This document shows, one piece after another, positions 1 to 64,000 of a stretch of DNA of 64,000 nt. The notes beneath the pieces are model-generated. The model made no database searches, was not told the DNA's origin, and saw only the letters and a list, made by a program, of their open reading frames with translations. Every line of letters starts with the position of its first letter. The first letter of the stretch is position 1. Position numbers and translations under genes: made by a program. The stretch covers positions 806,001 through 870,000 of the forward strand of contig NZ_AP028067.1 in the NCBI RefSeq assembly GCF_030297155.1, written 5' to 3'. The stretch is from Vibrio sp. FE10. GTDB lineage: Bacteria > Pseudomonadota > Gammaproteobacteria > Enterobacterales > Vibrionaceae.

Positions 1-341
1 CCTATCCTCCATCGATTTTTTATGACTTAATGGCTAAGAGAAAAGTAAACCAACGCAGAACTCAACCATTTTTTTCTAAAAAACCACCACTAAACACCAA
101 AAAAACAAATCACTAAAAGTTAAAAAAACAAATAATAACAGTCACTTAAAATGACAAAGAAACCAAAAAAAAGGTAAATGATTAGGCTTTATTTTTTTTC
201 TGCGTGATTCCGTGTAATTCCTTTCTGTTTTTAGGCCCAAGGCTCTAACTTAGTCGCCACTTTCACCGCAGCGTGAAACAAAAAATCGATAACAACAGAG
301 TCAGCTACTTGTTAGCTTTAGATACCTAGGAAATACATAGT
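1..341. other. AT-rich intergenic region before the barrel gene
   Basis: No open reading frame or RNA gene is visible. The stretch is rich in poly-A runs. It ends in the leader of the outer-membrane protein at 342, where TAGGAAAT precedes the ATG as a weak ribosome binding site. I could not identify a promoter with confidence. Confidence 0.5.
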
Positions 342-944
342 ATGCAAAACAAAACAGTAAAATTTTTCGCTTTGGGCGCATTGGCAGCAGCAACGACATT
401 TGGTGCAAGTGCAGAAAATACTTATGACTACTTTGTCGGTTTTGATGCCGGTACTCATATCAGCGGTAAATCGAAGGCAACCGGAACAGAGGAAGATGGA
501 ACCCCGTTTGAAAATTCTTATGATACCGATCCGTCTTTAATTACTGGATTGAGTGGTGGTGCGATTATTAATGACCACCACAGAGTAAAAATGAACCTTG
601 CTTATGATGCTCTTGAGTTTGACGGAGAAGATCATACCATTGACCGTACAGACCTGACTGTTAGCTATGATTATATGCTACCTATCGCTAACAAGCTTAG
701 CTGGACTGTGGGTGCGCATATGGGTTACGAATTTTTTGAAAGCGATGCAGATGACCTAGATGGCCTTACTTATGGTGTTCAAACCGGTCTAGACTACAGA
801 CTAACTCAAAAATGGAGCCTAGGCGCTGAAATCGCCTACACAGCTCACGACGGTGAAGTAAAAGCTGGTGAAGGTTTATGGTCCTATGAAGAGCAAATCG
901 AAGACGACGTAACCTTTATGGCTAACGTTCAATACCACTTCTAA
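342..944 (+). CDS. outer membrane beta-barrel protein
   Basis: A 200-residue secreted protein. Residues 1-24 form a signal peptide ending in the signal-peptidase-like site GASA. The mature part is acidic and made of alternating short strands with many aromatic residues. It ends in QYHF, the terminal aromatic residue typical of proteins inserted by the Bam machinery. The size fits an eight-stranded OmpA/OmpW-type barrel. It stands alone and is followed by a strong terminator. The exact family and ligand are unknown; a role in surface adaptation or small-molecule passage is only inferred. Confidence 0.7.
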   Translation: MQNKTVKFFALGALAAATTFGASAENTYDYFVGFDAGTHISGKSKATGTEEDGTPFENSYDTDPSLITGLSGGAIINDHHRVKMNLAYDALEFDGEDHTIDRTDLTVSYDYMLPIANKLSWTVGAHMGYEFFESDADDLDGLTYGVQTGLDYRLTQKWSLGAEIAYTAHDGEVKAGEGLWSYEEQIEDDVTFMANVQYHF

Positions 945-968
945 TTGAAGCTAAACACTGTCCTTATC

Positions 969-996
969 ACTCCCGGCTTTTGCCGGGAGTTTTTTA
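969..996 (+). terminator. rho-independent terminator of the barrel gene
   Basis: A GC-rich hairpin (CTCCCGGC paired with GCCGGGAG, four-base loop) is followed by six T residues, 25 bp after the stop codon. Confidence 0.9.
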
Positions 997-1467
997 TCTC
1001 AACATAGAATTTTCACTGCGCGTCAGCATTACCGCCCCTCTAGTCCCTTCCAGCATCACTATATCTTCATTTTGATAAACCAAAACGTTATTTGATTTAC
1101 CAGATAAAAATAGTGATGTATAAGTGACTGCATGGTAGCCATCTATCACTTTGGAGGTTTGAATCGGCTCAGTGGAATATGACAACTCAAAAGCGCCATT
1201 TTCAGACTGAGTGACTTCACCACTTAGCGCAAATAACGCCACACCTTCCAATCCATCACCTTCAACTGATATAGTGGATTCTATTTTTTCTCGATTGAGA
1301 CTTACCTCAATTCTCTCTCGCCACTGACCATTGGCCTTTGAGTACCCTTGAATACGAGCAATATAACGCCCTTCAATTAGCAATTGCTGACTACTAAAAT
1401 ACAACGAGCTACCATAACCCAACAATGAGGCAATAAAGATACTTATCCAACATTTGAGACTCTTCAT
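994..1467 (-). CDS. small membrane-anchored periplasmic partner of the regulator (ToxS/TcpH/VtrC-like)
   Basis: 157 residues. A single N-terminal membrane segment (about residues 8-25) is followed by about 130 residues of alternating strand pattern with no Cys. Its start codon overlaps the stop of the upstream regulator in an ATGA, so the two are translationally coupled. ToxR-type regulators in vibrios are commonly encoded with such a partner (ToxS, TcpH, VtrC), which stabilises the periplasmic domain or completes a ligand pocket. The strand-rich domain could be a lipocalin-like barrel as in VtrC. That resemblance is my inference from pattern and size; the sequence is too divergent for certainty. 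Confidence 0.55.
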   Translation of the reverse strand: MKSLKCWISIFIASLLGYGSSLYFSSQQLLIEGRYIARIQGYSKANGQWRERIEVSLNREKIESTISVEGDGLEGVALFALSGEVTQSENGAFELSYSTEPIQTSKVIDGYHAVTYTSLFLSGKSNNVLVYQNEDIVMLEGTRGAVMLTRSENSMLR

Positions 1468-2174
1468 TTCGCTAACTCCTTTGCTAACTGAGGAAACATT
1501 ACTTCTTCAACGAAGTAATTGTCACTACGGTGAGTGGCGTTATCATGAACCGAAATGTTGTAGCGACCATTTTTAAGACCAAAAAAATATAAACAGTCGC
1601 ACTGAGACGCTTTTATCATGTCTAACACTTGTGGTGGAATTTCAACATCATGCTTGCTAAGAACTTGCTTACCATCAACGTCAAGAAGCTCATAGTCAGG
1701 ATTGAGATAGGATATTAGCTGCGTATTGGTCACTTTAGTAAACTCAAGAAACGATGCAATAAGCAAAACAACACTGGCGATACCAAGCGCGAATCTCGCC
1801 CATGTTCTCAGTGACATTGTTTTACGCCCACTGCTAGCAGGTAGAACACCTTCCACTTTATCTAGCTTACCAGCACATTCACATGACAGCATATACCCAA
1901 CTCCAACCACAGTTTTTAACTCTACTGAATTGGAAATAGCAATCGCCAAGCGAATCTTCTGAATGGATTTTTGCAATGACGAATCTGTCACTATGGTATC
2001 AGGCCAACCTGCCGACTTAAGCGCCTCTTTTGCTAATACCTGATTGGCATTGTCTAATAATGTTTTCAGTAATAAACATTCATTATAGTTAAGAGAACGG
2101 CTATGATAGGTGGTACTTACCGTCATCTTCTCTACGTCAAATATCAAATCATCACATGTGTACTGGCTAGTCAC
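1464..2174 (-). CDS. transmembrane winged-helix transcriptional regulator (ToxR/TcpP/VtrA type)
   Basis: 236 residues, GTG start with AAGGA ten bases upstream. Residues 1-100 match an OmpR/ToxR-type winged helix: a strand-rich start, NECLLLKTLL, and the wing region IQKIRLAI..VELKTVVGVGY. Residues 126-146 form one membrane helix, leaving about 90 periplasmic residues with a CDC motif near 193. Proteins of this layout bind promoters directly from the inner membrane and respond to periplasmic signals such as bile salts. The gene is co-translated with the small membrane protein at 994-1467. It is not ToxR itself: the DNA-binding domain is shorter and diverged. Target genes cannot be read from the window. 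Confidence 0.75.
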   Translation of the reverse strand: MTSQYTCDDLIFDVEKMTVSTTYHSRSLNYNECLLLKTLLDNANQVLAKEALKSAGWPDTIVTDSSLQKSIQKIRLAIAISNSVELKTVVGVGYMLSCECAGKLDKVEGVLPASSGRKTMSLRTWARFALGIASVVLLIASFLEFTKVTNTQLISYLNPDYELLDVDGKQVLSKHDVEIPPQVLDMIKASQCDCLYFFGLKNGRYNISVHDNATHRSDNYFVEEVMFPQLAKELAK

Positions 2175-2374
2175 GTCTATCCTTGTCCAAGTGTAAAAAT
2201 GGTCTCAGTCAATCATTCAAAAGCACAAGTACTAAGCTAGGGTAGCTTAATACTTGGATTTGTGAGTTACCTGTCAAAAAGGAACAGGCGAGTAATCTGA
2301 ACTAAAGGGCCTGTATATGACAATAAAATAACATTACTTAAAGCTTAGCGCAGGTTAATATAAATAAACTTATC

Positions 2375-2414
2375 AAAAAAACAAAAGCCGTGTGGGCAAA
2401 ACACAGCTTTTTTC
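2375..2414 (-). terminator. terminator downstream of bactofilin
   Basis: The hairpin (AAAGC-GTGT / ACAC-GCTTT) has T-rich tracts on both sides and lies just past the bactofilin stop on the minus strand. Confidence 0.75.
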
Positions 2415-2433
2415 ATTTCAAATTTAGTTCCCA

Positions 2434-2874
2434 TCAGGCGTATTGCTGTGCGTCTTTTTTACTTTGCTGAGGTGGCGTTTTATCACGTTTTTTCACACTC
2501 TCTAAAGGGACTACTTCTTCTGCTTTGATATTCTTTGAGCTACCTAAAAACACGCCACCTTTTTCTATCGTAAATTCAGTTGCCGAGACTTCTCCTTCAA
2601 GATATCCGTGCTCAAGAATTTGTAAGGTTTTGGAATATACTTTGCCTAAAAAACGACCATTAACAATCAGGCACTCACAACGAATCGCACCTTCCACTGA
2701 ACCTGTAGCACTGATGGTGACGCACCTGTCCGTTTCTATATTCCCCTTTACCTGACCATCTATCTGGATGTGGCAAGTAAGTTTGAACTGTCCTTCGATA
2801 AAGGTGCCTTCTGCGATGACAGTTTGAGCGCTGTGGCCATTTGGCTCTCTATTATGTTTACTAAATAATCCCAT
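2434..2874 (-). CDS. bactofilin (polymer-forming cytoskeletal protein)
   Basis: 146 residues. The central part (about 20-115) is a run of short repeats of the kind G-x-I-x-G-x-V-x-G and V-x-G-R-F-x-G-K-V, the right-handed beta-helix signature of bactofilins (DUF583). Short polar tails, the last rich in Lys and Gln, flank it. Bactofilins polymerise without nucleotide and often localise a neighbouring M23 peptidoglycan hydrolase. Here the M23 gene lies immediately upstream in the same direction and its 3' end overlaps this start by about 115 bp. GAGG precedes the ATG. The bactofilin is intact although its presumed partner is disrupted. Confidence 0.9.
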   Translation of the reverse strand: MGLFSKHNREPNGHSAQTVIAEGTFIEGQFKLTCHIQIDGQVKGNIETDRCVTISATGSVEGAIRCECLIVNGRFLGKVYSKTLQILEHGYLEGEVSATEFTIEKGGVFLGSSKNIKAEEVVPLESVKKRDKTPPQQSKKDAQQYA

Positions 2875-3008
2875 TGTACATCCTCGTTCGATTTAAAAAT
2901 CGCATCAAAATTATTCATTTCCCACTTGGTAAAAGGCAAAGGATCGAGAGAGCGCCCAACCAAACGAATTTCATAGTGAAGGTGATAACCAGTCGATAGC
3001 CCCGAGTT

Positions 3009-3018
3009 GCCCGTTAGG
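3009..3018. repeat. target-site duplication, left copy
   Basis: GCCCGTTAGG, an exact copy of 3172-3181, flanks the MITE and is what remains of the insertion target inside the peptidase gene. Confidence 0.85.
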
Positions 3019-3171
3019 CAGGGTAAACGCATGAACGTTTTTTGCTCAATTTGAGTTTAATCCTTAAGCGGAGGTCGCTTTATAATTAAACGATGTAACA
3101 ATTATTATCTAGCCGCTGAAAAGCAAGTTAGTTCATCTGCTTAAATATCAAACACTCGTGCGGTCGCCCTG
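3019..3171. mobile_element. 153-bp MITE inside the M23 gene
   Basis: The element begins CAGGGTAAACGCATGA and ends with the complement of CAGGGCGACCGCACGA. The terminal inverted repeats match at 16 of 22 positions and share CAGGG, CGCA, GA and GTTT. A perfect 10-bp direct repeat flanks it. It holds no ORF. The CAGGG tips and 10-bp duplication fit non-autonomous derivatives of the ISAs1 family; that assignment is from memory of family traits. It disrupts the LytM domain of the surrounding gene. Confidence 0.82.
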
Positions 3172-3181
3172 GCCCGTTAGG
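3172..3181. repeat. target-site duplication, right copy
   Basis: GCCCGTTAGG, identical to 3009-3018. Confidence 0.85.
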
Positions 3182-3564
3182 CCAATTAATTGACCCTTTT
3201 TTACATATTCACCACGCTTAGCTTTAAACGCACTGAGATGTGAATAAGATGAAGTAAAACCGTAAGAATGGGCCACTCGAAGAAAGTTGCCAGAGCCCTT
3301 ATTACTTTTTCTGACAACTTCAATAATTCCCTCAGCAGGCGCAAATACTGGTGTCCCAACATTCACCGCATAATCAATGCCACGATGCATACTTTTTGCC
3401 TTGGTAACGGGATGAACACGATGTCCATAATATGACGAGAGGTAACCGCTCTTAACTGGTCGACCATTGGGTATCATCTGCATCATTTGATAGCGAACAG
3501 CGGTGGTCAAAGCGGCATTATCTACTCTTTCTCTTAGATTCAAAGACTCATCGGACAAAGCCAA

Positions 3565-3840
3565 TATTTAGAAGAGATCCATAAACACTTTCAAAAAGAA
3601 GTCGCTCAACTCTTTATCAACTACATACATGCTGAATCCGTTTGTATGTCATCGGCCATTACTGGCCCTGCAAATTTTCCCGTCGAGCGCAACAGAAAGC
3701 GTCTTGCTTCCGCTATGAACAAATATGACGCCATCGCAGAGAGAGAAAAGCAGCTGTATAAACGAGGGGTAAAAGTATGGAAACTAAAAACGTTAATGGG
3801 TCACGTAAACGATTTGGAAAACTTAATTCAGTTTTCGTAG
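3565..3840 (+). pseudogene. 3' fragment of a mobile-element-type hypothetical gene
   Basis: The frame is open from the junction with the peptidase remnant and has no credible start. It encodes about 91 residues. The segment around MSSAITGPANFPVERNRKR resembles a conserved block in hypothetical proteins of phages, plasmids and integrative elements; this is recalled by pattern and not searched. The part after about 3646 could be translated from its ATG as 64 residues. It overlaps the next small ORF at 3777. The 5' portion was lost at the same junction where the peptidase lost its start. Confidence 0.55.
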
Positions 3841-3886
3841 GTATGTTTGCAGCATTATTTTCAGGGATGTTTTTTCATCGCCTCTA

Positions 3887-4983
3887 TACCGAATCAACTT
3901 GAAGATGCAGGCTTGAGAATCTGAAAATTATCATTAATTCGAGATGTCAAAGAGCCTGCGATCTCTGGAAGAGTCACTGCAAAAAATTGGTCTATTGCCT
4001 CCTTGAAGTCCCGTTTTCTTTTGAAGTAAACGTTGTTCCTCGACTTCTCATTCATTACTTTCCATAGCCGCTCTATTGGGTTGAGGTTTGGGCTGTAAGG
4101 TGGAAGATAATGCAGTTCAATATTCAGGACAAACGCCGCATCTTTGACTAAGTCACTGCGGTGATACCCCGCACCATCTAAGATGATATGAAGCTTATGG
4201 GTTAACGGATAACTCTCTCTTAACTTACAGAAAAAGCGAACAATCGTTTCACTGTTAATGTTCTCATAGTCGTGAACAATGGTTGCACCGATATCCGATA
4301 GGTTCAGTGCGCCAATAATGTTCAATCGGCTACGATTACCCGTTGTTTCAATCACTTTATCCTGACCAGTTCGTATCCAGCCACGAGATATTTTTGTTGA
4401 TAGTGTTGGGTGAACTGCATCAATAAAGACTATCGATTCATCCTCGCCACAGCTTGCCTTTAGCGCTTCATAAGCCTCGATGAAAGCTTGTTGTTTTGCT
4501 TCATCAAATTTGTGTGGAACGCCTTTCGGCTGCTTGTAGCTAAAACCATTGTGGTGAAGCCATTTGTTCATACCAGAAACCGTGTAATCAAGTCCAAATG
4601 TCTCTTTAACGTAGGCGACAATTTGATGCGTGTGAGAATAGGTTTTCTCAGTCAAATGCTCGATTAGGTGCATGGTTTGAGTTGCAGAAAGCTTGCTTTG
4701 GCTTCCGCCATTTTCAGGCTTAAGTTTTTCAGAGAAAACATAATCACTGAGATGACGAGCAACAGTCGATTCGTGAATACGAAGAGCTTGTGAAATCATA
4801 GTCTGACTCCAGCCTTCAGAAGCCAGCAAAACAGCCTTAATACGGTCGCAGACCCGACTATCACGTTCAATGTCGTGCATTTGTTCGAGTTGTAGTTTCT
4901 GCTGAGGAGTCAGTGTAATTTTCATGGTTCGTAGCATGATCCTGATTTTAAAGAAAATCAAGCACCTTCAATGATCACGGGTA
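3887..4983 (-). mobile_element. IS630-family insertion sequence
   Basis: About 1.1 kb with one transposase gene and TA on both sides (3885-3886 and 4984-4985), the hallmark target duplication of the IS630/Tc1 group. The ends are imperfect inverted repeats: TACC, then a variable stretch, then TTGAAG-TGC on each side (13 of 22 positions). Excising it with one TA restores the reading frame of the ORF it splits. Confidence 0.8.
3894..4961 (-). CDS. IS630-family transposase
   Basis: 355 residues as drawn from the first ATG; ATGs 8 or 12 codons further in are equally plausible. The N-terminal third is a helix-turn-helix region (WSQTMISQALRIHESTVARHL). The C-terminal part is a DDE domain with the acidic residues in FIDAVHP, ILDGAGYH and LNPIERLWK, followed by a basic end. 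It is full length, with no internal stop, so the element may still move. It catalyses cut-and-paste transposition into TA sites. It lies inside a small ORF of the degraded accessory region. Confidence 0.93.
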   Translation of the reverse strand: MIFFKIRIMLRTMKITLTPQQKLQLEQMHDIERDSRVCDRIKAVLLASEGWSQTMISQALRIHESTVARHLSDYVFSEKLKPENGGSQSKLSATQTMHLIEHLTEKTYSHTHQIVAYVKETFGLDYTVSGMNKWLHHNGFSYKQPKGVPHKFDEAKQQAFIEAYEALKASCGEDESIVFIDAVHPTLSTKISRGWIRTGQDKVIETTGNRSRLNIIGALNLSDIGATIVHDYENINSETIVRFFCKLRESYPLTHKLHIILDGAGYHRSDLVKDAAFVLNIELHYLPPYSPNLNPIERLWKVMNEKSRNNVYFKRKRDFKEAIDQFFAVTLPEIAGSLTSRINDNFQILKPASSS

Positions 4984-5011
4984 TATATTAATTTACAATC
5001 CCTTGGCGTTT

Positions 5012-5269
5012 ATGGACAACAAAACTAGACTAAGTATTACTTAGTATACAGAGACTAATAAAGCTAAGAAAATCTTAGCTACTGAGAAACTATATAATGA
5101 AAACCAAGTGCAATTTATTAACCCAATACCAATTAGACTCAAAGACGCTCGAAAAAAGTGCGACTTTCTCAAAAAGCGCTGGAAAACGAAACGAAGGCCG
5201 ACTTGCATCAGCTTTATAGTGCACTCCACGTTTGATAACGAAACTCATTTCTTTGTTTGTTCGAAGTAA
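5012..5269 (+). pseudogene. small hypothetical ORF with an internal amber codon
   Basis: ATG 5012 overlaps the end of the preceding small ORF. After ten codons (MDNKTRLSIT) there is a TAG at 5042-5044. The same frame then stays open for 74 codons to TAA 5267-5269, with a composition that looks coding: many Lys and Arg, ending HFFVCSK. A CAG to TAG change would explain it. No family is recognised. Its place in a chain of overlapping plus-strand ORFs suggests cargo of a former mobile element. Confidence 0.45.
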
Positions 5270-5415
5270 TTTCGATTTTGGGGCGCATCAGTGTTGAGGG
5301 AAGATCCATTTTTCTCCTCTTGTTCGTACCTCTCTCTATATTCTTTCGCTGACTTTATTTCCAGCTTAACTGCAACCTTCCTAGCTTGCTCATAGCTCAT
5401 ATAAATTTCAGACAT
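5245..5415 (-). CDS. 56-residue protein resembling a phage-integrase repeat unit
   Basis: MSEIYMSYEQARKVAVKLEI starts this short ORF, preceded by a strong site GGGAGG seven bases from the ATG. The pattern YMSYEQARKVAVKLEIKSAKEYRERY resembles the repeat found at the N-terminus of some Vibrio tyrosine recombinases (PHINT_rpt type: an S-Y-E-x-A start, then L-x-I-K-S and a Y-x-x-R-Y end). That resemblance is recalled and not searched. It overlaps the end of the opposing ORF by 25 bp. It may be a free-standing accessory factor or a remnant of the element's integrase. Confidence 0.5.
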   Translation of the reverse strand: MSEIYMSYEQARKVAVKLEIKSAKEYRERYEQEEKNGSSLNTDAPQNRNYFEQTKK

Positions 5416-5650
5416 TCAGCACCTCCCAGATCTCACATAGTTCAATCAATACTAAGGATTTCTTAATATACCAATTAGTATATAGTTTATGGTTCTCACA
5501 AATTCCAGTTTCATAATTATCAAATCAGACTTAATCACTGATGTGGATAGGCGTAGTTTTAGTATGCTTTTCTGAGTAGAACTAATTTTCATATAGATAG
5601 TTGAACAATGGTATCGTTAGATTCTTTTGCTAGTACTGTATTTGAATTGC
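5416..5650. other. AT-rich intergenic region between the small ORF and dinB
   Basis: No ORF is visible. It holds an 18-bp near-palindrome at 5466-5483 and the -35 element of the dinB promoter near its end. Base composition is more AT-rich than the housekeeping parts of the window. Confidence 0.5.
5466..5483. promoter_or_regulatory. near-palindrome upstream of the small ORF, possible operator
   Basis: ATATACCAATTAGTATAT is palindromic except for one base pair near the centre. It lies about 50 bp upstream of the minus-strand ORF at 5415, where a phage-type repressor could bind. No regulator gene is present in the window, so the role is speculative. Confidence 0.3.
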
Positions 5651-5656
5651 TATAAT
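5627..5656 (+). promoter_or_regulatory. sigma-70 promoter of dinB
   Basis: TTGCTA (5627-5632) and a perfect TATAAT (5651-5656) are 18 bp apart. The LexA box begins 2 bp after the -10 element. Confidence 0.75.
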
Positions 5657-5657
5657 G

Positions 5658-5673
5658 CTGTACAAATACACAG
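5658..5673. promoter_or_regulatory. LexA (SOS) box
   Basis: CTGTACAAATACACAG matches the CTGT-N8-ACAG consensus of proteobacterial LexA operators. It covers the expected transcription start of dinB, so LexA would block initiation until DNA damage. Confidence 0.85.
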
Positions 5674-5730
5674 TTCAAAGGTGTTGAAAAGGTTTATGCA
5701 CCTAAACCATTCAAAAACATCGATTAAAGT

Positions 5731-6780
5731 ATGCGAAAAATAATTCACATTGATCTCGACAGTTACTATGTCTCTGTAGAAGCAAGGGACAACCCCTCTT
5801 TACGTGGAATTCCTCTAGCTGTTGGAGGGAAAAATGGTCGCGGCGTTATTGCAACGTGTAGCTATGAGGCGAGAGCTTTTGGTGTGCGTTCGGCAATGTC
5901 TACAGCAAAAGCGTTACAACTTTGCCCAAGCTTAACGGTAGTGTCTGGAAATATGGAAAAGTATAAGGCGGTATCTAGGCAAATCCATGAAATATTTAGA
6001 CGGTATACGGATGTAATAGAGCCACTGTCGTTAGATGAGGCATATTTAGATGTCACAGGTTCTAATTTGTTTCAAGGTTCAGCAACTTTAATTGCAGAAG
6101 ACATACGTAAATCTATTCAAACGGAATTGAATTTAACGGCTTCAGCAGGAGTTTCCCCATTAAAGTTTGTTTCTAAAGTCGCTTCAGATGTGAATAAGCC
6201 TAACGGTATATGTATTGTCCCACCTTCTGAAATCCAAACTTTTATAGACGAATTAGAACTAGGGAAAATAAATGGTGTTGGGAAGGTGACGTTAGAGAAA
6301 TTAAACAAACTTGGCTTGTATAAAGGGGAGGATATTAAGAATTTCGATAAAAACACTTTGATTTCAAAATTTGGTAAATTTGGGCATACGCTTTGGCAAA
6401 GGTGCAATGGTATTGATGATAGAGATATTGTTGTTGAAAGGGTAAGAAAGTCAGTAGGGGTTGAACGGACATACTTAAATGATATTCATAGCCTGGATGA
6501 ATGCATGCTTGTAATAAAGCCTTTGTATGTCGAATTAGAGCAAAGGTTAGAAAAAGCGCTTGCAGATAAAGTGATCACGAAACTCGGTGTGAAGTTAAAG
6601 TTCAACGATTTTCAACAAACAACGGTTGAACATAAGTATGATGAAATGGATATGCAGTTTTTTATCAAGTTATGTGAAGAAGCCGTTGCTAGAAGTCATG
6701 GACGAAGTATACGTTTAGTCGGACTAAGTGTTGGTATTGAACCCAAGGAATCAACTGATCAATTACAACTCCCTTTGTGA
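5731..6780 (+). CDS. dinB: DNA polymerase IV, complete copy
   Basis: 349 residues, close to the 351 of the E. coli enzyme. The N-terminus IIHIDLDSYYVSVEARDNP holds the first catalytic Asp (residue 8) and the Tyr steric gate. SLDEAYLD holds the other catalytic acids, and the protein ends in a QLQLPL clamp-binding motif. It performs error-prone translesion synthesis at stalled forks and is driven here by a LexA-controlled promoter. It is clearly diverged from the second dinB 180 bp downstream and visibly more AT-rich, so it looks acquired and not a recent duplication. It is probably the only working dinB at this locus. Confidence 0.93.
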   Translation: MRKIIHIDLDSYYVSVEARDNPSLRGIPLAVGGKNGRGVIATCSYEARAFGVRSAMSTAKALQLCPSLTVVSGNMEKYKAVSRQIHEIFRRYTDVIEPLSLDEAYLDVTGSNLFQGSATLIAEDIRKSIQTELNLTASAGVSPLKFVSKVASDVNKPNGICIVPPSEIQTFIDELELGKINGVGKVTLEKLNKLGLYKGEDIKNFDKNTLISKFGKFGHTLWQRCNGIDDRDIVVERVRKSVGVERTYLNDIHSLDECMLVIKPLYVELEQRLEKALADKVITKLGVKLKFNDFQQTTVEHKYDEMDMQFFIKLCEEAVARSHGRSIRLVGLSVGIEPKESTDQLQLPL

Positions 6781-6945
6781 TTTTTGTAAGTGGATTTTTA
6801 AGAAAATGCCCATTTTTTACATAAATTTCTCAGATTTTTTTGTAAGGGGGAGTTGCAAGTGAAAGTTTGTATCTAACTCTATGTTATAAATGCGTATTCA
6901 CTCACTCAGTCAGTTAAACTTACATTTTTCACCCACAAGTTTACA

Positions 6946-7962
6946 TACGCAGCTGTCGAAATGCGCGATAACCCGGCCTACCGAAATCGACCGCTTGCGG
7001 TTGGCGGGCATGAAAAACAACGAGGTGTCTTGAGCACCTGTAATTACGAAGCTCGCAAGTTTGGTATTCGTTCTGCGATGCCAACGGGGAAAGCGCTACA
7101 GCTTTGTCCTAACTTATTAGTGGTTCCGGGAAGAATGCAGGTTTATGTTGAGATATCTAAAAAGATCCGTGAAATTTTTTCTCGATACACATCATTGATT
7201 GAACCTCTTTCTCTGGATGAAGCATTTCTTGATGTGACTGAATCAAAGTTGTGTCACGGTTCTGCGACACTGATTGCCGAGTCAATTCGCCGTGATATTT
7301 GGAACGAGTTAAATCTCACGGCTTCAGCCGGTGTCGCTCCGATAAAATTCTTGGCTAAAGTGGCTTCGGATATGAATAAGCCCAATGGGCAATTTGTTAT
7401 TCCTCCGCAAGACGTACAAGCTGTCATTGATGATTTACCACTCGAAAAAATCCCAGGCGTTGGCAAGGTCAGCATTGAAAAGCTCCATCTAGCGGGATTC
7501 TTTACATGCAAAGACATCAAAGGGGCAGACTATCGAGACTTGCTTCTGAAGTTTGGTCGACAAGGTGCATCGTTGTGGAAGCGAAGCCATGGTATTGATG
7601 AAAGAGAAGTCATCATAGAACGCGAGCGTAAATCCGTAGGCGTTGAGCGCACGTTTACTCAAAACATTTCGACTTATGCTGAGTGCTGGCAGGTGATAGA
7701 AGACAAATTGTTTCCTGAGCTTGAAACTCGCCTAGAAAAAGCCAGCCCAAGTAAAGCAATCATCAAACAGGGCATTAAGCTCAAGTTTGCTGATTTCCAA
7801 CAAACGACCATAGAACACATACATGCTTCATTGGATCGAGAACACTTCAAAGAACTATTGAGTGAGATCTTAAAAAGACAACAAGGGCGAGAGATACGCC
7901 TGCTCGGTTTGAGTGTGATGTTACAACCCAAAGAACAAGTGAAGCAGCTGAGTTTCTTTTAA
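6946..7962 (+). pseudogene. dinB: second DNA polymerase IV gene, 5' end missing
   Basis: Homology begins at TAC GCA GCT GTC GAA (YAAVE), equivalent to about residue 13 of a normal DinB. The preceding residues, including the catalytic Asp of the IHVDMD motif, are absent. An unrelated sequence is in frame back to a stop at 6874 with no start codon. Translation could begin only at ATG 6961 (333 residues), which has no ribosome binding site and would lack the metal ligand. The rest is intact, including SLDEAFLD and a C-terminal QLSFF clamp motif, and its composition matches the housekeeping genes. It is most simply the resident gene, decapitated when the upstream segment arrived. Confidence 0.85.
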
Positions 7963-7969
7963 TTTTCAT

Positions 7970-8002
7970 CAGCTAGATTTATGCAAACCTAGCTGACTTT
8001 TT
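7970..8002. terminator. bidirectional terminator between dinB and the helicase gene
   Basis: CAGCTAG paired with CTAGCTG across a 12-base loop, followed by a T run on the plus strand, lies between two convergent genes. Confidence 0.7.
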
Positions 8003-8028
8003 GGTACAAGCGGTGTGTTTTAGCGTTA

Positions 8029-9963
8029 TTATCTTGGCAAGCGTTTTACCAATGCTAAGGTTTCACTGAACGGTTGTTGCTCTAACTTTCCGTACCCCGA
8101 CATTTTGCTGGCTTTTAATTTGGTAGAAAGCGGTGTCGCGATTCCGCATAAAAAGCGAGTAATGGCTTCGTCGGTAATCAGTTGTTGGCTATTGGATATG
8201 AACTCTTGAATCCAAGCGACGACGATCTCTTCATCTATAGGTTCAGCTTTCACGCTTGGTAGTGTGGCAATTTCTCCTCGGCATACTGAGCAGTGACCAC
8301 AGTCTTTGGGTGCCTTATCATCGGCAAAGTAACTCGCAAGACGTGAGCTTAGACAAGTATCCGCCTCAAAGAAGCTCAGCATTTGATTAAGACGGTTTAT
8401 TTCACTGTTCTCTTTTGCTTTAAACAACTCAGTTAAACGTTCTGATAATTGCATCATATCTTCAGACGTATTGTGGATCGCGTAAACATCCGTGATCTGC
8501 TTACTTTCCAATTCAATCCAGCCTTGTTCATTGAAGTAGTCGATAGCGGTAACAACGCGTTGACGGTCGGCCTGGAAGTGTGTCCAAAGCGCATCGAAAT
8601 CAACTTGGCACCAGACTCTTGCTTGTGGTGAGCATTGGAAAATAGCCTCTACGAAGTGTCGGCGTTCTCCTTGGAACTGCTCTGTGATCTGTTGTTTCGG
8701 ACGAATGAACTTAAATTTGTAGTCAGCGAAGTAGCTGTATTTGGGCTCAATCACGCCTTCAATTTCGAGATAAACCAACAGTGTTTTTAGCGGGAGTTGA
8801 CGAATGTTAGATTCACGCGATAGTTGGTTGAGCATGATCTCCCATTGGTTTGCACCAGAAGCGCCAATGTTTTGGTTTTCGTAGATCTCTTTCAAGACAG
8901 CTTGGATCGAGATGTTGTCTGGTGTATCACCAAATACGAAGTTCTCTAGCGTGCTGAGGCCATACTTGTTGGCGAGAAGAATACATGCTGAAGGTTGACC
9001 ATCTCGGCCTGCTCGGCCGATCTCTTGCGAGTAGTTCTCTATCGATTTTGGTAAGTCGAAGTGAATCACACGGCGAATGTTTGACTTGTCGACGCCCATC
9101 CCGAAAGCAATCGTCGCCACAATACAATGCACGTCATCATTCATGAATTGATGTTGAATGGCATCTCTATTTTCTGGTTTAAGCCCTGCATGGTAAGCGA
9201 CTGCGTTGATTCCAGCATTGCGCAGTTGCTGAGCCACCATCTCTGCTGTTTGTTGAAGGGTGACATAAACGATGGTCGGAGCTTGAGGCGCTTGATTGGC
9301 GACCGAGCACAGAGTCTCTAGCTTACTAGCTTGTTCACAAGGCTGAATCGACAGGTCGAGGTTTTGACGATAGAAACCCGTAACAACAACGCGTTCCTCA
9401 TCGATATTAAACTTAGACTTCATGTCTTGGATAACTGAGGTTGTTGCGGTTGCAGTCAGTAGTAATACCTGCGGGATATTCAGTTGTTTTTGGTATTGAG
9501 GCAACTTGAGATAATCGGGTCTAAAGTTGTGTCCCCATTCAGAAATACAGTGCGCCTCATCGACCACAAGTAACGAGATTGGAACCTGAGAAATGAACTG
9601 GCGAAAGCGTTCGTTCTTCAAACGCTCGACGGAGATCATCAGAATCTTGGTGTCTCCGTTACGCACAGACTGCATCACCTGTTGAGTGGTCTGTCTGTCT
9701 TGGCTAGATTCTATCGCAGCGGCGCTGATCCCTTTACTGTGTAAGAAGCTTAATTGGTCTTTCATTAAGGCTAACAGTGGAGAAATAACCAAAGTTAAAT
9801 GAGGTAACTCTAACGCGGGTAATTGGTAGCACAGCGATTTACCTGAGCCCGTCGGGAATATGGCCGCGGTAGAGTGACCGGATAGAACATTATCAATGAC
9901 TTGCTTTTGCCCATTACGCAGTGAATCGAATCCGAATACTTGTTTTAGCTTCTGCTCAATCAT
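8029..9963 (-). CDS. RecQ-family ATP-dependent DNA helicase
   Basis: 644 residues. The Walker A motif PTGSGKS is near residue 37, DEAHCISEWGHNFRPDY near 135, and a helicase C domain follows with FGMGVDKSNIRRVIH and QEIGRAGRDG. A zinc-binding Cys cluster ends in CGHCSVC near residue 560. The C-terminus carries a short winged-helix-like region and no obvious HRDC domain, so this is likely a RecQ paralogue and not the classical RecQ. It unwinds 3'-5' DNA in recombination and repair. It converges with the truncated dinB. Confidence 0.88.
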   Translation of the reverse strand: MIEQKLKQVFGFDSLRNGQKQVIDNVLSGHSTAAIFPTGSGKSLCYQLPALELPHLTLVISPLLALMKDQLSFLHSKGISAAAIESSQDRQTTQQVMQSVRNGDTKILMISVERLKNERFRQFISQVPISLLVVDEAHCISEWGHNFRPDYLKLPQYQKQLNIPQVLLLTATATTSVIQDMKSKFNIDEERVVVTGFYRQNLDLSIQPCEQASKLETLCSVANQAPQAPTIVYVTLQQTAEMVAQQLRNAGINAVAYHAGLKPENRDAIQHQFMNDDVHCIVATIAFGMGVDKSNIRRVIHFDLPKSIENYSQEIGRAGRDGQPSACILLANKYGLSTLENFVFGDTPDNISIQAVLKEIYENQNIGASGANQWEIMLNQLSRESNIRQLPLKTLLVYLEIEGVIEPKYSYFADYKFKFIRPKQQITEQFQGERRHFVEAIFQCSPQARVWCQVDFDALWTHFQADRQRVVTAIDYFNEQGWIELESKQITDVYAIHNTSEDMMQLSERLTELFKAKENSEINRLNQMLSFFEADTCLSSRLASYFADDKAPKDCGHCSVCRGEIATLPSVKAEPIDEEIVVAWIQEFISNSQQLITDEAITRFLCGIATPLSTKLKASKMSGYGKLEQQPFSETLALVKRLPR

Positions 9964-10108
9964 TTATGTTCTACCTGAGTTATTAAGTGTCGTATTGATG
10001 CTAAAGCGTTCGCCTATCTATGATCGCGCCGCTTGATGAATCAAATGTCTTGCACCTGATTGTACCTAATTCTATTCTGTAGCTCCTATAGAAAAGCACT
10101 CCAAAAGT

Positions 10109-10582
10109 ATGAATAAGTCTGAGCTTCGACAAATAATTTTAGAGCAACTCGAATCACGGCTACGCATCGCACAATCTGCGACTCAGCGAGCTATTGATGC
10201 TGCGACCGATGAAGAGACCGTGCCAGAGCACAAATACGATACCTTGGCGTTAGAAGCCTCGTACCTTGCGCATGGACAGGCGATGCGAGTTCAAGAGTGT
10301 GAAGATGACATCCAGTGTTTCCGAAACCTCGTCTTGCGAGACAGCGAAAGAATCACCGTCAGCAGCTATGTTGTCGTTATTGACGAACATGATGAATATA
10401 AACACTTTTTCCTTGGACCTAAAGTCGGGGGGCTTTCTGTTACGTGGCACGAAAATGAGGTTGCCATCGTCACGGCGAATGCGCCATTTGGTCAGGCTCT
10501 AATGGGCAAAGAAGTCGGTGATGAAATTGAGTTTAAGGTCGCTGATAAACAGTTTTGCTATGAAGTAGTATCGATTGACTGA
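10109..10582 (+). CDS. GreA/GreB-like factor
   Basis: 157 residues. The N-terminal half (about 1-80) is helical and charged like the Gre coiled coil. The C-terminal half (VVVIDEHDEYKHFFLGPKVGG, then APFGQALMGKEVGDEIEF) matches the FKBP-like GreA/B C-terminal domain with its GKxxGD motif. The coiled-coil tip lacks the usual tight acidic pair of GreA/GreB and the spacing is unusual, so transcript-cleavage activity is uncertain. It could bind the RNA polymerase secondary channel as a non-cleaving relative. It sits divergent from the RecQ-like gene. Confidence 0.75.
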   Translation: MNKSELRQIILEQLESRLRIAQSATQRAIDAATDEETVPEHKYDTLALEASYLAHGQAMRVQECEDDIQCFRNLVLRDSERITVSSYVVVIDEHDEYKHFFLGPKVGGLSVTWHENEVAIVTANAPFGQALMGKEVGDEIEFKVADKQFCYEVVSID

Positions 10583-10669
10583 ATGACAGGCTTAGAAATA
10601 TAAACGTTTTTCTGACAAAGAAGCATAAACTAGCGGTATAGTCGTTGGGCAGATTGATGAGAGGGTGTT

Positions 10670-11428
10670 ATGAAAAAAAGCGTATTAATTGCATCATTAA
10701 CAGTGGCTACCGCTGTTGTGAGCCTGCCAACTTTTGCAGCTCAGTGTCGAGTTGATTTGAAAAATGAACTACGAATTGATGAGCAGAAAGTCGAAATCCA
10801 TCAAGTAAATGGTGATACAGCTATTCTTGATGGCAATAACGATCTTTATATTCATGGTGAAAAGGTGGCACTTGATGCCGACCAACAAGCGGCAATTGAA
10901 AAATACCGTGACAGCATGAATGAGTATTTACCACGCGCAAAACAAATGGCGAATGACAGCTTAGCCTTGGCGAATGATGTTATTGATGACATCGCTGCCA
11001 GTCTAGATTCTCCAGAGTCGTTTGATAATGTAAAAGAATCAATGAAAACGTACTTTGCTGAATTAGAGGCTCGTTACTATAAAGATGGCGAGTTAGTCCT
11101 ACCGGCTGATAGTTTCGATTCGATGGCCAATGGTTGGTCTGAAGATTTCGGAAAGGCTAAGGAGATCTTTAACCAAGAGTTTATCTCAAGTGCCTTTAAT
11201 GCGATGTCGGAAAAAATGAAGCAAGACGGCGGGCTAAATTTGACCGAAATGGCTGATAGCATGGCTGAATTAAAGCTTAAAGTTGAAGAGCGAATGAAAG
11301 AACACTCTCAACAAGTACAAGAGGAAGCGAATGAGTTCTGTGATTCTCTAGATGAGATGGCAGAGCAAGAGCAAGAGCTGCATAAAATCATTCCGAACCT
11401 AAAAGACTACCAAGTATTTACTATCTAG
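10670..11428 (+). CDS. YggN-family (DUF2884) periplasmic protein
   Basis: 252 residues with a signal peptide ending LPTFAA near residue 23, then QCRVDLKNELRID as in YggN proteins. The remainder is strongly acidic and helical with many Met and Ala, and probably forms coiled coils. The function of the family is not known. It is a single-gene unit with its own terminator. Confidence 0.75.
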   Translation: MKKSVLIASLTVATAVVSLPTFAAQCRVDLKNELRIDEQKVEIHQVNGDTAILDGNNDLYIHGEKVALDADQQAAIEKYRDSMNEYLPRAKQMANDSLALANDVIDDIAASLDSPESFDNVKESMKTYFAELEARYYKDGELVLPADSFDSMANGWSEDFGKAKEIFNQEFISSAFNAMSEKMKQDGGLNLTEMADSMAELKLKVEERMKEHSQQVQEEANEFCDSLDEMAEQEQELHKIIPNLKDYQVFTI

Positions 11429-11450
11429 CTTGAGTTTCAGATTCGTCAGA

Positions 11451-11477
11451 AGAGCACCGATTGGTGCTCTTTTTTTA
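11451..11477 (+). terminator. terminator after the YggN-family gene
   Basis: AGAGCACC paired with GGTGCTCT, four-base loop, then seven T residues. Confidence 0.9.
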
Positions 11478-11701
11478 TGGGTTAAATAAGCTAACGATTA
11501 ATTAAGGAATACCTTTGAATAGTCTAATCAATCGTTGCATTGATTTTATTTGGTCAGTTAGTCTGGGAGATTGTTAATAATTTGGTCTTAAATACTAAGT
11601 AGATTGTAAAAATAAGATAATTGTTCATTTATTGGTTGTGCCTATCATTGCTTTTGATTACTGTACTTCTCAACTAGTTCACTGATTCTTATGCGGGCAA
11701 T

Positions 11702-13063
11702 ATGGACCAACAATCTTCCTCTTCAAGAGAGCACTTTAGTTCTCGTTTGGGTTTTATTTTAGCAGCGGCGGGTGCGGCTGTTGGCTTAGGTAATATTTGG
11801 GGTTTCCCAACCCAAGTTGCCAGTAACGGCGGTGGTGCTTTTCTGCTTGTTTACCTAATCATGATTTTCGTGGTTGCTTTCCCGATGCTGGTTGTTGAGA
11901 TGGCGATTGGCCGTCATGGTCAAGCGAACCCTGTCGATAGTATGCGCTCTTTGACTTCGAATCCTTTAGGTAAGAAAGTCGGTGAATTTGTTGGTTGGAT
12001 TGGCTTAAGTGTCCCAAGCGCCGTGTTGGCCTTTTATAGTATTGTCGGCGGTTGGTTGATTTGCTTCCTTTTTGGCGCGGTTGCTGACCTGATTGGCTTA
12101 GAGTCCATCGCTGATTGGTTCAAAGGCTTCAGTGTTGAGCGAAACGTGTTTGGTACCGTGCTCTTCTATGTACTGACTATTCTGATTGTTCAAGGTGGTG
12201 TGAAGCAGGGTATCGAGAAGTGGTCGACTCGCTTAATGCCAGCGTTGTTCATTTTGTTTGGTTTACTGTTTGTTTACATCATGACGCAAGCGGGTGCGAT
12301 AGAAGGCCTGAAGCATTACTTGGTTCCAGACTTTGAGAAAGTGTGGGATAGAAAACTCATTCTAGCGGCAATGGGACAAGGCTTCTTCTCGCTAACCATT
12401 GGTGGCTGCTCTATGTTGGTTTACGGTTCTTACTTAAGCAAGAAAGAGAACCTACCAAAAATGGCGATGAACGTAACCTTGGTTGATACCGCTGTCGCTT
12501 TTATTGCTGGCTTAGTGGTTATGCCTGCCATGTTTGTTGCGATGCAGAAGGGTGTACAAATCTACGCTGAAGATGGCTCACTATTGAGCTCTGACACACT
12601 CGTATTTACGGTTCTGCCTTTGATGTTTGATAGCTTAGGCGTACTTGGTCAGATCTTCGCAATTGTCTTCTTCTTGTTGCTAACGATTGCTGCTCTAACT
12701 TCTTCAATTTCGATGCTGGAAGGGCCTGTAGCGCTAGTGAGTGAGCGTTTCAATACCAGACGAACACCAACGAGTTGGGTGATTGGTGGTGCTATTGCAC
12801 TGTTCAGTGTGGTGATAGTTTATAACTTTGCTGCGATGTTTGGCATGGTTGCGATGATAGCGACTCAGTATCTTCAACCGGTCGCAGCACTGATGTTCTG
12901 TCTGTTTGGCGGCTGGGTGTGGAGCCGAGCTTCAAAAGTGAAAGAGCTTGAACAAGGTTGTCCTGATTTTCAGCTTGGTTGGTTTGGTAAAGTGTGGCCG
13001 ATGTATGTGAAGTTCGTATGCCCAATCTTGGTGGCAACAGTTATCTGGGCTTCTTTTGGTTAA
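11702..13063 (+). CDS. sodium-dependent transporter (NSS/SNF family)
   Basis: 453 residues with about eleven to twelve hydrophobic spans. The signature GLGNIWGFPTQVASNGGGAFLLVY is near residue 28, where the NSS family binds Na+ and the substrate carboxylate. A Gly/Ser-rich TM6-like segment (MGQGFFSLTIGGCSM) follows near residue 225. Members import amino acids or related solutes in symport with sodium, which fits a marine organism. The substrate cannot be read from the sequence. A 270-bp AT-rich leader precedes it and a terminator follows, so it is monocistronic. Confidence 0.88.
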   Translation: MDQQSSSSREHFSSRLGFILAAAGAAVGLGNIWGFPTQVASNGGGAFLLVYLIMIFVVAFPMLVVEMAIGRHGQANPVDSMRSLTSNPLGKKVGEFVGWIGLSVPSAVLAFYSIVGGWLICFLFGAVADLIGLESIADWFKGFSVERNVFGTVLFYVLTILIVQGGVKQGIEKWSTRLMPALFILFGLLFVYIMTQAGAIEGLKHYLVPDFEKVWDRKLILAAMGQGFFSLTIGGCSMLVYGSYLSKKENLPKMAMNVTLVDTAVAFIAGLVVMPAMFVAMQKGVQIYAEDGSLLSSDTLVFTVLPLMFDSLGVLGQIFAIVFFLLLTIAALTSSISMLEGPVALVSERFNTRRTPTSWVIGGAIALFSVVIVYNFAAMFGMVAMIATQYLQPVAALMFCLFGGWVWSRASKVKELEQGCPDFQLGWFGKVWPMYVKFVCPILVATVIWASFG

Positions 13064-13101
13064 TAGACCATTTAACATCTAGATGATTAGACTTCGAATT
13101 C

Positions 13102-13134
13102 AAGGCCACTCTTAATGAGTGGCTTTGTTGTTTT
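13102..13134 (+). terminator. terminator of the transporter gene
   Basis: AAGCCACTC paired across TTAAT with GAGTGGCTT in imperfect form, followed by a T-rich stretch. Confidence 0.75.
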
Positions 13135-13158
13135 CGTATCGAACAAGCTTGTTTGCTC

Positions 13159-13198
13159 AAAAGAAAAAAGAAAAAAGAAAAAAGAAAAAAGAAAAAAG
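13159..13198. repeat. heptanucleotide tandem repeat
   Basis: A partial unit (AAAAG) and then five exact copies of AAAAAAG. Read on the minus strand it gives CTTTTTT units that serve as the U tract of the lipA terminator. Copy number is expected to vary by slippage. Confidence 0.9.
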
Positions 13199-13226
13199 AC
13201 GCTGAACATACAATTCAGCGCCTTTT
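13198..13226 (-). terminator. terminator of the lipA unit
   Basis: GGCGCTGAATTG..TTCAGCGTC forms the hairpin on the minus strand, followed by the T-rich heptamer repeat. Confidence 0.8.
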
Positions 13227-13248
13227 CAATTTTGGTTTAAGCAGGTGA

Positions 13249-14214
13249 TTACTTAATTTCCATACCTTGAGCTTGCAAGTCGGCATGGTAAGAAGAACGT
13301 ACAAATGGGCCACAAGCTGCGTGAGTGAAGCCTAGTTCAAGAGCAATCTCTTTCAGCTCATCAAACTCTGAAGGCGGCACGTAGCGTTCTACTGGTAAGT
13401 GGTGACGGCTTGGCGCAAGGTATTGGCCTAGTGTCAGCATAGTTACGCCATGTTCGCGAAGATCTTTCAGTACTTGAACGATCTCTTCTTTCGTTTCACC
13501 AAGACCCATCATCACACCTGATTTAGTTGGGATGTCTGGGTGTTGCTCTTTGAATTTTCTCAACAGATCAAGAGACCACTTGTAGTTCGCGCCTGGGCGA
13601 GCTTTACGGTATAGACGTGGTGCTGTCTCTAGGTTGTGGTTGAAAACATCTGGCGGGTTGTCTTTCATTAGATCAAGTGCAACGTCCATACGACCACGGA
13701 AGTCAGGAACCAGCGTTTCAATGCGAATATTTGGATTCTGTTCGCGAATTTCACGGTTACAGTCAGCAAAATGCTGAGCACCACCATCACGCAGGTCATC
13801 ACGGTCAACTGAAGTGATTACAACGTACTTCAGCTTCATGTCTTTAATCGTCTTAGCCAGTTTCTTCGGCTCTTCTGCTTCAGGAGCAACAGGACGACCA
13901 TGGGCAACATCACAGAACGGGCAGCGACGAGTACAGATAGCGCCAAGAATCATAAACGTTGCCGTGCCGTGGTTAAAACACTCGGCTAGGTTAGGGCAAG
14001 ACGCTTCTTCACAAACTGAGTGCAGGTTGTTTTTACGCATTGCTGATTTGATTTCTTGAATACGATGGCTGTCTGAAGGAAGTTTAATCTTCATCCATGC
14101 AGGCTTACGTAGAACTTCTTTCTGTTCAGCAGGCATATTCTTTACGGGAATTAATGCCATTTTGTCAGCGTCACGATATTTAACGCCTTTTTCCATTTGG
14201 ATTGGTTTGCTCAT
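13249..14214 (-). CDS. lipA: lipoyl synthase
   Basis: 321 residues, the same length as in E. coli. The auxiliary cluster motif [12 protein letters not shown] is near residue 67 and the radical-SAM motif CTRRCPFC near 94. It inserts two sulfurs into octanoyl groups on lipoyl domains of pyruvate and 2-oxoglutarate dehydrogenases and the glycine cleavage system. It lies four bases downstream of lipB, as usual. The ORF begins in the normal MSKPIQ context. No anomalies seen. Confidence 0.98.
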
Positions 14215-14218
14215 GATT

Positions 14219-14878
14219 TTATGCTTCTGCTGTAATGTTACTGGTGGCTTGAATGTCTACTTGGTCATAGCCGAGTAGTTCTACTAGCTCTTGTATTAAC
14301 TGTTGCTCAACGCTTTCTAATTCACTGGGTCCGCCTAACTGGCTTACCTGAGCCATTTCCATACCTTGGTAACCACATGGGTTAATGCGTAGGAATGGAG
14401 ACAGGTCCATATCGACGTTGAGTGCAAGCCCATGAAATGAGCAGCCGCGTCGAATACGTAATCCGAGTGAACAGATTTTCTTGCCATCGACATAGACACC
14501 TGGGGCGTCAGGTCGGGCAGTTGAATTTATATTGTAAGCTTTCAGAGTGTTGATTACGAGGTTCTCAATATGAGTCACCAAATCACGTACTCCGAATTTT
14601 TTGCGGCGGATGTTAATCAAAAAGTAAGCGACTAACTGACCTGGGCCGTGATAAGTCACTTGGCCACCGCGATCGCTTTGAATGACAGGGATGTCACCAG
14701 CATTTAATACATGCTCGGCTTTGCCTGCTTGTCCTTGAGTGAAGACAGGGTTGTGTTCAACCAACCAAACTTGGTCTACGTCTTCTTCTGTGCGTTCGTC
14801 TGTGAACTTATGCATGGCTTTCCATACGGGTTCGTAATCCTGACGGCCTAATTTTTTTACGATTAGCTTATTTTGCAA
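14219..14878 (-). CDS. lipB: octanoyltransferase
   Basis: 219 residues. It has the LipB features [18 protein letters not shown] (about 70-87), [21 protein letters not shown] (about 133-153) with the catalytic Lys, and the NPCGYQG Cys near 166. It transfers octanoate from acyl carrier protein to lipoyl domains, giving the substrate of LipA. It is followed directly by lipA. A purine-rich GGGAG lies a few bases before the ATG. Confidence 0.97.
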
Positions 14879-15030
14879 AGCTGCACTCCCTCAAGGATTA
14901 ATAAAGTGAACGCATTATAAACGCGAAACATGATTCTAACTACAGACGGACTGCAAGGTTTTTCAACTTTCTTTGTATTTATTGAAAATTAAGTTGAATG
15001 ACTTTGAGCCCGATAGGGTGTTTCAAACAA

Positions 15031-15056
15031 AAACAGCGGCAATAAGCCGCTGTTTT
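15031..15056 (-). terminator. terminator after ybeD
   Basis: AACAGCGGC paired with GCCGCTGTT over a five-base loop, with a T-rich tail in the minus direction. Confidence 0.8.
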
Positions 15057-15073
15057 CTATGCGTAATCGTTGA

Positions 15074-15349
15074 TTACAGAACCATACGAACGATTTCGAT
15101 GTCGCCCAGTTCTTTGTATAGCGTTTCTACTTGTTCAATTGAAGTCGCTGTAATATTGATCGAAACAGAGTGGTAGTTGCCTTTCGCACTCGGTTTTAGT
15201 GTTGGGCTGTAGTCACCAGGAGCATGACGCTGGATCACTTCTAGCACTAGCTCAGTAAGCTCTGGCTTAGCATAGCCCATTACTTTGTAAGTGAATGAAC
15301 AAGGGAACTCTAAGAGATCTTTTAGTTTTGCATCAGAATTGATGTTCAT
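15074..15349 (-). CDS. ybeD: UPF0250/DUF493 protein YbeD
   Basis: 91 residues from [23 protein letters not shown] six bases before the ATG at 15349 decides this start; the open frame extends 45 codons further upstream but without family similarity. The protein is an ACT-like small fold: [13 protein letters not shown], then [13 protein letters not shown]. It is conserved between dacA and lipB in gamma-proteobacteria. The function is unknown; a regulatory role connected with lipoate or the cell wall is only suggested by position. Confidence 0.9.
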
Positions 15350-15473
15350 GATTAGCTCCAAAAGGCTAGACTCTCGCAAATTGGCGAAATGTCGATAAAA
15401 AGCGTGTTCGGTCAACAGACACGAGTAATAAGGCGGAATATTACGTGTAAATATCACCGAACTCAAGATCAAC

Positions 15474-15500
15474 AAAAGCCGCACATGGCGGCTTTTGTTT
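15474..15500 (-). terminator. terminator of the dacA unit
   Basis: AAAAGCCGC paired with GCGGCTTTT around a short loop, with T-rich flanks, lies between dacA and ybeD. Confidence 0.85.
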
Positions 15501-15584
15501 CGTTAATGAGTAAATAAGTAATTTACTCATTAGGTTAGCTAGACAAGAAGTTTGTGTATTGCTTCGTACAAACTTATGGCTTGT

Positions 15585-16766
15585 TTAGAATAAACCTTTG
15601 AACAGCAGTACTAGGTAGTCCCATAGACGGCTAAATAGGCTGCCTTGGTCTACATCTTCAAGTGCAAGTAGCGGGTATTCAGCAACGTCTTCACCATCAA
15701 CTTGGTAGAATAGTTTGCCTACAACATCGCCTCTGCTAATTGGTGCTTCCAGTTCTTTTTCAAGAACGAAGCTAGCCTTTAGGTTCTTCGCTTGGCCACG
15801 AGGTAGAGTAACGAAAGTATCTTCGTCTACACCTAGAGCAACCGTGTCCTTGCTACCCATCCAGATTTTTTCTTCAACGAATGTCTCACCAGCAGTATGT
15901 GGTGCCACTGTTTCGAAGAAACGGAAACCGTAGCTCAGTAGCTTTTTGCTTTCTGTTTTACGAGCGTTCGCATTCTTTGTGCCCATCACAACCGCAACTA
16001 GGCGCATTTTGCCTTCTGTTGCTGAGCTTACTAGGCTGTAACCTGCGTTGCTTGTATGGCCAGTTTTAATGCCATCAACGTTCATGCTCTTATCCCATAA
16101 CAGACCGTTACGGTTGTACTGGGTGATGCCGTTGTAAGTAAATTTTTTCTGTGAGTAGATACGGTACTCATCAGGAACGTCGCGAATTAGCGCCTGACCA
16201 AGTAGAGCCATATCATAAGGCGTTGAGTATAGGTTTGGATTGTCTAGACCGTGCACGTTAGCGAAGTGCGTGTCTTTCATGCCAATAGAGCTTGCCCAAG
16301 CGTTCATTAGGTCAACGAATGCGTCTTCAGAGCCTGCAATATGCTCAGCCATTGCAACACAAGCATCGTTACCTGATTGAATGATGATGCCACGGTTCAG
16401 TTCTTCAACTTTAACCGTTGTACCTACTTCAACGAACATCTTAGATGAGTCTGGGAAGTTTTTAGCCCAAGCGTTTTCGCTAATGACAACGTCGTCGTTT
16501 AAGTTGATGTTACCACGGTCAAGCTCTTGGCCAATCACGTAGCTCGTCATCATCTTGGTTAAACTTGCTGGAGAAAGCTGAGTGTTCATTTCTTTCTCTG
16601 CTAGTACTTTGCCTGAATGGTAATCCATCAGAACAAAACCTTTAGCGGCGATTTGAGGTGCATCAGGTACAACAATAGGAGCGGCGAATGACGATGTAGC
16701 TATCGTTGCAGAAAGAGCAACAGAAGTAGCAAAAATCGATTTAACAAGTTTATTAGATTTAATCAT
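15585..16766 (-). CDS. dacA: D-alanyl-D-alanine carboxypeptidase, PBP5 type
   Basis: 393 residues. The signal peptide ends near residue 28 (TSSFAAP). The active-site motifs are SLTK (68-71), SGN (near 131) and KTG (near 235). A C-terminal beta domain follows, and a final amphipathic helix (SLFSRLWDYLVLLFKGLF) anchors the enzyme in the inner membrane. It trims the terminal D-Ala from peptidoglycan stem peptides and so limits cross-linking. It lies downstream of rlpA, rodA and mrdA, in keeping with a cell-shape operon. Confidence 0.97.
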   Translation of the reverse strand: MIKSNKLVKSIFATSVALSATIATSSFAAPIVVPDAPQIAAKGFVLMDYHSGKVLAEKEMNTQLSPASLTKMMTSYVIGQELDRGNINLNDDVVISENAWAKNFPDSSKMFVEVGTTVKVEELNRGIIIQSGNDACVAMAEHIAGSEDAFVDLMNAWASSIGMKDTHFANVHGLDNPNLYSTPYDMALLGQALIRDVPDEYRIYSQKKFTYNGITQYNRNGLLWDKSMNVDGIKTGHTSNAGYSLVSSATEGKMRLVAVVMGTKNANARKTESKKLLSYGFRFFETVAPHTAGETFVEEKIWMGSKDTVALGVDEDTFVTLPRGQAKNLKASFVLEKELEAPISRGDVVGKLFYQVDGEDVAEYPLLALEDVDQGSLFSRLWDYLVLLFKGLF

Positions 16767-16859
16767 TTTGAATGCAATTATTTGGTGAACTATTCATATA
16801 TTAACAGAATCACTCTGTCACACCAGAGCGCTGATTACCAGAAGTAACTGTTAGATTAA

Positions 16860-17699
16860 TTAGCGAGTTAGCGTGTGCTTTTTTATATAAGCTGACGGGT
16901 AACCCATTAGCTTAACTTGTTCTAATTTCTTTTGAGTCAGAGCATAGTCATGAAATGGCCCAAGCATCAGACGGTAGTTGTCGTCATTTGACTGCAAGAA
17001 CGTTGCTACAGCTAGCTTTTCGCCTAGATCTTTGGCTAACTTTTCGGTTCTATCTTCATGCGGAGATGTGGCTACCTGAATAATAAATTGCGGCAAAGCA
17101 GCCTTTTTATTCGCGTCGGTTGGCATAGCCACAGTGATGACTTCTATCTCAACATTTGCTGTGCCTGTTCTCAATACATCGAGCTTGTAAGCTGCCGCAT
17201 AACTAAGGTCAATGATTCGGCCTTCATGGAATGGGCCTCGGTCATTGATACGAACAATTGTCGTTTTGTTGTTATCGGTATTTGTCACTTTTACATAGCT
17301 TGGAATAGGCAATGTTTTGTGCGCTGCAGACATCGAATACATGTCGTAGATCTCGCCATTTGAGGTTAAATGGCCATGAAATTTCTTACCGTACCAAGAG
17401 GCTTTTCCTTTCTCGGTAAACCCTTCAGTTTTTTTTACGATTTTGTAGTCTTCGCCACGCAGAGTGTAGTTAGTGTTGCCGCCTAAGCTGTAAGGTTCAT
17501 ACTGCGGGTGAGCGTCTTCTAGGTGCTCGACTGATATTGGCGCATCTGGCGCAATATCAGAATCAATGTCGTAACGGCCTTTTTGCTCTTGGGAAGAACA
17601 ACCGTTAATCAAAACTGCCAAGCCGACGATAGACAGCATTTTTTTGATTGGCAGTTCATTGACCAAAGATGTTGTTAGGGGGAATGCTTTAATAGACAT
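16860..17699 (-). CDS. rlpA: RlpA, septal lytic transglycosylase-type lipoprotein
   Basis: About 279 residues. I chose ATG 17699; a TTG one codon upstream directly follows the rodA stop. The lipobox VLINGCSS gives a lipidated Cys near residue 34. The double-psi beta-barrel lies at about 95-190 (GKASWYGKKFHGHLTSNGE and NDRGPFHEGRIIDLSYAAA). A SPOR domain follows at the C-terminus (FIIQVATSPHEDRTEKLAKDL) and binds denuded septal glycan. It sits between rodA and dacA as in E. coli. Confidence 0.94.
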   Translation of the reverse strand: MSIKAFPLTTSLVNELPIKKMLSIVGLAVLINGCSSQEQKGRYDIDSDIAPDAPISVEHLEDAHPQYEPYSLGGNTNYTLRGEDYKIVKKTEGFTEKGKASWYGKKFHGHLTSNGEIYDMYSMSAAHKTLPIPSYVKVTNTDNNKTTIVRINDRGPFHEGRIIDLSYAAAYKLDVLRTGTANVEIEVITVAMPTDANKKAALPQFIIQVATSPHEDRTEKLAKDLGEKLAVATFLQSNDDNYRLMLGPFHDYALTQKKLEQVKLMGYPSAYIKKHTLTR

Positions 17700-17702
17700 C
17701 AA

Positions 17703-18824
17703 TTAGGTCGCCTTTGAGAATGCTTTTCTGTGTGTATGAATCGACATTAAAATGCCAAATCCAGCCATGAGGGTAACCATTGAGGTACCGCCGTAACTGA
17801 CTAGCGGAAGAGGAACCCCAACAACGGGTAGAATGCCACTTACCATGCCAATGTTTACAAAAATATAAACGAAGAAGCTCAGTACAATACTGCCAGCCAT
17901 CATTCGACCAAATGCCGTTTGCGCTTGGCTCGCCAGAAATAAACCACGTCCAATAATGAAGAGGTAGATAGCGAGTAAAAACAAAATACCGATCATACCC
18001 CATTCTTCGGCTATTACTGCAAAGATGAAGTCGGTGTGTCGTTCTGGAATAAACTCCAGTTGAGATTGCGTGCCTTGTAGCCAACCTTTTCCGGATACTC
18101 CACCAGAACCTATCGCAATTTTACTCTGAATGATGTGGTAACCCGCACCTAATGGATCTGATTCAGGATCAAAAAGGGTTCTTACACGTACTTTTTGATA
18201 TTCACGCATTAAGAAGAACCACAAGATTGGAATAAACGCACCCAACGCAATTGCAGCACTCATGATTATTTTCCAACTGATACCAGCAAGGAAGATAACG
18301 AAGATACCAGAGGCCGCAATCAGGATAGATGTGCCTAGGTCGGGCTGCTTAGCGATGAGAATAGTGGGTACAAACACCATCACCAACGAGATCGCTAAGG
18401 TTTGGAAAGTCGGTGGTAGTGAACGCTTACCGATAAACCTTGCCAGCATTAAAGGCACCGCAAGCTTTAGTAGCTCAGAGGGTTGGAATCGAACAAATCC
18501 GAAGTTCAGCCAACGCTGTGCACCTTTTGAGGCTTCACCAAAGAACAACACACCGAGTAGCAGAATAACGCCGCCCGCAAATAGCAACGGAGCTAAGCTC
18601 TCGTAAGTGCGTGGTGAGATTTGAGCCAAGAAGATCATTACACCTAAAGACAGAGCCATACGCATCGCTTGGCGATCCATCATCGCCAGGCTTTGGCCGC
18701 TTGCGCTGTACATGATCAACAAGGCAAAGCCCATTAAAACCAGAATACCAAGCAACAGCGGTAGGTCTATGTGCAGTCTTTCAAATAGGGCTCTATTTCG
18801 TCCAGTTGAAGGATCAAGTTTCAT
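17703..18824 (-). CDS. rodA: rod-shape-determining SEDS glycosyltransferase RodA
   Basis: 373 residues with about ten membrane spans. The conserved SEDS features are visible: the [21 protein letters not shown] loop and the C-terminal [15 protein letters not shown]. RodA polymerises lipid II into glycan during lateral wall growth, working with PBP2. Its start overlaps the mrdA stop by one base (TAATG), so the two are coupled. Confidence 0.97.
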
Positions 18825-20716
18825 TATTTAATTGGCTCACTTTGATAATCTTCTGCAAGGATAATATGGTCTAAAATCCTTCTTACTACTGGGCCACCAT
18901 TGGATGAACCGCCACCTGCATTTTCTAAAACAATGGTAACCACTGATTCAGGATTTTCAAAAGGAGCATAACCAGTAAAGAGGGCGTGATCGCGTAAATG
19001 CTCGGCAATCTCGTCCGCGTTATACTCTTCATCTTCTTTCAGGCCGAATACCTGTGCAGTACCGGACTTACCTGCAGAGACGTAAGACATTTTCTGGAAT
19101 GAGCGTCTGGCCGTGCCTTTTTTACCGTGGTTTACCAGCTTCATACCTTCTTGGGCAATATCCCAATACTTCTGCTTTACACCCGTTACTGGTGGATAGG
19201 TTTCGATTTCCGAAAGAACTTGTTCATCGAATGGACGCCCGTTCTCTATGGTTGAGCGCAATAGATGAGGGGCTGTTACTTCACCCTCATTAACCAATAC
19301 CGATGTCGCTTTCGCTATCTGCATGGGTGTCGCTGTCCAGTAACCTTGTCCAATACCAACGGGAATGGTATCACCTTGATACCAAGGCACACGGTGTCGC
19401 GCCATTTTCCACTCGCGTGTTGGCATGTTGGCTTTACTTTCTTCATAGATATCAATACCGGTGTAATCACCGAAACCGAACATCATCATCCATTTAGATA
19501 AACGGTCGATGCCTAGATCAAAGGATATTTGGTAGAAGAAGGTATCAACAGATTCTTCAATCGCTTTCACTATATCAACTTTACCGTGTCCCCAGCGAAG
19601 CCAGTCACGAAACGGTTTTGTTTTTGAATTGGGTATTTTCCAATATCCAGGATCATTTCGTGTTGTGTTCGGTGTGATTACACCTTCTTGCAACGCTGCA
19701 ACGGCAATGAAAGGTTTGATGGTTGAAGCCGGTGGATAAATACCTAAAGTGGCTCGGTTAACCAAAGGTCGGTTCTTATCCTGCAATAGGGCGTTGTAAC
19801 CCTTGGATGAAATACCGTGAACGAAGGCATTTGGGTCATAGCTTGGGCTTGATACCATTGCTAATACACCATTGTCTTTTGGATCGAGAACGATTGCAGA
19901 GCCTCTGCGTCCGTCGAGCAGTTTGTGCACGTATGTCTGCAGCTTGATATCGAGATTGAGCACGATATCTTTACCCGGTACCGAAGGGACAAATTTTAGA
20001 GTACGAATGACGCGCCCGCGGCTGTTGACTTCAACTTCTTGATAGCCGGCCGTTCCGTGCAGCATGTCTTCGTAATAGCGTTCAATACCTAGCTTTCCGA
20101 TGTCACGAGTGGCTTGGTAGTTGGCGTCTTTTTCTTCTCGGACTAAGCGTTGCATGTCGCGATCGTTAATTCGCGAGACATAGCCAATCACGTGGGTGAG
20201 AACATCACCATAAGGGTAGAAACGTTTTAAAGTCCCGGTGACTTCAACGCCTGGAAATTTATGTTGATTAACTGAGAAAACAGCCACTTGCTCTTCAGTG
20301 AGTTGGTTAAGAATCGGTACCGACTTAAAGCGTCGTGAATTACGACGATCACGATTAAAGCGTTCGATACGTTCAGGAGGAATCTCAATTAAGGTTTGCA
20401 AACGGATGAGTGTGTCATCCATATCTTTAATTTTTTCTGGGATGATCTCGAGGTTGAAAACTGGGCGGTTTTCAGCAAGGAGTACTCCGTTTCGATCGTA
20501 AATTAAACCGCGATTGGGTGCGATAGGCACAACCTTAATTCGGTTGTCGTTCGATCGAGTTTTATAGTCCTGATATTGGTTGACCTGAATGTTATACAGG
20601 TTAACAACCAACATAGTCATCATGACTATGATCCCTATAAACGCAACAAAAGCACGGCTAGTGAATAGTCGTGCTTCTGCTTTGTAGTCACGGATTTGGC
20701 TACGTTTACGTAACAT
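18824..20716 (-). CDS. mrdA: penicillin-binding protein 2
   Basis: 630 residues. One N-terminal membrane helix (about 22-45) is followed by a dimerisation domain and the transpeptidase domain. That domain carries STIKPF (SxxK, near 330), an SVDTFF region (SxN-type) and KSGTAQ (near 548). It cross-links the glycan made by RodA and interacts with MreC in the elongasome. It is the first gene of the coupled mrdA-rodA-rlpA set and directly follows rlmH. Confidence 0.97.
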
Positions 20717-20722
20717 TAACGC

Positions 20723-21193
20723 TTATTCTCGGTGGTACGGGTGGTTAGCAGTGATGCTCCAAGCTCGATACAAGCTTTCAGCCATGATAACGCGTACTAA
20801 TGGATGAGGTAAGGTCAGTGCTGACAAAGACCAGCTTTGATCCGCGGCTGCTTTACATGCAGGGGCTAATCCTTCAGGCCCTCCAATGAGGATGGACACA
20901 TCGCGTCCATCCAACTTCCAACTTTCTAATTGCTCAGCAAGCTGTGGTGTATCCCATTTTTTACCTGGGATATCGAGCGTGACAATACGGTTACCTTTTG
21001 GAACCGCTGCCAACATCGCTTCACCTTCTTTTTGAAGAATGCGAGCAATATCGGCATTTTTGCCACGTTTACCTGCAGTGATCTCAATGAGCTCTAATGG
21101 CATGTCGTGAGGGAAGCGACGGCGATACTCTTGAAAGCCTTCTTCAACCCACTTTGGCATTTTAGTGCCAACAGCAATCAGTTGGATTTTCAA
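20723..21193 (-). CDS. rlmH: 23S rRNA pseudouridine-1915 N3-methyltransferase
   Basis: 156 residues of a minimal SPOUT fold. The SAM-binding knot is at [10 protein letters not shown] and [21 protein letters not shown], and the protein ends in the conserved HPYHRE. It methylates pseudouridine 1915 in helix 69 of assembled 70S ribosomes. It is four bases downstream of rsfS, the usual arrangement. Confidence 0.97.
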
Positions 21194-21196
21194 CGC

Positions 21197-21514
21197 TTAG
21201 CTCCAAAGCTTTTCTAGTTGATACAGCTCACGATGCTCTTCTTGCATAACGTGCAACATGCTCGTACCCATATCTAGGACAACCCATTCGCCTTCTTTTT
21301 GTCCGTCCATACCTAGCGGTTGTAGACCTACTTTTCTTACTTCATCTGCGACATGTTGTGCAATAGAGGCAACGTGGCGCTTAGAAGTGCCAGTACAAAC
21401 AATCATGAAATCAGTCACACTTGATTTGCCTTCTACATCGATAGTTACAATCGATTCTGCTTTCATGTCGTCGGCTTTATCTGCAAGAAAGTCTTTTAGT
21501 TCTTCACGTAACAC
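21197..21514 (-). CDS. rsfS: ribosome silencing factor
   Basis: 105 residues, with the RsfS pattern DFMIVCTGTSKRHVASIAQHV and GEWVVLDMGTSMLHVMQEEHREL. It binds ribosomal protein L14 and blocks subunit joining during starvation. It lies just before rlmH. In E. coli nadD and cobC lie between holA and this gene; here only about 66 bp separate them. Confidence 0.96.
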   Translation of the reverse strand: MLREELKDFLADKADDMKAESIVTIDVEGKSSVTDFMIVCTGTSKRHVASIAQHVADEVRKVGLQPLGMDGQKEGEWVVLDMGTSMLHVMQEEHRELYQLEKLWS

Positions 21515-21580
21515 TGGGTGTTCCTTTAATCTGAATTTAGCTTTGTTTAGGGTATTTTGACCCTAGAATATAACACGCTT

Positions 21581-22609
21581 TTATGCGTGAAACGGTATAG
21601 AAGCGGAAGGGATACAAAACTCTACGCTTAACTGATGAATTAGTGGCCAAGGCGACTGTTCATATTGGGTTTTTGTCATCAATTCAGCTTGAGTGAGCAA
21701 GGCAAACAGGGAGTGTAATCGAGAAATCGGAACTCTTGTTAGCGCTGCGTTATAAAGAGGTTTCTTAGATTGCCATATACGGTGCTTGTCAAAAACCTGC
21801 CCGATTGGCATCTGTTTCATTTGTTGCTGCATTTGTAAAAGCAGAGCAAGCTCACGCTGTATGCTACGCAGTAAGATCACGGGTTCGACACCTTCGGCTT
21901 CTAACTGACGCAGAATTCTTTGTGCACGGTTACCTTTGCCTGCCAATAACACATCACTCCAATGGAATGGCGTAAAGTGGTTATGTCGGCTCAGTGACTC
22001 TTCGAGTCGGACTAATGTGAGCTTTCCATCTGGATACTGTAGAGCGAGCTTTTCAAGGCTTTGAGTCAGGGCGAAGAGGTTGCCCTCGTGCCATTGTGCC
22101 AGCATTTGAATTGCTTCAGGGTCGGGCAGTAGGCCAACCTGACGACAACGCGCTTGGACAAACTGAGGTAAGCGGCTGACATCTGGAGTTAAGCAGCTTA
22201 CCCAATGCCCTTGGTTCGAGAGTGCTTTGAACCATTTTGCATTCTCTTGGGCTTTCGTCAGCTTCGTTCCAACCAATATCAATAAGATGTCGTTGTGAAT
22301 ATGCTCAGAAATCGCGAGTAACTCTTTCGCAATCGCAGCGTTAACCCCAGACTCAGGCAGTTCAAGTTCGATGATCTGGCGACTCGAAAATAGGCTTAAT
22401 GCTTGAGTGCAGTCATAGACTTGGTTCCAGTCAAGGCTATTATCAATCGCAAAACGGTGACGTTCATCGAAGCCTTGCTCTTTGGCTGTCTTTTGAATCG
22501 CTTCTCGGCTTTCCTGTAGCAGCAAAGGCTCGTTACCAAAAATTAGGTAAACGTTGCTTAACTGCTTAGCAAGTTGCTCTGATAAACGATCAGCAAAAAT
22601 ACGCATCAA
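21581..22609 (-). CDS. holA: DNA polymerase III delta subunit
   Basis: 342 residues. The AAA+-like N-terminal domain begins VYLIFGNEPLLLQESREAI, and the helical C-terminal collar domain contains RILRQLEAEGVEPVILLRSI. The protein opens the beta clamp as part of the clamp loader. It overlaps no neighbour; lptE ends seven bases upstream. The next gene is rsfS, with no nadD between. Confidence 0.96.
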   Translation of the reverse strand: MMRIFADRLSEQLAKQLSNVYLIFGNEPLLLQESREAIQKTAKEQGFDERHRFAIDNSLDWNQVYDCTQALSLFSSRQIIELELPESGVNAAIAKELLAISEHIHNDILLILVGTKLTKAQENAKWFKALSNQGHWVSCLTPDVSRLPQFVQARCRQVGLLPDPEAIQMLAQWHEGNLFALTQSLEKLALQYPDGKLTLVRLEESLSRHNHFTPFHWSDVLLAGKGNRAQRILRQLEAEGVEPVILLRSIQRELALLLQMQQQMKQMPIGQVFDKHRIWQSKKPLYNAALTRVPISRLHSLFALLTQAELMTKTQYEQSPWPLIHQLSVEFCIPSASIPFHA

Positions 22610-22615
22610 ATGAAC

Positions 22616-23272
22616 CTATTGCTCAACAGTTACGCTAGGCTCAGCATCTGGTGCTGTACTGGTGTCGATCTCAACGTCGTCAATTTCGATGTTCTTGATG
22701 TTGTACTGCTTTTCTAGCTCTTTTACTTGAACGTTTTCTAGAGCTTGTAGATCCATGCTACCGGCTGCAATGTTTGCTTTCAATCGAGCCATCTGACGAA
22801 GGATCTGGCTTGTCGCAAGCTTACGCATTTCATCTTCAATCATGTCTCGCTCAACAGATTTTGCGAGTGCCGTTAGCGGGTTATCTAAATAGCTGCGAGT
22901 TACGCTTGTTGAGAATGTTTTTGAACCTAGATCGGGGATGGTTACTCGATATGAAGAACGGAACGTCAGCTCTTTTTCTGCCGCTCGTGTGTTTTGGTAA
23001 AGAGACAGGGTACGCTCGCCAACACTCTCACTAATAATGTGCAAGTTAGGTGTGTTCTCAGCCGGTGGCACAATTTCTACATCATTCATGCGCAGCTGGC
23101 CTTTCATCATACGTGTGAACGTACTGTATTGGTCGTAACTGGTCACAGAGATCTTGTTGAGTTCTTCTGGGACGGAGTAATCACCACGTAGGTGGAAACC
23201 ACAGGCACTTAGCAGGCTAACGGTTAAAACAACAATAGTAACTTTCAATGAAGATAGTGAAATCAGGCGCAT
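22616..23272 (-). CDS. lptE: LPS-assembly lipoprotein LptE
   Basis: 218 residues. A lipobox LLSACGFHLRG places the acylated Cys at residue 24. The mature part follows the LptE fold and ends in an acidic tail of about 35 residues that is longer than in E. coli. LptE plugs the LptD barrel and helps place lipopolysaccharide at the cell surface. Its coupling to holA is conserved. Confidence 0.95.
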   Translation of the reverse strand: MRLISLSSLKVTIVVLTVSLLSACGFHLRGDYSVPEELNKISVTSYDQYSTFTRMMKGQLRMNDVEIVPPAENTPNLHIISESVGERTLSLYQNTRAAEKELTFRSSYRVTIPDLGSKTFSTSVTRSYLDNPLTALAKSVERDMIEDEMRKLATSQILRQMARLKANIAAGSMDLQALENVQVKELEKQYNIKNIEIDDVEIDTSTAPDAEPSVTVEQ

Positions 23273-23364
23273 TATTTGATGGCTCTCATGAAGGTAGAAT
23301 ACTTATTTAAAGGCTTTAGTTCATTTGGATTGCTGGGCTATGAATCTAAAGCGCTTAAATAAGT

Positions 23365-23390
23365 AGACAGGGCGATGTTGCACCCTGTCT
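23365..23390. other. perfect hairpin between leuS and lptE
   Basis: AGACAGGG paired with CCCTGTCT without a convincing T tract. It lies in the 220-bp gap downstream of leuS and may attenuate read-through or mark an RNA processing site. Confidence 0.45.
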
Positions 23391-23494
23391 AAAGACTGCT
23401 GAAAACAAAATAAGTTCTCTTCAGCAGCTATATGTGCAGACTAAAGCTGGTTCGCTTTAATCTGCAACTGTCAGCTAGCTAATGTTAGCTAATA

Positions 23495-26071
23495 TTAGTT
23501 AGCAACGATGTTCAGAAGCTTGCCAGGTACGAAGATAACTTTACGGATAGTTAAGCCATCTAGGAACTTCTTAGCGTTCTCATCGTTTAGACCAAGTTCA
23601 CGAACTTGCTCTTCGGTCGCATCAGCTGCAACAGTCAGTTTCGCACGTAGCTTACCGTTGATCATTACAACGATAGTCTTCTCGTCTTCAACTAGCGCTT
23701 TCTCATCGAAAGTTGGCCATGTTGCTGAGTCTACGTTTGATTCACCAAGTGCAATCCACATTTCGTAAGAGATGTGCGGAGTCATTGGGTAAAGCATACG
23801 AACCACTGCTTTTAGCGCCTCATCAAGAATTGCACGATCTTGTACAGATTCTTGTGGCGCTTTCGCTAGCTTGTTCATTAGTTCCATGATCGCAGCGATG
23901 GCAGTGTTGAATGTTTGGCGACGGCCGATATCATCCGTTACTTTCGCGATAGTCTTGTGGATATCACGACGAAGTGCTTTCTGGTCGCCAGATAGCGCAG
24001 AAGCGTCAACAGATTCAGCTGCACCTTTAGCTGAATGAGTGTGAACCAATTTCCAAACACGTTTAAGGAAGCGGTTTGCGCCTTCAACGCCAGACTCTTG
24101 CCACTCAAGCGTCATGTCTGCAGGCGATGCAAACATCATGAATAGACGTACGGTATCAGCACCGTACTTGTCTACCATCTCTTGTGGGTCGATACCGTTG
24201 TTCTTCGACTTAGACATTTTGATCATGCCTGAGTGCTCAACGTCGCGGCCTTGATTGTCGACAGCTTTTTCAATGCGACCTTTCGCGTCACGGTCGATAG
24301 TCACGTCAGTTGGAGCAATCCACTCTTTCGTGCCTTTATCGTTTGTGTGGTAGAACGCGTCAGCCAGAACCATGCCTTGACATAGAAGTTGCTTGAACGG
24401 TTCATCAGATGTCACGTAACCCGCATCACGAAGAAGCTTGTGGAAGAAACGAGAGTAAAGCAGGTGCATACAAGCGTGCTCGATACCACCAACGTATTGA
24501 TCAACTGGCAACCAGTAGTTTGCTTTCTCTGGATCTAGGATGTCGTCAGCTTGTGGTGAACAGTAACGTGCGTAGTACCATGAAGATTCCATGAACGTAT
24601 CGAACGTATCAGTTTCACGTAGCGCAGGTTCGCCGTTGAATGTTGTTTCAGCCCAAGACTTATCTGCCTTGATTGGGCTAGTTACGCCATCCATTACCAC
24701 GTCTTCTGGAAGAATAACGGGCAGTTGGTCTGCTGGTACTGGGTGAACTTCACCGTCTTCAGTGGTTACCATTGGGATTGGAGCACCCCAGTAACGCTGA
24801 CGAGAAACGCCCCAGTCACGTAGACGGAAGTTTACTGTTTTCTTACCTTTGCCTTCAGCTTCAAGCTTTGCAGCGATTGCATCGAATGCTTCTTGGAAAG
24901 CAAGACCATCGAATTCACCAGAATCGAACAGTACACCTTTCTCTGTGTAAGCCGCTTCAGACACGTCTAGCTCAGAACCGTCTTCTGGCTTAATTACTGG
25001 GATGATATCGATGCCGTACTTAGTTGCGAATTCGTAGTCACGTTGATCGTGAGCAGGAACCGCCATTACAGCACCTGTGCCGTAGTCCATAAGAACGAAG
25101 TTAGCTACGTAAACAGGAACAATACGACCGTTAAGAGGGTGGATAGCCGTTAGGCCAGTATCCATACCTTTCTTTTCCATCGTTGCTAGTTCAGCTTCAG
25201 CCACTTTGGTGTTGCGACATTCTTCAACGAATGCTGCAAGCTCAGGGTTGTTCTGTGATGCTTTCTCTGCAAGAGGGTGACCCGCAGCGATACCAACATA
25301 AGAAACACCCATTAGCGTGTCTGGACGAGTTGTATAAACTTCTAGTGGCGCTTCTTCACCGTTAACAGCGAAAGATAGCTCAACACCTTCAGAGCGACCG
25401 ATCCAGTTGCGCTGCATGGTCTTAACCATTTCAGGCCAACCTTCAAGGTTGTCTAGATCGTCTAGTAGCTCTTGAGCGTACTCAGTGATCTTGATGAACC
25501 ACTGTGGGATCTTCTTTTGTTCTACTGGAGTGTCACAACGCCAGCAGCAACCGTCTTCTACTTGCTCGTTCGCAAGAACCGTTTGGTCGTTTGGACACCA
25601 GTTAACAGAAGAAGTCTTCTTGTAAACTAGGCCTTGTTCGTAAAGTTTAGTGAAGAACTCTTGTTCCCAACGGTAGTACTCAGGTGTACACGTTGCGAAT
25701 TCACGTTTCCAGTCGTAACCAAAGCCTAAAAGTTTAAGCTGGTTTTTCATGTATTCGATGTTTTCGTAAGTCCACGGTGCAGGCGCTGTGTTGTTTTTTA
25801 CAGCTGCGTTTTCTGCAGGTAGGCCGAATGCATCCCAACCGATTGGCTGCATTACGTTTTTGCCTTGTAGACGTTGGAAACGAGATACCACATCACCGAT
25901 GGTGTAGTTACGCACGTGACCCATATGCAGTCGGCCACTTGGGTACGGGAACATAGAAAGACAGTAGAATTTTTCTTTATTTGGGTCTTCACTTACAACG
26001 AAAGTCTCGCTGTCATCCCAGTGTTGTTGAACCTTTTGTTCAATCTCTTGCGGGTTATATTGTTCTTGCAT
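23495..26071 (-). CDS. leuS: leucyl-tRNA synthetase
   Basis: 858 residues, typical length. The HIGH motif is in [11 protein letters not shown] (about 42-52), the editing domain is near 220-420 (TTRPDTLMG), and KMSKS is in [10 protein letters not shown] near 618. The enzyme charges tRNA-Leu; nine tRNA-Leu(UAG) genes lie 9-12 kb away. It heads the minus-strand cluster that runs to lipA. Confidence 0.98.
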
Positions 26072-26170
26072 CGATGGTATCCGGTTATCTTGGAATTTGT
26101 GAGTTCGGTTAGAACAGAATCTTACAGATCGTCATAGAATACCTAAAGGAGCTTAGTACAACAATAGTTA

Positions 26171-26250
26171 TACCCTTCATACTTGCAGTTGCAGCGTGGT
26201 TGATTGCGTAAATTCAACCGAATTACTTAGGACAGCTATACTTAAGGGTA
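26171..26250. repeat. palindromic intergenic repeat, about 80 bp
   Basis: The segment starts TACCCTTCATACTTGCAGTT and ends CTTAAGGGTA, with complementary ends (TACCCTT / AAGGGTA). It lies in the divergent region between leuS and ybeL. I recall close relatives of this sequence as interspersed repeats in Vibrio genomes; this was not searched. Confidence 0.5.
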
Positions 26251-26336
26251 TGAATTGCATTTGTTTGTTAGGAACTGGTCGCTTCACTTAAGGTCAGTTC
26301 ACTAAGATAAAGCTTGGTCATCTTAAGGAGGTCGTT

Positions 26337-26807
26337 ATGCCGAAGAAAAAAGCACTCTATGAAGAAGTCGTCGAAGAGGTGATAGAAACGCTGAAGCATA
26401 GTCCTGAAGAGCTTAACAATAAAATCGAAACGTCAGGTAAGTATGCGAAAGCAGCCAATGATATGACCAAAGACGAATTGTCATTGATTTCGGCCTACGT
26501 GAAGTCGGACTTAAAAGAGTTCTCCGAAAGCTATGAAGAGAGCAAAGGTGGTCCATTTTATTTAATGATCACAGACTCTATCTGGCAAGGACTCTTGGAT
26601 ATCACTGATCGCACTAAGGTGGAATGGGTTGAACTGTTTCAAGACTTAGAACATCAAGGCTTGTATCAAGCAGAAGAGGTTATCGGGCTCGGGACACTTG
26701 TCTGTGATGAGTGTGGGCATCAAACCGAATATAACCACCCAACGACGATTATTCCGTGTATTAAATGTGGCTCGACAGGGTTTAGCCGTAAAGCGCTTAA
26801 GCCGTAA
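26337..26807 (+). CDS. ybeL: zinc-ribbon protein, YbeL family (DUF1451)
   Basis: 156 residues preceded by an almost perfect site AAGGAGG. The N-terminal two thirds are helical and charged. The C-terminus is a zinc ribbon of two CxxC pairs (CDECGH and CIKCGS). The function of the family is unknown. Position next to leuS and lnt is similar to that in enteric bacteria. Confidence 0.9.
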   Translation: MPKKKALYEEVVEEVIETLKHSPEELNNKIETSGKYAKAANDMTKDELSLISAYVKSDLKEFSESYEESKGGPFYLMITDSIWQGLLDITDRTKVEWVELFQDLEHQGLYQAEEVIGLGTLVCDECGHQTEYNHPTTIIPCIKCGSTGFSRKALKP

Positions 26808-26853
26808 AAGACTAAACCATAACGTCTTCAATTTTAAGCTGTAACAATAAGAA

Positions 26854-26879
26854 AGGGTTGACCGAAATTGGCCAACCCT
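26854..26879. terminator. terminator between ybeL and lnt
   Basis: AGGGTTG and CAACCCT are paired around a short inner stem, between convergent genes, with pyrimidine runs in the lnt direction. Confidence 0.7.
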
Positions 26880-26905
26880 CAACAACTTTTCGTCGAATCT
26901 CGAAT

Positions 26906-28420
26906 CTAGTCTTTTCTTCTCATAAACCAGCCAACTACTAAACTCAGTAACGCCCAGATATACAGCGGCCAAGTACCGACCACGTGGTAAGGGGTTTGAC
27001 CATCCGTTGAAATAAGTTCAGCTTTCAACACTGCGGTTTCAAACTGCGGTATTTGCTTGATGATTTTGCCTTTGTGATCCGTCACTGCTGTTACGCCATT
27101 GTTGGTTGAACGAATCAGCGGCTTACCTAGCTCCAGAGCACGCATCTGTGCGATTTCCATATGTTGTAATGGTCCAATCGAACGGCCGAACCACGCATCG
27201 TTAGAGAGCGTTAGAATAAAGTCAGTTTCATCCGTTACGTTTTGTCTAACTTGATCATTAAAGATGATCTCATAACAAAGCGCTGGTGCTAGATGACGAC
27301 CATTTGCCACGATGTTTGGCTGAACAAAATCACCACGGCTGAATGATGACATTGGCAAATTAAAGAACGGCGCCAACGGGCGTAGGATATCCTCAAACGG
27401 CACAAATTCACCAAATGGTAGAAGATGATGTTTATGGTAGCGTTCGTCTGGATCGTAGCTGTATTCACCGTATGGATTGACACCGAGAGAAAGAACACTG
27501 TTGTAGTACTTTTTATCTTCAGATTGATTCAGTACGCCAGTAATGATTGAGCTGTTGTTCATCTTCGCTGCGCTATCTAAGTTACGTAGGAAAGATGGAA
27601 TCTCAACTTCGAATGCTGGAATAGCCGCCTCAGGCCAGATGATGATATCGGCGTCCCAGTTTTCTCTACTTAAATCGGTGTACTTCATCATCGTTGGCCA
27701 GCGATGGCTAGGTAGCCATTTGCTGTCTTGGTCGACGTTACCTTGAATCAATACCACTGAGGTGGTTTTTTCAGGGTTCGGTGTCACCCAATCGATATTT
27801 CGAAGACCGAAACCAGTACTAAACACAACGGCAGGGATGACAGCGACACTCCACGCCTTGTTTATGACCGTATAAGCGAGTGCAGAGGCTGATACAATAA
27901 TCGCTAGCGTCACCAGCTCGACACCACCAATCGGTGCGAATGAGCCTAGTGGCGAGTCGATTTGGCTGTAGCCTAGCCATAACCACGGGAAGCCAGTCAT
28001 TACCCAACCGCGTAGCCAATCACAGATTAACCATAGTGCAGGGGCAGCAAGAAAAAATCGGCTTAGGTTATTGCTCGGAAAGAATTTGTTTAAACTCCAA
28101 GTAAATAGACCGGAGTAGACCGCAAGGTAACCAACAAGCAATGCCATTAAGAATAAATTGGCAGCCAGAGGCATTCCGCCAAAGCCATCAATACTGACGT
28201 ATACCCAACTAATACCAGTCGTGAATTGGCCTAAGCCCCATGCGTAACCAATCCATAGCGCACTTTTTGGAGAGCGATTGTTGATCAGTAGCAACAATAA
28301 AGCTGGGCTGAGAATAGCAAGAGGCCATATTGAATATGGAGCGAATGAAAGGGTAGTTATAGCGCCAACAAAAACGGCCGCAAGCGGCCGTAATAGGCGA
28401 TGATTAAATAGTTTAGTCAT
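26906..28420 (-). CDS. lnt: apolipoprotein N-acyltransferase
   Basis: 504 residues. About six N-terminal membrane spans precede a nitrilase-like domain with the catalytic triad Glu in WPEAAIP, Lys in [10 protein letters not shown] and Cys in ALCYEIIF. A last membrane helix is near the C-terminus. It adds the third acyl chain to lipoproteins such as RlpA, LptE and LolB encoded in this window. It follows corC, the usual arrangement. Confidence 0.97.
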
Positions 28421-28452
28421 CTAATTTCTGTCATCTCTTTAGAGAGAAGTTG

Positions 28453-29343
28453 TTATTCTTCGATAGTTGGAAGAGGTTGTTCGTCAGGTATCGTTACCTG
28501 CAACTGAATCACACGACGGTTATCAGCTGATGTCACTTTGAAATGGTAGTTTTCGATTTCTACAATTTCGCCACGAACCGGTAAGTGACCTAATGCTGTC
28601 ATTACCATGCCGCCGACTGTATCCACTTCGTCATCACTGAAAGAGGTCTCAAACGTATCGTTGAAATCTTCAATAGTGGTTAGAGCTTTAACAGCGAAGG
28701 TATGCTTACTCAGCTTACGAATATCTACTTCTTCTTCATCGTCGAATTCGTCTTCAATTTCACCAACGATTTCTTCGAGGATATCTTCAATGGTTACCAG
28801 GCCAGAAACACCACCAAACTCATCGACAACGATAGACATGTGGTAACGCTCTTCTTGGAATTCTTTGAGCAGGCGATCAACTCGCTTACTTTCAGGAACA
28901 ACCACGACAGGGCGAATCACTTGTTCGATATCAAATGGGGCACTTTCTGAACCCAAATACTTAAGTAGGTCCTTCGCTAATAGAATGCCTTCAACATGGT
29001 CTTTATCTTCACTGATCACTGGGTAGCGAGAGTGTTGAGCATCAGTAATAAGCGCAATTAACGTATCTAAATCGTCGGTGCGTTCAACTGTAACCATTTG
29101 AGAGCGAGGCAGCATGATATCGCGTACTCGCATCTCTGAAATTTCCATAACACCTTCGAGCATGTCGCGAGTGTCGTGGTCAATTAGGTCATTAATTTCA
29201 GAACCGCGGATAACATCCACAAGTTCTTGGCGATCTTTAACTTCGCCTTGAAATATTTGGCCTAGACGTTCAAAGAAGGACTTTCTACTCGGACCTTCAG
29301 ATTTTTTACTTCCCTCAGAAGTGGGGGGGTTACCTTCGTTCAT
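28453..29343 (-). CDS. corC: CorC/YbeX CBS-domain protein
   Basis: 296 residues. Two CBS motifs ([12 protein letters not shown] near 75 and [17 protein letters not shown] near 140) are followed by a CorC_HlyC domain ([17 protein letters not shown]). It is linked to magnesium and cobalt efflux and to ribosome-associated stress tolerance with YbeY and YbeZ. It has an unusually polar first 20 residues ([18 protein letters not shown]). Confidence 0.95.
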
Positions 29344-29463
29344 GATTTCTCAAAAAATAACGCTATCAGAAGTGTGATAGCACACATTAAAACTCAGATT
29401 CCTGTGAAAATAACAGGTTCGATGAGTTCTTGTTTCTCTGCAATCTACGTTACTAGAGTCAAT

Positions 29464-29925
29464 TTACTTTTCTAGAATGTAAGGGTCTTCAAAGCCCATA
29501 GTTTGCATGATTTCTGTCTCGAGTGACTCCATCTCTTCAGCTTCATCATCTTCGATATGATCATAACCTAGCAGATGCAGACTGCCATGTACAACCATAT
29601 GAGCCCAGTGTGCTAGCAGAGGCTTATTTTGCTCTTCTGCTTCTTTTTCGACAACTTGGCGGCAGATAATAAGGTCACCCAGTAGATCTAATTCCATTCC
29701 TGGTGGCGCTTCAAATGGGAAAGACAGCACGTTAGTCGGCTTATCTTTTCCACGATAGTCATGGTTGAGCTGGTGGCTCTCTTCTGTATCAACAATACGA
29801 ACGGTGAGCTCGGCATTCTCTTGAAACTGAGGAATTGTCTTGTCCAACCAAAGCTGAATATCTTGCTCGGTTGGAAGACCTTGCTCATTTTCGACCGCTA
29901 TTTGCAGGTCTAGTTCAATAGACAT
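29464..29925 (-). CDS. ybeY: endoribonuclease YbeY
   Basis: 153 residues. The metal-binding signature [15 protein letters not shown] (about 112-126) is complete with three His. It acts in 16S rRNA 3' end maturation and 70S quality control. It starts one base after ybeZ ends. Confidence 0.97.
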
Positions 29926-31047
29926 CTATTTATCACCTTGTTCTGCAATTACAGAATTATTTTGTGTTGCTAATTGTGTCGTAACGGCTTGTTGAGCCTC
30001 AAGAAGCTTGGCTTCGCGTTCTTCACGCTTACGTTGTTCAAACTCTTTGCGCTCTTTCTGGTCTTTTGCTTCCCACTTCTCGTACGCATTGACGATACGA
30101 GCAACCACAGGGTGACGAACGACGTCTTCAGACATGAAGAAGTTAAAGCTAATGTCATCAACGTCACTGAGCACTTCAGTCGCGTGACGTAGGCCTGACT
30201 TCGCACCGCGAGGTAAATCGATTTGAGTGATATCACCGGTGATCACAGCGCGAGAGTTAAAACCGATACGGGTTAAGAACATTTTCATCTGCTCTACCGT
30301 GGTGTTTTGGCTCTCATCAAGAATGATAAATGCATCATTTAGTGTACGTCCTCGCATGTAAGCCAGTGGTGCAACTTCAATCACGTTACGCTCAATCAGC
30401 TTCTCGACACGCTCAAAGCCAAGCATCTCAAAGAGTGCATCGTAAAGTGGACGCAAATATGGATCGACTTTCTGGCTTAGATCTCCTGGAAGGAAACCAA
30501 GCTTCTCACCAGCCTCAACGGCAGGGCGAGTCAGTAGGATTCGGCGAACCTCTTGACGTTCGAGAGCATCGACTGCTGCCGCGACCGCTAAGTACGTTTT
30601 ACCTGTACCAGCAGGGCCAATACCAAAGGTGATGTCATGAGTGACCATGTTCATCAAGTATTGAGCTTGGTTGGGTGTACGTGGCTTGATAACGCCTTTT
30701 TTAGTCTTAATGGTCACTTCTTTGCCGTAGTCGATTTCAGACTCGACATGTTGCTCCAAAATGCCTGACTCGGTAACTGCTAGGTGCACCTGTTCAGGTT
30801 CAATATCGGACACGTTGCCTTTGACCGGAGCCGTTTCTACATAGAGGTGCTTGATGATATCTAAAGCGGCCGCTGTGGTGTGAGGCTTGCCTACTATGGT
30901 GAAAAAGTTACTACGGTAATTAATTTCAACGCCAAGACGGCGTTCAAGGTGTTTGATATTGTCGTCGAATGGACCACATAAGCTTGCTAAGCGTAGGTTG
31001 TCGGCAGGTTCTAGATTGATCTCTAAAGTAACGATTTTATTGCTCAA
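29926..31047 (-). CDS. ybeZ: PhoH-family ATPase YbeZ
   Basis: 373 residues. Walker A is GPAGTGKTYLA (about 140-150) and Walker B/DEAD-like is FIILDESQNT. An N-terminal KH-like region and a charged Glu/Gln/Lys tail surround the ATPase core. It is a partner of YbeY in RNA metabolism and forms the first gene of the ybeZ-ybeY-corC-lnt set. Confidence 0.95.
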   Translation of the reverse strand: MSNKIVTLEINLEPADNLRLASLCGPFDDNIKHLERRLGVEINYRSNFFTIVGKPHTTAAALDIIKHLYVETAPVKGNVSDIEPEQVHLAVTESGILEQHVESEIDYGKEVTIKTKKGVIKPRTPNQAQYLMNMVTHDITFGIGPAGTGKTYLAVAAAVDALERQEVRRILLTRPAVEAGEKLGFLPGDLSQKVDPYLRPLYDALFEMLGFERVEKLIERNVIEVAPLAYMRGRTLNDAFIILDESQNTTVEQMKMFLTRIGFNSRAVITGDITQIDLPRGAKSGLRHATEVLSDVDDISFNFFMSEDVVRHPVVARIVNAYEKWEAKDQKERKEFEQRKREEREAKLLEAQQAVTTQLATQNNSVIAEQGDK

Positions 31048-31092
31048 ATTAGCCTCTCATTTTGTGCCACTCGCTCTTAAATAAAACAAAGA

Positions 31093-31119
31093 GCAAAAAG
31101 CCCGATTTAGACCGGGCTT
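31093..31119 (-). terminator. terminator after miaB
   Basis: AAGCCCG and CGGGCTT form the stem, with T-rich continuation on the minus strand. It separates miaB from ybeZ. Confidence 0.85.
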
Positions 31120-31207
31120 CTGATGGTGATTCCCTATTTCTAAGATGGTCACTTAGTTAGGTAATTTCAAGCTTTTCGTTTGAGCTTTGTTCTCAAACGT
31201 TATCTGA

Positions 31208-32632
31208 CTATGGCGTAAATGTCGCTACACCTAGCTCATCTTCGCGTTTTGTTTTTTCCATCATTTCTGCTGGAGTCATTGCCACGCGTAGGCCCATGTC
31301 TTTTTCTGTACGAACCAATTCACCACGTAGTGAGTTGGTGTAAACCTCAGTGATCTTCACGTCTACGAATTGACCGATAAGATCAGCAGAACCTTCAAAG
31401 TTCACAACACGACTGTTTTCAGTACGGCCACGAAGCTCCATTAGGTTCTTTCTTGAAGGACCTTCTACAAGAATACGTTGCTCGGTACCTAACATTAGGC
31501 GAGAGAAGCGCATAGCTTGAGTGTTCACCGTTTGTTGAAGCTCGTATAGACGATCTTTCTTCTCTTGTGCTGGCACATCACATGGGTAATCTGCGGCTGG
31601 CGTACCTGGACGAGGAGAGAAAACAAAGCTGAAGCTCATATCGAAATCAACTTCTTTGATTAGTTTCATCGTATCTTGGAAGTCTTGCTTAGACTCACCT
31701 GGGAAACCAACGATAAAGTCAGAGCTGATTTGAATATCAGGGCGAGCTTTACGCAGTTTACGAATGATAGATTTGTATTCGATTGCCGTATGTGGACGCT
31801 TCATCATTGTTAGAATGCGGTCACTACCACTTTGTACTGGCAAGTGAAGGAAGCTCACTAGTTCCGGTGTGTCTTTGTAAACTTCAATGATGTCGTCGCC
31901 GAACTCAAGCGGGTGGCTTGTTGTGAAACGAATACGGTCGATACCATCAATAGACGCAACTAGGCGAAGTAGTTCTGCAAATGTGCAGATGTCGCCTTCG
32001 TGAGTTGGACCACGGAATGCGTTTACGTTTTGGCCAAGTAGGTTTACTTCACGTACACCTTGTTCTGCAAGTTGTGCAACTTCGTAGAGTACATCGTCCA
32101 TTGGACGGCTAACTTCTTCACCACGAGTATATGGCACAACACAGTAAGTACAGTACTTAGAACAACCTTCCATGATAGAAACGTACGCCGTTGCGCCGTC
32201 TGCTTTTGGCTCTGGAAGGTTATCGAATTTTTCGATCTCAGGGAATGAGATATCCATTACAGGTTTTTCGTTAGACAGAGATGACTTAATCATTTCTGGT
32301 AGACGGTGTAATGTTTGAGGGCCAAAGATTACGTCAACATAAGGCGCGCGTTGACGGATATGGTCACCTTCTTGAGTTGCTACACAGCCACCTACACCGA
32401 TCACCACACCTTCTTTTTTATCTTTAAGTGTTTTCCAACGACCAAGCTGGTGGAATACCTTTTCTTGCGCTTTTTCACGAATAGAACAAGTATTCAGGAG
32501 TAGTACGTCTGCTTCCTCAGGTACTTCAGTTAGCTCATAGCCATTTGCAGCGTTAAGCAGGTCAGCCATTTTTGATGAATCGTATTCATTCATCTGACAG
32601 CCCCAAGTTTTAATTAGCAGTTTCTTACTCAT
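31208..32632 (-). CDS. miaB: tRNA-2-methylthio-N6-dimethylallyladenosine synthase
   Basis: 474 residues. The N-terminal methylthiotransferase domain has Cys in WGCQMN and NTCSIREKA. The radical-SAM motif is CSKYCTYC (about 157-164), and a C-terminal TRAM domain follows. It methylthiolates i6A37 in tRNAs that read codons starting with U. It lies divergent from the UbiF-type gene, as in E. coli. Confidence 0.98.
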
Positions 32633-32941
32633 TTTTTGTTCGCTCGATCGTTAGTTTAATTTAAGGGAGCAAATCGCCCAGTATTCATCTGCAAGTGCCG
32701 TTTGTCATATTAACGCATTCAGCTCTTATGACCGGCTCTGGCAGCAAGCCGCGTATTGTACTGGTTTCAAAACCGACTGACTAGTAGTCTGATAAAATCT
32801 CTTCGGTAGTGGTTTTTATTATCGTTAACGCTAGGTACAGCAAGGGGTAACCCTTTATTCGAATAAGGTTTTTGGTTACAAGTTAGTTGTGAAAACGTAC
32901 AATCGAAAACAGTCAAAGAATCAAAATGATAAGTACAAAAT
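32633..32941. other. divergent promoter region of miaB and the hydroxylase
   Basis: No ORF, RNA gene or clear terminator is visible in these 309 bp. It should hold both promoters, but I cannot place them reliably. Confidence 0.4.
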
Positions 32942-34117
32942 ATGAACAGTTACGACATTGTAGTAGTGGGTGGTGGCATGGTTGGTGCTGCGACTGCAAT
33001 CGGCTTTGCTAAACAAGGACTGAATGTTGCTGTGATCGAAGGCTTTGCTCCCAAAGCTTATGATGACTCACAAGCGATGGATATCCGTGTATCAGCAATT
33101 TCTCAGGCTTCAGTTGATTTGCTTGAAGGGCTGGGTGCATGGCAAAGCATCGCTGCAATGCGCGTCTGTTCTTACAAGCGTTTGGAAACTTGGGAACACC
33201 CAGAGTGTCGTACTCGTTTTGATGCCGCGTCTCTTGATTTACCTCGTTTAGGTTACATCATTGAGAATCGATTAATCCAGTTGGGTTTATGGGCTCAGTT
33301 TGAAGCATATGATAATTTAACGATCTTATGCCCAGAGAAATTAGACACTATTGAATTTGGCGAAACCAATATCGTCAAGCTTCAATCTGGTTCGCAGCTG
33401 TCAGCGAAGTGGGTGATTGGCGCTGATGGCGCAAATTCAGCCGTTCGTCAGCAAGCTGGGATTGGTATTACGGCTTGGGATTACCGACAGCACTGTATGC
33501 TTATCAATGTAGAAACAGAACTTCCTCAGCAAGATATTACTTGGCAACAGTTTTTACCGAGTGGACCTCGTTCATTTTTGCCATTGTGTTCTCTAACCTC
33601 TGACGGTCAAGAAGTCGGGCAGGGGTCGTTGGTTTGGTATGACTCCCCATCTCGTATTAAGCAACTTTCTGCGATGAGTCCAGAAAAATTACGTAATGAA
33701 GTGATTACTAACTTCCCTGCAGAATTGGGTGATGTAAAAGTGTTGAATGCAGGTTCATTCCCTTTGACTCGACGTCATGCTCAATCATACTCGAAGAATA
33801 ATTGCATTCTTGTCGGGGACTCAGCACATACGATTAACCCTCTAGCAGGTCAGGGTGTTAACTTGGGCTTTAAAGATGTGGCTGCACTATTGGATATCAC
33901 TAAAGAGAAAGGTGAATTGAATCAATCTGTGGCGAGACGCTATGAAGTGATCAGAAGAGGTGACAATCTAATGATGCAAAGTGGCATGGACTTTTTCTAC
34001 AAAACGTTCAGTAATGATATTGGCCCGCTCAAGTTTGTACGTAATGCTGCACTGAAGCTAGCAGAAAACTCAGGGCCGATTAAATCACAGGTACTTAAAT
34101 ACGCTTTAGGATTATGA
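32942..34117 (+). CDS. ubiF: ubiquinone-biosynthesis FAD-dependent hydroxylase (UbiF type)
   Basis: 391 residues. The FAD-binding Rossmann motif VVGGGMVGAATAIGFAKQG is at 8-26, GADGANS near 156 and GDSAHTINPLAGQGVNLGFKD near 295. These are the three signatures of the UbiH/UbiF/UbiI family. By position next to miaB and the tRNA array it is most likely UbiF, which hydroxylates C6 of the demethoxyubiquinone ring in aerobic respiration. The regiospecificity is inferred from context. Confidence 0.9.
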   Translation: MNSYDIVVVGGGMVGAATAIGFAKQGLNVAVIEGFAPKAYDDSQAMDIRVSAISQASVDLLEGLGAWQSIAAMRVCSYKRLETWEHPECRTRFDAASLDLPRLGYIIENRLIQLGLWAQFEAYDNLTILCPEKLDTIEFGETNIVKLQSGSQLSAKWVIGADGANSAVRQQAGIGITAWDYRQHCMLINVETELPQQDITWQQFLPSGPRSFLPLCSLTSDGQEVGQGSLVWYDSPSRIKQLSAMSPEKLRNEVITNFPAELGDVKVLNAGSFPLTRRHAQSYSKNNCILVGDSAHTINPLAGQGVNLGFKDVAALLDITKEKGELNQSVARRYEVIRRGDNLMMQSGMDFFYKTFSNDIGPLKFVRNAALKLAENSGPIKSQVLKYALGL

Positions 34118-34146
34118 TTCGTTAGTCCAAATTATCGAGTTATAAA

Positions 34147-34175
34147 AAGAAGGAGAGCAGGGGCTCTCCTTTTTG
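34147..34175. terminator. bidirectional terminator between ubiF and the lactonase gene
   Basis: AAAAAGAAGGAGAG and CTCTCCTTTTT form a symmetrical hairpin with A and T tracts between convergent genes. Confidence 0.85.
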
Positions 34176-34190
34176 ATCTCGTGATAATGC

Positions 34191-35237
34191 TTAATGCTGT
34201 TGCGTCACACAAACAGGCGCATCAATGGCTAAAGAACATCCCGTATAGATGAGAGAGCCATCTTCAACATTTCGTTTGAATGACGTGAGGTTGTTGGAGT
34301 GCTGGTTTGCGGAGATAAGCCATTGTCCGTCATTAGTGATATGAAAGTCGCGAGGGAACTTGCCTTCAACATCGTAACTGTCCATAAAAATGAGCTTTTG
34401 AGTGACTGAGTCTATTCGAAAACAGCTGATTCTTGATTGATGTCGGCAAGACACATAAAGGAATTGCTCATCTGGCGATAGCTTAATTGCAGCCGCGGCT
34501 TCCCCTTTCTCCATGTTAGGTAGTGCGTCAACCTCTTCCGCAATATTCCACAGCCCTAAAGACTTCTCCAAAATCAATATCGTTTCCGAGAGCTCACACA
34601 TCACATAGGCTCTATCTTCAGCTTGGTTAAAGATTAGGTGACGAGGTCCATTCCCTGCTGGCACTTTAATAGACTGCATTGGCTCATCAAGGAATTCTTC
34701 TTGTTCTTCGTCAAAGCAATAGAAGTTGATTCGATCGGCTCCGAGATCGACGGTGACAAACTGAGGAGAATTCTTCATAAAAAGGCTTTGATGAGCATGT
34801 GGGCCAGTTTGTCTTTCTGTATTAGGTCCAGAACCAACCATTTTAAGTGTTTTGAGTCGTTTATCGATATTGCCATTGATACTTAAACTAAAGATATCGA
34901 ATGTCCCTGATGAGTATTGCGATGTAATTGCAAATTTATTGTGGGGATCTATCGTGATATGACAAGGATGCTCTCCTGAAATTGGCTCAGCATTTGACGC
35001 TATTTTTGAATCAGAATTAGGTATATGAATGAGCTGTGGTTGTATCTTTTGGTCAACTTCAGAAGCTGTGTAGACCCCTAGCTTGGTCGTGGTGACAAAC
35101 GAGGGGTTAGTGCAGGCCGCTATAAGCTCTAAAGGCAACAGCGTTCCCGTTTCTAGATCTAACTGAGTTTGATACACACCTTGGCTATTACTTGGAGAAT
35201 CTGTGTAGCAACCGATCGTTAAAGGGAGGGTTTTCAT
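34191..35237 (-). CDS. lactonase-family seven-bladed beta-propeller protein
   Basis: 348 residues without a signal peptide. The motifs EHPCHITIDPHNKFAITSQY, TGPHAHQSLF, GNGPRHLIFN and KFPRDFHITNDGQWL are spaced as in 6-phosphogluconolactonase (Pgl/YbhE) and related carboxy-cis,cis-muconate cyclases. It probably hydrolyses a sugar lactone in the cytoplasm. It stands alone and is not next to pentose-phosphate genes, so a different lactone cannot be excluded. Confidence 0.8.
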   Translation of the reverse strand: MKTLPLTIGCYTDSPSNSQGVYQTQLDLETGTLLPLELIAACTNPSFVTTTKLGVYTASEVDQKIQPQLIHIPNSDSKIASNAEPISGEHPCHITIDPHNKFAITSQYSSGTFDIFSLSINGNIDKRLKTLKMVGSGPNTERQTGPHAHQSLFMKNSPQFVTVDLGADRINFYCFDEEQEEFLDEPMQSIKVPAGNGPRHLIFNQAEDRAYVMCELSETILILEKSLGLWNIAEEVDALPNMEKGEAAAAIKLSPDEQFLYVSCRHQSRISCFRIDSVTQKLIFMDSYDVEGKFPRDFHITNDGQWLISANQHSNNLTSFKRNVEDGSLIYTGCSLAIDAPVCVTQQH

Positions 35238-35361
35238 AGGCAGTCATACTCAGTTAGAAAATGGAGCAGACATTGTCTAATAAAATCGCAGTAAAAGTGA
35301 GGTTATAGGAGAGAATACTTGGTGACTTGGCTTGCAGATTTGCATATTCCAGATAAAACAA

Positions 35362-35383
35362 AACCCAGCTAAAAAGCTGGGTT
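35362..35383 (-). terminator. terminator of the tRNA array
   Basis: AACCCAGCT and AGCTGGGTT form the stem and TTTGTTTT follows on the minus strand, directly after the last tRNA gene. Confidence 0.9.
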
Positions 35384-35394
35384 CTATTCAATGA

Positions 35395-35479
35395 TGGTGC
35401 GGTCGGAGAGACTTGAACTCTCACACCTCTCGGCGCCAGAACCTAAATCTGGTGCGTCTACCAATTCCGCCACGACCGC
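35395..35479 (-). tRNA. tRNA-Leu(UAG), last gene of the array
   Basis: 85 nt with encoded CCA. The long variable arm is typical of Leu. The anticodon loop TTTAGGT gives UAG. It is the promoter-distal gene, just before the terminator, and begins the first copy of the 846-bp duplication. Confidence 0.97.
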
Positions 35480-35556
35480 AGCAAATCTTTATAGTTATAT
35501 CGACATTGGTGATTCAATATAACGTTGTTTGTACTTTTTCTTTCATAAAGAAAGAA

Positions 35557-35633
35557 TGGTGGCTACTGCGGGATTCGAACCTGCGACCCCATCATTATGA
35601 GTGATGTGCTCTAACCAACTGAGCTAAGTAGCC
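35557..35633 (-). tRNA. tRNA-Met(CAU), elongator
   Basis: 77 nt with CCA. The stem-loop reads ATCACTCATAATGAT with anticodon CAT. The 5' end GGCTACTTAGCTCAG is the elongator type. Confidence 0.96.
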
Positions 35634-35684
35634 AATAATGAATTTTATGTATTCACTATTTTATCTCTAATTAAAGAGAAATAA

Positions 35685-35769
35685 TGGTGCGGTCGGAGAG
35701 ACTTGAACTCTCACACCTCTCGGCGCCAGAACCTAAATCTGGTGCGTCTACCAATTCCGCCACGACCGC
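35685..35769 (-). tRNA. tRNA-Leu(UAG)
   Basis: Identical to the other Leu genes of the array; encoded CCA. Confidence 0.97.
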
Positions 35770-35878
35770 AGCAAATCTTTATAGTTATATCGACATTGGT
35801 GATTCAATATAACGTTGTTCTCTTGTTTTGCTATTTAGCTTAAAAACAAGCTAAGTAATAAACAAAGAGTTTAAATAG

Positions 35879-35953
35879 TGGCTGGGCTACCTGGATTCGA
35901 ACCAGGGAATGCTGGCATCAAAAGCCAGTGCCTTACCGCTTGGCGATAGCCCA
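35879..35953 (-). tRNA. tRNA-Gln(UUG)
   Basis: 75 nt with CCA. The anticodon stem CTGGC encloses TTTTGAT, anticodon TTG. The 5' end is TGGGCTATCGCC, as in Gln tRNAs. Confidence 0.96.
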
Positions 35954-35982
35954 ACAGGATATCAATTAAGATATCTAAATAA

Positions 35983-36067
35983 TGGTGCGGTCGGAGAGAC
36001 TTGAACTCTCACACCTCTCGGCGCCAGAACCTAAATCTGGTGCGTCTACCAATTCCGCCACGACCGC
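35983..36067 (-). tRNA. tRNA-Leu(UAG)
   Basis: Identical to the other Leu genes. On the plus strand it is followed by the spacer type beginning AGCAAAGCTTTTACTC. Confidence 0.97.
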
Positions 36068-36135
36068 AGCAAAGCTTTTACTCTAGCGAAGAGTATAGTT
36101 AAGAAGACTTATGGTTTGTCTAAGTAACGTTGTAG

Positions 36136-36210
36136 TGGCTGGGCTACCTGGATTCGAACCAGGGAATGCTGGCATCAAAAGCCAGTGCCTTACCGCTTGG
36201 CGATAGCCCA
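36136..36210 (-). tRNA. tRNA-Gln(UUG)
   Basis: Identical to the Gln gene at 35879; encoded CCA. Confidence 0.96.
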
Positions 36211-36240
36211 ACAATGATATCATTTAAGATATCTAAATAA

Positions 36241-36325
36241 TGGTGCGGTCGGAGAGACTTGAACTCTCACACCTCTCGGCGCCAGAACCTAAATCTGGTG
36301 CGTCTACCAATTCCGCCACGACCGC
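36241..36325 (-). tRNA. tRNA-Leu(UAG)
   Basis: Counterpart of 35395 in the second copy of the 846-bp unit. Confidence 0.97.
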
Positions 36326-36402
36326 AGCAAATCTTTATAGTTATATCGACATTGGTGATTCAATATAACGTTGTTTGTACTTTTTCTTTCATAAAGAAAG
36401 AA

Positions 36403-36479
36403 TGGTGGCTACTGCGGGATTCGAACCTGCGACCCCATCATTATGAGTGATGTGCTCTAACCAACTGAGCTAAGTAGCC
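36403..36479 (-). tRNA. tRNA-Met(CAU), elongator
   Basis: Counterpart of 35557, 846 bp away and identical. Confidence 0.96.
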
Positions 36480-36530
36480 AATAATGAATTTTATGTATTC
36501 ACTATTTTATCTCTAATTAAAGAGAAATAA

Positions 36531-36615
36531 TGGTGCGGTCGGAGAGACTTGAACTCTCACACCTCTCGGCGCCAGAACCTAAATCTGGTGCGTCTACCAA
36601 TTCCGCCACGACCGC
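36531..36615 (-). tRNA. tRNA-Leu(UAG)
   Basis: Counterpart of 35685 in the second unit. Confidence 0.97.
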
Positions 36616-36724
36616 AGCAAATCTTTATAGTTATATCGACATTGGTGATTCAATATAACGTTGTTCTCTTGTTTTGCTATTTAGCTTAAAAACAAGCTAA
36701 GTAATAAACAAAGAGTTTAAATAG

Positions 36725-36799
36725 TGGCTGGGCTACCTGGATTCGAACCAGGGAATGCTGGCATCAAAAGCCAGTGCCTTACCGCTTGGCGATAGCCCA
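36725..36799 (-). tRNA. tRNA-Gln(UUG)
   Basis: Counterpart of 35879 in the second unit. Confidence 0.96.
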
Positions 36800-36828
36800 A
36801 CAGGATATCAATTAAGATATCTAAATAA

Positions 36829-36913
36829 TGGTGCGGTCGGAGAGACTTGAACTCTCACACCTCTCGGCGCCAGAACCTAAATCTGGTGCGTCTACCAATT
36901 CCGCCACGACCGC
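36829..36913 (-). tRNA. tRNA-Leu(UAG)
   Basis: Counterpart of 35983 in the second unit. Confidence 0.97.
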
Positions 36914-36981
36914 AGCAAAGCTTTTACTCTAGCGAAGAGTATAGTTAAGAAGACTTATGGTTTGTCTAAGTAACGTTGTAG

Positions 36982-37056
36982 TGGCTGGGCTACCTGGATT
37001 CGAACCAGGGAATGCTGGCATCAAAAGCCAGTGCCTTACCGCTTGGCGATAGCCCA
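36982..37056 (-). tRNA. tRNA-Gln(UUG)
   Basis: Counterpart of 36136 in the second unit. Confidence 0.96.
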
Positions 37057-37086
37057 ACAATGATATCATTTAAGATATCTAAATAA

Positions 37087-37171
37087 TGGTGCGGTCGGAG
37101 AGACTTGAACTCTCACACCTCTCGGCGCCAGAACCTAAATCTGGTGCGTCTACCAATTCCGCCACGACCGC
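37087..37171 (-). tRNA. tRNA-Leu(UAG)
   Basis: Lies just past the second 846-bp unit. Its plus-strand 3' spacer is the AGCAAAGCTTTTACTC type, unlike the Leu genes that open the two units, so it marks a likely recombination junction. Confidence 0.97.
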
Positions 37172-37239
37172 AGCAAAGCTTTTACTCTAGCGAAGAGTAT
37201 AGTTAAGAAGACTTATGGTTTGTCTAAGTAACGTTGTAG

Positions 37240-37314
37240 TGGCTGGGCTACCTGGATTCGAACCAGGGAATGCTGGCATCAAAAGCCAGTGCCTTACCGC
37301 TTGGCGATAGCCCA
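37240..37314 (-). tRNA. tRNA-Gln(UUG)
   Basis: Same sequence as the other Gln genes; encoded CCA. Confidence 0.96.
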
Positions 37315-37343
37315 ACAGGATATCAATTAAGATATCTAAATAA

Positions 37344-37428
37344 TGGTGCGGTCGGAGAGACTTGAACTCTCACACCTCTCGGCGCCAGAACCTAAATCTG
37401 GTGCGTCTACCAATTCCGCCACGACCGC
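37344..37428 (-). tRNA. tRNA-Leu(UAG)
   Basis: Same sequence as the other Leu genes; followed on the plus strand by the AGCAAATCTTTATAG spacer. Confidence 0.97.
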
Positions 37429-37504
37429 AGCAAATCTTTATAGTTATATCGACATTGGTGATTCAATATAACGTTGTTTGTACTTTTCTTTCATAAAGAA
37501 AGAA

Positions 37505-37581
37505 TGGTGGCTACTGCGGGATTCGAACCTGCGACCCCATCATTATGAGTGATGTGCTCTAACCAACTGAGCTAAGTAGCC
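37505..37581 (-). tRNA. tRNA-Met(CAU), elongator
   Basis: Same mature sequence as the other Met genes. The spacer on its 3' side (plus strand, from 37582) is unique within the array. Confidence 0.96.
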
Positions 37582-37658
37582 ATCTGAGAGCGAAGTAATA
37601 TAATATAATCTCGCTTCCAATGCCATTATCTTTTTAAAGATAATTACACTTTAAATTG

Positions 37659-37733
37659 TGGCTGGGCTACCTGGATTCGAACCAGGGAATGCTGGCATCA
37701 AAAGCCAGTGCCTTACCGCTTGGCGATAGCCCA
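37659..37733 (-). tRNA. tRNA-Gln(UUG)
   Basis: Same mature sequence; flanking spacers differ from the inner copies. Confidence 0.96.
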
Positions 37734-37762
37734 ACAATGATGTCAATTAAGACATCTCAATA

Positions 37763-37847
37763 TGGTGCGGTCGGAGAGACTTGAACTCTCACACCTCTCG
37801 GCGCCAGAACCTAAATCTGGTGCGTCTACCAATTCCGCCACGACCGC
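37763..37847 (-). tRNA. tRNA-Leu(UAG)
   Basis: Second gene to be transcribed. Its spacer toward the Met gene is unique, so it probably belongs to the ancestral core of the array. Confidence 0.97.
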
Positions 37848-37914
37848 TTTATTTCCTAAAAACTCTTTGTTGTCAAAAGACATACGTTTAATAACAAACA
37901 GAGTGCTTAGGAAA

Positions 37915-37991
37915 TGGTGGCTACTGCGGGATTCGAACCTGCGACCCCATCATTATGAGTGATGTGCTCTAACCAACTGAGCTAAGTAGCC
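37915..37991 (-). tRNA. tRNA-Met(CAU), first gene of the array
   Basis: First transcribed gene, about 50 bp downstream of the promoter. Met first, then Leu and Gln, recalls the order metT-leuW-glnU of E. coli at the same chromosomal neighbourhood. Confidence 0.96.
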
Positions 37992-38039
37992 ATTTCCAAA
38001 TTGTTGCTCATTTCGAGACGTTGCCGCTTCGTTGTGAAC

Positions 38040-38075
38040 GGGGCGCATTATGCGGAGTTGAGTGAAACCCGTCAA
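38040..38075 (-). promoter_or_regulatory. strong promoter of the tRNA array with GC-rich discriminator
   Basis: On the minus strand TTGACG (38075-38070) and CATAAT (38052-38047) are 17 bp apart, preceded upstream by a T-run. GCGCCCC follows the -10 element, the GC-rich discriminator of promoters under stringent (ppGpp) control. Confidence 0.85.
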
Positions 38076-38225
38076 CTTTTTTTTTGAATAAATCACGAAT
38101 AAACATCTGTTCGGTTTCTTTTTAGTCAAAGAGGCGTATTTGTCAGCAAAAAATAGGTTCAAATACCGATATATATAGGAAGTTAAGTTTTGGATACGAA
38201 GCTCTTTAGAAAGAGCGAAAACGAA

Positions 38226-38252
38226 AAAGGCCAGTGAATTCACTGGCCTTTT
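38226..38252 (-). terminator. terminator of the pth-ychF unit
   Basis: AAAGGCCAGTG and CACTGGCCTTT form a near-perfect palindrome, followed by T residues on the minus strand. Confidence 0.9.
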
Positions 38253-38271
38253 ATTAGATGTTTATTGGTAA

Positions 38272-39363
38272 TTAAACGTTGAAACGGAAGTGAACAACAT
38301 CGCCATCTTTAACGATGTATTCTTTGCCTTCAAGGCGCCATTTACCTGCATCTTTTGCTCCGCTTTCACCGCCAAATTCGATGAAATGTTCGTAACCAAC
38401 CACTTCTGCACGGATGAAACCTTTCTCGAAGTCGGTGTGGATCTTACCGGCTGCTTGAGGTGCTGTTGCACCGATAGGAATAGTCCAAGCGCGAACTTCT
38501 TTAACGCCCGCTGTGAAGTAAGTTTGAAGAGTTAGTAGCTCGTAACCAGAGCGGATCACTCGGTTAAGACCTGGTTCTTCGATACCCATGTCAGCTAGGA
38601 ACTCTTCACGATCTTCATCGTCAAGCTCAGAAAGCTCAGATTCGATTGCAGCACATACAGCAACAACAACGTTGTTCTCTTTTTCTGCATACTCACGAAC
38701 GGCGTCTAGGTAAGGGTTGTTTTCGAAACCATCTTCAGCAACGTTTGCGATGTACATTGTTGGCTTAAGCGTTAGGAAGTTAAGGTAGTCGATTGCTGCG
38801 ACTTCTTCTTTGCCCAGTTCAACAGTACGAGCCATACCACCTTCAGTCAGGATCGGTAGTAGCTTTTCAAGAACTGTAGTTTCAAACTTAGCGTCTTTAT
38901 CTCCGCCTTTTGCTTTTTTAGCATTGCGGAAGATCGCACGTTCACAGCTATCTAGATCGGCAAGAGCAAGCTCAAGGTTGATCACTTCGATATCTTCGAT
39001 AGGAGATACTTTGCCAGAAACGTGAACGATGTTTTCGTTTTCAAAGCAGCGTACAACGTGACCGATAGCGTCAGTTTCACGGATGTTAGCTAGGAATTTG
39101 TTACCTAGACCTTCACCTTTAGATGCGCCAGCAACTAGGCCTGCGATATCTACGAATTCCATTGTCGTTGGAAGGATCTTCTGTGGATTAACAATTTTTG
39201 CTAATGCATCTAAGCGTAGATCTGGAACCGGAACGATACCTGTGTTTGGTTCGATCGTACAAAATGGAAAGTTTGCTGCTTCGATGCCTGCTTTAGTCAG
39301 TGCGTTAAACAGAGTTGACTTACCAACGTTTGGTAGACCAACGATGCCACATTTAAAACCCAT
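38272..39363 (-). CDS. ychF: redox-regulated ATPase YchF
   Basis: 363 residues from [17 protein letters not shown], the usual length. The frame is open 20 codons further upstream, into pth, but the AAGG before ATG 39363 and family length fix the start. The P-loop GLPNVGKS and NVAEDG (instead of NKxD, giving ATP preference) are visible. The C-terminal TGS domain includes [20 protein letters not shown]. It binds ribosomes and is linked to oxidative-stress response. It follows pth, as usual. Confidence 0.97.
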
Positions 39364-39373
39364 GATATAAACC

Positions 39374-39964
39374 TTATTCTGCTTTGAACGTATGTAAGCG
39401 ATTTTGTGCTTTTGGTAGGCCATCTTTTAATAAGATGTCTAGGCTGCGAACCGATTCGTCAACGACAGCCTCGATACACTCTTGCTCTTTCGCAGGAGCT
39501 TTGCCTAATACATAACCTGCAACTTTATCTTTGTGTCCCGGATGGCCAATGCCTAACCTAAGACGATAGAATTCTTTATTGTTACCCTGCTTGCTGATGA
39601 TGTCTTTTAGGCCATTATGCCCGCCATGACCACCACCTTTTTTGAACTTACCAATACCAGGAGGGAGGTCTAACTCATCGTGAGCCACCATGATCTCTTC
39701 TGGCTTAATTTGGTAGAACTTTGCCAGTGCTGCAACAGCTTTCCCGGATAAGTTCATAAAAGTCGTTGGGATCAGCAAACGAAGATCTTCACCATGAACC
39801 ATGATACGACCCGTTAGGCCAAAGAACTTTGGTTCGTTCTTCAGTGTCACGTTGTGTACACGTGCTAATTCTTCAACTACCCAAGCACCCGCATTGTGGC
39901 GAGTTTTGGCGTATTCTGGACCTGGATTAGCCAGTCCAACGAGAAGTTTTATTTGTTGGCTCAA
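39374..39964 (-). CDS. pth: peptidyl-tRNA hydrolase
   Basis: 196 residues. The active-site residues are visible: Asn in [16 protein letters not shown] together with the catalytic His, Asp in [11 protein letters not shown], and Asn in GGHNGLKDI. It recycles peptidyl-tRNAs dropped by ribosomes. The pth-ychF pair is conserved in gamma-proteobacteria. Confidence 0.98.
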
Positions 39965-40088
39965 GGTATGGATCTCTCTTGGGATTTCAAAAAGCGCCGT
40001 ATGATATCACAGTTTATGAAAAAGGTGCGAGCTAGCTGATAGCAACTCAATGATTCAAAACTGTGGTCAAATTAACTTTGTGGTCGTT

Positions 40089-40250
40089 ATACCAATCGTA
40101 GTAAATAACTGGTCACCCTAGCTGGTTAAAATGCTCGATAACTGCGTTATAATTTTTGATTGTAGAATAACTACTTATCAAAAAATCACGCCTTGTTCTC
40201 AAGCTTTTTTCCTGCGCTATTTCTGAACACTTACTTACTGTGATTGGTAT
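40089..40250. mobile_element. 162-bp MITE-like Vibrio intergenic repeat
   Basis: The left end ATACCAATCGTAGTAAATAA and the complement of the right end ATACCAATCACAGTAAGTAA match at 22 of 27 terminal positions. No ORF is present and no clear target duplication can be fixed. I recall ATACCAATC..GATTGGTAT elements as common between Vibrio genes. It sits between pth and the prs terminator. Confidence 0.65.
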
Positions 40251-40254
40251 TAGA

Positions 40255-40287
40255 TATAAAAAAAGCACTTCATCGAATGAAGTGCTT
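40255..40287 (-). terminator. terminator of the lolB-ispE-prs unit
   Basis: AAGCACTTCAT and ATGAAGTGCTT form the stem, followed by eight T residues on the minus strand. Confidence 0.92.
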
Positions 40288-40335
40288 AATATCTTTTTCA
40301 GATTGTTCTGCTAAAGCAAAGCTATAGAGCTTTGA

Positions 40336-41280
40336 TTAGTTGAACATCGCAGAGATAGACTCTTCGTTGCTGATACGACGAATCGCTTCAGCAAGCATGC
40401 GAGAAAGGCTTAGTTCAGTCACTTTACCTGTCGCAGCCATCTCTGGAGAAAGCTTGATTGAATCAGTAACAATAACTTGGTCAAGAACTGAATTACGGAT
40501 GTTTTCTGCAGCAGTGCCTGAGAATACAGCGTGAGTTGCGTAAGCGAATACACGCTTAGCACCGCGCTCTTTAAGCGCTTCAGCTGCTTTACACAGTGTG
40601 CCACCAGTATCAATCATGTCATCAACGATAACACAGTCACGACCTTCAACATCACCGATTAGGTTCATTACTTCAGAAACGTTAGCACGTGGACGACGCT
40701 TATCAACGATAGCGATGTCAACATCACCTAGCGCTTTAGCTGTAGCACGAGCACGTACAACACCACCAAGGTCTGGAGAAACCACAACTGGGTTTTCTAG
40801 GCCACGGTTAGCCATGTCTTCTAGGAGAACTGGAGTGCCGAAAATGTTATCAACAGGTACATCGAAGAAGCCTTGGATTTGCTCTGCGTGTAGGTCGATA
40901 GTCAAAACGCGGTCAACACCAACGTTAGAAAGGAAATCTGCAACAACTTTTGCAGTAATAGGCACACGAGCAGAACGTACACGACGATCTTGACGGGCAT
41001 AACCGAAGTAAGGGATTACAGCAGTAATTCGGCCAGCAGAAGCACGGCGCATTGCGTCAATCATTACCACCAATTCCATAAGGTTGTCATTGGTTGGTGC
41101 ACAAGTTGATTGAATCAGGAATACATCGCTACCACGAACGTTTTCATTGATTTGTACAGCGACTTCGCCATCAGAAAAACGGTCTACAGTAGCATCTCCA
41201 AGAGAGATGTATAGACGATCAGCAATACGTTGGGCTAGTTCAGGTGTTGCGTTACCAGCAAATAGCTTCATATCAGGCAC
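40336..41280 (-). CDS. prs: ribose-phosphate pyrophosphokinase
   Basis: 314 residues, GTG start. It has [17 protein letters not shown] near 129 and the PRPP-binding loop [11 protein letters not shown] near 219. It makes PRPP for purine, pyrimidine, NAD, His and Trp synthesis. It follows ispE and lolB in the classic lolB-ispE-prs order. Confidence 0.98.
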
Positions 41281-41307
41281 GGTGGAAACCTCGGGTTGCG
41301 TCCAGTT

Positions 41308-42198
41308 TTAAATAGATTGTGGGTGGGCTGATTGGTATTCAGCCAAAGTTTCTTTTAAAGGCGAAATGTTTCGTCCTCTCGCGACAAACGCGGAAACTGT
41401 GTCAGGCAGTTGCTCTAGCACCGATTCGGCTTCTTTTTTGCTGCTAAATTCAGCAAAAACGCATGAACCCGTACCAGTCAATCTCGACGGCGCGTATTGT
41501 AGCAGCCATGAAAGTTGCTTATCAACCTCTGGGTACAGCATTCGCACAATTTTTTCGCAATCGTTTACGTATTCTTGCTCTAGAAGCGTTGATAGTGCTT
41601 GCTTCGGCGTATTTCGAGTTAATTCTGAATGTGTGAATATGTCTACAGTTGCTATGCTCACTTGAGGTTTCACAACGAGATACCATTTTTCATCCGGATT
41701 AGCGGGTTGTAATTGTTCGCCAACACCTTCAGCAAAGGCGGCGTGGCCTCGAACAAAGACCGGAACGTCTGCACCAAGCTTTAAGCCAATCTCTGCTAAC
41801 TGATCATCAGACAGGTTGAGTTGCCATAAATGGTTGAGAGCGACCAACACGGTTGCGGCATTTGAAGAACCTCCACCAATGCCACCTCCCATAGGAAGCA
41901 CTTTCTTTAACTCAATATCCGCACCGAAAGACGTTGAGGTATATTTCTGCAGCGCAGTTGCGGCTTTCCAAATCAGGTTATCTTCTGTCGCAACGCCTGG
42001 AATTTCAGGTGTGATTGTTATCGAGCTTGTATCTCGGTTTGCGGTAACCGTAAGTTCATCGCCAAAGTCGACAAACTGAAATAGGGTCTGAAGTTCGTGA
42101 TAGCCATTGTCGCGTCGGCCAGTAATATAGAGAAATAAATTCAGCTTAGCTGGCGAAGGCCAGTGCGTTGGCGTTGTTATCATTTTTTCAGTGTCCAC
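41308..42198 (-). CDS. ispE: 4-diphosphocytidyl-2-C-methyl-D-erythritol kinase
   Basis: 296 residues of the GHMP kinase family. The start [22 protein letters not shown] and the ATP loop [14 protein letters not shown] are typical. It phosphorylates CDP-methylerythritol in the MEP isoprenoid pathway. It overlaps lolB by 19 bp; an internal ATG five codons in is also possible as start. Confidence 0.97.
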
Positions 42199-42827
42199 TT
42201 CGAAACTACAATGTTGATTTTGTTCTCGTCTTGCTTGAATGACAATCGAGTAGGGAGGGGAATTGTCTCTACCTTTGCGTTGTCTTTATCTGATAGTTGC
42301 TTACTCGGCATCTCTGTATTGCGATAGTTAGCAAAATTCAGTGTCCATAATTGACTGCTGACTTGTTTAGACAGAGATTCAAGCGTGTTGGTGCTGTTGA
42401 GTTGGTAGCTATTTGCTTGGTCGGGAATGCCAAGGAACCATTGCGGCAGGTGATCAATGGGGATCTGCAATCCAGTAAGTTGCTCTACCAATACAGATGC
42501 ACTTGCATGGGTGAATACCTGATCATCATAAGTGACTACTTTGGCACCCGAGCTGTCAATCGTGAGGTTCAAGGCGGTTTGACCAAGGAAAGTGGTCAGT
42601 CTTAATTGACTTTGATTTGGGGAGTGCTTCCAAATGAAATTAAGGCTTTGGCGTTGCTCTGGAGAAATGTAAGCGAGCTTGCCTGAGGCTTGGTAGTTTT
42701 CTATCTGTAGAAGGCGGTTTTGGTGACTTTGCCACTCAACGCTGGTCGGTTGTTCTGGTATAGACGAGCAACCCACCATAATTATGGTCATAAAAATAAG
42801 AGACGTGATTTTACGAAGCTTGCTCAT
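42180..42827 (-). CDS. lolB: outer-membrane lipoprotein receptor LolB
   Basis: 215 residues. The lipobox IMVGCSS gives an acylated Cys near residue 20. The mature part follows the LolB half-barrel ([20 protein letters not shown]). LolB accepts lipoproteins from LolA and inserts them into the outer membrane. It is divergent from hemA, as in E. coli. Confidence 0.94.
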
Positions 42828-42987
42828 ATTTGCTCACAACTTGTTCAAATTTATCTAAAAAACGCTTCAACTATAGCATTGAATTCACGAACTCAGGAAA
42901 ACAAATCCCGCTTGCTCTTTAAATAGAGCCATGCATCAAGTAAAATTCGCCCCTTGTTTCCATTCCCTGATCGAGAACTTCTGATAC

Positions 42988-44247
42988 ATGTCTTTGCTTG
43001 CCGTAGGTATCAATCACAATACAGCGTCGGTTGAATTGCGAGAAAAAGTCGCTTTTGGTCCAGATAAATTATCTGAGGCACTCAAGCAACTTAACGCAAA
43101 TGCACACGTAAATGGAAGTGTCATACTTTCTACCTGTAATCGAACTGAAGTGTATTGTGACGTCAAAGGCGTGGCAAAAAACAAGTTGATCGATTGGCTG
43201 TCTGTATTTCATCAAGTTAGCCCTGAAGAATTAAAACCGAGTATTTACATCCATGAAGAGCAAGCCGCGATTAAGCACTTAATGCGCGTTGCCTGTGGTT
43301 TGGACTCTCTGGTTCTGGGCGAGCCGCAAATTCTTGGTCAGGTAAAACAGGCTTACACCGATTCGCGAGAGAACAAATCTGTTGATGCTTCAATGGAAAA
43401 ACTGTTCCAGAAATCATTTTCTGTTGCGAAGCGAGTTCGAACTGAAACCGAAATCGGTGGCAGTGCGGTTTCTGTTGCTTACGCGGCCTGTACGTTAGCT
43501 AAACACATCTTTGAATCGATTGCTGAATCAACGGTGTTGTTGGTGGGTGCGGGAGAAACCATTGAACTGGTGGCTAAACACTTGTCAGCCAATGGTTGTA
43601 CCAAGATGATCGTTGCTAACCGTACTCGTGAGCGAGCTTTAGGGCTTGCCAAAGAGTTTGGTGCGGAGGTCATTAGCTTGAATGAGATCCCTGACCATCT
43701 GCAAAGAGCGGATATCGTGATCAGTTCAACCGCAAGCCCATTGCCAATTATTGGTAAAGGCATGGTTGAAACGGCGCTTAAGCAAAGAAAACATCAGCCG
43801 ATGTTGTTGGTTGATATCGCCGTTCCTCGTGATGTTGAGTCTCAGGTCGGCGAACTGAGTGATGCTTACCTGTATTCAGTTGATGATCTGCAGTCGATCG
43901 TTGATGGTAATATTGAGCAACGTAAGGTTGAAGCGATTCAAGCGGAAGCAATCGTCAGTGAAGAAAGCGCCGCGTTCATGAGTTGGATGCGATCACTGCA
44001 AGCGGTAGACAGTATTCGTGATTACCGTAAATCGGCCAATGAAATCCGAGATGAATTATTAAGTAAGAGTTTACAATCACTTGCTGCTGGCGGTGACCCT
44101 GAGAAAGTCTTACTTGAGCTAAGTAATAAGCTCACAAACAAATTGATCCATGCTCCAACGCGTGCACTTCAAAGTGCAGCTGAGCAAGGAGAACCTGCAA
44201 AATTAATGGTCATTAGACAGAGTTTGGGTCTAGAAAACCCTCAATAA
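42988..44247 (+). CDS. hemA: glutamyl-tRNA reductase
   Basis: 419 residues. The active Cys lies in STCNRTEVY near residue 50, and [11 protein letters not shown] near 114. A Rossmann domain ([16 protein letters not shown]) and a helical dimerisation domain follow. It performs the first step of C5-pathway tetrapyrrole synthesis. It heads the hemA-prfA-prmC set. Confidence 0.98.
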
Positions 44248-44275
44248 TATTCGACCTCCAACAGAATAAGACATT

Positions 44276-45364
44276 ATGAAAGCCTCGATTCTAATAAAGC
44301 TTGAAACACTTGTTGAACGCTATGAAGAAGTTCAACATCTACTTGGTGATCCCGATGTACTTGGGAATCAAGACAAATTCCGTGCCTTGTCAAAAGAGTA
44401 TTCTCAATTAGAAGAGGTGACGGGGTGCTTTAAATCATACCAGCAAGCTCAAGAAGATTTAGAAGCTGCTGAAGAGATGGCAAATGAAGACGACGCAGAA
44501 ATGCGTGAAATGGCTCAAGAAGAAATCAAAGATGCGAAAGCAAACATTGAACGTCTGACTGATGAGCTGCAAATTCTTCTGATTCCAAAAGATCCAAACG
44601 ATGAGCGTAACTGTTTCTTAGAGATTCGTGCCGGCGCAGGTGGTGATGAAGCGGGTATCTTTGCGGGTAACCTTTTCCGTATGTACTCTAAGTTTGCCGA
44701 GAAGAAAGGCTGGCGCGTCGAAGTGATGAGCAGCAATGTTTCAGAGCAGGGCGGCTTTAAAGAGATGATCGCTAAAATCAGTGGCGACGCTGTTTACGGC
44801 ACAATGAAGTTTGAGTCTGGCGGTCACCGTGTACAACGTGTACCTGAGACTGAATCTCAAGGTCGTGTTCATACATCAGCATGTACTGTTGCGGTTATGC
44901 CTGAGATCCCAGAAGCTGATCTTCCTGAAATCAAAGCTGGCGACCTTAAGATTGATACTTTCCGTGCATCTGGCGCGGGTGGTCAGCACGTTAACACCAC
45001 GGATTCAGCAATCCGTATTACTCACTTACCAACAGGTACAGTAGTAGAGTGTCAAGACGAGCGTTCTCAGCATAAAAACAAAGCGAAAGCGATGGCTGTT
45101 CTAGCGGCTCGTATCGTTCAAGCTGAAGAAGAGCGTCGTGCTGCTGCGATTTCAGATACACGTCGTAACCTATTAGGCTCTGGTGACCGTAGTGACCGTA
45201 TTCGTACGTACAACTACCCACAAGGCCGTGTTTCTGATCACCGTATCAACTTAACTATCTACCGCCTGAACGAAGTTCTGGAAGGTGATATGCAAAGCCT
45301 GCTTGATCCTGTTCTACAAGAGCACCAAGCCGATCAACTAGCAGCACTTGCTGAGCACAACTAA
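44276..45364 (+). CDS. prfA: peptide chain release factor 1
   Basis: 362 residues. The GGQ motif is in [10 protein letters not shown] near 231. The stop-recognition PxT tripeptide is PET in [10 protein letters not shown], where E. coli has PAT; PET is known in other bacteria. It reads UAA and UAG. The downstream PrmC methylates the Gln of GGQ. Confidence 0.98.
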
Positions 45365-45369
45365 TTACT

Positions 45370-46242
45370 ATGCAGTCAGCATATACGGTTGAAAGTGCTT
45401 TAAAGTCAGCAATCGTACAGCTTCAAGAGGGCGATACCACATCGCCCTCGATTGATGCTGCGGTACTGCTTTGTCACGCTTTAGATAAACCTAGATCTTA
45501 CCTACTAACTTGGCCTGAGAAGCATCTCACTTCAGAACAAGAATTCGAATTTCATACCCTTCTAAAACGTCGTTTAACCGGTGAGCCAGTGGCTTATATT
45601 GTCGGTGAACGTGAGTTTTGGTCACTGCCGTTAAAAGTCTCTCCTTCTACTTTAATCCCACGTCCAGATACGGAACGTTTGGTTGAAGTGGCGTTAGACA
45701 AAACGTATGGCAAGCAAGGTGCGATTCTCGATTTAGGAACGGGTACAGGTGCGATTGCTTTGGCATTGGCGTCTGAGATGCCGAACCGACCAGTGACGGG
45801 TATTGATCTTCGTCCGGAAGCGCAGCAACTTGCGACAGAAAACGCTCAGCGATTAAATATCACTAACGCCACTTTTTTACATGGCAGTTGGTTTGAACCT
45901 TTGAACTCGGTGAATTCTGAAGAAGAAGCGGTAAAGTTTTCGTTGATTGTCTCGAACCCACCTTATATTGAGAAGAATGACCCTCATTTATCTCAAGGCG
46001 ATGTGCGTTTTGAACCGATCACAGCGTTAGTAGCTGAAGAGAAAGGTTTAGCTGATATTCGATACATTTCTGAAAACGCACGACGCTTTTTAGAAAACGA
46101 GGGTTGGTTGGCATTTGAACACGGCTATGACCAAGGCTTGGCGGTACGTGAGATAATGCAACAACTGGGCTACTTGGATGTGGTTACAGAAAAAGATTAC
46201 GGTGATAATGACCGAGTGACATTGGGTCGTTACTATTCATAG
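45370..46242 (+). CDS. prmC: release factor glutamine methyltransferase
   Basis: 290 residues. The SAM-binding motif ILDLGTGTGAIALAL (about 117-131) and the catalytic NPPY (IVSNPPYIEKND near 195) are intact. It methylates the GGQ glutamine of RF1 and RF2. It begins five bases after prfA, so it is in the same operon. Confidence 0.97.
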   Translation: MQSAYTVESALKSAIVQLQEGDTTSPSIDAAVLLCHALDKPRSYLLTWPEKHLTSEQEFEFHTLLKRRLTGEPVAYIVGEREFWSLPLKVSPSTLIPRPDTERLVEVALDKTYGKQGAILDLGTGTGAIALALASEMPNRPVTGIDLRPEAQQLATENAQRLNITNATFLHGSWFEPLNSVNSEEEAVKFSLIVSNPPYIEKNDPHLSQGDVRFEPITALVAEEKGLADIRYISENARRFLENEGWLAFEHGYDQGLAVREIMQQLGYLDVVTEKDYGDNDRVTLGRYYS

Positions 46243-46347
46243 ACAGTGGTTGCTCATAGGCTGCTGTTAATCACCTTGTGATCAATAGATGATGAACTGG
46301 CTAAATTGATACCTTTAACTCGACAATATACTTAACTCGATAATGCA

Positions 46348-46389
46348 TTTAACGTAGAAATACAGAGATTTAACGCAGAAATACAGAGC
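46348..46389. repeat. two-copy 21-bp tandem repeat
   Basis: ATTTAACG(T/C)AGAAATACAGAG occurs twice in direct tandem with one mismatch between prmC and sirB2, followed by a partial TTAACG. Its role is unknown. Confidence 0.7.
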
Positions 46390-46450
46390 ATTAACGGGTA
46401 TTGTGTGGCTCGTGTTAACGAAAGCACATATAAAAATATAAAGGAATACC

Positions 46451-46834
46451 ATGTACGAAGGTTTAAAACATTTTCACCTACTCACGATTGCTATAAGCGC
46501 GCTACTTCTTTCGATCCGGTTCGCTCTGATGATGGCTAACTCACCGAAGCTTAAGCATCCTTTCTTGCAGCGTTTCCCTCATATCAATGACTCGCTACTG
46601 TTGCTATCGGGCATTGGTTTGATTTTTATTACTGGCTTTATTCCCTTTACACCAGCGGCACCATGGTTAACTGAAAAACTAACCTGTGTAATGGCTTACA
46701 TCGCATTGGGCTTCTTTGCGCTTAAGTTAGGTAAGAACAAGCTATTGAGAGTTTTCTCATTCTTTGGCGCTCTAGGCTGGCTAGCAATGGCAGGCAAAAT
46801 CGCAATGACAAAGACTCCAACATTTTTCGGTTAA
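46451..46834 (+). CDS. sirB2: SirB2-family integral membrane protein
   Basis: 127 residues with about four membrane spans and few charged residues. It starts MYEGLKHFHLLTIAISALLLSIRF. It matches the SirB2/YchQ family, whose biochemical role is unknown. It is part of the conserved prfA-prmC-sirB2-sirB1-kdsA block and ends six bases before sirB1. Confidence 0.9.
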   Translation: MYEGLKHFHLLTIAISALLLSIRFALMMANSPKLKHPFLQRFPHINDSLLLLSGIGLIFITGFIPFTPAAPWLTEKLTCVMAYIALGFFALKLGKNKLLRVFSFFGALGWLAMAGKIAMTKTPTFFG

Positions 46835-46840
46835 TGACGT

Positions 46841-47650
46841 ATGTACGAATTTTTTGATGAAGACTTTGATCAGCTAGAACTTGCTGAAGGCGCATTGATC
46901 TTAAACAAGGCCATTGACCCTGAAACTCAAGATAGCTGGGCAGAGCAAGAGCTCGCAAGATTATTAAAAGACGCTGAGTTTGCGTTAGTTAATGAAACCG
47001 ACGAGCAACAGAAGTTTGAATCTTTTATTCGACTATTCTTTTACGAGTGGGGCTTCGCAGGCGATAAAGACGCTTACTTCTCATCGGAAAACGCGTTTAT
47101 CGATAAAGTACTTGAGAGAAAGAAAGGGATCCCAGTCAGTCTTGGGGCAATCTTCCTTTTTCTAGGACGCAAGCTAGGCTTTCCTGTAGAGGGTGTCTCT
47201 TTTCCGACTCAGTTTCTGCTTAAAGTCAGTTGGTATGGTCAAACTCCGGTCTATATTAATCCTTACAATGGCGAGTATGTTGGTCAGCAAACATTGCGAG
47301 CATGGTTAATTGGCCATGATGGCCCATTGGCTAAGCTGAAAAGTGAGCATTTGAAAGTCGCAGACCACCCAACCATTATTGGTAAGTGGTTGGCTTTATT
47401 GAAAAGTGCATTGCTGAGAGAAGAACGTTATACGCTTGCATTGAAGTGTACTGATCTTGCGTTAACGTTTGTGCCTGATGATCCGTATGAAATCCGTGAC
47501 CGTGGCTTCATCTATCAGCAACTGGATTGTCACCAGATTGCCGCCACCGATTATCAGTACTTTATTGATCAATGCCCAGATGACCCTGCATCTGAGTTAC
47601 TTAAATCTCAAGTGAATGTCATGACGGAAAAAACCGTCGTCGTTCACTAG
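46841..47650 (+). CDS. sirB1: SirB1-family transglutaminase-like/TPR protein
   Basis: 269 residues. Residues 75-150 follow the transglutaminase-like fold of SirB1 (RKKGIPVSLGAIFLFLGRKLGFP, VEGVSFPTQFLLK). The C-terminal third has tetratricopeptide-like helices (ALKCTDLALTFVPDDPYEIRDRGFI). The function is unclear; its conserved location points to a role tied to translation termination or KDO synthesis, but that is guesswork. Confidence 0.9.
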   Translation: MYEFFDEDFDQLELAEGALILNKAIDPETQDSWAEQELARLLKDAEFALVNETDEQQKFESFIRLFFYEWGFAGDKDAYFSSENAFIDKVLERKKGIPVSLGAIFLFLGRKLGFPVEGVSFPTQFLLKVSWYGQTPVYINPYNGEYVGQQTLRAWLIGHDGPLAKLKSEHLKVADHPTIIGKWLALLKSALLREERYTLALKCTDLALTFVPDDPYEIRDRGFIYQQLDCHQIAATDYQYFIDQCPDDPASELLKSQVNVMTEKTVVVH

Positions 47651-47654
47651 TTAA

Positions 47655-48527
<873 letters not shown>

Positions 48528-48580
48528 TTGAGATGGATGTGAAGTAACGGAAACGTTATTTAACAAAAGTTGATTTAAGA

Positions 48581-48611
48581 AAGCCCAGTTCTTTGAATTG
48601 GGCTTTTTTTA
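48581..48611 (+). terminator. terminator after kdsA
   Basis: AGCCCAGTT and AATTGGGCT form the stem, followed by seven T residues. Confidence 0.92.
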
Positions 48612-48981
48612 TCTCGTAAAAGCAGCCGAACATAAACCGTTCATTTAAAGAGTTGTTAACGAGGCGGGTTGTTACCTAAGAAACTCGTATATGAGTGTGA
48701 GGTCAGTCCTGTTTGCAGTAAATTACTGATGTTCATCACACTTTGTAAGTAAACGATTGCTTGTGATGCAGGGGAAGTTTGAGTGTAATCTCATAATTTT
48801 GTTACACTTAACTGCTGAACTATGCGTGACCAATTCGACATAAATATGAAATCATCATGTTACATCTGAAATGTTAATTTAAGATAAGTGATGTGAAGTC
48901 TTATTGTTCGAACTCCAAATAAGGGGTCGCAATAGATCATAAAAAGCAGTGGATTCCCCTAAAAAGTTCAAAGGTATGACA
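48612..48981. other. long leader of the 5'-nucleotidase gene
   Basis: No ORF is seen in 370 bp. It includes a weak CRP-like site at 48725-48740. The length suggests layered regulation or a long untranslated leader. Confidence 0.4.
48725..48740. promoter_or_regulatory. weak CRP-like site
   Basis: ACTGATGTTCATCACA keeps the TCACA half of the CRP consensus perfectly and three of five bases in the other half. This is by eye only. Confidence 0.28.
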
Positions 48982-50643
48982 ATGAAGCAACGCCTTATTC
49001 TAAAGACAGCACTAAGTGCTGCAATCCTAGCTACTCTAGCTGGGTGTGCGTCTCAATCAACTCAAGATTGGAACCAAGACGAAACTTACAAGCTAACGGT
49101 TCTACACACTAACGACAACCATGGTCGCTTTTGGCAGAACAAATACGGTGAATACGGCATGTCTGCGCGTAAAACGCTTGTTGATCAACTTCGTGCTGAA
49201 GTTGAAGCAGAAGGCGGTAGCGTGTTGCTTCTATCTGGTGGTGATATCAACACTGGTGTGCCAGAGTCAGATCTTCAAGATGCAGAACCTGATTTCAAAG
49301 GTATGAATAAAATTGGTTACGATGCAATGGCATTGGGTAACCACGAGTTTGATAACTCATTAGACGTACTACAAAAGCAGATCGACTGGGCTAACTTCCC
49401 AATGCTATCTGCAAACATCTACGACAAAGCAACTGGCGAACGCAAGTTCCAAGCTTACGAGATGTTTGAAAAGCAAGGTATCAAGATTGCGGTTATCGGT
49501 TTAACAACTGAAGATACGGCAAAAATCGGTAACCCTGAGTTCATCGCGAGCATTGACTTCCGCGACCCTAAAGAAGAAGCGAAGAAGCTGATCGCTGAAC
49601 TTAAAGAAACAGAGAAGCCAGACTTAATCTTCGCTGTGACTCACATGGGTCACTACGAAAACGGCCAACGTGGTGTTAACGCACCGGGTGATGTAGCACT
49701 TGCTCGTTACCTAAACGAAGGCGATCTAGACATGATCGTTGGTGGTCACTCTCAAGAGCCTGTATGTATGGAAGGCCCTAACGTTGCGAAGAAAAACTTC
49801 AAACCGGGTGATGAGTGTAAACCAGACGTACAGAACGGTACTTATATCGTTCAAGCTCACGAGTGGGGCAAGTACGTAGGTCGTGCTGATTACGAATTCC
49901 GTAACGGCGAACTAGAGATGGTGAGCTACGATCTGGTTCCAGTTAACCTTAAGAAGAAAGTTAAGATTGACGGTAAGAAGCAACGCGTTCTTATTCAAGA
50001 TGAAATCGCACAAGATCCAGAGCTACTTGAATTCCTACGTCCTTTCCAAGAGCAAGGTCAAGCACAGCTAGAAGTTCAAATTGCTGAGACAAATGGCAAG
50101 CTTGAAGGCGATCGTAACGTGGTTCGTTTCCAACAAACTAACCTAGGTCGTTTGATTGCAACTTCTCACATGGAGCGTGCACAAGCAGACTTCGCTGTGA
50201 TGAACTCTGGTGGTGTTCGTGACTCAATTGAAGCGGGCAACGTGACTTACAAAGATGTACTGAAGGTACAACCTTTTGCAAACATCCTGACTTACACAGA
50301 CATGACAGGTAAAGAAGTTCTAGATTACCTAAATGTTGTGGCGACGAAACCAATCGATTCTGGTGCTTACGCTCAGTTCGCTGGCATTTCAATGACAGTG
50401 ACGAACGGTGAAGTATCGAACGTATTCATCGGTGGTAAACAGCTTCGTTTAGACGAAACATACCGCTTCACAGTGCCAAGTTTCAACGCGGCTGGTGGTG
50501 ACGGTTACCCTAAACTGTCTGACCACCCAGGTTACGTAAATACTGGTTTTGTTGATGCTGAAGTACTGAAAGAGTACCTAGAAGCGAACAGCCCGGTTGA
50601 CGTGAACAAGTACGCACCGTCTGGTCAAATGGTTTACAAGTAA
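48982..50643 (+). CDS. ushA: 5'-nucleotidase / UDP-sugar hydrolase lipoprotein
   Basis: 553 residues from MKQRLILKTALSAAILATLAGCAS; I prefer ATG 48982 because AAAGG lies seven bases before it. The lipobox TLAGCAS anchors it in the membrane. The metallophosphatase domain has LHTNDNHGRF, GNHEFDNS and GGHSQEP, and the C-terminal nucleotide-binding domain has NSGGVRDS. It releases nucleosides and phosphate from extracellular nucleotides. In vibrios the protein is known as the chloride-dependent NutA, which fits a marine salt-tolerant cell. Confidence 0.94.
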   Translation: MKQRLILKTALSAAILATLAGCASQSTQDWNQDETYKLTVLHTNDNHGRFWQNKYGEYGMSARKTLVDQLRAEVEAEGGSVLLLSGGDINTGVPESDLQDAEPDFKGMNKIGYDAMALGNHEFDNSLDVLQKQIDWANFPMLSANIYDKATGERKFQAYEMFEKQGIKIAVIGLTTEDTAKIGNPEFIASIDFRDPKEEAKKLIAELKETEKPDLIFAVTHMGHYENGQRGVNAPGDVALARYLNEGDLDMIVGGHSQEPVCMEGPNVAKKNFKPGDECKPDVQNGTYIVQAHEWGKYVGRADYEFRNGELEMVSYDLVPVNLKKKVKIDGKKQRVLIQDEIAQDPELLEFLRPFQEQGQAQLEVQIAETNGKLEGDRNVVRFQQTNLGRLIATSHMERAQADFAVMNSGGVRDSIEAGNVTYKDVLKVQPFANILTYTDMTGKEVLDYLNVVATKPIDSGAYAQFAGISMTVTNGEVSNVFIGGKQLRLDETYRFTVPSFNAAGGDGYPKLSDHPGYVNTGFVDAEVLKEYLEANSPVDVNKYAPSGQMVYK

Positions 50644-50712
50644 CTGAACCCAGTTAATTGAATCATTAGGTGCTAAATTAGATTGACTCTAGCACCATGA
50701 TAAATTTAACTA

Positions 50713-50740
50713 AAGCGACGCCTAGGCGTCGCTTTTTGTT
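50713..50740 (+). terminator. terminator after the nucleotidase
   Basis: AAAGCGACGCC and GGCGTCGCTTT, a long perfect palindrome followed by T residues. Confidence 0.93.
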
Positions 50741-50761
50741 TATCTATCGTTTGGATTTTTT

Positions 50762-51235
50762 ATGACCCCTGCAATCAATCTTGCCAAGAAAAAGAAAATC
50801 GCTCATACCGTGCATCAGTATCATCATGATGCAAACAATACCAACTATGGGTTAGAGGCGGTTGAAGCTCTGGGGCAGGATCCCAAACGCGTGTTCAAAA
50901 CGCTATTATTTTGTTTGAACGGCGTCGCTAAAGATTTGGCTGTGGCTGTTATTCCTGTCGATCAGAAGCTAAACCTTAAGCTTGCGGCTAAAGCGGCGAA
51001 AGGTAAAAAAGCAGAGATGGCCAATCCTGATATTGCACAGAAAACCACAGGTTATGTTGTGGGTGGAATCAGTCCGCTTGGTCAGAAAAAAGTATTACCT
51101 ACTTTTGTCCATTCCAGCGCTACCAGTTTTGAAACGATATGTGTGAGTGCAGGGAAGCGAGGGCTAGAAATTGAGTTAGATCCAAAAGACTTAGCGATGC
51201 TGACTCGCGGCCAGTTTGCTGATCTATGTTTATAG
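50762..51235 (+). CDS. ybaK: Cys-tRNA(Pro) deacylase YbaK
   Basis: 157 residues. The family features are YHHDANNTNYGLEAVEALG, VFKTLLF with the key Lys near 46, and GYVVGGISPLGQKK near 99. It hydrolyses Cys mischarged on tRNA-Pro by ProRS, which acts in trans. It is a single gene between two terminators. Confidence 0.95.
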   Translation: MTPAINLAKKKKIAHTVHQYHHDANNTNYGLEAVEALGQDPKRVFKTLLFCLNGVAKDLAVAVIPVDQKLNLKLAAKAAKGKKAEMANPDIAQKTTGYVVGGISPLGQKKVLPTFVHSSATSFETICVSAGKRGLEIELDPKDLAMLTRGQFADLCL

Positions 51236-51277
51236 ATTGTCGTCGTCATGATGATAAAACTATCGAATGACAAACAA

Positions 51278-51309
51278 GAACGCCCGCTAGACTAATCTAG
51301 CGGGCGTTC
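51278..51309. terminator. bidirectional terminator between ybaK and rluF
   Basis: GAACGCCCGCTAGA and TCTAGCGGGCGTTC form a long stem with a four-base loop between convergent genes. Confidence 0.93.
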
Positions 51310-51341
51310 TTATATCGAGTGTCTCGTCTTACTGATTCTGA

Positions 51342-52475
51342 TTACTTCTTCAGGCCCAATGTACCACCAACGCGTTTTGCTGCTGGCTTATTTGGTCTGT
51401 TTGAATCTTGACTACGGTTTGCTGGCTTACCGCTTCTACGATCGTTATTGTCGCGGTCTGTACGATTGCGATCCGAGCTGTTTCGATCTGAGTTTGAACG
51501 CTCTGAACGAGAGTTCGATTTCCAGTTCTCGGTGTTGCCGCCGCTTTCACTATTCGACGAATTACGACCACGCTTCGAGTTTGGCGCATGACGGAATTCA
51601 TCCGCATTGTTACCGCGGTAAGTGCGAGTACGGTTCTCGTTTTGATTACGGCGCGCTGTTGAGGTTTGATTTTCCTCACGGCTATCAAATAACTTAGCAT
51701 CGGTTGCCTTGCGAATTCGCTGACCTTTTGCGTTCATTTTTGATGCATCTTCAGTACTCACTGAACCTTCGCACATCGCTAATATCTCTGCGATTTCTTC
51801 TTCACTCAGGTAGCGCCACTTTCCGTTTGGAATGCCATCAAGTGAGATGTTCATAATACGAACACGACGTAGTTTGAATACTTCATAGCCTAACGCTTCA
51901 CACATACGGCGGATCTGACGGTTAAGGCCTTGAGTTAGCGTAATTCGGAATGAGAATTTAGTCTCTTTTTCGACATTACACGGCAAGGTAACGGTATCCA
52001 AAATAGGAACACCAGAAGCCATTTTCTTCAAGAATTCCGTCGTAATTGGTTTATCTACACGAACCACGTACTCTTTTTCGTGATTGTTACCGGCACGCAG
52101 AATCTTATTCACGATATCGCCATCGTTGGTCAAGAAGATAAGGCCATCAGAGGGCTTATCTAGGCGACCAATAGGGAAGATACGCTTGTGGTGGCCAATG
52201 AAGTCGACGATGTTGCCAGGAATATCACGTTCAGTAGTACAGGTGATGCCGGTCGGTTTATTGAGGGCAATGTAGATAGGCTTTTCTTTTGAACGTACTG
52301 GCTTGTTGTCGATCTCAACATCATCACCTGGCAATACTTTCGTTCCCATCTCAGGGATCTTGCCATTAATAGTAACTCGGCCTGCATCGATCAGTTTGTC
52401 TGCTTCACGACGTGAACAAAACCCAGTTTCACTGATGTATTTATTAAGGCGTTTAGCTTGGGATTCTTGTGACAT
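51342..52475 (-). CDS. rluF: 23S rRNA pseudouridine synthase, RluF type, with a long disordered tail
   Basis: 377 residues. The S4 domain is at about 8-55 ([22 protein letters not shown]) and the RsuA-family catalytic motif [10 protein letters not shown] near 100. [19 protein letters not shown] fits RluF more than RluE or RsuA. The enzyme modifies U2604 of 23S rRNA in E. coli. Residues from about 260 on form a low-complexity tail very rich in Arg, Asn, Ser, Asp and Gly, absent in short homologues; it may bind RNA. The tail creates long shadow frames in both other directions. Confidence 0.9.
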
Positions 52476-52516
52476 GATATTCTCTTAGCGTTTCACAACG
52501 GAAATATAGATAAACA

Positions 52517-52542
52517 AAAAGCAACTATGGAGAGTTGCTTTT
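52517..52542 (-). terminator. terminator after smrA
   Basis: AAAAGCAACT and AGTTGCTTTT form the stem with T residues following on the minus strand. Confidence 0.8.
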
Positions 52543-52695
52543 ACGTTTTAATTCGTTAACTGAAGCAATTTTAACACCTAGTGTGGGCTTCGGCACTAAA
52601 TATCTATTTTCGGCACCAAATATCAATTGTGGTGTTCAATGTGCTTAGCTGAATGTTCGAAGACGATGGTCTTTTTTCACTAAGCTTCTGATGAT

Positions 52696-53286
52696 TTAGC
52701 GAGTCCGTTTTTGATGACGCTCTCTATTCTCTAGTTTTTTGTCGTTACTCTTTCTGAGCATGACGTAAACGGCTCCAGTACCACCATGAAATTGCTGCGC
52801 TGAGTGAACACATTGAACATCATTAATTTGCGATAACCAATTGGCCACATAGCTTTTCATCATAGCTGGTGGATTTGAGCGTTCACCTTTGCCGTGAACA
52901 ATAATAACGGTGCGCACATCCATTCTTAAACATTGGCGTAAAAACGAAAGCACTTCGTTTCGAGCATCTTTCAATGTTTTCCTGTGGAGATCGAGTTTAG
53001 CTTGAATCGGATATTTACCTAAGCGCAGTTTTTTGTATACGCCTTCTTGAACGCCATCTTTTTTATCCGCAATAACGTCATCCGGTTTCAGCATTGGAGA
53101 GTAGTCGAGAGAGAGGTAATCTTTTTCGTCCTCAGACAGCCACATAGCCGCCTCACGCTTTGCAAGTTGAGACTCGGTAACTCGATGCACTTTTTGGTGC
53201 TCAGCGGTGTCATGGTCGATACGTTTCACATCGCCCATCATTTCTTGGAATAGATCTAAGTCGTCATCATGAGACATGGTGTTCAT
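52696..53286 (-). CDS. smrA: Smr-domain DNA endonuclease SmrA
   Basis: 196 residues; a start at MSHDDDLDLF, three codons in, is equally likely. The Smr domain spans about 90-180 with LDLHRKTLKDARNEVLSFL, the HGKGERS loop and GGTGAVYVML. It is preceded by an acidic helical region. It matches the YdaL/SmrA nicking-endonuclease family. The role in the cell is not settled. Confidence 0.92.
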   Translation of the reverse strand: MNTMSHDDDLDLFQEMMGDVKRIDHDTAEHQKVHRVTESQLAKREAAMWLSEDEKDYLSLDYSPMLKPDDVIADKKDGVQEGVYKKLRLGKYPIQAKLDLHRKTLKDARNEVLSFLRQCLRMDVRTVIIVHGKGERSNPPAMMKSYVANWLSQINDVQCVHSAQQFHGGTGAVYVMLRKSNDKKLENRERHQKRTR

Positions 53287-53343
53287 CTCAAGTTGTAGAA
53301 GGATAGGGTAAGTATACCTAAGTTGTGGCTGGGTTTAAAAATG

Positions 53344-53379
53344 AAAAAACCGGAGGAGACAAGAGAAGTCAACTCCGGT
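53344..53379 (-). terminator. terminator after the DUF3149 gene
   Basis: ACCGGAG and CTCCGGT close a hairpin with a poly-T run (TTTTTT) on the minus strand. Confidence 0.8.
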
Positions 53380-53448
53380 GCAAAGCGTTTTAACATTTAT
53401 TGATCAATAAAATGATACTTAAAAGTAAATGATTTAGGCTGAGCGATA

Positions 53449-53589
53449 CTAGTGAGGAGATTTTTCAGTCATAACTTTGTATATGAAGAAGCCTCCATAA
53501 AACATCATGAGACCCAGAGCCCCGAATATTACTATCATTGAAGATAGCCCCACTGCATTACCAAATAGGAGTTCTAGCCAAAAGTCCAT
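53449..53589 (-). CDS. 46-residue membrane protein, DUF3149 family
   Basis: MDFWLELLFGNAVGLSSMIV opens a single-span protein that ends FFIYKVMTEKSPH. It matches the small DUF3149 family by length and by FGALGLMMFYGG in the membrane helix. AGGTATAC precedes the ATG. It is followed by a terminator. The function is unknown. Confidence 0.8.
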   Translation of the reverse strand: MDFWLELLFGNAVGLSSMIVIFGALGLMMFYGGFFIYKVMTEKSPH

Positions 53590-53844
53590 GTGTATACCTC
53601 AAAGTTATATGACATGGCTTAGTGTATTAAGTAGCGTTATCAATTCACTGATCTGGATCAATCCTGTTTCATAAGTTAAATACTTGTTGGCGAGTGTGTG
53701 TTTTTCGTCACATTCGCCGTTAGGTTGTACGTCTTTTGTTCGAACGATTCGATATTGTAAAAAAGAGTGAAAAAAGCCCTTGCGGATAAATTCAGAATCC
53801 GTATTATACGCTCCATCGACAGGCAATCAGCCAGTTAGATATCT

Positions 53845-53921
<77 letters not shown>

Positions 53922-53931
53922 CATTAAAGAA

Positions 53932-53961
53932 AGCCGTAGCAGAAATGCTACGGCTTTTTTG
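53932..53961 (+). terminator. terminator of tRNA-Pro
   Basis: AGCCGTAGC and GCTACGGCT form the stem, followed by TTTTTT. Confidence 0.93.
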
Positions 53962-53977
53962 CATTTGAACCCTTTGG

Positions 53978-54064
53978 TTTCTATCTGGTTTGGGACATGT
54001 GGGTGGGGGCTGGTGCGCCAGTCCGATGGAAGCCCAGCCGCGTCGAATCCCTGCTTAACCGACC
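53978..54064 (+). pseudogene. decayed copy of the tRNA-Pro gene
   Basis: TATCTGGTTTGGGACATGTG keeps the anticodon arm of the tRNA-Pro above. CGTCGAATCCCT and TTAACCGACCA keep T-arm and 3'-end pieces including CCA. The 5' half is lost and the folds cannot form. It is followed by its own hairpin at 54070-54100. Confidence 0.65.
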
Positions 54065-54069
54065 AAGAT

Positions 54070-54100
54070 TTAGAAAGCCTGCTCATTGAGCAGGCTTTCG
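54070..54100 (+). terminator. terminator-like hairpin after the decayed tRNA
   Basis: GAAAGCCTGCTC and GAGCAGGCTTTC form the stem. The T tract is weak. Confidence 0.6.
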
Positions 54101-54163
54101 TCGTTTAAGGGTATTGAAAATAGGATTTGAACCTAAGTGGGGTTCGCTTGATGTTCAAAATAA

Positions 54164-54340
54164 GCTCTTCACCGATTACATTAAAGAAAGCCGTAGCCTT
54201 GTTATGCGATAGACGGGGCTATGGTTTTTTTGCATTTCGGGATAGTTGTTAACTGGTGAGCGAGAAGGGCTTAAGGGGGGCATGACATCAAAAATAGGCT
54301 CTCCGCTGAGCGCATTGAAGAAAATCGTAACGCGCCTTAT
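54164..54340 (+). repeat. two further eroded copies of the tRNA-Pro 3' end and terminator
   Basis: CTCTTCACCGATTACATTAAAGAAAGCCGTAGC (given here in two parts: CTCTTCACCGATTACATTAA and AGAAAGCCGTAGC) near 54165 repeats the end of tRNA-Pro and its terminator with few changes. A more eroded version (CTCTCCGCTGAGCGCATTGA) occurs near 54298. Confidence 0.6.
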
Positions 54341-54426
54341 GATAGAGAGGAGCAATGGCTTGCTCATTCTGGTTTACAGCGGCTTCGATTGAATACCAGT
54401 AGTATCTAAGTTTTCACCTGCTTCGA

Positions 54427-55092
54427 TTAAACGAACTCACTCGTTGCAATATTATTCTTCACCCAAATCAGAGCTTGTAAGCGGTTCTTCACTTTGATTT
54501 TTTTGAATGTATTGTGAAGGTGTGCTTTGACCGTATTCTCACTGACGTAAAGCGTGTCAGCTATCTGGGTGTTAGACGCCCCATCTCCAAGCAATTTAAT
54601 TATCTGCTGTTCGCGTTTTGTCAGTTTGAGGTAGTGGGGGCTGGTTTTTGCGCATTGTCTATCTCTATAAAACCGGATGTATTTATAGATCAACTTTCTG
54701 CTCACCCACATTTCACCCTGTAGAATGCAGTTAAAGCCAGCCACAAGCTTTTCAAGTGTGTCTGAAGTGTAAAAAATACCGACGAGGTATTGCCATTTAA
54801 GCATTTGAGAATGTGAAAAGTCGTTTGGTGTATTGAGTAACACTTCATGTACGTCACTTTCTGCTTCATTTCTTAGCTCTTGGTACTTCCCAATGTACTG
54901 TTTACTCATCGTTGGGAAATCAATAATAATCAGTACTAAGTCTTCGTTTTTAAAGGATTTAATGTTGATCCTTTCGGGTGAGATGAGTTTTATGTTTAAG
55001 TTAACTTTCTGCTCGATAGACTCTTTAAGTAGTATTGATTGTAAATTGTTTTCCGCAAGTAAAATGGCGTTGTGAGCCTCCTGCTTAGCCAT
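54427..55092 (-). CDS. csgD: CsgD-type LuxR-family regulator
   Basis: 221 residues. The N-terminal 145 residues form a degenerate receiver-like domain. The C-terminal LuxR HTH is KLTKREQQIIKLLGDGASNT.. through NTVKAHLHNTFKKIKVKNRLQAL. It matches CsgD by length, by the sequence SENTVKAHLHN and by location in the curli cluster. It should activate csgBAC. It lies 163 bp downstream of csgC in the same direction, unlike the csgDEFG operon of E. coli. Confidence 0.88.
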   Translation of the reverse strand: MAKQEAHNAILLAENNLQSILLKESIEQKVNLNIKLISPERINIKSFKNEDLVLIIIDFPTMSKQYIGKYQELRNEAESDVHEVLLNTPNDFSHSQMLKWQYLVGIFYTSDTLEKLVAGFNCILQGEMWVSRKLIYKYIRFYRDRQCAKTSPHYLKLTKREQQIIKLLGDGASNTQIADTLYVSENTVKAHLHNTFKKIKVKNRLQALIWVKNNIATSEFV

Positions 55093-55255
55093 GTGGAACT
55101 CCTTTTCTCAATTCATTACTTGAACTATAGGTTATATAGTTTATAGCACGTATTGTTATTTTGCTAACTTTCAAGGTTAAATATTCACCAAGATTATGTA
55201 ATTAATTTAATAGTATTGCAGAAGGTAAATTAATACTTTAAGTGAAGGGGAATGA

Positions 55256-55585
55256 TTAGGGAGTTTTATTTTTTATCTGATTGATTTTACAATCTTTATG
55301 GATTTTCCATACCCCCTTATTTGGATGGAATTTTATAACTGCAGGGAATTGGTTTATATTAAGAATCAATTTCGTTGTACCGCTGCTTGTATTTTGCTTG
55401 AAACTAGAGTCAGTTCTGGTACTTACCGTAAATGAAGATACCATACTGTTATTAACTGTGAGCATAAGGTTGTTATTTTTTATCTGGCACTGCACTGGAT
55501 TTAAATCGGAAGAAAATCCATTTAAATGATAAGAAATAAATAAAACGGCGACCAGCGCCGTTTTAATAAAAGTATGAAGTCTCAT
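55256..55585 (-). CDS. csgC: curli accessory protein, CsgC-like
   Basis: 109 residues from MRLHTFIKTALVAVLFISYH; ATG 55585 is chosen because it begins a proper signal peptide (about 1-26). The mature part is a small strand-rich domain with two Cys (VQCQIKNN and HKDCK) that could bridge. Size, position directly after csgA and the immunoglobulin-like pattern fit CsgC/CsgH, the periplasmic inhibitor of premature curli polymerisation. Sequence identity is too weak to be sure. Confidence 0.68.
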   Translation of the reverse strand: MRLHTFIKTALVAVLFISYHLNGFSSDLNPVQCQIKNNNLMLTVNNSMVSSFTVSTRTDSSFKQNTSSGTTKLILNINQFPAVIKFHPNKGVWKIHKDCKINQIKNKTP

Positions 55586-55586
55586 A

Positions 55587-56438
55587 TTAGTTTTGGTAAA
55601 TAAGACCAACGTTCCCGTTAGCACCGTTACCTAAAACAACGGCATTATCATAAGAAGTTTGCTCAACCATAAGTTGGTTCATGTTACTGTTGGTTAAATC
55701 AACAGTTGCATTTGAATAAGAGCCCGTTTGTAACGTAAATATACGGTTATCGTTACTGTTCATTAGATCGATATCGACATCATTTCGGTCACCACCACCT
55801 ACATCTGTATTAACGATAGTCTCGACATAGTTTCCGTCACCCCAAATGTCGATAGCAACGTCATTTCTATCTACACTGCCATTACTAAACTCAGTGTAAG
55901 TAGTGTTGGAGTTACCGTTGATATAAACGTCAGCTTCGTTTCGGTCGGCACCGCCCTTAGCTTTTACGACTGAAATGTTTTCATCGCCCATTTGAGTGAC
56001 ACGTAGATCATTTAGTCGACCTCCACGCTGTACTTTAACTCTAGCTTGGTTGTGTAAACCGTCTTGATCAATCAGAGCATTATTTCTTACACCACGTATT
56101 TTGGCATGTGCTTCATTGAGGTTACCACTTTGTTCAATTACTACATCAGACTTGTAACTCGCATGTGTGTTCACGAGTGCAACATGGCCATCTGTCACTC
56201 CTGATGTATTTTGATTGATAAGCACATTCGCTTGATCGCCATTACCCATTTGCCAAACAGCAGTATTATCCATAGCTAAGGGCTCAATAGCTGCTACTTT
56301 GCCTGCAATACCAAGATCTGTCGTACCTTCTTTAACACCAGGGCCTGGCTCTGGGGCTGAAGTTGGAAGCGGATCTGCGTTAGCTGCGTTAAAACCAATA
56401 ATGGCACCGACTATAATTCCAATTTGCGTAAGTTTCAT
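55587..56438 (-). CDS. csgA: major curlin subunit, unusually long
   Basis: 283 residues, nearly twice the E. coli CsgA (151). A signal peptide ends ANA near 21. A Pro- and Gly-rich linker (about 22-55) replaces the usual N22 segment. About nine curlin-type units of 22-27 residues follow, with the x-N-x-A-x-V-x-Q spacing (GNGDQANVLINQNTSG, LHNQARVKVQRG). The middle units are rich in Asp, with DRNDVAIDI and DRNDVDIDL in place of the Gln ladder. It is the amyloid subunit secreted through CsgG. It starts about 80 bp after csgB. Confidence 0.85.
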   Translation of the reverse strand: MKLTQIGIIVGAIIGFNAANADPLPTSAPEPGPGVKEGTTDLGIAGKVAAIEPLAMDNTAVWQMGNGDQANVLINQNTSGVTDGHVALVNTHASYKSDVVIEQSGNLNEAHAKIRGVRNNALIDQDGLHNQARVKVQRGGRLNDLRVTQMGDENISVVKAKGGADRNEADVYINGNSNTTYTEFSNGSVDRNDVAIDIWGDGNYVETIVNTDVGGGDRNDVDIDLMNSNDNRIFTLQTGSYSNATVDLTNSNMNQLMVEQTSYDNAVVLGNGANGNVGLIYQN

Positions 56439-56520
56439 AAGTTGTATCCTTATACATTTCCATGTCGACGTTGTTGTTACTTAATACAAAGTAACTTGAA
56501 TCAAGCTTCCATACTGCGCG

Positions 56521-57135
56521 CTAATTTGCTTGATTGATGTAGATTCTCATTGAGCTAGACGCTTTCACTAAAGCAAAGTCATTGCCGTCTTGAGAAATTC
56601 CTAAATTACTTCTTCCAGAACCAACCAAATAAGCAGTATTGCCATTGCCTTTTTGGTCAATGCTCAGCTGACTACTCTGTCTTGAGAAGTTAGCTTGTCC
56701 GATAACTGCTAAATTGTTATTCCCGTCTTGGGAAATAAGCGCTTCAGAATTTACTCCGAGTTGCCCAATTGCGGCATCGTTATTTGAACCATTCTGGTCT
56801 ATTAAGGCGATATTATTGCGCCCTGTTTGACCAATGTATGCGGAGTTAGAACTTCCGCTTTGTGTTATCTTCGCTCTGTTGTTCGCGGTAATACCAGGAC
56901 TGCGTTGCTTTATTATTGCTATTGAATCAGTAGCATTAGATATATTTAATTCTGAATAATTATCTAAATCTCCAGAAGAAAAGCTTTCTAAATAATTATA
57001 ATCATTGACTATATCTTGATTAACATTATGTAAAAAATCCCCTTCTATATCTGACGCGATAGCATTATTAAAACCTCCTGATAAAAAATATAAACAAGTT
57101 AAGCTGATAAGTGATGCTTTCCCAATTACCATCAT
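56521..57135 (-). CDS. csgB: curlin nucleator subunit
   Basis: 204 residues. A signal peptide ends about residue 27 (NNAIAS). About 60 residues of polar leader precede five to six clear curlin units (GSSNSAYIGQTGRNNIALIDQ, GVNSEALISQDGNNNLAVIGQ). The C-terminus ends SMRIYINQAN, basic as in the E. coli nucleator. It should template CsgA polymerisation at the cell surface. It is the first gene of csgB-csgA-csgC-csgD. Confidence 0.88.
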   Translation of the reverse strand: MMVIGKASLISLTCLYFLSGGFNNAIASDIEGDFLHNVNQDIVNDYNYLESFSSGDLDNYSELNISNATDSIAIIKQRSPGITANNRAKITQSGSSNSAYIGQTGRNNIALIDQNGSNNDAAIGQLGVNSEALISQDGNNNLAVIGQANFSRQSSQLSIDQKGNGNTAYLVGSGRSNLGISQDGNDFALVKASSSMRIYINQAN

Positions 57136-57445
57136 CTTTACCTTAAAGTGTTCGTGATTATGATCCCTACGAAAATAAACTGCGTAGGGAATGAGTGAAC
57201 CTTTGTCTTATCGAAATCCTAGGCCTTGAATTTACGAACAGCTATAAACTTAAAGTTGAAAATATTTAGTTGTTCATATGAAATTTAATTAGTATTTGAC
57301 CGATTCCTACAAACCTTAGTTAATCAATTCCCTTCAGTAATTAATTCGAAAGTTTATATATGCCACTGTAAGCATGAATTACGCTTTATTCAGTTTCAAC
57401 GAATCAAATTCTCATTTTGTAAATGGACTTTGAATGGGAGCACAT
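57136..57445. other. divergent curli control region
   Basis: 310 AT-rich bases between csgB and csgE. It must hold both promoters. A perfect 8-bp stem at 57164-57190 lies in the csgB leader. I could not place a CsgD site. Confidence 0.5.
57164..57190 (-). promoter_or_regulatory. hairpin in the csgB leader
   Basis: TCCCTACG and CGTAGGGA pair perfectly around an 11-base loop, 29 bp upstream of the csgB start codon. There is no T tract, so it is more likely a leader structure than a terminator. Confidence 0.5.
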
Positions 57446-57922
57446 ATGAAAATCAAGCTGCTTACAATAACTCTGCTTTCCTTTGCTCTTCATGCAGAAG
57501 AAAAGAGTCATGGTCTTGAAAATGCTGCTCCTTTAGAAAATGGACAAAAACTTGAGGATTCGACAAATAATCTTAAGGAAAAATTCAATGACTTCAGTGA
57601 AGTCGATGGAATCATTGTGGACAGAACCATTACGCGGTTGGGAGAGGATTTTTATTTTTTCTTCTCGCAATCGCTCAATGATAGTTATCCCGACCTTAAG
57701 GAAAATTTGACGGTAAAAGAAAGGCCAACGGCGTTATCAGGAAGCATCATAGAGGTTCAACACTCTAGAAAACCGATCTTCCGTACGGCGTTGTCCCCTG
57801 GTCGTAGACAAGCGAAAGAACGCGCTGCCGATGCAACACGAGTGGTTGGTAATTACATCATCCGATGGCAAGCTGAACGGATCTTTCAGGACACTTACGA
57901 TCTAGACCATGATGAATTTTAA
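57446..57922 (+). CDS. csgE: curli secretion specificity factor CsgE
   Basis: 158 residues from MKIKLLTITLLSFALHAEEK. The ATG at 57446 is preferred over 57434 because GGGAG sits five bases before it. Signal peptide about 1-17. The region VDGIIVDRTITRLGEDFYFFF and SGRxxA-like ALSPGRRQAKERAADA, ending TYDLDHDEF, is typical of CsgE. It caps the CsgG pore from the periplasm. An extra polar stretch of about 40 residues follows the signal peptide. Confidence 0.92.
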   Translation: MKIKLLTITLLSFALHAEEKSHGLENAAPLENGQKLEDSTNNLKEKFNDFSEVDGIIVDRTITRLGEDFYFFFSQSLNDSYPDLKENLTVKERPTALSGSIIEVQHSRKPIFRTALSPGRRQAKERAADATRVVGNYIIRWQAERIFQDTYDLDHDEF

Positions 57923-57932
57923 GGAGCCAAGG

Positions 57933-58343
57933 ATGTCGATATTTTTCAGAAAGGCTGTGCTTATTGTGTTGCTCGCTTCGCCTTCGGTTTACTCGAGCGA
58001 GTTAGTTTACACGCCCGTAAACCCAAGTTTTGGCGGAAATGCTTTAAACAGCTCTCACCTTTTTAATCACGCTAATGCCATCAATGATTTTGAAGACCCT
58101 AATGCTAGGGATATCTTTGATGAACAAGAGTCTGCGTTAGATCGTCTAGCTTCGAGTTTAGAGTCCCGTTTAATTAGTCAATTGCTTGCTGACGTGGGTA
58201 ATGGAAACACGGGACAGTTGGAAACTGATGATTTTTTCCTGAATATTGTGGATGATTCCGGGACTTTGTTGGTTCAAATCGTCGATAAAGAGACTGGGGA
58301 ATCGACAGAAATCAGTGTCTCTGGATTAAACCCCGACCTCTAA
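57933..58343 (+). CDS. csgF: curli assembly protein CsgF
   Basis: 136 residues from MSIFFRKAVLIVLLASPSVY. AAGGAG nine bases upstream decides this start over the ATG pair at 57909. The mature N-terminus SELVYTPVNPSFGGNALNSS is the strongly conserved segment that inserts into CsgG. It couples export to nucleation by CsgB. Confidence 0.95.
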   Translation: MSIFFRKAVLIVLLASPSVYSSELVYTPVNPSFGGNALNSSHLFNHANAINDFEDPNARDIFDEQESALDRLASSLESRLISQLLADVGNGNTGQLETDDFFLNIVDDSGTLLVQIVDKETGESTEISVSGLNPDL

Positions 58344-58359
58344 TCACAAGGATTGTGTT

Positions 58360-59196
58360 ATGAAATCGATCATTATCGTCTTCTTGACCTTTGTGTTGGG
58401 AGGGTGCACTTACTCTATGCAAATTCCAGAGACTTCTGAAACGCCAAAGTTGATGCCGAGAGGATCGACTTATACGGACCTGATCTCATTACCTCAGCCT
58501 CGCGGTAAAATACTTGTTTCGGTTTATGATTTTAGAGATCAAACGGGACAGTATAAACCTCAGCCAAACAGTAACTTTTCGACAGCGGTACCACAAGGTG
58601 GAACGTCTTTACTAACCACGGCATTGATAGATTCCCAATGGTTTGTTCCTCTAGAGCGTGAAGGGCTCCAGAACTTGTTGACGGAACGTAAGATCATTCG
58701 TGCTGCTCAGAAAAAAGACAAGGTAGTGAACAATCACGGAGCCGATTTAACATCGTTGAGCTCTGCGAATATCGTTATTGAAGGCGGTATTGTTGCTTAT
58801 GATTCTAATATTGTTACAGGTGGGGCTGGTGCGAAGTATCTTGGCATTGGTGGCTCAGGGCAGTATAGAACCGATCAAGTGACGGTTAACTTAAGAGCCG
58901 TTGATGTAAGAACAGGGCAAGTTTTGCTTAGCGTTACGACATCCAAAACCATTTCCTCACATGAAATTGGCTTCGGTGCTTTTCGATTTGTTGATTACAA
59001 AGAGTTACTCGAAGTTGAGATGGGTTATAGCCAAAATGAGCCGGTAAATATCGCGGTAATGTCAGCCATAGATGCGGCAGTGATTCACTTAATCGTTAAG
59101 GGAATGAAACGTGGGATGTGGTCACCAGGTGACCCTGATGCAATTAGACATCCAATTATCGCCCGCTACTTAGCCGCGGACACTGACATCCTTTAG
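58360..59196 (+). CDS. csgG: curli export channel lipoprotein CsgG
   Basis: 278 residues. The lipobox VLGGCTYSM puts the acylated Cys at residue 16. The family features are ISLPQPRGKILVSVYDFRDQTGQYKPQPNSNFSTAVPQGG, quoted here only in outline (LPQPRGK, VYDFRDQTGQYK, FSTAVPQGG), and GGIVAYDSNIVTGGAGAKY. It forms the nonameric outer-membrane pore for CsgA and CsgB. It is followed by a terminator and ends the csgEFG operon. Confidence 0.97.
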   Translation: MKSIIIVFLTFVLGGCTYSMQIPETSETPKLMPRGSTYTDLISLPQPRGKILVSVYDFRDQTGQYKPQPNSNFSTAVPQGGTSLLTTALIDSQWFVPLEREGLQNLLTERKIIRAAQKKDKVVNNHGADLTSLSSANIVIEGGIVAYDSNIVTGGAGAKYLGIGGSGQYRTDQVTVNLRAVDVRTGQVLLSVTTSKTISSHEIGFGAFRFVDYKELLEVEMGYSQNEPVNIAVMSAIDAAVIHLIVKGMKRGMWSPGDPDAIRHPIIARYLAADTDIL

Positions 59197-59217
59197 TCAA
59201 CTGAGTAAGCAGCAAAA

Positions 59218-59262
59218 TAGGGCTATGCGGAAAACGGATTTTTCCCTTAGCCCTGTTTTTTT
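59218..59262 (+). terminator. terminator after csgG
   Basis: AGGGCTA and TTAGCCCT close a hairpin with an inner A/T stem, followed by TTTTTTT. Confidence 0.82.
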
Positions 59263-59278
59263 CAACCACTCAAATGTT

Positions 59279-59701
59279 CTATTTCACATCACAAGTGATG
59301 TTCTTGATTGGCGTCTCAGAGGTAACAAAGCAAACATACGCTTCAACAGGGTTATTTGGACCAATTCGAATGTAACCTGCCTGTACTTCATCTTCGTTAA
59401 AAGTCACCGAGTGTGAGTTACCCGTCTTGCCATCGTAAAAGCTTGCTTCAAAATTACTATTCATTTGGCTTGCGATACGGTTGCGTGTTGTAGACGTCGT
59501 GAACGTAATATTCGCGCATCGCATTGGTGGCTTCTCAGTAATCAGAAACTGTCCGCTTTCTTTATCTAGCACGCCGCCTTTGGTATCAGGCTGAATGTCT
59601 ATTGGTTGGAATTGTTCGATCGTACAAGTTTCTTTGGCAGACGCTACCGTGGGCATCAAAATCGCGAGGGCTAAAGGTAAAGCGAAGAGTACTGGTTTCA
59701 T
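59279..59701 (-). CDS. small secreted hypothetical protein
   Basis: 140 residues from MKPVLFALPLALAILMPTVA; ATG 59701 begins a clean signal peptide ending ASA near 22. The mature part has four Cys (ETCTIEQ, MRCANITF, YVCFVTS, NITCDVK), which may form two disulfides, and many Thr and Asn. No family is recognised. It lies between the curli locus and a TraB-family gene; a connection to curli is not shown. Confidence 0.65.
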   Translation of the reverse strand: MKPVLFALPLALAILMPTVASAKETCTIEQFQPIDIQPDTKGGVLDKESGQFLITEKPPMRCANITFTTSTTRNRIASQMNSNFEASFYDGKTGNSHSVTFNEDEVQAGYIRIGPNNPVEAYVCFVTSETPIKNITCDVK

Positions 59702-59822
59702 GAGAACAACACCGTATATAAAAAGAGCGAAAGATAATAGCACCGTTATGGTGCTATTAAATGTAATGATTCTGTTATTAGGTAATGGCTATATTATGAG
59801 AAAGTCATGGCATCGAATTGAG

Positions 59823-60710
59823 CTAGCTGTCATCACTAACCTCAAATTGACACTGAGCTTGTTGGCTTTGTGATTGTTGAGTGACATTGAACCCTTTCTC
59901 TTCTAGTAACTGCAAAAGGTTGCCTTCGCCAATCAGGTGTAAAGTGCCGACGACCAGTACGTAGTCTCCCTTTGAGTCGAGTTTCCAATCTTTGGCTGAT
60001 AGCTTGTTTGCCCAGTCGATATTGCGATCCGTTAGGAATGCTTTCTCAAGCTCTGTTGGCATTTCAGAAAGCTCTGCAAACTCCTCAAGCTTGGTTACAT
60101 CACCCGCTTTCCAACTTTCAATTAGGCAGTGAACCACAGAATCAGTTTGGTCAAATTCTTCAAGACTACTGACTAGCCATTCTTTACCGGAATCTTTCTG
60201 CCCTGCGATGAGGTCTATTTGAAATTGTAGAGCCTCTAAGCTGATGACGGGAACATCCGCGATTGTTGCTTTATAGGCTAGTGTTGCGTCTACACCGCCC
60301 GCTGAGCCGTAACCAAGGTTCTTTAACTGCTGCATTTGTATCGACAGAGATGTTGCCCAAGGTGGGGAGCTCAGTAGTTGTTGTGTCGACATACCCAAAG
60401 ATTTGGAAATACTTGTTAATAACTGTTGTTGATCTTCGCTTAATACATCACCCGTGGTCACTGTGGTCGTGGGATACGCCACGCCTTCTGTCTTTCTTAT
60501 ATCCGTCTCGACAATTAATCCGTCGCTCTCTTTTAGCGTGTCAGTGATCTGTACGGGAAGCGGGTACATGCTCTCATCCCCAACGTGCACAGAACCTAAG
60601 ATAGTAAGCGTCAGATCATCCTTTTTAGCTTGCCAATAAAGAGGTTCGGCGACCGCTTGCTTGGCTGAAAAGGCAAGTGTGAGTAACGTAAGGTACAAGA
60701 ATGTGCGCAA
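59823..60710 (-). CDS. TraB/GumN-family protein
   Basis: 295 residues. Signal peptide about 1-21. The start LTILGSVHVGDESMYPLP and the end VLVVGTLHLIGEGNLLQLLEEKGF are the two conserved blocks of the TraB/GumN (Tiki-like) family. SLEALQFQIDLIAGQ lies between them. Relatives include metalloproteases with a GxxH pair, seen here as GSVH and GTLH. The substrate is unknown. It is divergent from the chitobiase gene. Confidence 0.88.
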   Translation of the reverse strand: MRTFLYLTLLTLAFSAKQAVAEPLYWQAKKDDLTLTILGSVHVGDESMYPLPVQITDTLKESDGLIVETDIRKTEGVAYPTTTVTTGDVLSEDQQQLLTSISKSLGMSTQQLLSSPPWATSLSIQMQQLKNLGYGSAGGVDATLAYKATIADVPVISLEALQFQIDLIAGQKDSGKEWLVSSLEEFDQTDSVVHCLIESWKAGDVTKLEEFAELSEMPTELEKAFLTDRNIDWANKLSAKDWKLDSKGDYVLVVGTLHLIGEGNLLQLLEEKGFNVTQQSQSQQAQCQFEVSDDS

Positions 60711-61115
60711 AGAAAGCTCCTTTAGAAAGACATAAACTCGTTAAAAAGGGTTTTGACGGAGTTTTTTAACGGTTTTTTTTGAGAACGATGTCACGTTGTT
60801 TATACGAAAAGTATAACAACACGAACAAACTGTTAAACCTTTCTCTCTATCAACGACACGATTTTATGAAATCCTTTGAAAAGATTGTGATTTAATTCTC
60901 AGTTATTACGTCAAAATAAAAGTGACGGAAGTGTCGTTAATCGTAACTTGATGATTTTATTAAAATTAAATTTATCAATATTTTTGAGATTTGAAGCCGA
61001 TCACTGAATTGGCCTGATTTAATTCACGCCAAAAAATAAGACCATATAGTTTATCTAACTTTCGAAGCGCTCCACTTTGCTTCTGACTCAATTTTTAAAT
61101 TAATGGGTGAATACG
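60711..61115. other. divergent control region of the TraB-family and chitobiase genes
   Basis: 405 bp without an ORF. It contains a CRP-like site at 60886-60901 and a very AT-rich second half (60940-61060) likely to hold the chitobiase promoter. Confidence 0.45.
60886..60901. promoter_or_regulatory. probable CRP site
   Basis: TGTGATTTAATTCTCA differs from TGTGA-N6-TCACA at a single base. CRP control would fit a chitin-degradation gene. Confidence 0.45.
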
Positions 61116-63767
61116 ATGTTGAAGAGAAACTTATTATCTGTAGCAGTATTGGCTGGTTTGACGGGTTGTGCAGTGACACAAGCTCCTGAGCAACAGGTTG
61201 TTAATGCACTGGCTGATAATCTTGATGTGCAATATGAAATCTTAACCAATCACGGTGCGAATGAAGGTATGGCTTGTCAGGACTTAGGTGCTGAGTGGGC
61301 GTCATGTAATAAAGTGAACATGACCTTGACCAATGACGGTGAAGCGATTGATTCGAAAGATTGGACTATCTACTTCCACAGTATTCGCCTCATCTTAGAT
61401 GTTGATAACGAACAGTTTAAAATCACTCGTGTAACGGGTGACTTACACAAACTAGAACCTACAGATAAGTTCGATGGTTTTGCGGCTGGTGAAGAAGTGA
61501 TTCTTCCGCTGACGAGTGAATATTGGCAACTGTTTGAAACCGACTTTATGCCAGGTGCATTTGTAACGGCGCCAAACGCAGAACCTAAGATGATTGCTTC
61601 ATTGAATACAGAAGATGTCGCGTCGTTTGTGACAGGTCTAGAGGGTAACAACCTTAAGCGTACTCCTGATGACAACAATGTCATGGCAACCGCGGTGACG
61701 CGTTTCGAAAAGAATGCTGATCTAGCAACTCAAGATGTATCAACAACGCTACTACCAACGCCAATGTCTGTAGAAGCAGGCGAAGGTTCTGTGGGTATTG
61801 CTGGTGGTATTGCCCTACCAAAAGACGCATTCGATGCTGATCAGTTCGCTGCAATTGAAGAACGTGCAGATGTGGTAAACGTAGATGTGAGTGGCGACCT
61901 ACCTGTGAGTGTTGCTGTTGTTCCTACTCAGTTTACGGGTGATTTAGCAAAATCTGGCGCTTATGAACTAAGCATCTCGGAAGAGGGGATTGCGATTAAA
62001 GCGTTTGATAAAACAGGTGCTTTCTACGCAGTTCAGTCTATTTTTGGCCTAATAGACAGTCAGAACGCTGAATCATTACCACAACTGTCGATCAAAGATG
62101 CACCGCGCTTTGATTACCGTGGTGTGATGGTGGATGTTGCTCGAAACTTCCACTCAAAAGATGCCATCCTAGCAACGCTAGATCAAATGGCGGCATACAA
62201 GATGAATAAACTGCACCTTCACTTAACAGATGATGAAGGCTGGCGTTTAGAAATCCCAGGTTTACCAGAGCTAACGGATGTAGGGTCTAATCGTTGTTTT
62301 GATTTGGAAGAGCAAAGCTGTTTACTGCCTCAGCTAGGTTCAGGTCCAACAACAGACAACTTTGGCTCTGGTTTCTTTAGTAAAGCGGACTACGTCGAGA
62401 TCTTAAGCTACGCAAAAGCGCGCAGCATCGAAGTAATTCCTGAAATTGATATGCCAGCACACGCTCGTTCTGCAGTGGTATCAATGGAAGCGCGTTACAC
62501 TCGCCTAATGGCGGAAGGTAAAGAAGCGGAAGCAAATGAATACCGCTTGATGGATCCACAAGATACATCGAACGTAACCACGGTTCAGTTCTACGATAAG
62601 CAAAGCTTCATTAACCCATGTATGGAATCATCAACTCACTTTGTCGATAAAGTTATCTCTGAAGTGGCGGCAATGCACCAAGAAGCGGGCGTTCCACTAA
62701 CGACTTGGCACTTTGGCGGCGATGAAGCGAAAAACATCAAGTTAGGTGCTGGCTTACAAGATGTTAATGCAGACGATAAAGTGGCTTGGAAAGGCAACAT
62801 CGATTTGTCTAAGCAAGATAAGCCATTCCAACAGTCTCCTCAGTGTCAGTCTTTGATCGCTGATGGAACGGTAAGCGACTTCGGTCATCTGCCAAGTCAC
62901 TTTGCAGAGCAGGTATCCAAGATTGTTGCTGACAAAGGCATCCCTCACTTCCAAGCATGGCAAGATGGCCTGAAATACAGCGAAGGCGAGAAAGCATTTG
63001 CGACAGAAAGCACTCGCGTCAACTTCTGGGACGTTCTTTACTGGGGCGGTACTTCATCAGTATACGACTGGTCAGCAAAAGGGTATGACGTAATCGTCTC
63101 TAACCCAGACTACGTATACATGGATATGCCATATGAAGTCGATGCTGCAGAGCGCGGTTACTATTGGGCAACGCGCGCAACCGATACTCGTAAGATGTTT
63201 GGCTTCGCACCAGAAAACATGCCACAAAACGCAGAAACATCATTAGACCGTGACGGCAATGGTTTCTCTGGTAAAGGCGAGATTGAAGCGAAACCTTTCT
63301 ACGGTTTGTCTGCACAACTTTGGTCTGAAACAGTACGTACCGACGAGCAGTATGAATACATGGTGTTCCCTCGCGTACTTGCAGCAGCAGAGCGTGCATG
63401 GCACAGAGCGGATTGGGAAAATGACTACAAAGTGGGCGTTGAATATTCTCAAGATACTGACTTAGTGAATAAGCAGGCTCTAAACAGCGACTTTAATCGC
63501 TTCGCGAATATTGTTGGTCAACGTGAACTGGCTAAGCTTGAGAAAGCAGGCATTGATTATCGACTACCAGTACCGGGCGCTCAGGTTGTGGATGGCAAGC
63601 TAGCGATGAACGTTCAATTCCCAGGCGTAGAGCTGCAATACTCTGCTGATGGCGAGAACTGGTTAACGTATGACGAGCAACAACGTCCATCGGTTTCTGG
63701 CGAAACTTACATCCGCTCTATCTCTGAAAGTGGCGAGAAAGTAAGTCGAGTAACCTCAGTTAAATAA
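61116..63767 (+). CDS. chb: chitobiase (N,N'-diacetylchitobiase, GH20 beta-N-acetylhexosaminidase)
   Basis: 883 residues from MLKRNLLSVAVLAGLTGCAV, the length known for the Vibrio harveyi enzyme. ATG 61116 is preferred over GTG 61107 because GGGTGA lies just before it. The lipobox LTGCAV anchors it in the outer membrane. After an N-terminal carbohydrate-binding-like domain (30-180) comes the GH20 barrel with the catalytic pair in WHFGGDEAKN (near 537). It splits chitobiose to N-acetylglucosamine, the last extracellular step of chitin use in vibrios. Confidence 0.97.
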   Translation: MLKRNLLSVAVLAGLTGCAVTQAPEQQVVNALADNLDVQYEILTNHGANEGMACQDLGAEWASCNKVNMTLTNDGEAIDSKDWTIYFHSIRLILDVDNEQFKITRVTGDLHKLEPTDKFDGFAAGEEVILPLTSEYWQLFETDFMPGAFVTAPNAEPKMIASLNTEDVASFVTGLEGNNLKRTPDDNNVMATAVTRFEKNADLATQDVSTTLLPTPMSVEAGEGSVGIAGGIALPKDAFDADQFAAIEERADVVNVDVSGDLPVSVAVVPTQFTGDLAKSGAYELSISEEGIAIKAFDKTGAFYAVQSIFGLIDSQNAESLPQLSIKDAPRFDYRGVMVDVARNFHSKDAILATLDQMAAYKMNKLHLHLTDDEGWRLEIPGLPELTDVGSNRCFDLEEQSCLLPQLGSGPTTDNFGSGFFSKADYVEILSYAKARSIEVIPEIDMPAHARSAVVSMEARYTRLMAEGKEAEANEYRLMDPQDTSNVTTVQFYDKQSFINPCMESSTHFVDKVISEVAAMHQEAGVPLTTWHFGGDEAKNIKLGAGLQDVNADDKVAWKGNIDLSKQDKPFQQSPQCQSLIADGTVSDFGHLPSHFAEQVSKIVADKGIPHFQAWQDGLKYSEGEKAFATESTRVNFWDVLYWGGTSSVYDWSAKGYDVIVSNPDYVYMDMPYEVDAAERGYYWATRATDTRKMFGFAPENMPQNAETSLDRDGNGFSGKGEIEAKPFYGLSAQLWSETVRTDEQYEYMVFPRVLAAAERAWHRADWENDYKVGVEYSQDTDLVNKQALNSDFNRFANIVGQRELAKLEKAGIDYRLPVPGAQVVDGKLAMNVQFPGVELQYSADGENWLTYDEQQRPSVSGETYIRSISESGEKVSRVTSVK

Positions 63768-63787
63768 TCGATAAGCAACATTAATAG

Positions 63788-63839
63788 AAGAGCTCCCTCG
63801 TTATTATCTTACTCAAGGTAAAAAGTGGGAGCTCTTTTT
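63788..63839 (+). terminator. terminator after chitobiase
   Basis: AAGAGCTCCC and GGGAGCTCTT pair around a 29-base loop and are followed by TTTTT. Confidence 0.82.
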
Positions 63840-64000
63840 GTTTGCTGCGAATTAGGCTCTCATCCAAAACGGAAACATATAGAAACCGTCTTGGTTTATA
63901 ACGTCAACAATGCACATAAGGTGAGGTTTATCGCAAAAGTGACGCACTTCTCATTATTCTCTTCAAAAAATAAGTCCTTCATAAAAAACTCTAAATCAAA

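Follow-up and report, generated by a model that had tools for sequence, protein, structure and literature searches.

A tyrosine-recombinase element severed a Vibrio dinB and brought its own complete dinB as a likely replacement

Why does a Vibrio chromosome carry two dinB genes in a row, the first complete and the second without its beginning? The question is raised by a window of 64,000 nucleotides from Vibrio sp. FE10 (G000; contig NZ_AP028067.1, positions 806,001 to 870,000), which is the whole stretch of DNA analyzed and gives the positions used below. The first gene, called the element dinB here, occupies 5731..6780 on the + strand and encodes a complete DNA polymerase IV of 349 aa with the IMS domains and a C-terminal QLQLPL. 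It matches the Pol IV model NF002677 of NCBIfam (E 2.9e-146, 487 bits, cut-off 256) and Pfam PF00817, PF11799 and PF11798, so that both the Y-family domains and the Pol IV equivalog level are reached.

A perfect LexA-box-like palindrome, CTGTACAAATACACAG (5658..5673, + strand), lies 73 bp before the ATG of this gene and is a candidate LexA-binding site. It is the sole exact match to CTGT-N8-ACAG in the window, and 1.17 matches are expected by chance, so its weight comes from the position rather than the bare occurrence. The second gene, the remainder of the resident dinB, occupies 6948..7962 on the + strand and stays open for 337 codons. Measured against the intact same-species gene, it is missing 21 codons, within which is an Asp that we take to be the first catalytic one. 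The ORF next downstream is a resident helicase gene (8029..9963, − strand), presumably recQ, and the same neighbor stands beside the intact dinB in L035.

The first-pass annotation correctly described an AT-rich, complete dinB with a LexA-like box, followed by a headless and well diverged second dinB. The GC contents are 38.3% and 44.7% for the element and resident genes, respectively, and their proteins are 58% identical. Its exact values did not hold. The homology resumes at 6948, 167 bp from the first stop, rather than after 166 bp near 6945, and the missing codons, including the presumed catalytic Asp, number 21 rather than about 16.

The missing 5′ end is absent within 22 kb upstream of the right junction. 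It is found 25 kb upstream, near G000:C1:787,7xx outside the window, as a piece with its own LexA box. Between the two pieces is an element of 25,146 bp (G000:C1:787796-812941), which splits the resident dinB after codon 20 and has a GC content of 40.3% against 43.6% in the flanks. Its right part fills 1..6941 of the window, and to the left it reaches 18.2 kb beyond the window, as far as G000:C1:787796.

At the left junction, the promoter with the LexA box, the ATG and 20 codons ending GATATGGATTG-TTTTTA are followed by foreign DNA starting AACTAGCAGGTG, and the junction generates a stop codon. The right junction reads ...CACCCACAAGTT-TACATA-CGCAGCTG. The two termini are imperfect inverted repeats (AACTnnnnnGTG and AACnnnnGGGT), the right one being C′-like and occupying 6922..6941 on the + strand. 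It adjoins a foreign 6-bp footprint, TACATA (6942..6947, + strand), and the native TTTTTA remains at the left junction.

In relatives with an intact dinB, the match to the second gene does not begin until about 6946-6948. In the same-species genome G071, the site runs uninterrupted as GATATGGATTG-TTTTTA-CGCAGCTG, with flanks 96.2% and 97.5% identical, and this alignment fixes the exact junctions. Both junctions and the empty site together show an insertion into the resident gene rather than a duplication, which bears out the earlier reading that an incoming segment landed in the 5′ end of the resident dinB and brought its own polymerase gene. A DDE transposase with winged-helix domains (3894..4961, − strand; Pfam DDE_3 and HTH_33), which we take to be IS630-like, was considered as the cause. 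The IS630-type capture was rejected, as the transposase is located 2 kb into the element and the junction is shared by elements that differ in content.

We regard it as highly probable from the sequences that a tyrosine-recombinase element severed the resident dinB and that its complete dinB likely replaces the lost Pol IV. The same left junction was found in 11/227 genomes of the genus and a control pattern in none. Each of the 11 combines a complete element dinB with a resident dinB that is headless. The dinB is a repeated attachment site as had been suggested, also in four other genera, and tyrosine recombinases are present at the element end opposite the dinB. In every tandem observed, the second gene is truncated, so the refuting case named beforehand, a tandem whose second gene is complete, did not turn up.

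The right junction was found 18 times: in the 11 genus genomes, in two more Vibrio assemblies and in five genomes of other genera. The two are G192, with a contig that begins within the element, and G229, whose junction is at a contig end and which has an intact resident dinB elsewhere in the assembly. A complete element dinB lies directly upstream of 14 right junctions and inside the element at 3. The remaining one, in Colwellia, has two element dinBs further left in a composite region.

An IntB alignment scan of named genomes gave 9 loci. Four match loci already counted by their coordinates (Vibrio rotiferianus, V. tasmaniensis, V. inusitatus and Vibrio sp. ES.051), and the others are in Photobacterium sp. 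SKA34, Pseudoalteromonas sp. P1-25, Thalassotalea loyana, Psychrosphaera sp. F3M07 and Colwellia sp. 1_MG-2023. Each of these 9 genomes has two or more dinB matches, and the left junction is at the identical dinB site in 8/9 loci. Vibrio and Photobacterium carry the element dinB at the right end, and Pseudoalteromonas, Thalassotalea and Psychrosphaera have a complete dinB internal to the element, in either orientation.

In Colwellia, only the right junction is present. Its two complete element-type dinBs are left of intA, between apbE-like and headless dinB genes, and the resident 5′ half was not found in 120 kb, nor a left junction in 40 kb more. This composite region is hence kept out of the count of clean cases. 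A sample across the order gave 5 matches in 394 genomes, namely three known genus members, G386, whose coordinates are those of the Thalassotalea locus, and G511, which was rejected as not dinB by its ORFs and context.

Some copies are damaged or fragmented. G099 is a remnant with a frameshifted intA and no IntB match, G233 has no IntB match and its two junctions are on different contigs, as they are also in G239, and G018 has a stop within the intB frame. Other candidates for interrupted dinBs were dismissed: G125 and G096 are one-base slips in a T tract, G208 is a contig edge and G132 has the target site intact. Among 23 genomes that were re-examined, the dinBs of G081, G137, G136, G001, G010, G019 and G133 have their break at another place in the gene. 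The left-junction search gave no headless dinB unaccompanied by an element dinB, although one may have gone unlisted in the per-genome scan, which had a row for every genome but not for every match.

Plasmids and phages do not appear as sources of the element dinB. Among the best 5000 plasmid records, 4998 were below 60% identity and 2 at 60-80%, and all 111 phage matches were below 60%. No plasmid copy of this element's IntB group was found in 72,556 records, the only three matches being at 29-31%.

Four core genes, intA-tfp-intB-srap, lie at one end in the same orientation, as in the published strand-biased circularizing integrative elements (SEs). In G000 the left-end frames are 408, 751, 942 and 197 aa from stop to stop in this order, and in Photobacterium they are 423, 755, 925 and 179 aa. 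The first three are seen also in Pseudoalteromonas, Thalassotalea, Psychrosphaera and Colwellia among the listed ORFs of at least 250 aa. By eye, IntA has the invariant R191/H334/R337/H375/Y389 (7 sequences) and IntB has R449/H693/R696/Y730 towards the C-terminus (6 sequences), and thus both carry the R-H-R-Y motif as expected for SEs. In SEs, Tfp keeps the fold of a recombinase but not its catalytic residues. The tfp-like protein has no HxxR block among its invariant residues by eye, and its structure model is weak.

By the SE rule, as given in the accessible part of its report, the native 6 bp are kept at attL and those at attR are copied from the donor left flank (PMC10214605). The attL 6 bp are native-like in 15/15 loci, although partly by construction in 7 of them, where the genus pattern with two mismatches allowed included the native 6 bp. 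They are native-like in 8/8 loci from a search leaving the 6 bp free. The attR 6 bp are native-like in 0/18. The true native 6 bp is known from an empty site for G000 only. Together with the imperfect inverted terminal repeats C/C′, this makes the element SE-like by its gene set, termini and 6-bp rule.

Two other kinds of island were compared. The Gamma-Mobile-Trio islands are defined by GmtX/GmtY/GmtZ proteins. NCBIfam, which may be without GMT models, gave no match for IntA, IntB, the srap-like protein or the C-terminal 410 aa of the tfp-like protein. The GInt islands, as far as the sources at hand describe them, resemble the dinB element in having a four-gene recombination module and specific sites (PMC5385486), but GinA and GinB have the catalytic motif and GinC does not (PMC10214605), whereas here, by eye, the motif is missing from the second gene and present in the third.

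The plasmid pAQU1 is said to carry an SE, and it was not among the matches listed in a tblastn of IntB/IntA against plasmids. The named SE proteins are themselves strongly diverged: IntA, CDS2 and IntB of SE-6945 and SE-6283 are just 20.5-23.2% identical according to the accessible text of PMC9345347.

A tree built from 128 DinBs keeps the two dinB lineages apart. A single branch, with a moderate support of 86 by a quick method, sets off all the 19 element proteins from the residents, and 59 ungrouped rows may lie inside the element side. The split between element and resident proteins takes 1 change versus 16.8 in shuffles. The headless Vibrio dinBs nest among the Vibrio residents, and that of G000 (H_G000) is in one small group with R_G071, of the same species, and with R_G076 and H_G011. 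Its nearest intact relative among those compared is R_G071, with 97.1% DNA identity. The four Alteromonadales headless genes have long branches and an unsure placement in this tree, which is without their intact relatives.

By these placements, the upstream dinB is not the vertically inherited gene, the opposite of which had been named as fatal to the insertion reading. The element lineage includes database proteins labelled V. parahaemolyticus and V. vulnificus. The dN/dS of element DinBs is 0.055-0.155 in 5/6 pairs (the other pair is saturated), so the element protein appears to be kept functional.

At least 15 IntB-like loci were found in the genus, a lower bound as at most 3 candidates per genome were scored. 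Ten of them, with at least 43% identity, all have an element dinB, including an off-site copy in G003. At least five others, with 28-34% identity (G175, G007, G127, G210 and a second locus in G000), have the same four-gene layout at other insertion sites and no element dinB of their own. Three of these lie directly after a superoxide dismutase gene, as identified by Pfam in G000 and by eye in G127 and G210. No extra dinB is present in G175, G007, G127 and G210, and the only extra one in G000 is that of the dinB-sited element. A weak extra IntB piece in G239 (26%) was left out of these counts.

The element dinB might serve the element itself, for example in DNA synthesis across a nick or lesion, be it at copy-out or in new hosts, instead of covering the loss. 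The internal gene in either orientation in the three Alteromonadales-type elements would suit such a use, as would the distinct lineage of element DinBs and the Colwellia region with two of them. The five distant elements of the same layout speak against it, as they sit at other sites in genomes without an element dinB of their own. The element dinB thus goes with the dinB-targeting group rather than with the machinery as such, and we judge service to the element to be unlikely, although this alternative fares the best among those considered.

An ordinary integrase or ICE-type island would excise cleanly to restore dinB, and the extra dinB would be hitchhiking cargo. Excision is known for the mutS element of V. 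splendidus and the recA element of V. cholerae, in the accessible parts of their reports (PMC5296598, PMC4405046). We consider such an island improbable here, for the two recombinases and the tfp-like gene in a four-gene module and the asymmetric 6-bp rule fit the SEs instead. Moreover, a complete dinB at all 18 dinB-sited loci is too regular for cargo.

The headless resident could also yield a useful protein from an internal start, leaving two working polymerases in the cell. Its frame is open in 13/13 Vibrio cases with no visible decay, and its dN/dS is 0-0.094 in 8/13 pairs, 5 being saturated. The low values include the divergence before insertion, so they are no proof of present selection, and the conserved DMDCF block is absent in every case. 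Two working polymerases are hence a somewhat poorer prospect still than clean excision. As to a tandem duplication or an assembly artefact, G229 is at a contig end and has also an intact copy, but the 58% identity, the separate lineages and the identical junctions in separate assemblies leave it a negligible chance, and the same-species empty site refutes it for G000.

The reading of severance and replacement gains from the sequence of the target itself. The resident insertion site encodes DMDCF(Y/F)AAV. At this motif, the element DinBs differ from resident-invariant residues in 64/144 cells (44%) versus 252/2735 (9%) at the other resident-invariant columns, one element row being left out (Colwellia copy 2, start unclear). 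Of 156 alignment windows, the five with the most changes all overlap the insertion site, and the exact site window ranks 5 overall, 3 in the Vibrio/Photobacterium type and 11 in the Alteromonadales type.

The element DinBs of the Vibrio/Photobacterium type have L for M, Y for F and often S for C, and those of the Alteromonadales type have A for C and S for A. Being related by descent, the rows stand for few independent events. We infer from them an escape from self-insertion, in which an element dinB without the target motif would be a poor target for its own element.

The insertion also places the recombinases behind a promoter of the host gene. Upstream of attL, the resident LexA box is exact in 14/15 loci and fits CTG-N10-CAG in 15/15. 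The start of intA is 79-93 nt inside the element in 12/13 loci with an intA frame and 253 nt inside in the other. In G000, the only locus scanned, no terminator-like site was found between the resident box and intA. Transcription from the resident SOS promoter would hence enter intA, and DNA damage may turn on the mobility through the intA-tfp-intB set. The box upstream of the element dinB is exact in 11/19 cases and fits CTG-N10-CAG in 13/19.

The attR footprints may tell where the copies came from. A dinB-like footprint is found in 0/18 dinB-sited loci, so by the SE rule the dinB-sited copies would have come from other sites. G011 and G018 have near-identical dinB ends and differing attR footprints (CTTCAA and TCTAGT). 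The off-site copy of G003, in a flagellin gene, shows the reverse, with a dinB-like TTTCTA at attR and the native CACCAA at attL. This footprint marks the flagellin copy as one that came from a dinB.

The resident dinB of G003 has ACCCGATAGTC at its target site, which is the end of the same element, and then a deletion into the gene. This right-terminus remnant shows that an element once sat in the dinB and was largely lost. The element dinB of G003 is frameshifted and the resident dinB also looks broken, so this assembly would have no Pol IV, although a sequencing error is possible in one assembly. Decay of the off-site element dinB through redundancy was rejected as an explanation, since the resident dinB itself has the target-site deletion. 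An IS21-type IstB (Pfam) is inside the intB of G003.

Put together, the element would dock in dinB, use the resident promoter for its recombinases and supply a replacement polymerase that is poor as its own target. The recombinases would act by SE-type copy-out/copy-in, which leaves no repaired gene, and the carried dinB may cover this loss. The footprints suggest that elements alternate between dinB and secondary sites, as dinB would be already occupied in a donor cell.

A wider model, which we hold tentatively and with slightly less than even confidence, is that dinB is a programmed dock. The recombinases would be wired to its SOS promoter, the resident Pol IV destroyed and a self-immune, often SOS-controlled element DinB installed. 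Copies would alternate between sites with the footprint as the previous address, and a whole Pol IV lineage would be the price of admission of a mobile element in Vibrionales and Alteromonadales.

The closest precedent of the dinB element is the recA mobile element (RME) of Vibrio cholerae S24, an island in recA with a complete, divergent recA (PMC4405046, the accessible part of which is followed here). Both lie inside an SOS repair gene and have the divergent complete copy opposite the integrase end, a LexA-box promoter, short inverted repeats and target specificity, and the RME authors likewise propose that the carried recA covers the loss (PMC4405046). The RME differs in that its target is recA at 494 bp, its excision restored recA and one island was described (PMC4405046). 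The dinB element, on the other hand, is at codon 20 of dinB in many species, with SE-like genes and its own DinB lineage changed at the target motif.

The SEs, in the available portions of their reports, resemble the dinB element in the intA-tfp-intB-srap set at the left end with an ordinary and a large recombinase, the imperfect inverted termini, the native attL 6 bp and the foreign attR 6 bp (PMC10214605; PMC9345347). They carry no copy of the target gene as described there, whereas the dinB element does. The mutS elements of V. splendidus 12B01 and others, as far as the consulted text of PMC5296598 goes, are similar in sitting within a conserved motif close to the beginning of a DNA-repair gene, in occurring in Vibrio and beyond, and in being linked to mutation rate. 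They differ in that the resident mutS stays in use, with a promoter and a start newly supplied by the element, and their excision leaves a scar in 12B01 (PMC5296598). In the dinB element, a whole replacement gene is carried and the resident one is abandoned.

The word dinB is absent from the main texts of PMC10214605, PMC9345347 and the GInt paper PMC5385486, and the supplementary insertion-site lists of the former two may include a dinB case. No published dinB attachment site was found in the literature as searched by titles and abstracts, many subscription papers being beyond reach. What is new is an SE-like element targeting dinB with its own DinB lineage, of a kind already known from the RME. 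Pol IV is a low-fidelity polymerase tied to stress-induced mutation.

If the model is true, marine Gammaproteobacteria have repeatedly exchanged their Pol IV for a diverged version from the element, and dinB comparisons and mutation-rate studies in these species could track a mobile gene. It would also explain how an element leaving no repaired site can afford hitting a repair gene. Two questions are raised: is SE-type mobility wired to the SOS response via the target promoter, and does target immunity evolve in the carried copy?

The dinB end itself moves among elements. The right-end module with the promoter, dinB and terminus (5586..6941, + strand; window 5586 being element position 23791) is about 94% identical between G000 and both G018 and G011 over the last 1.35 kb, while the left core is about 67% identical. 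This difference shows that the dinB end is exchanged between elements. Among their cargo genes are those for type I restriction in G000 and for LmuB/PDC-S73-like defence in G005.

The right footprint, the 6 bp at the right junction, is TTGCGA in the elements of both G109 and G239, whose element dinBs have diverged from each other. This shared footprint hints at a common secondary site.

Outside dinB, a related element is housed in a flagellin gene of G003 (L128/L129, G003:C1:2363.3k-2394.4k) and its footprint is dinB-like. In this copy, an IS21-type insertion splits intB and the element dinB is frameshifted. In the resident dinB of the same genome (L130, 1544000-1549500), a leftover piece of the right end of the element is present, and a deletion begins at the target site.

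The pair of element dinB and headless resident dinB in G229 lies at a contig end (L132, G229:C2:3191106-3193338; also L133), and an intact resident dinB is found elsewhere on the same contig. A mixed population, a duplication or an assembly effect may each account for the intact and headless genes together. In G099, a remnant of ~7.5 kb (L200, G099:C19:1436-10037) has a frameshifted intA, and no tfp, intB or srap was seen in it. Its complete element dinB still adjoins the headless resident dinB.

A headless dinB lies at the right end of the composite region of Colwellia G254 (G254:C1:5000-124999; L176-L179, L201, L202), and to the left of intA the region also contains two complete element-type dinBs. 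The 5′ half of the resident dinB was not found within this region.

As to other genes carried, the FE10 element contains a bactofilin gene that adjoins the ORFs of a fragmented M23 peptidase gene (window 2434-3564), possibly frameshifted or recently broken cargo. The Psychrosphaera G257 element seems to carry a second translesion polymerase, a UmuC-like ORF assigned by eye (23750-25006 of its region).

FE10 has a second four-gene recombination module directly downstream of an Fe/Mn superoxide dismutase gene (G000:C1:3524038-3530595; L195:6039-12596), and similar modules occur in G127 and G210, apparently at the same place. The conspecific G071, with its dinB intact, has ~2.2 kb of extra DNA just after that gene (L136, 4771-7013) that is absent from FE10.
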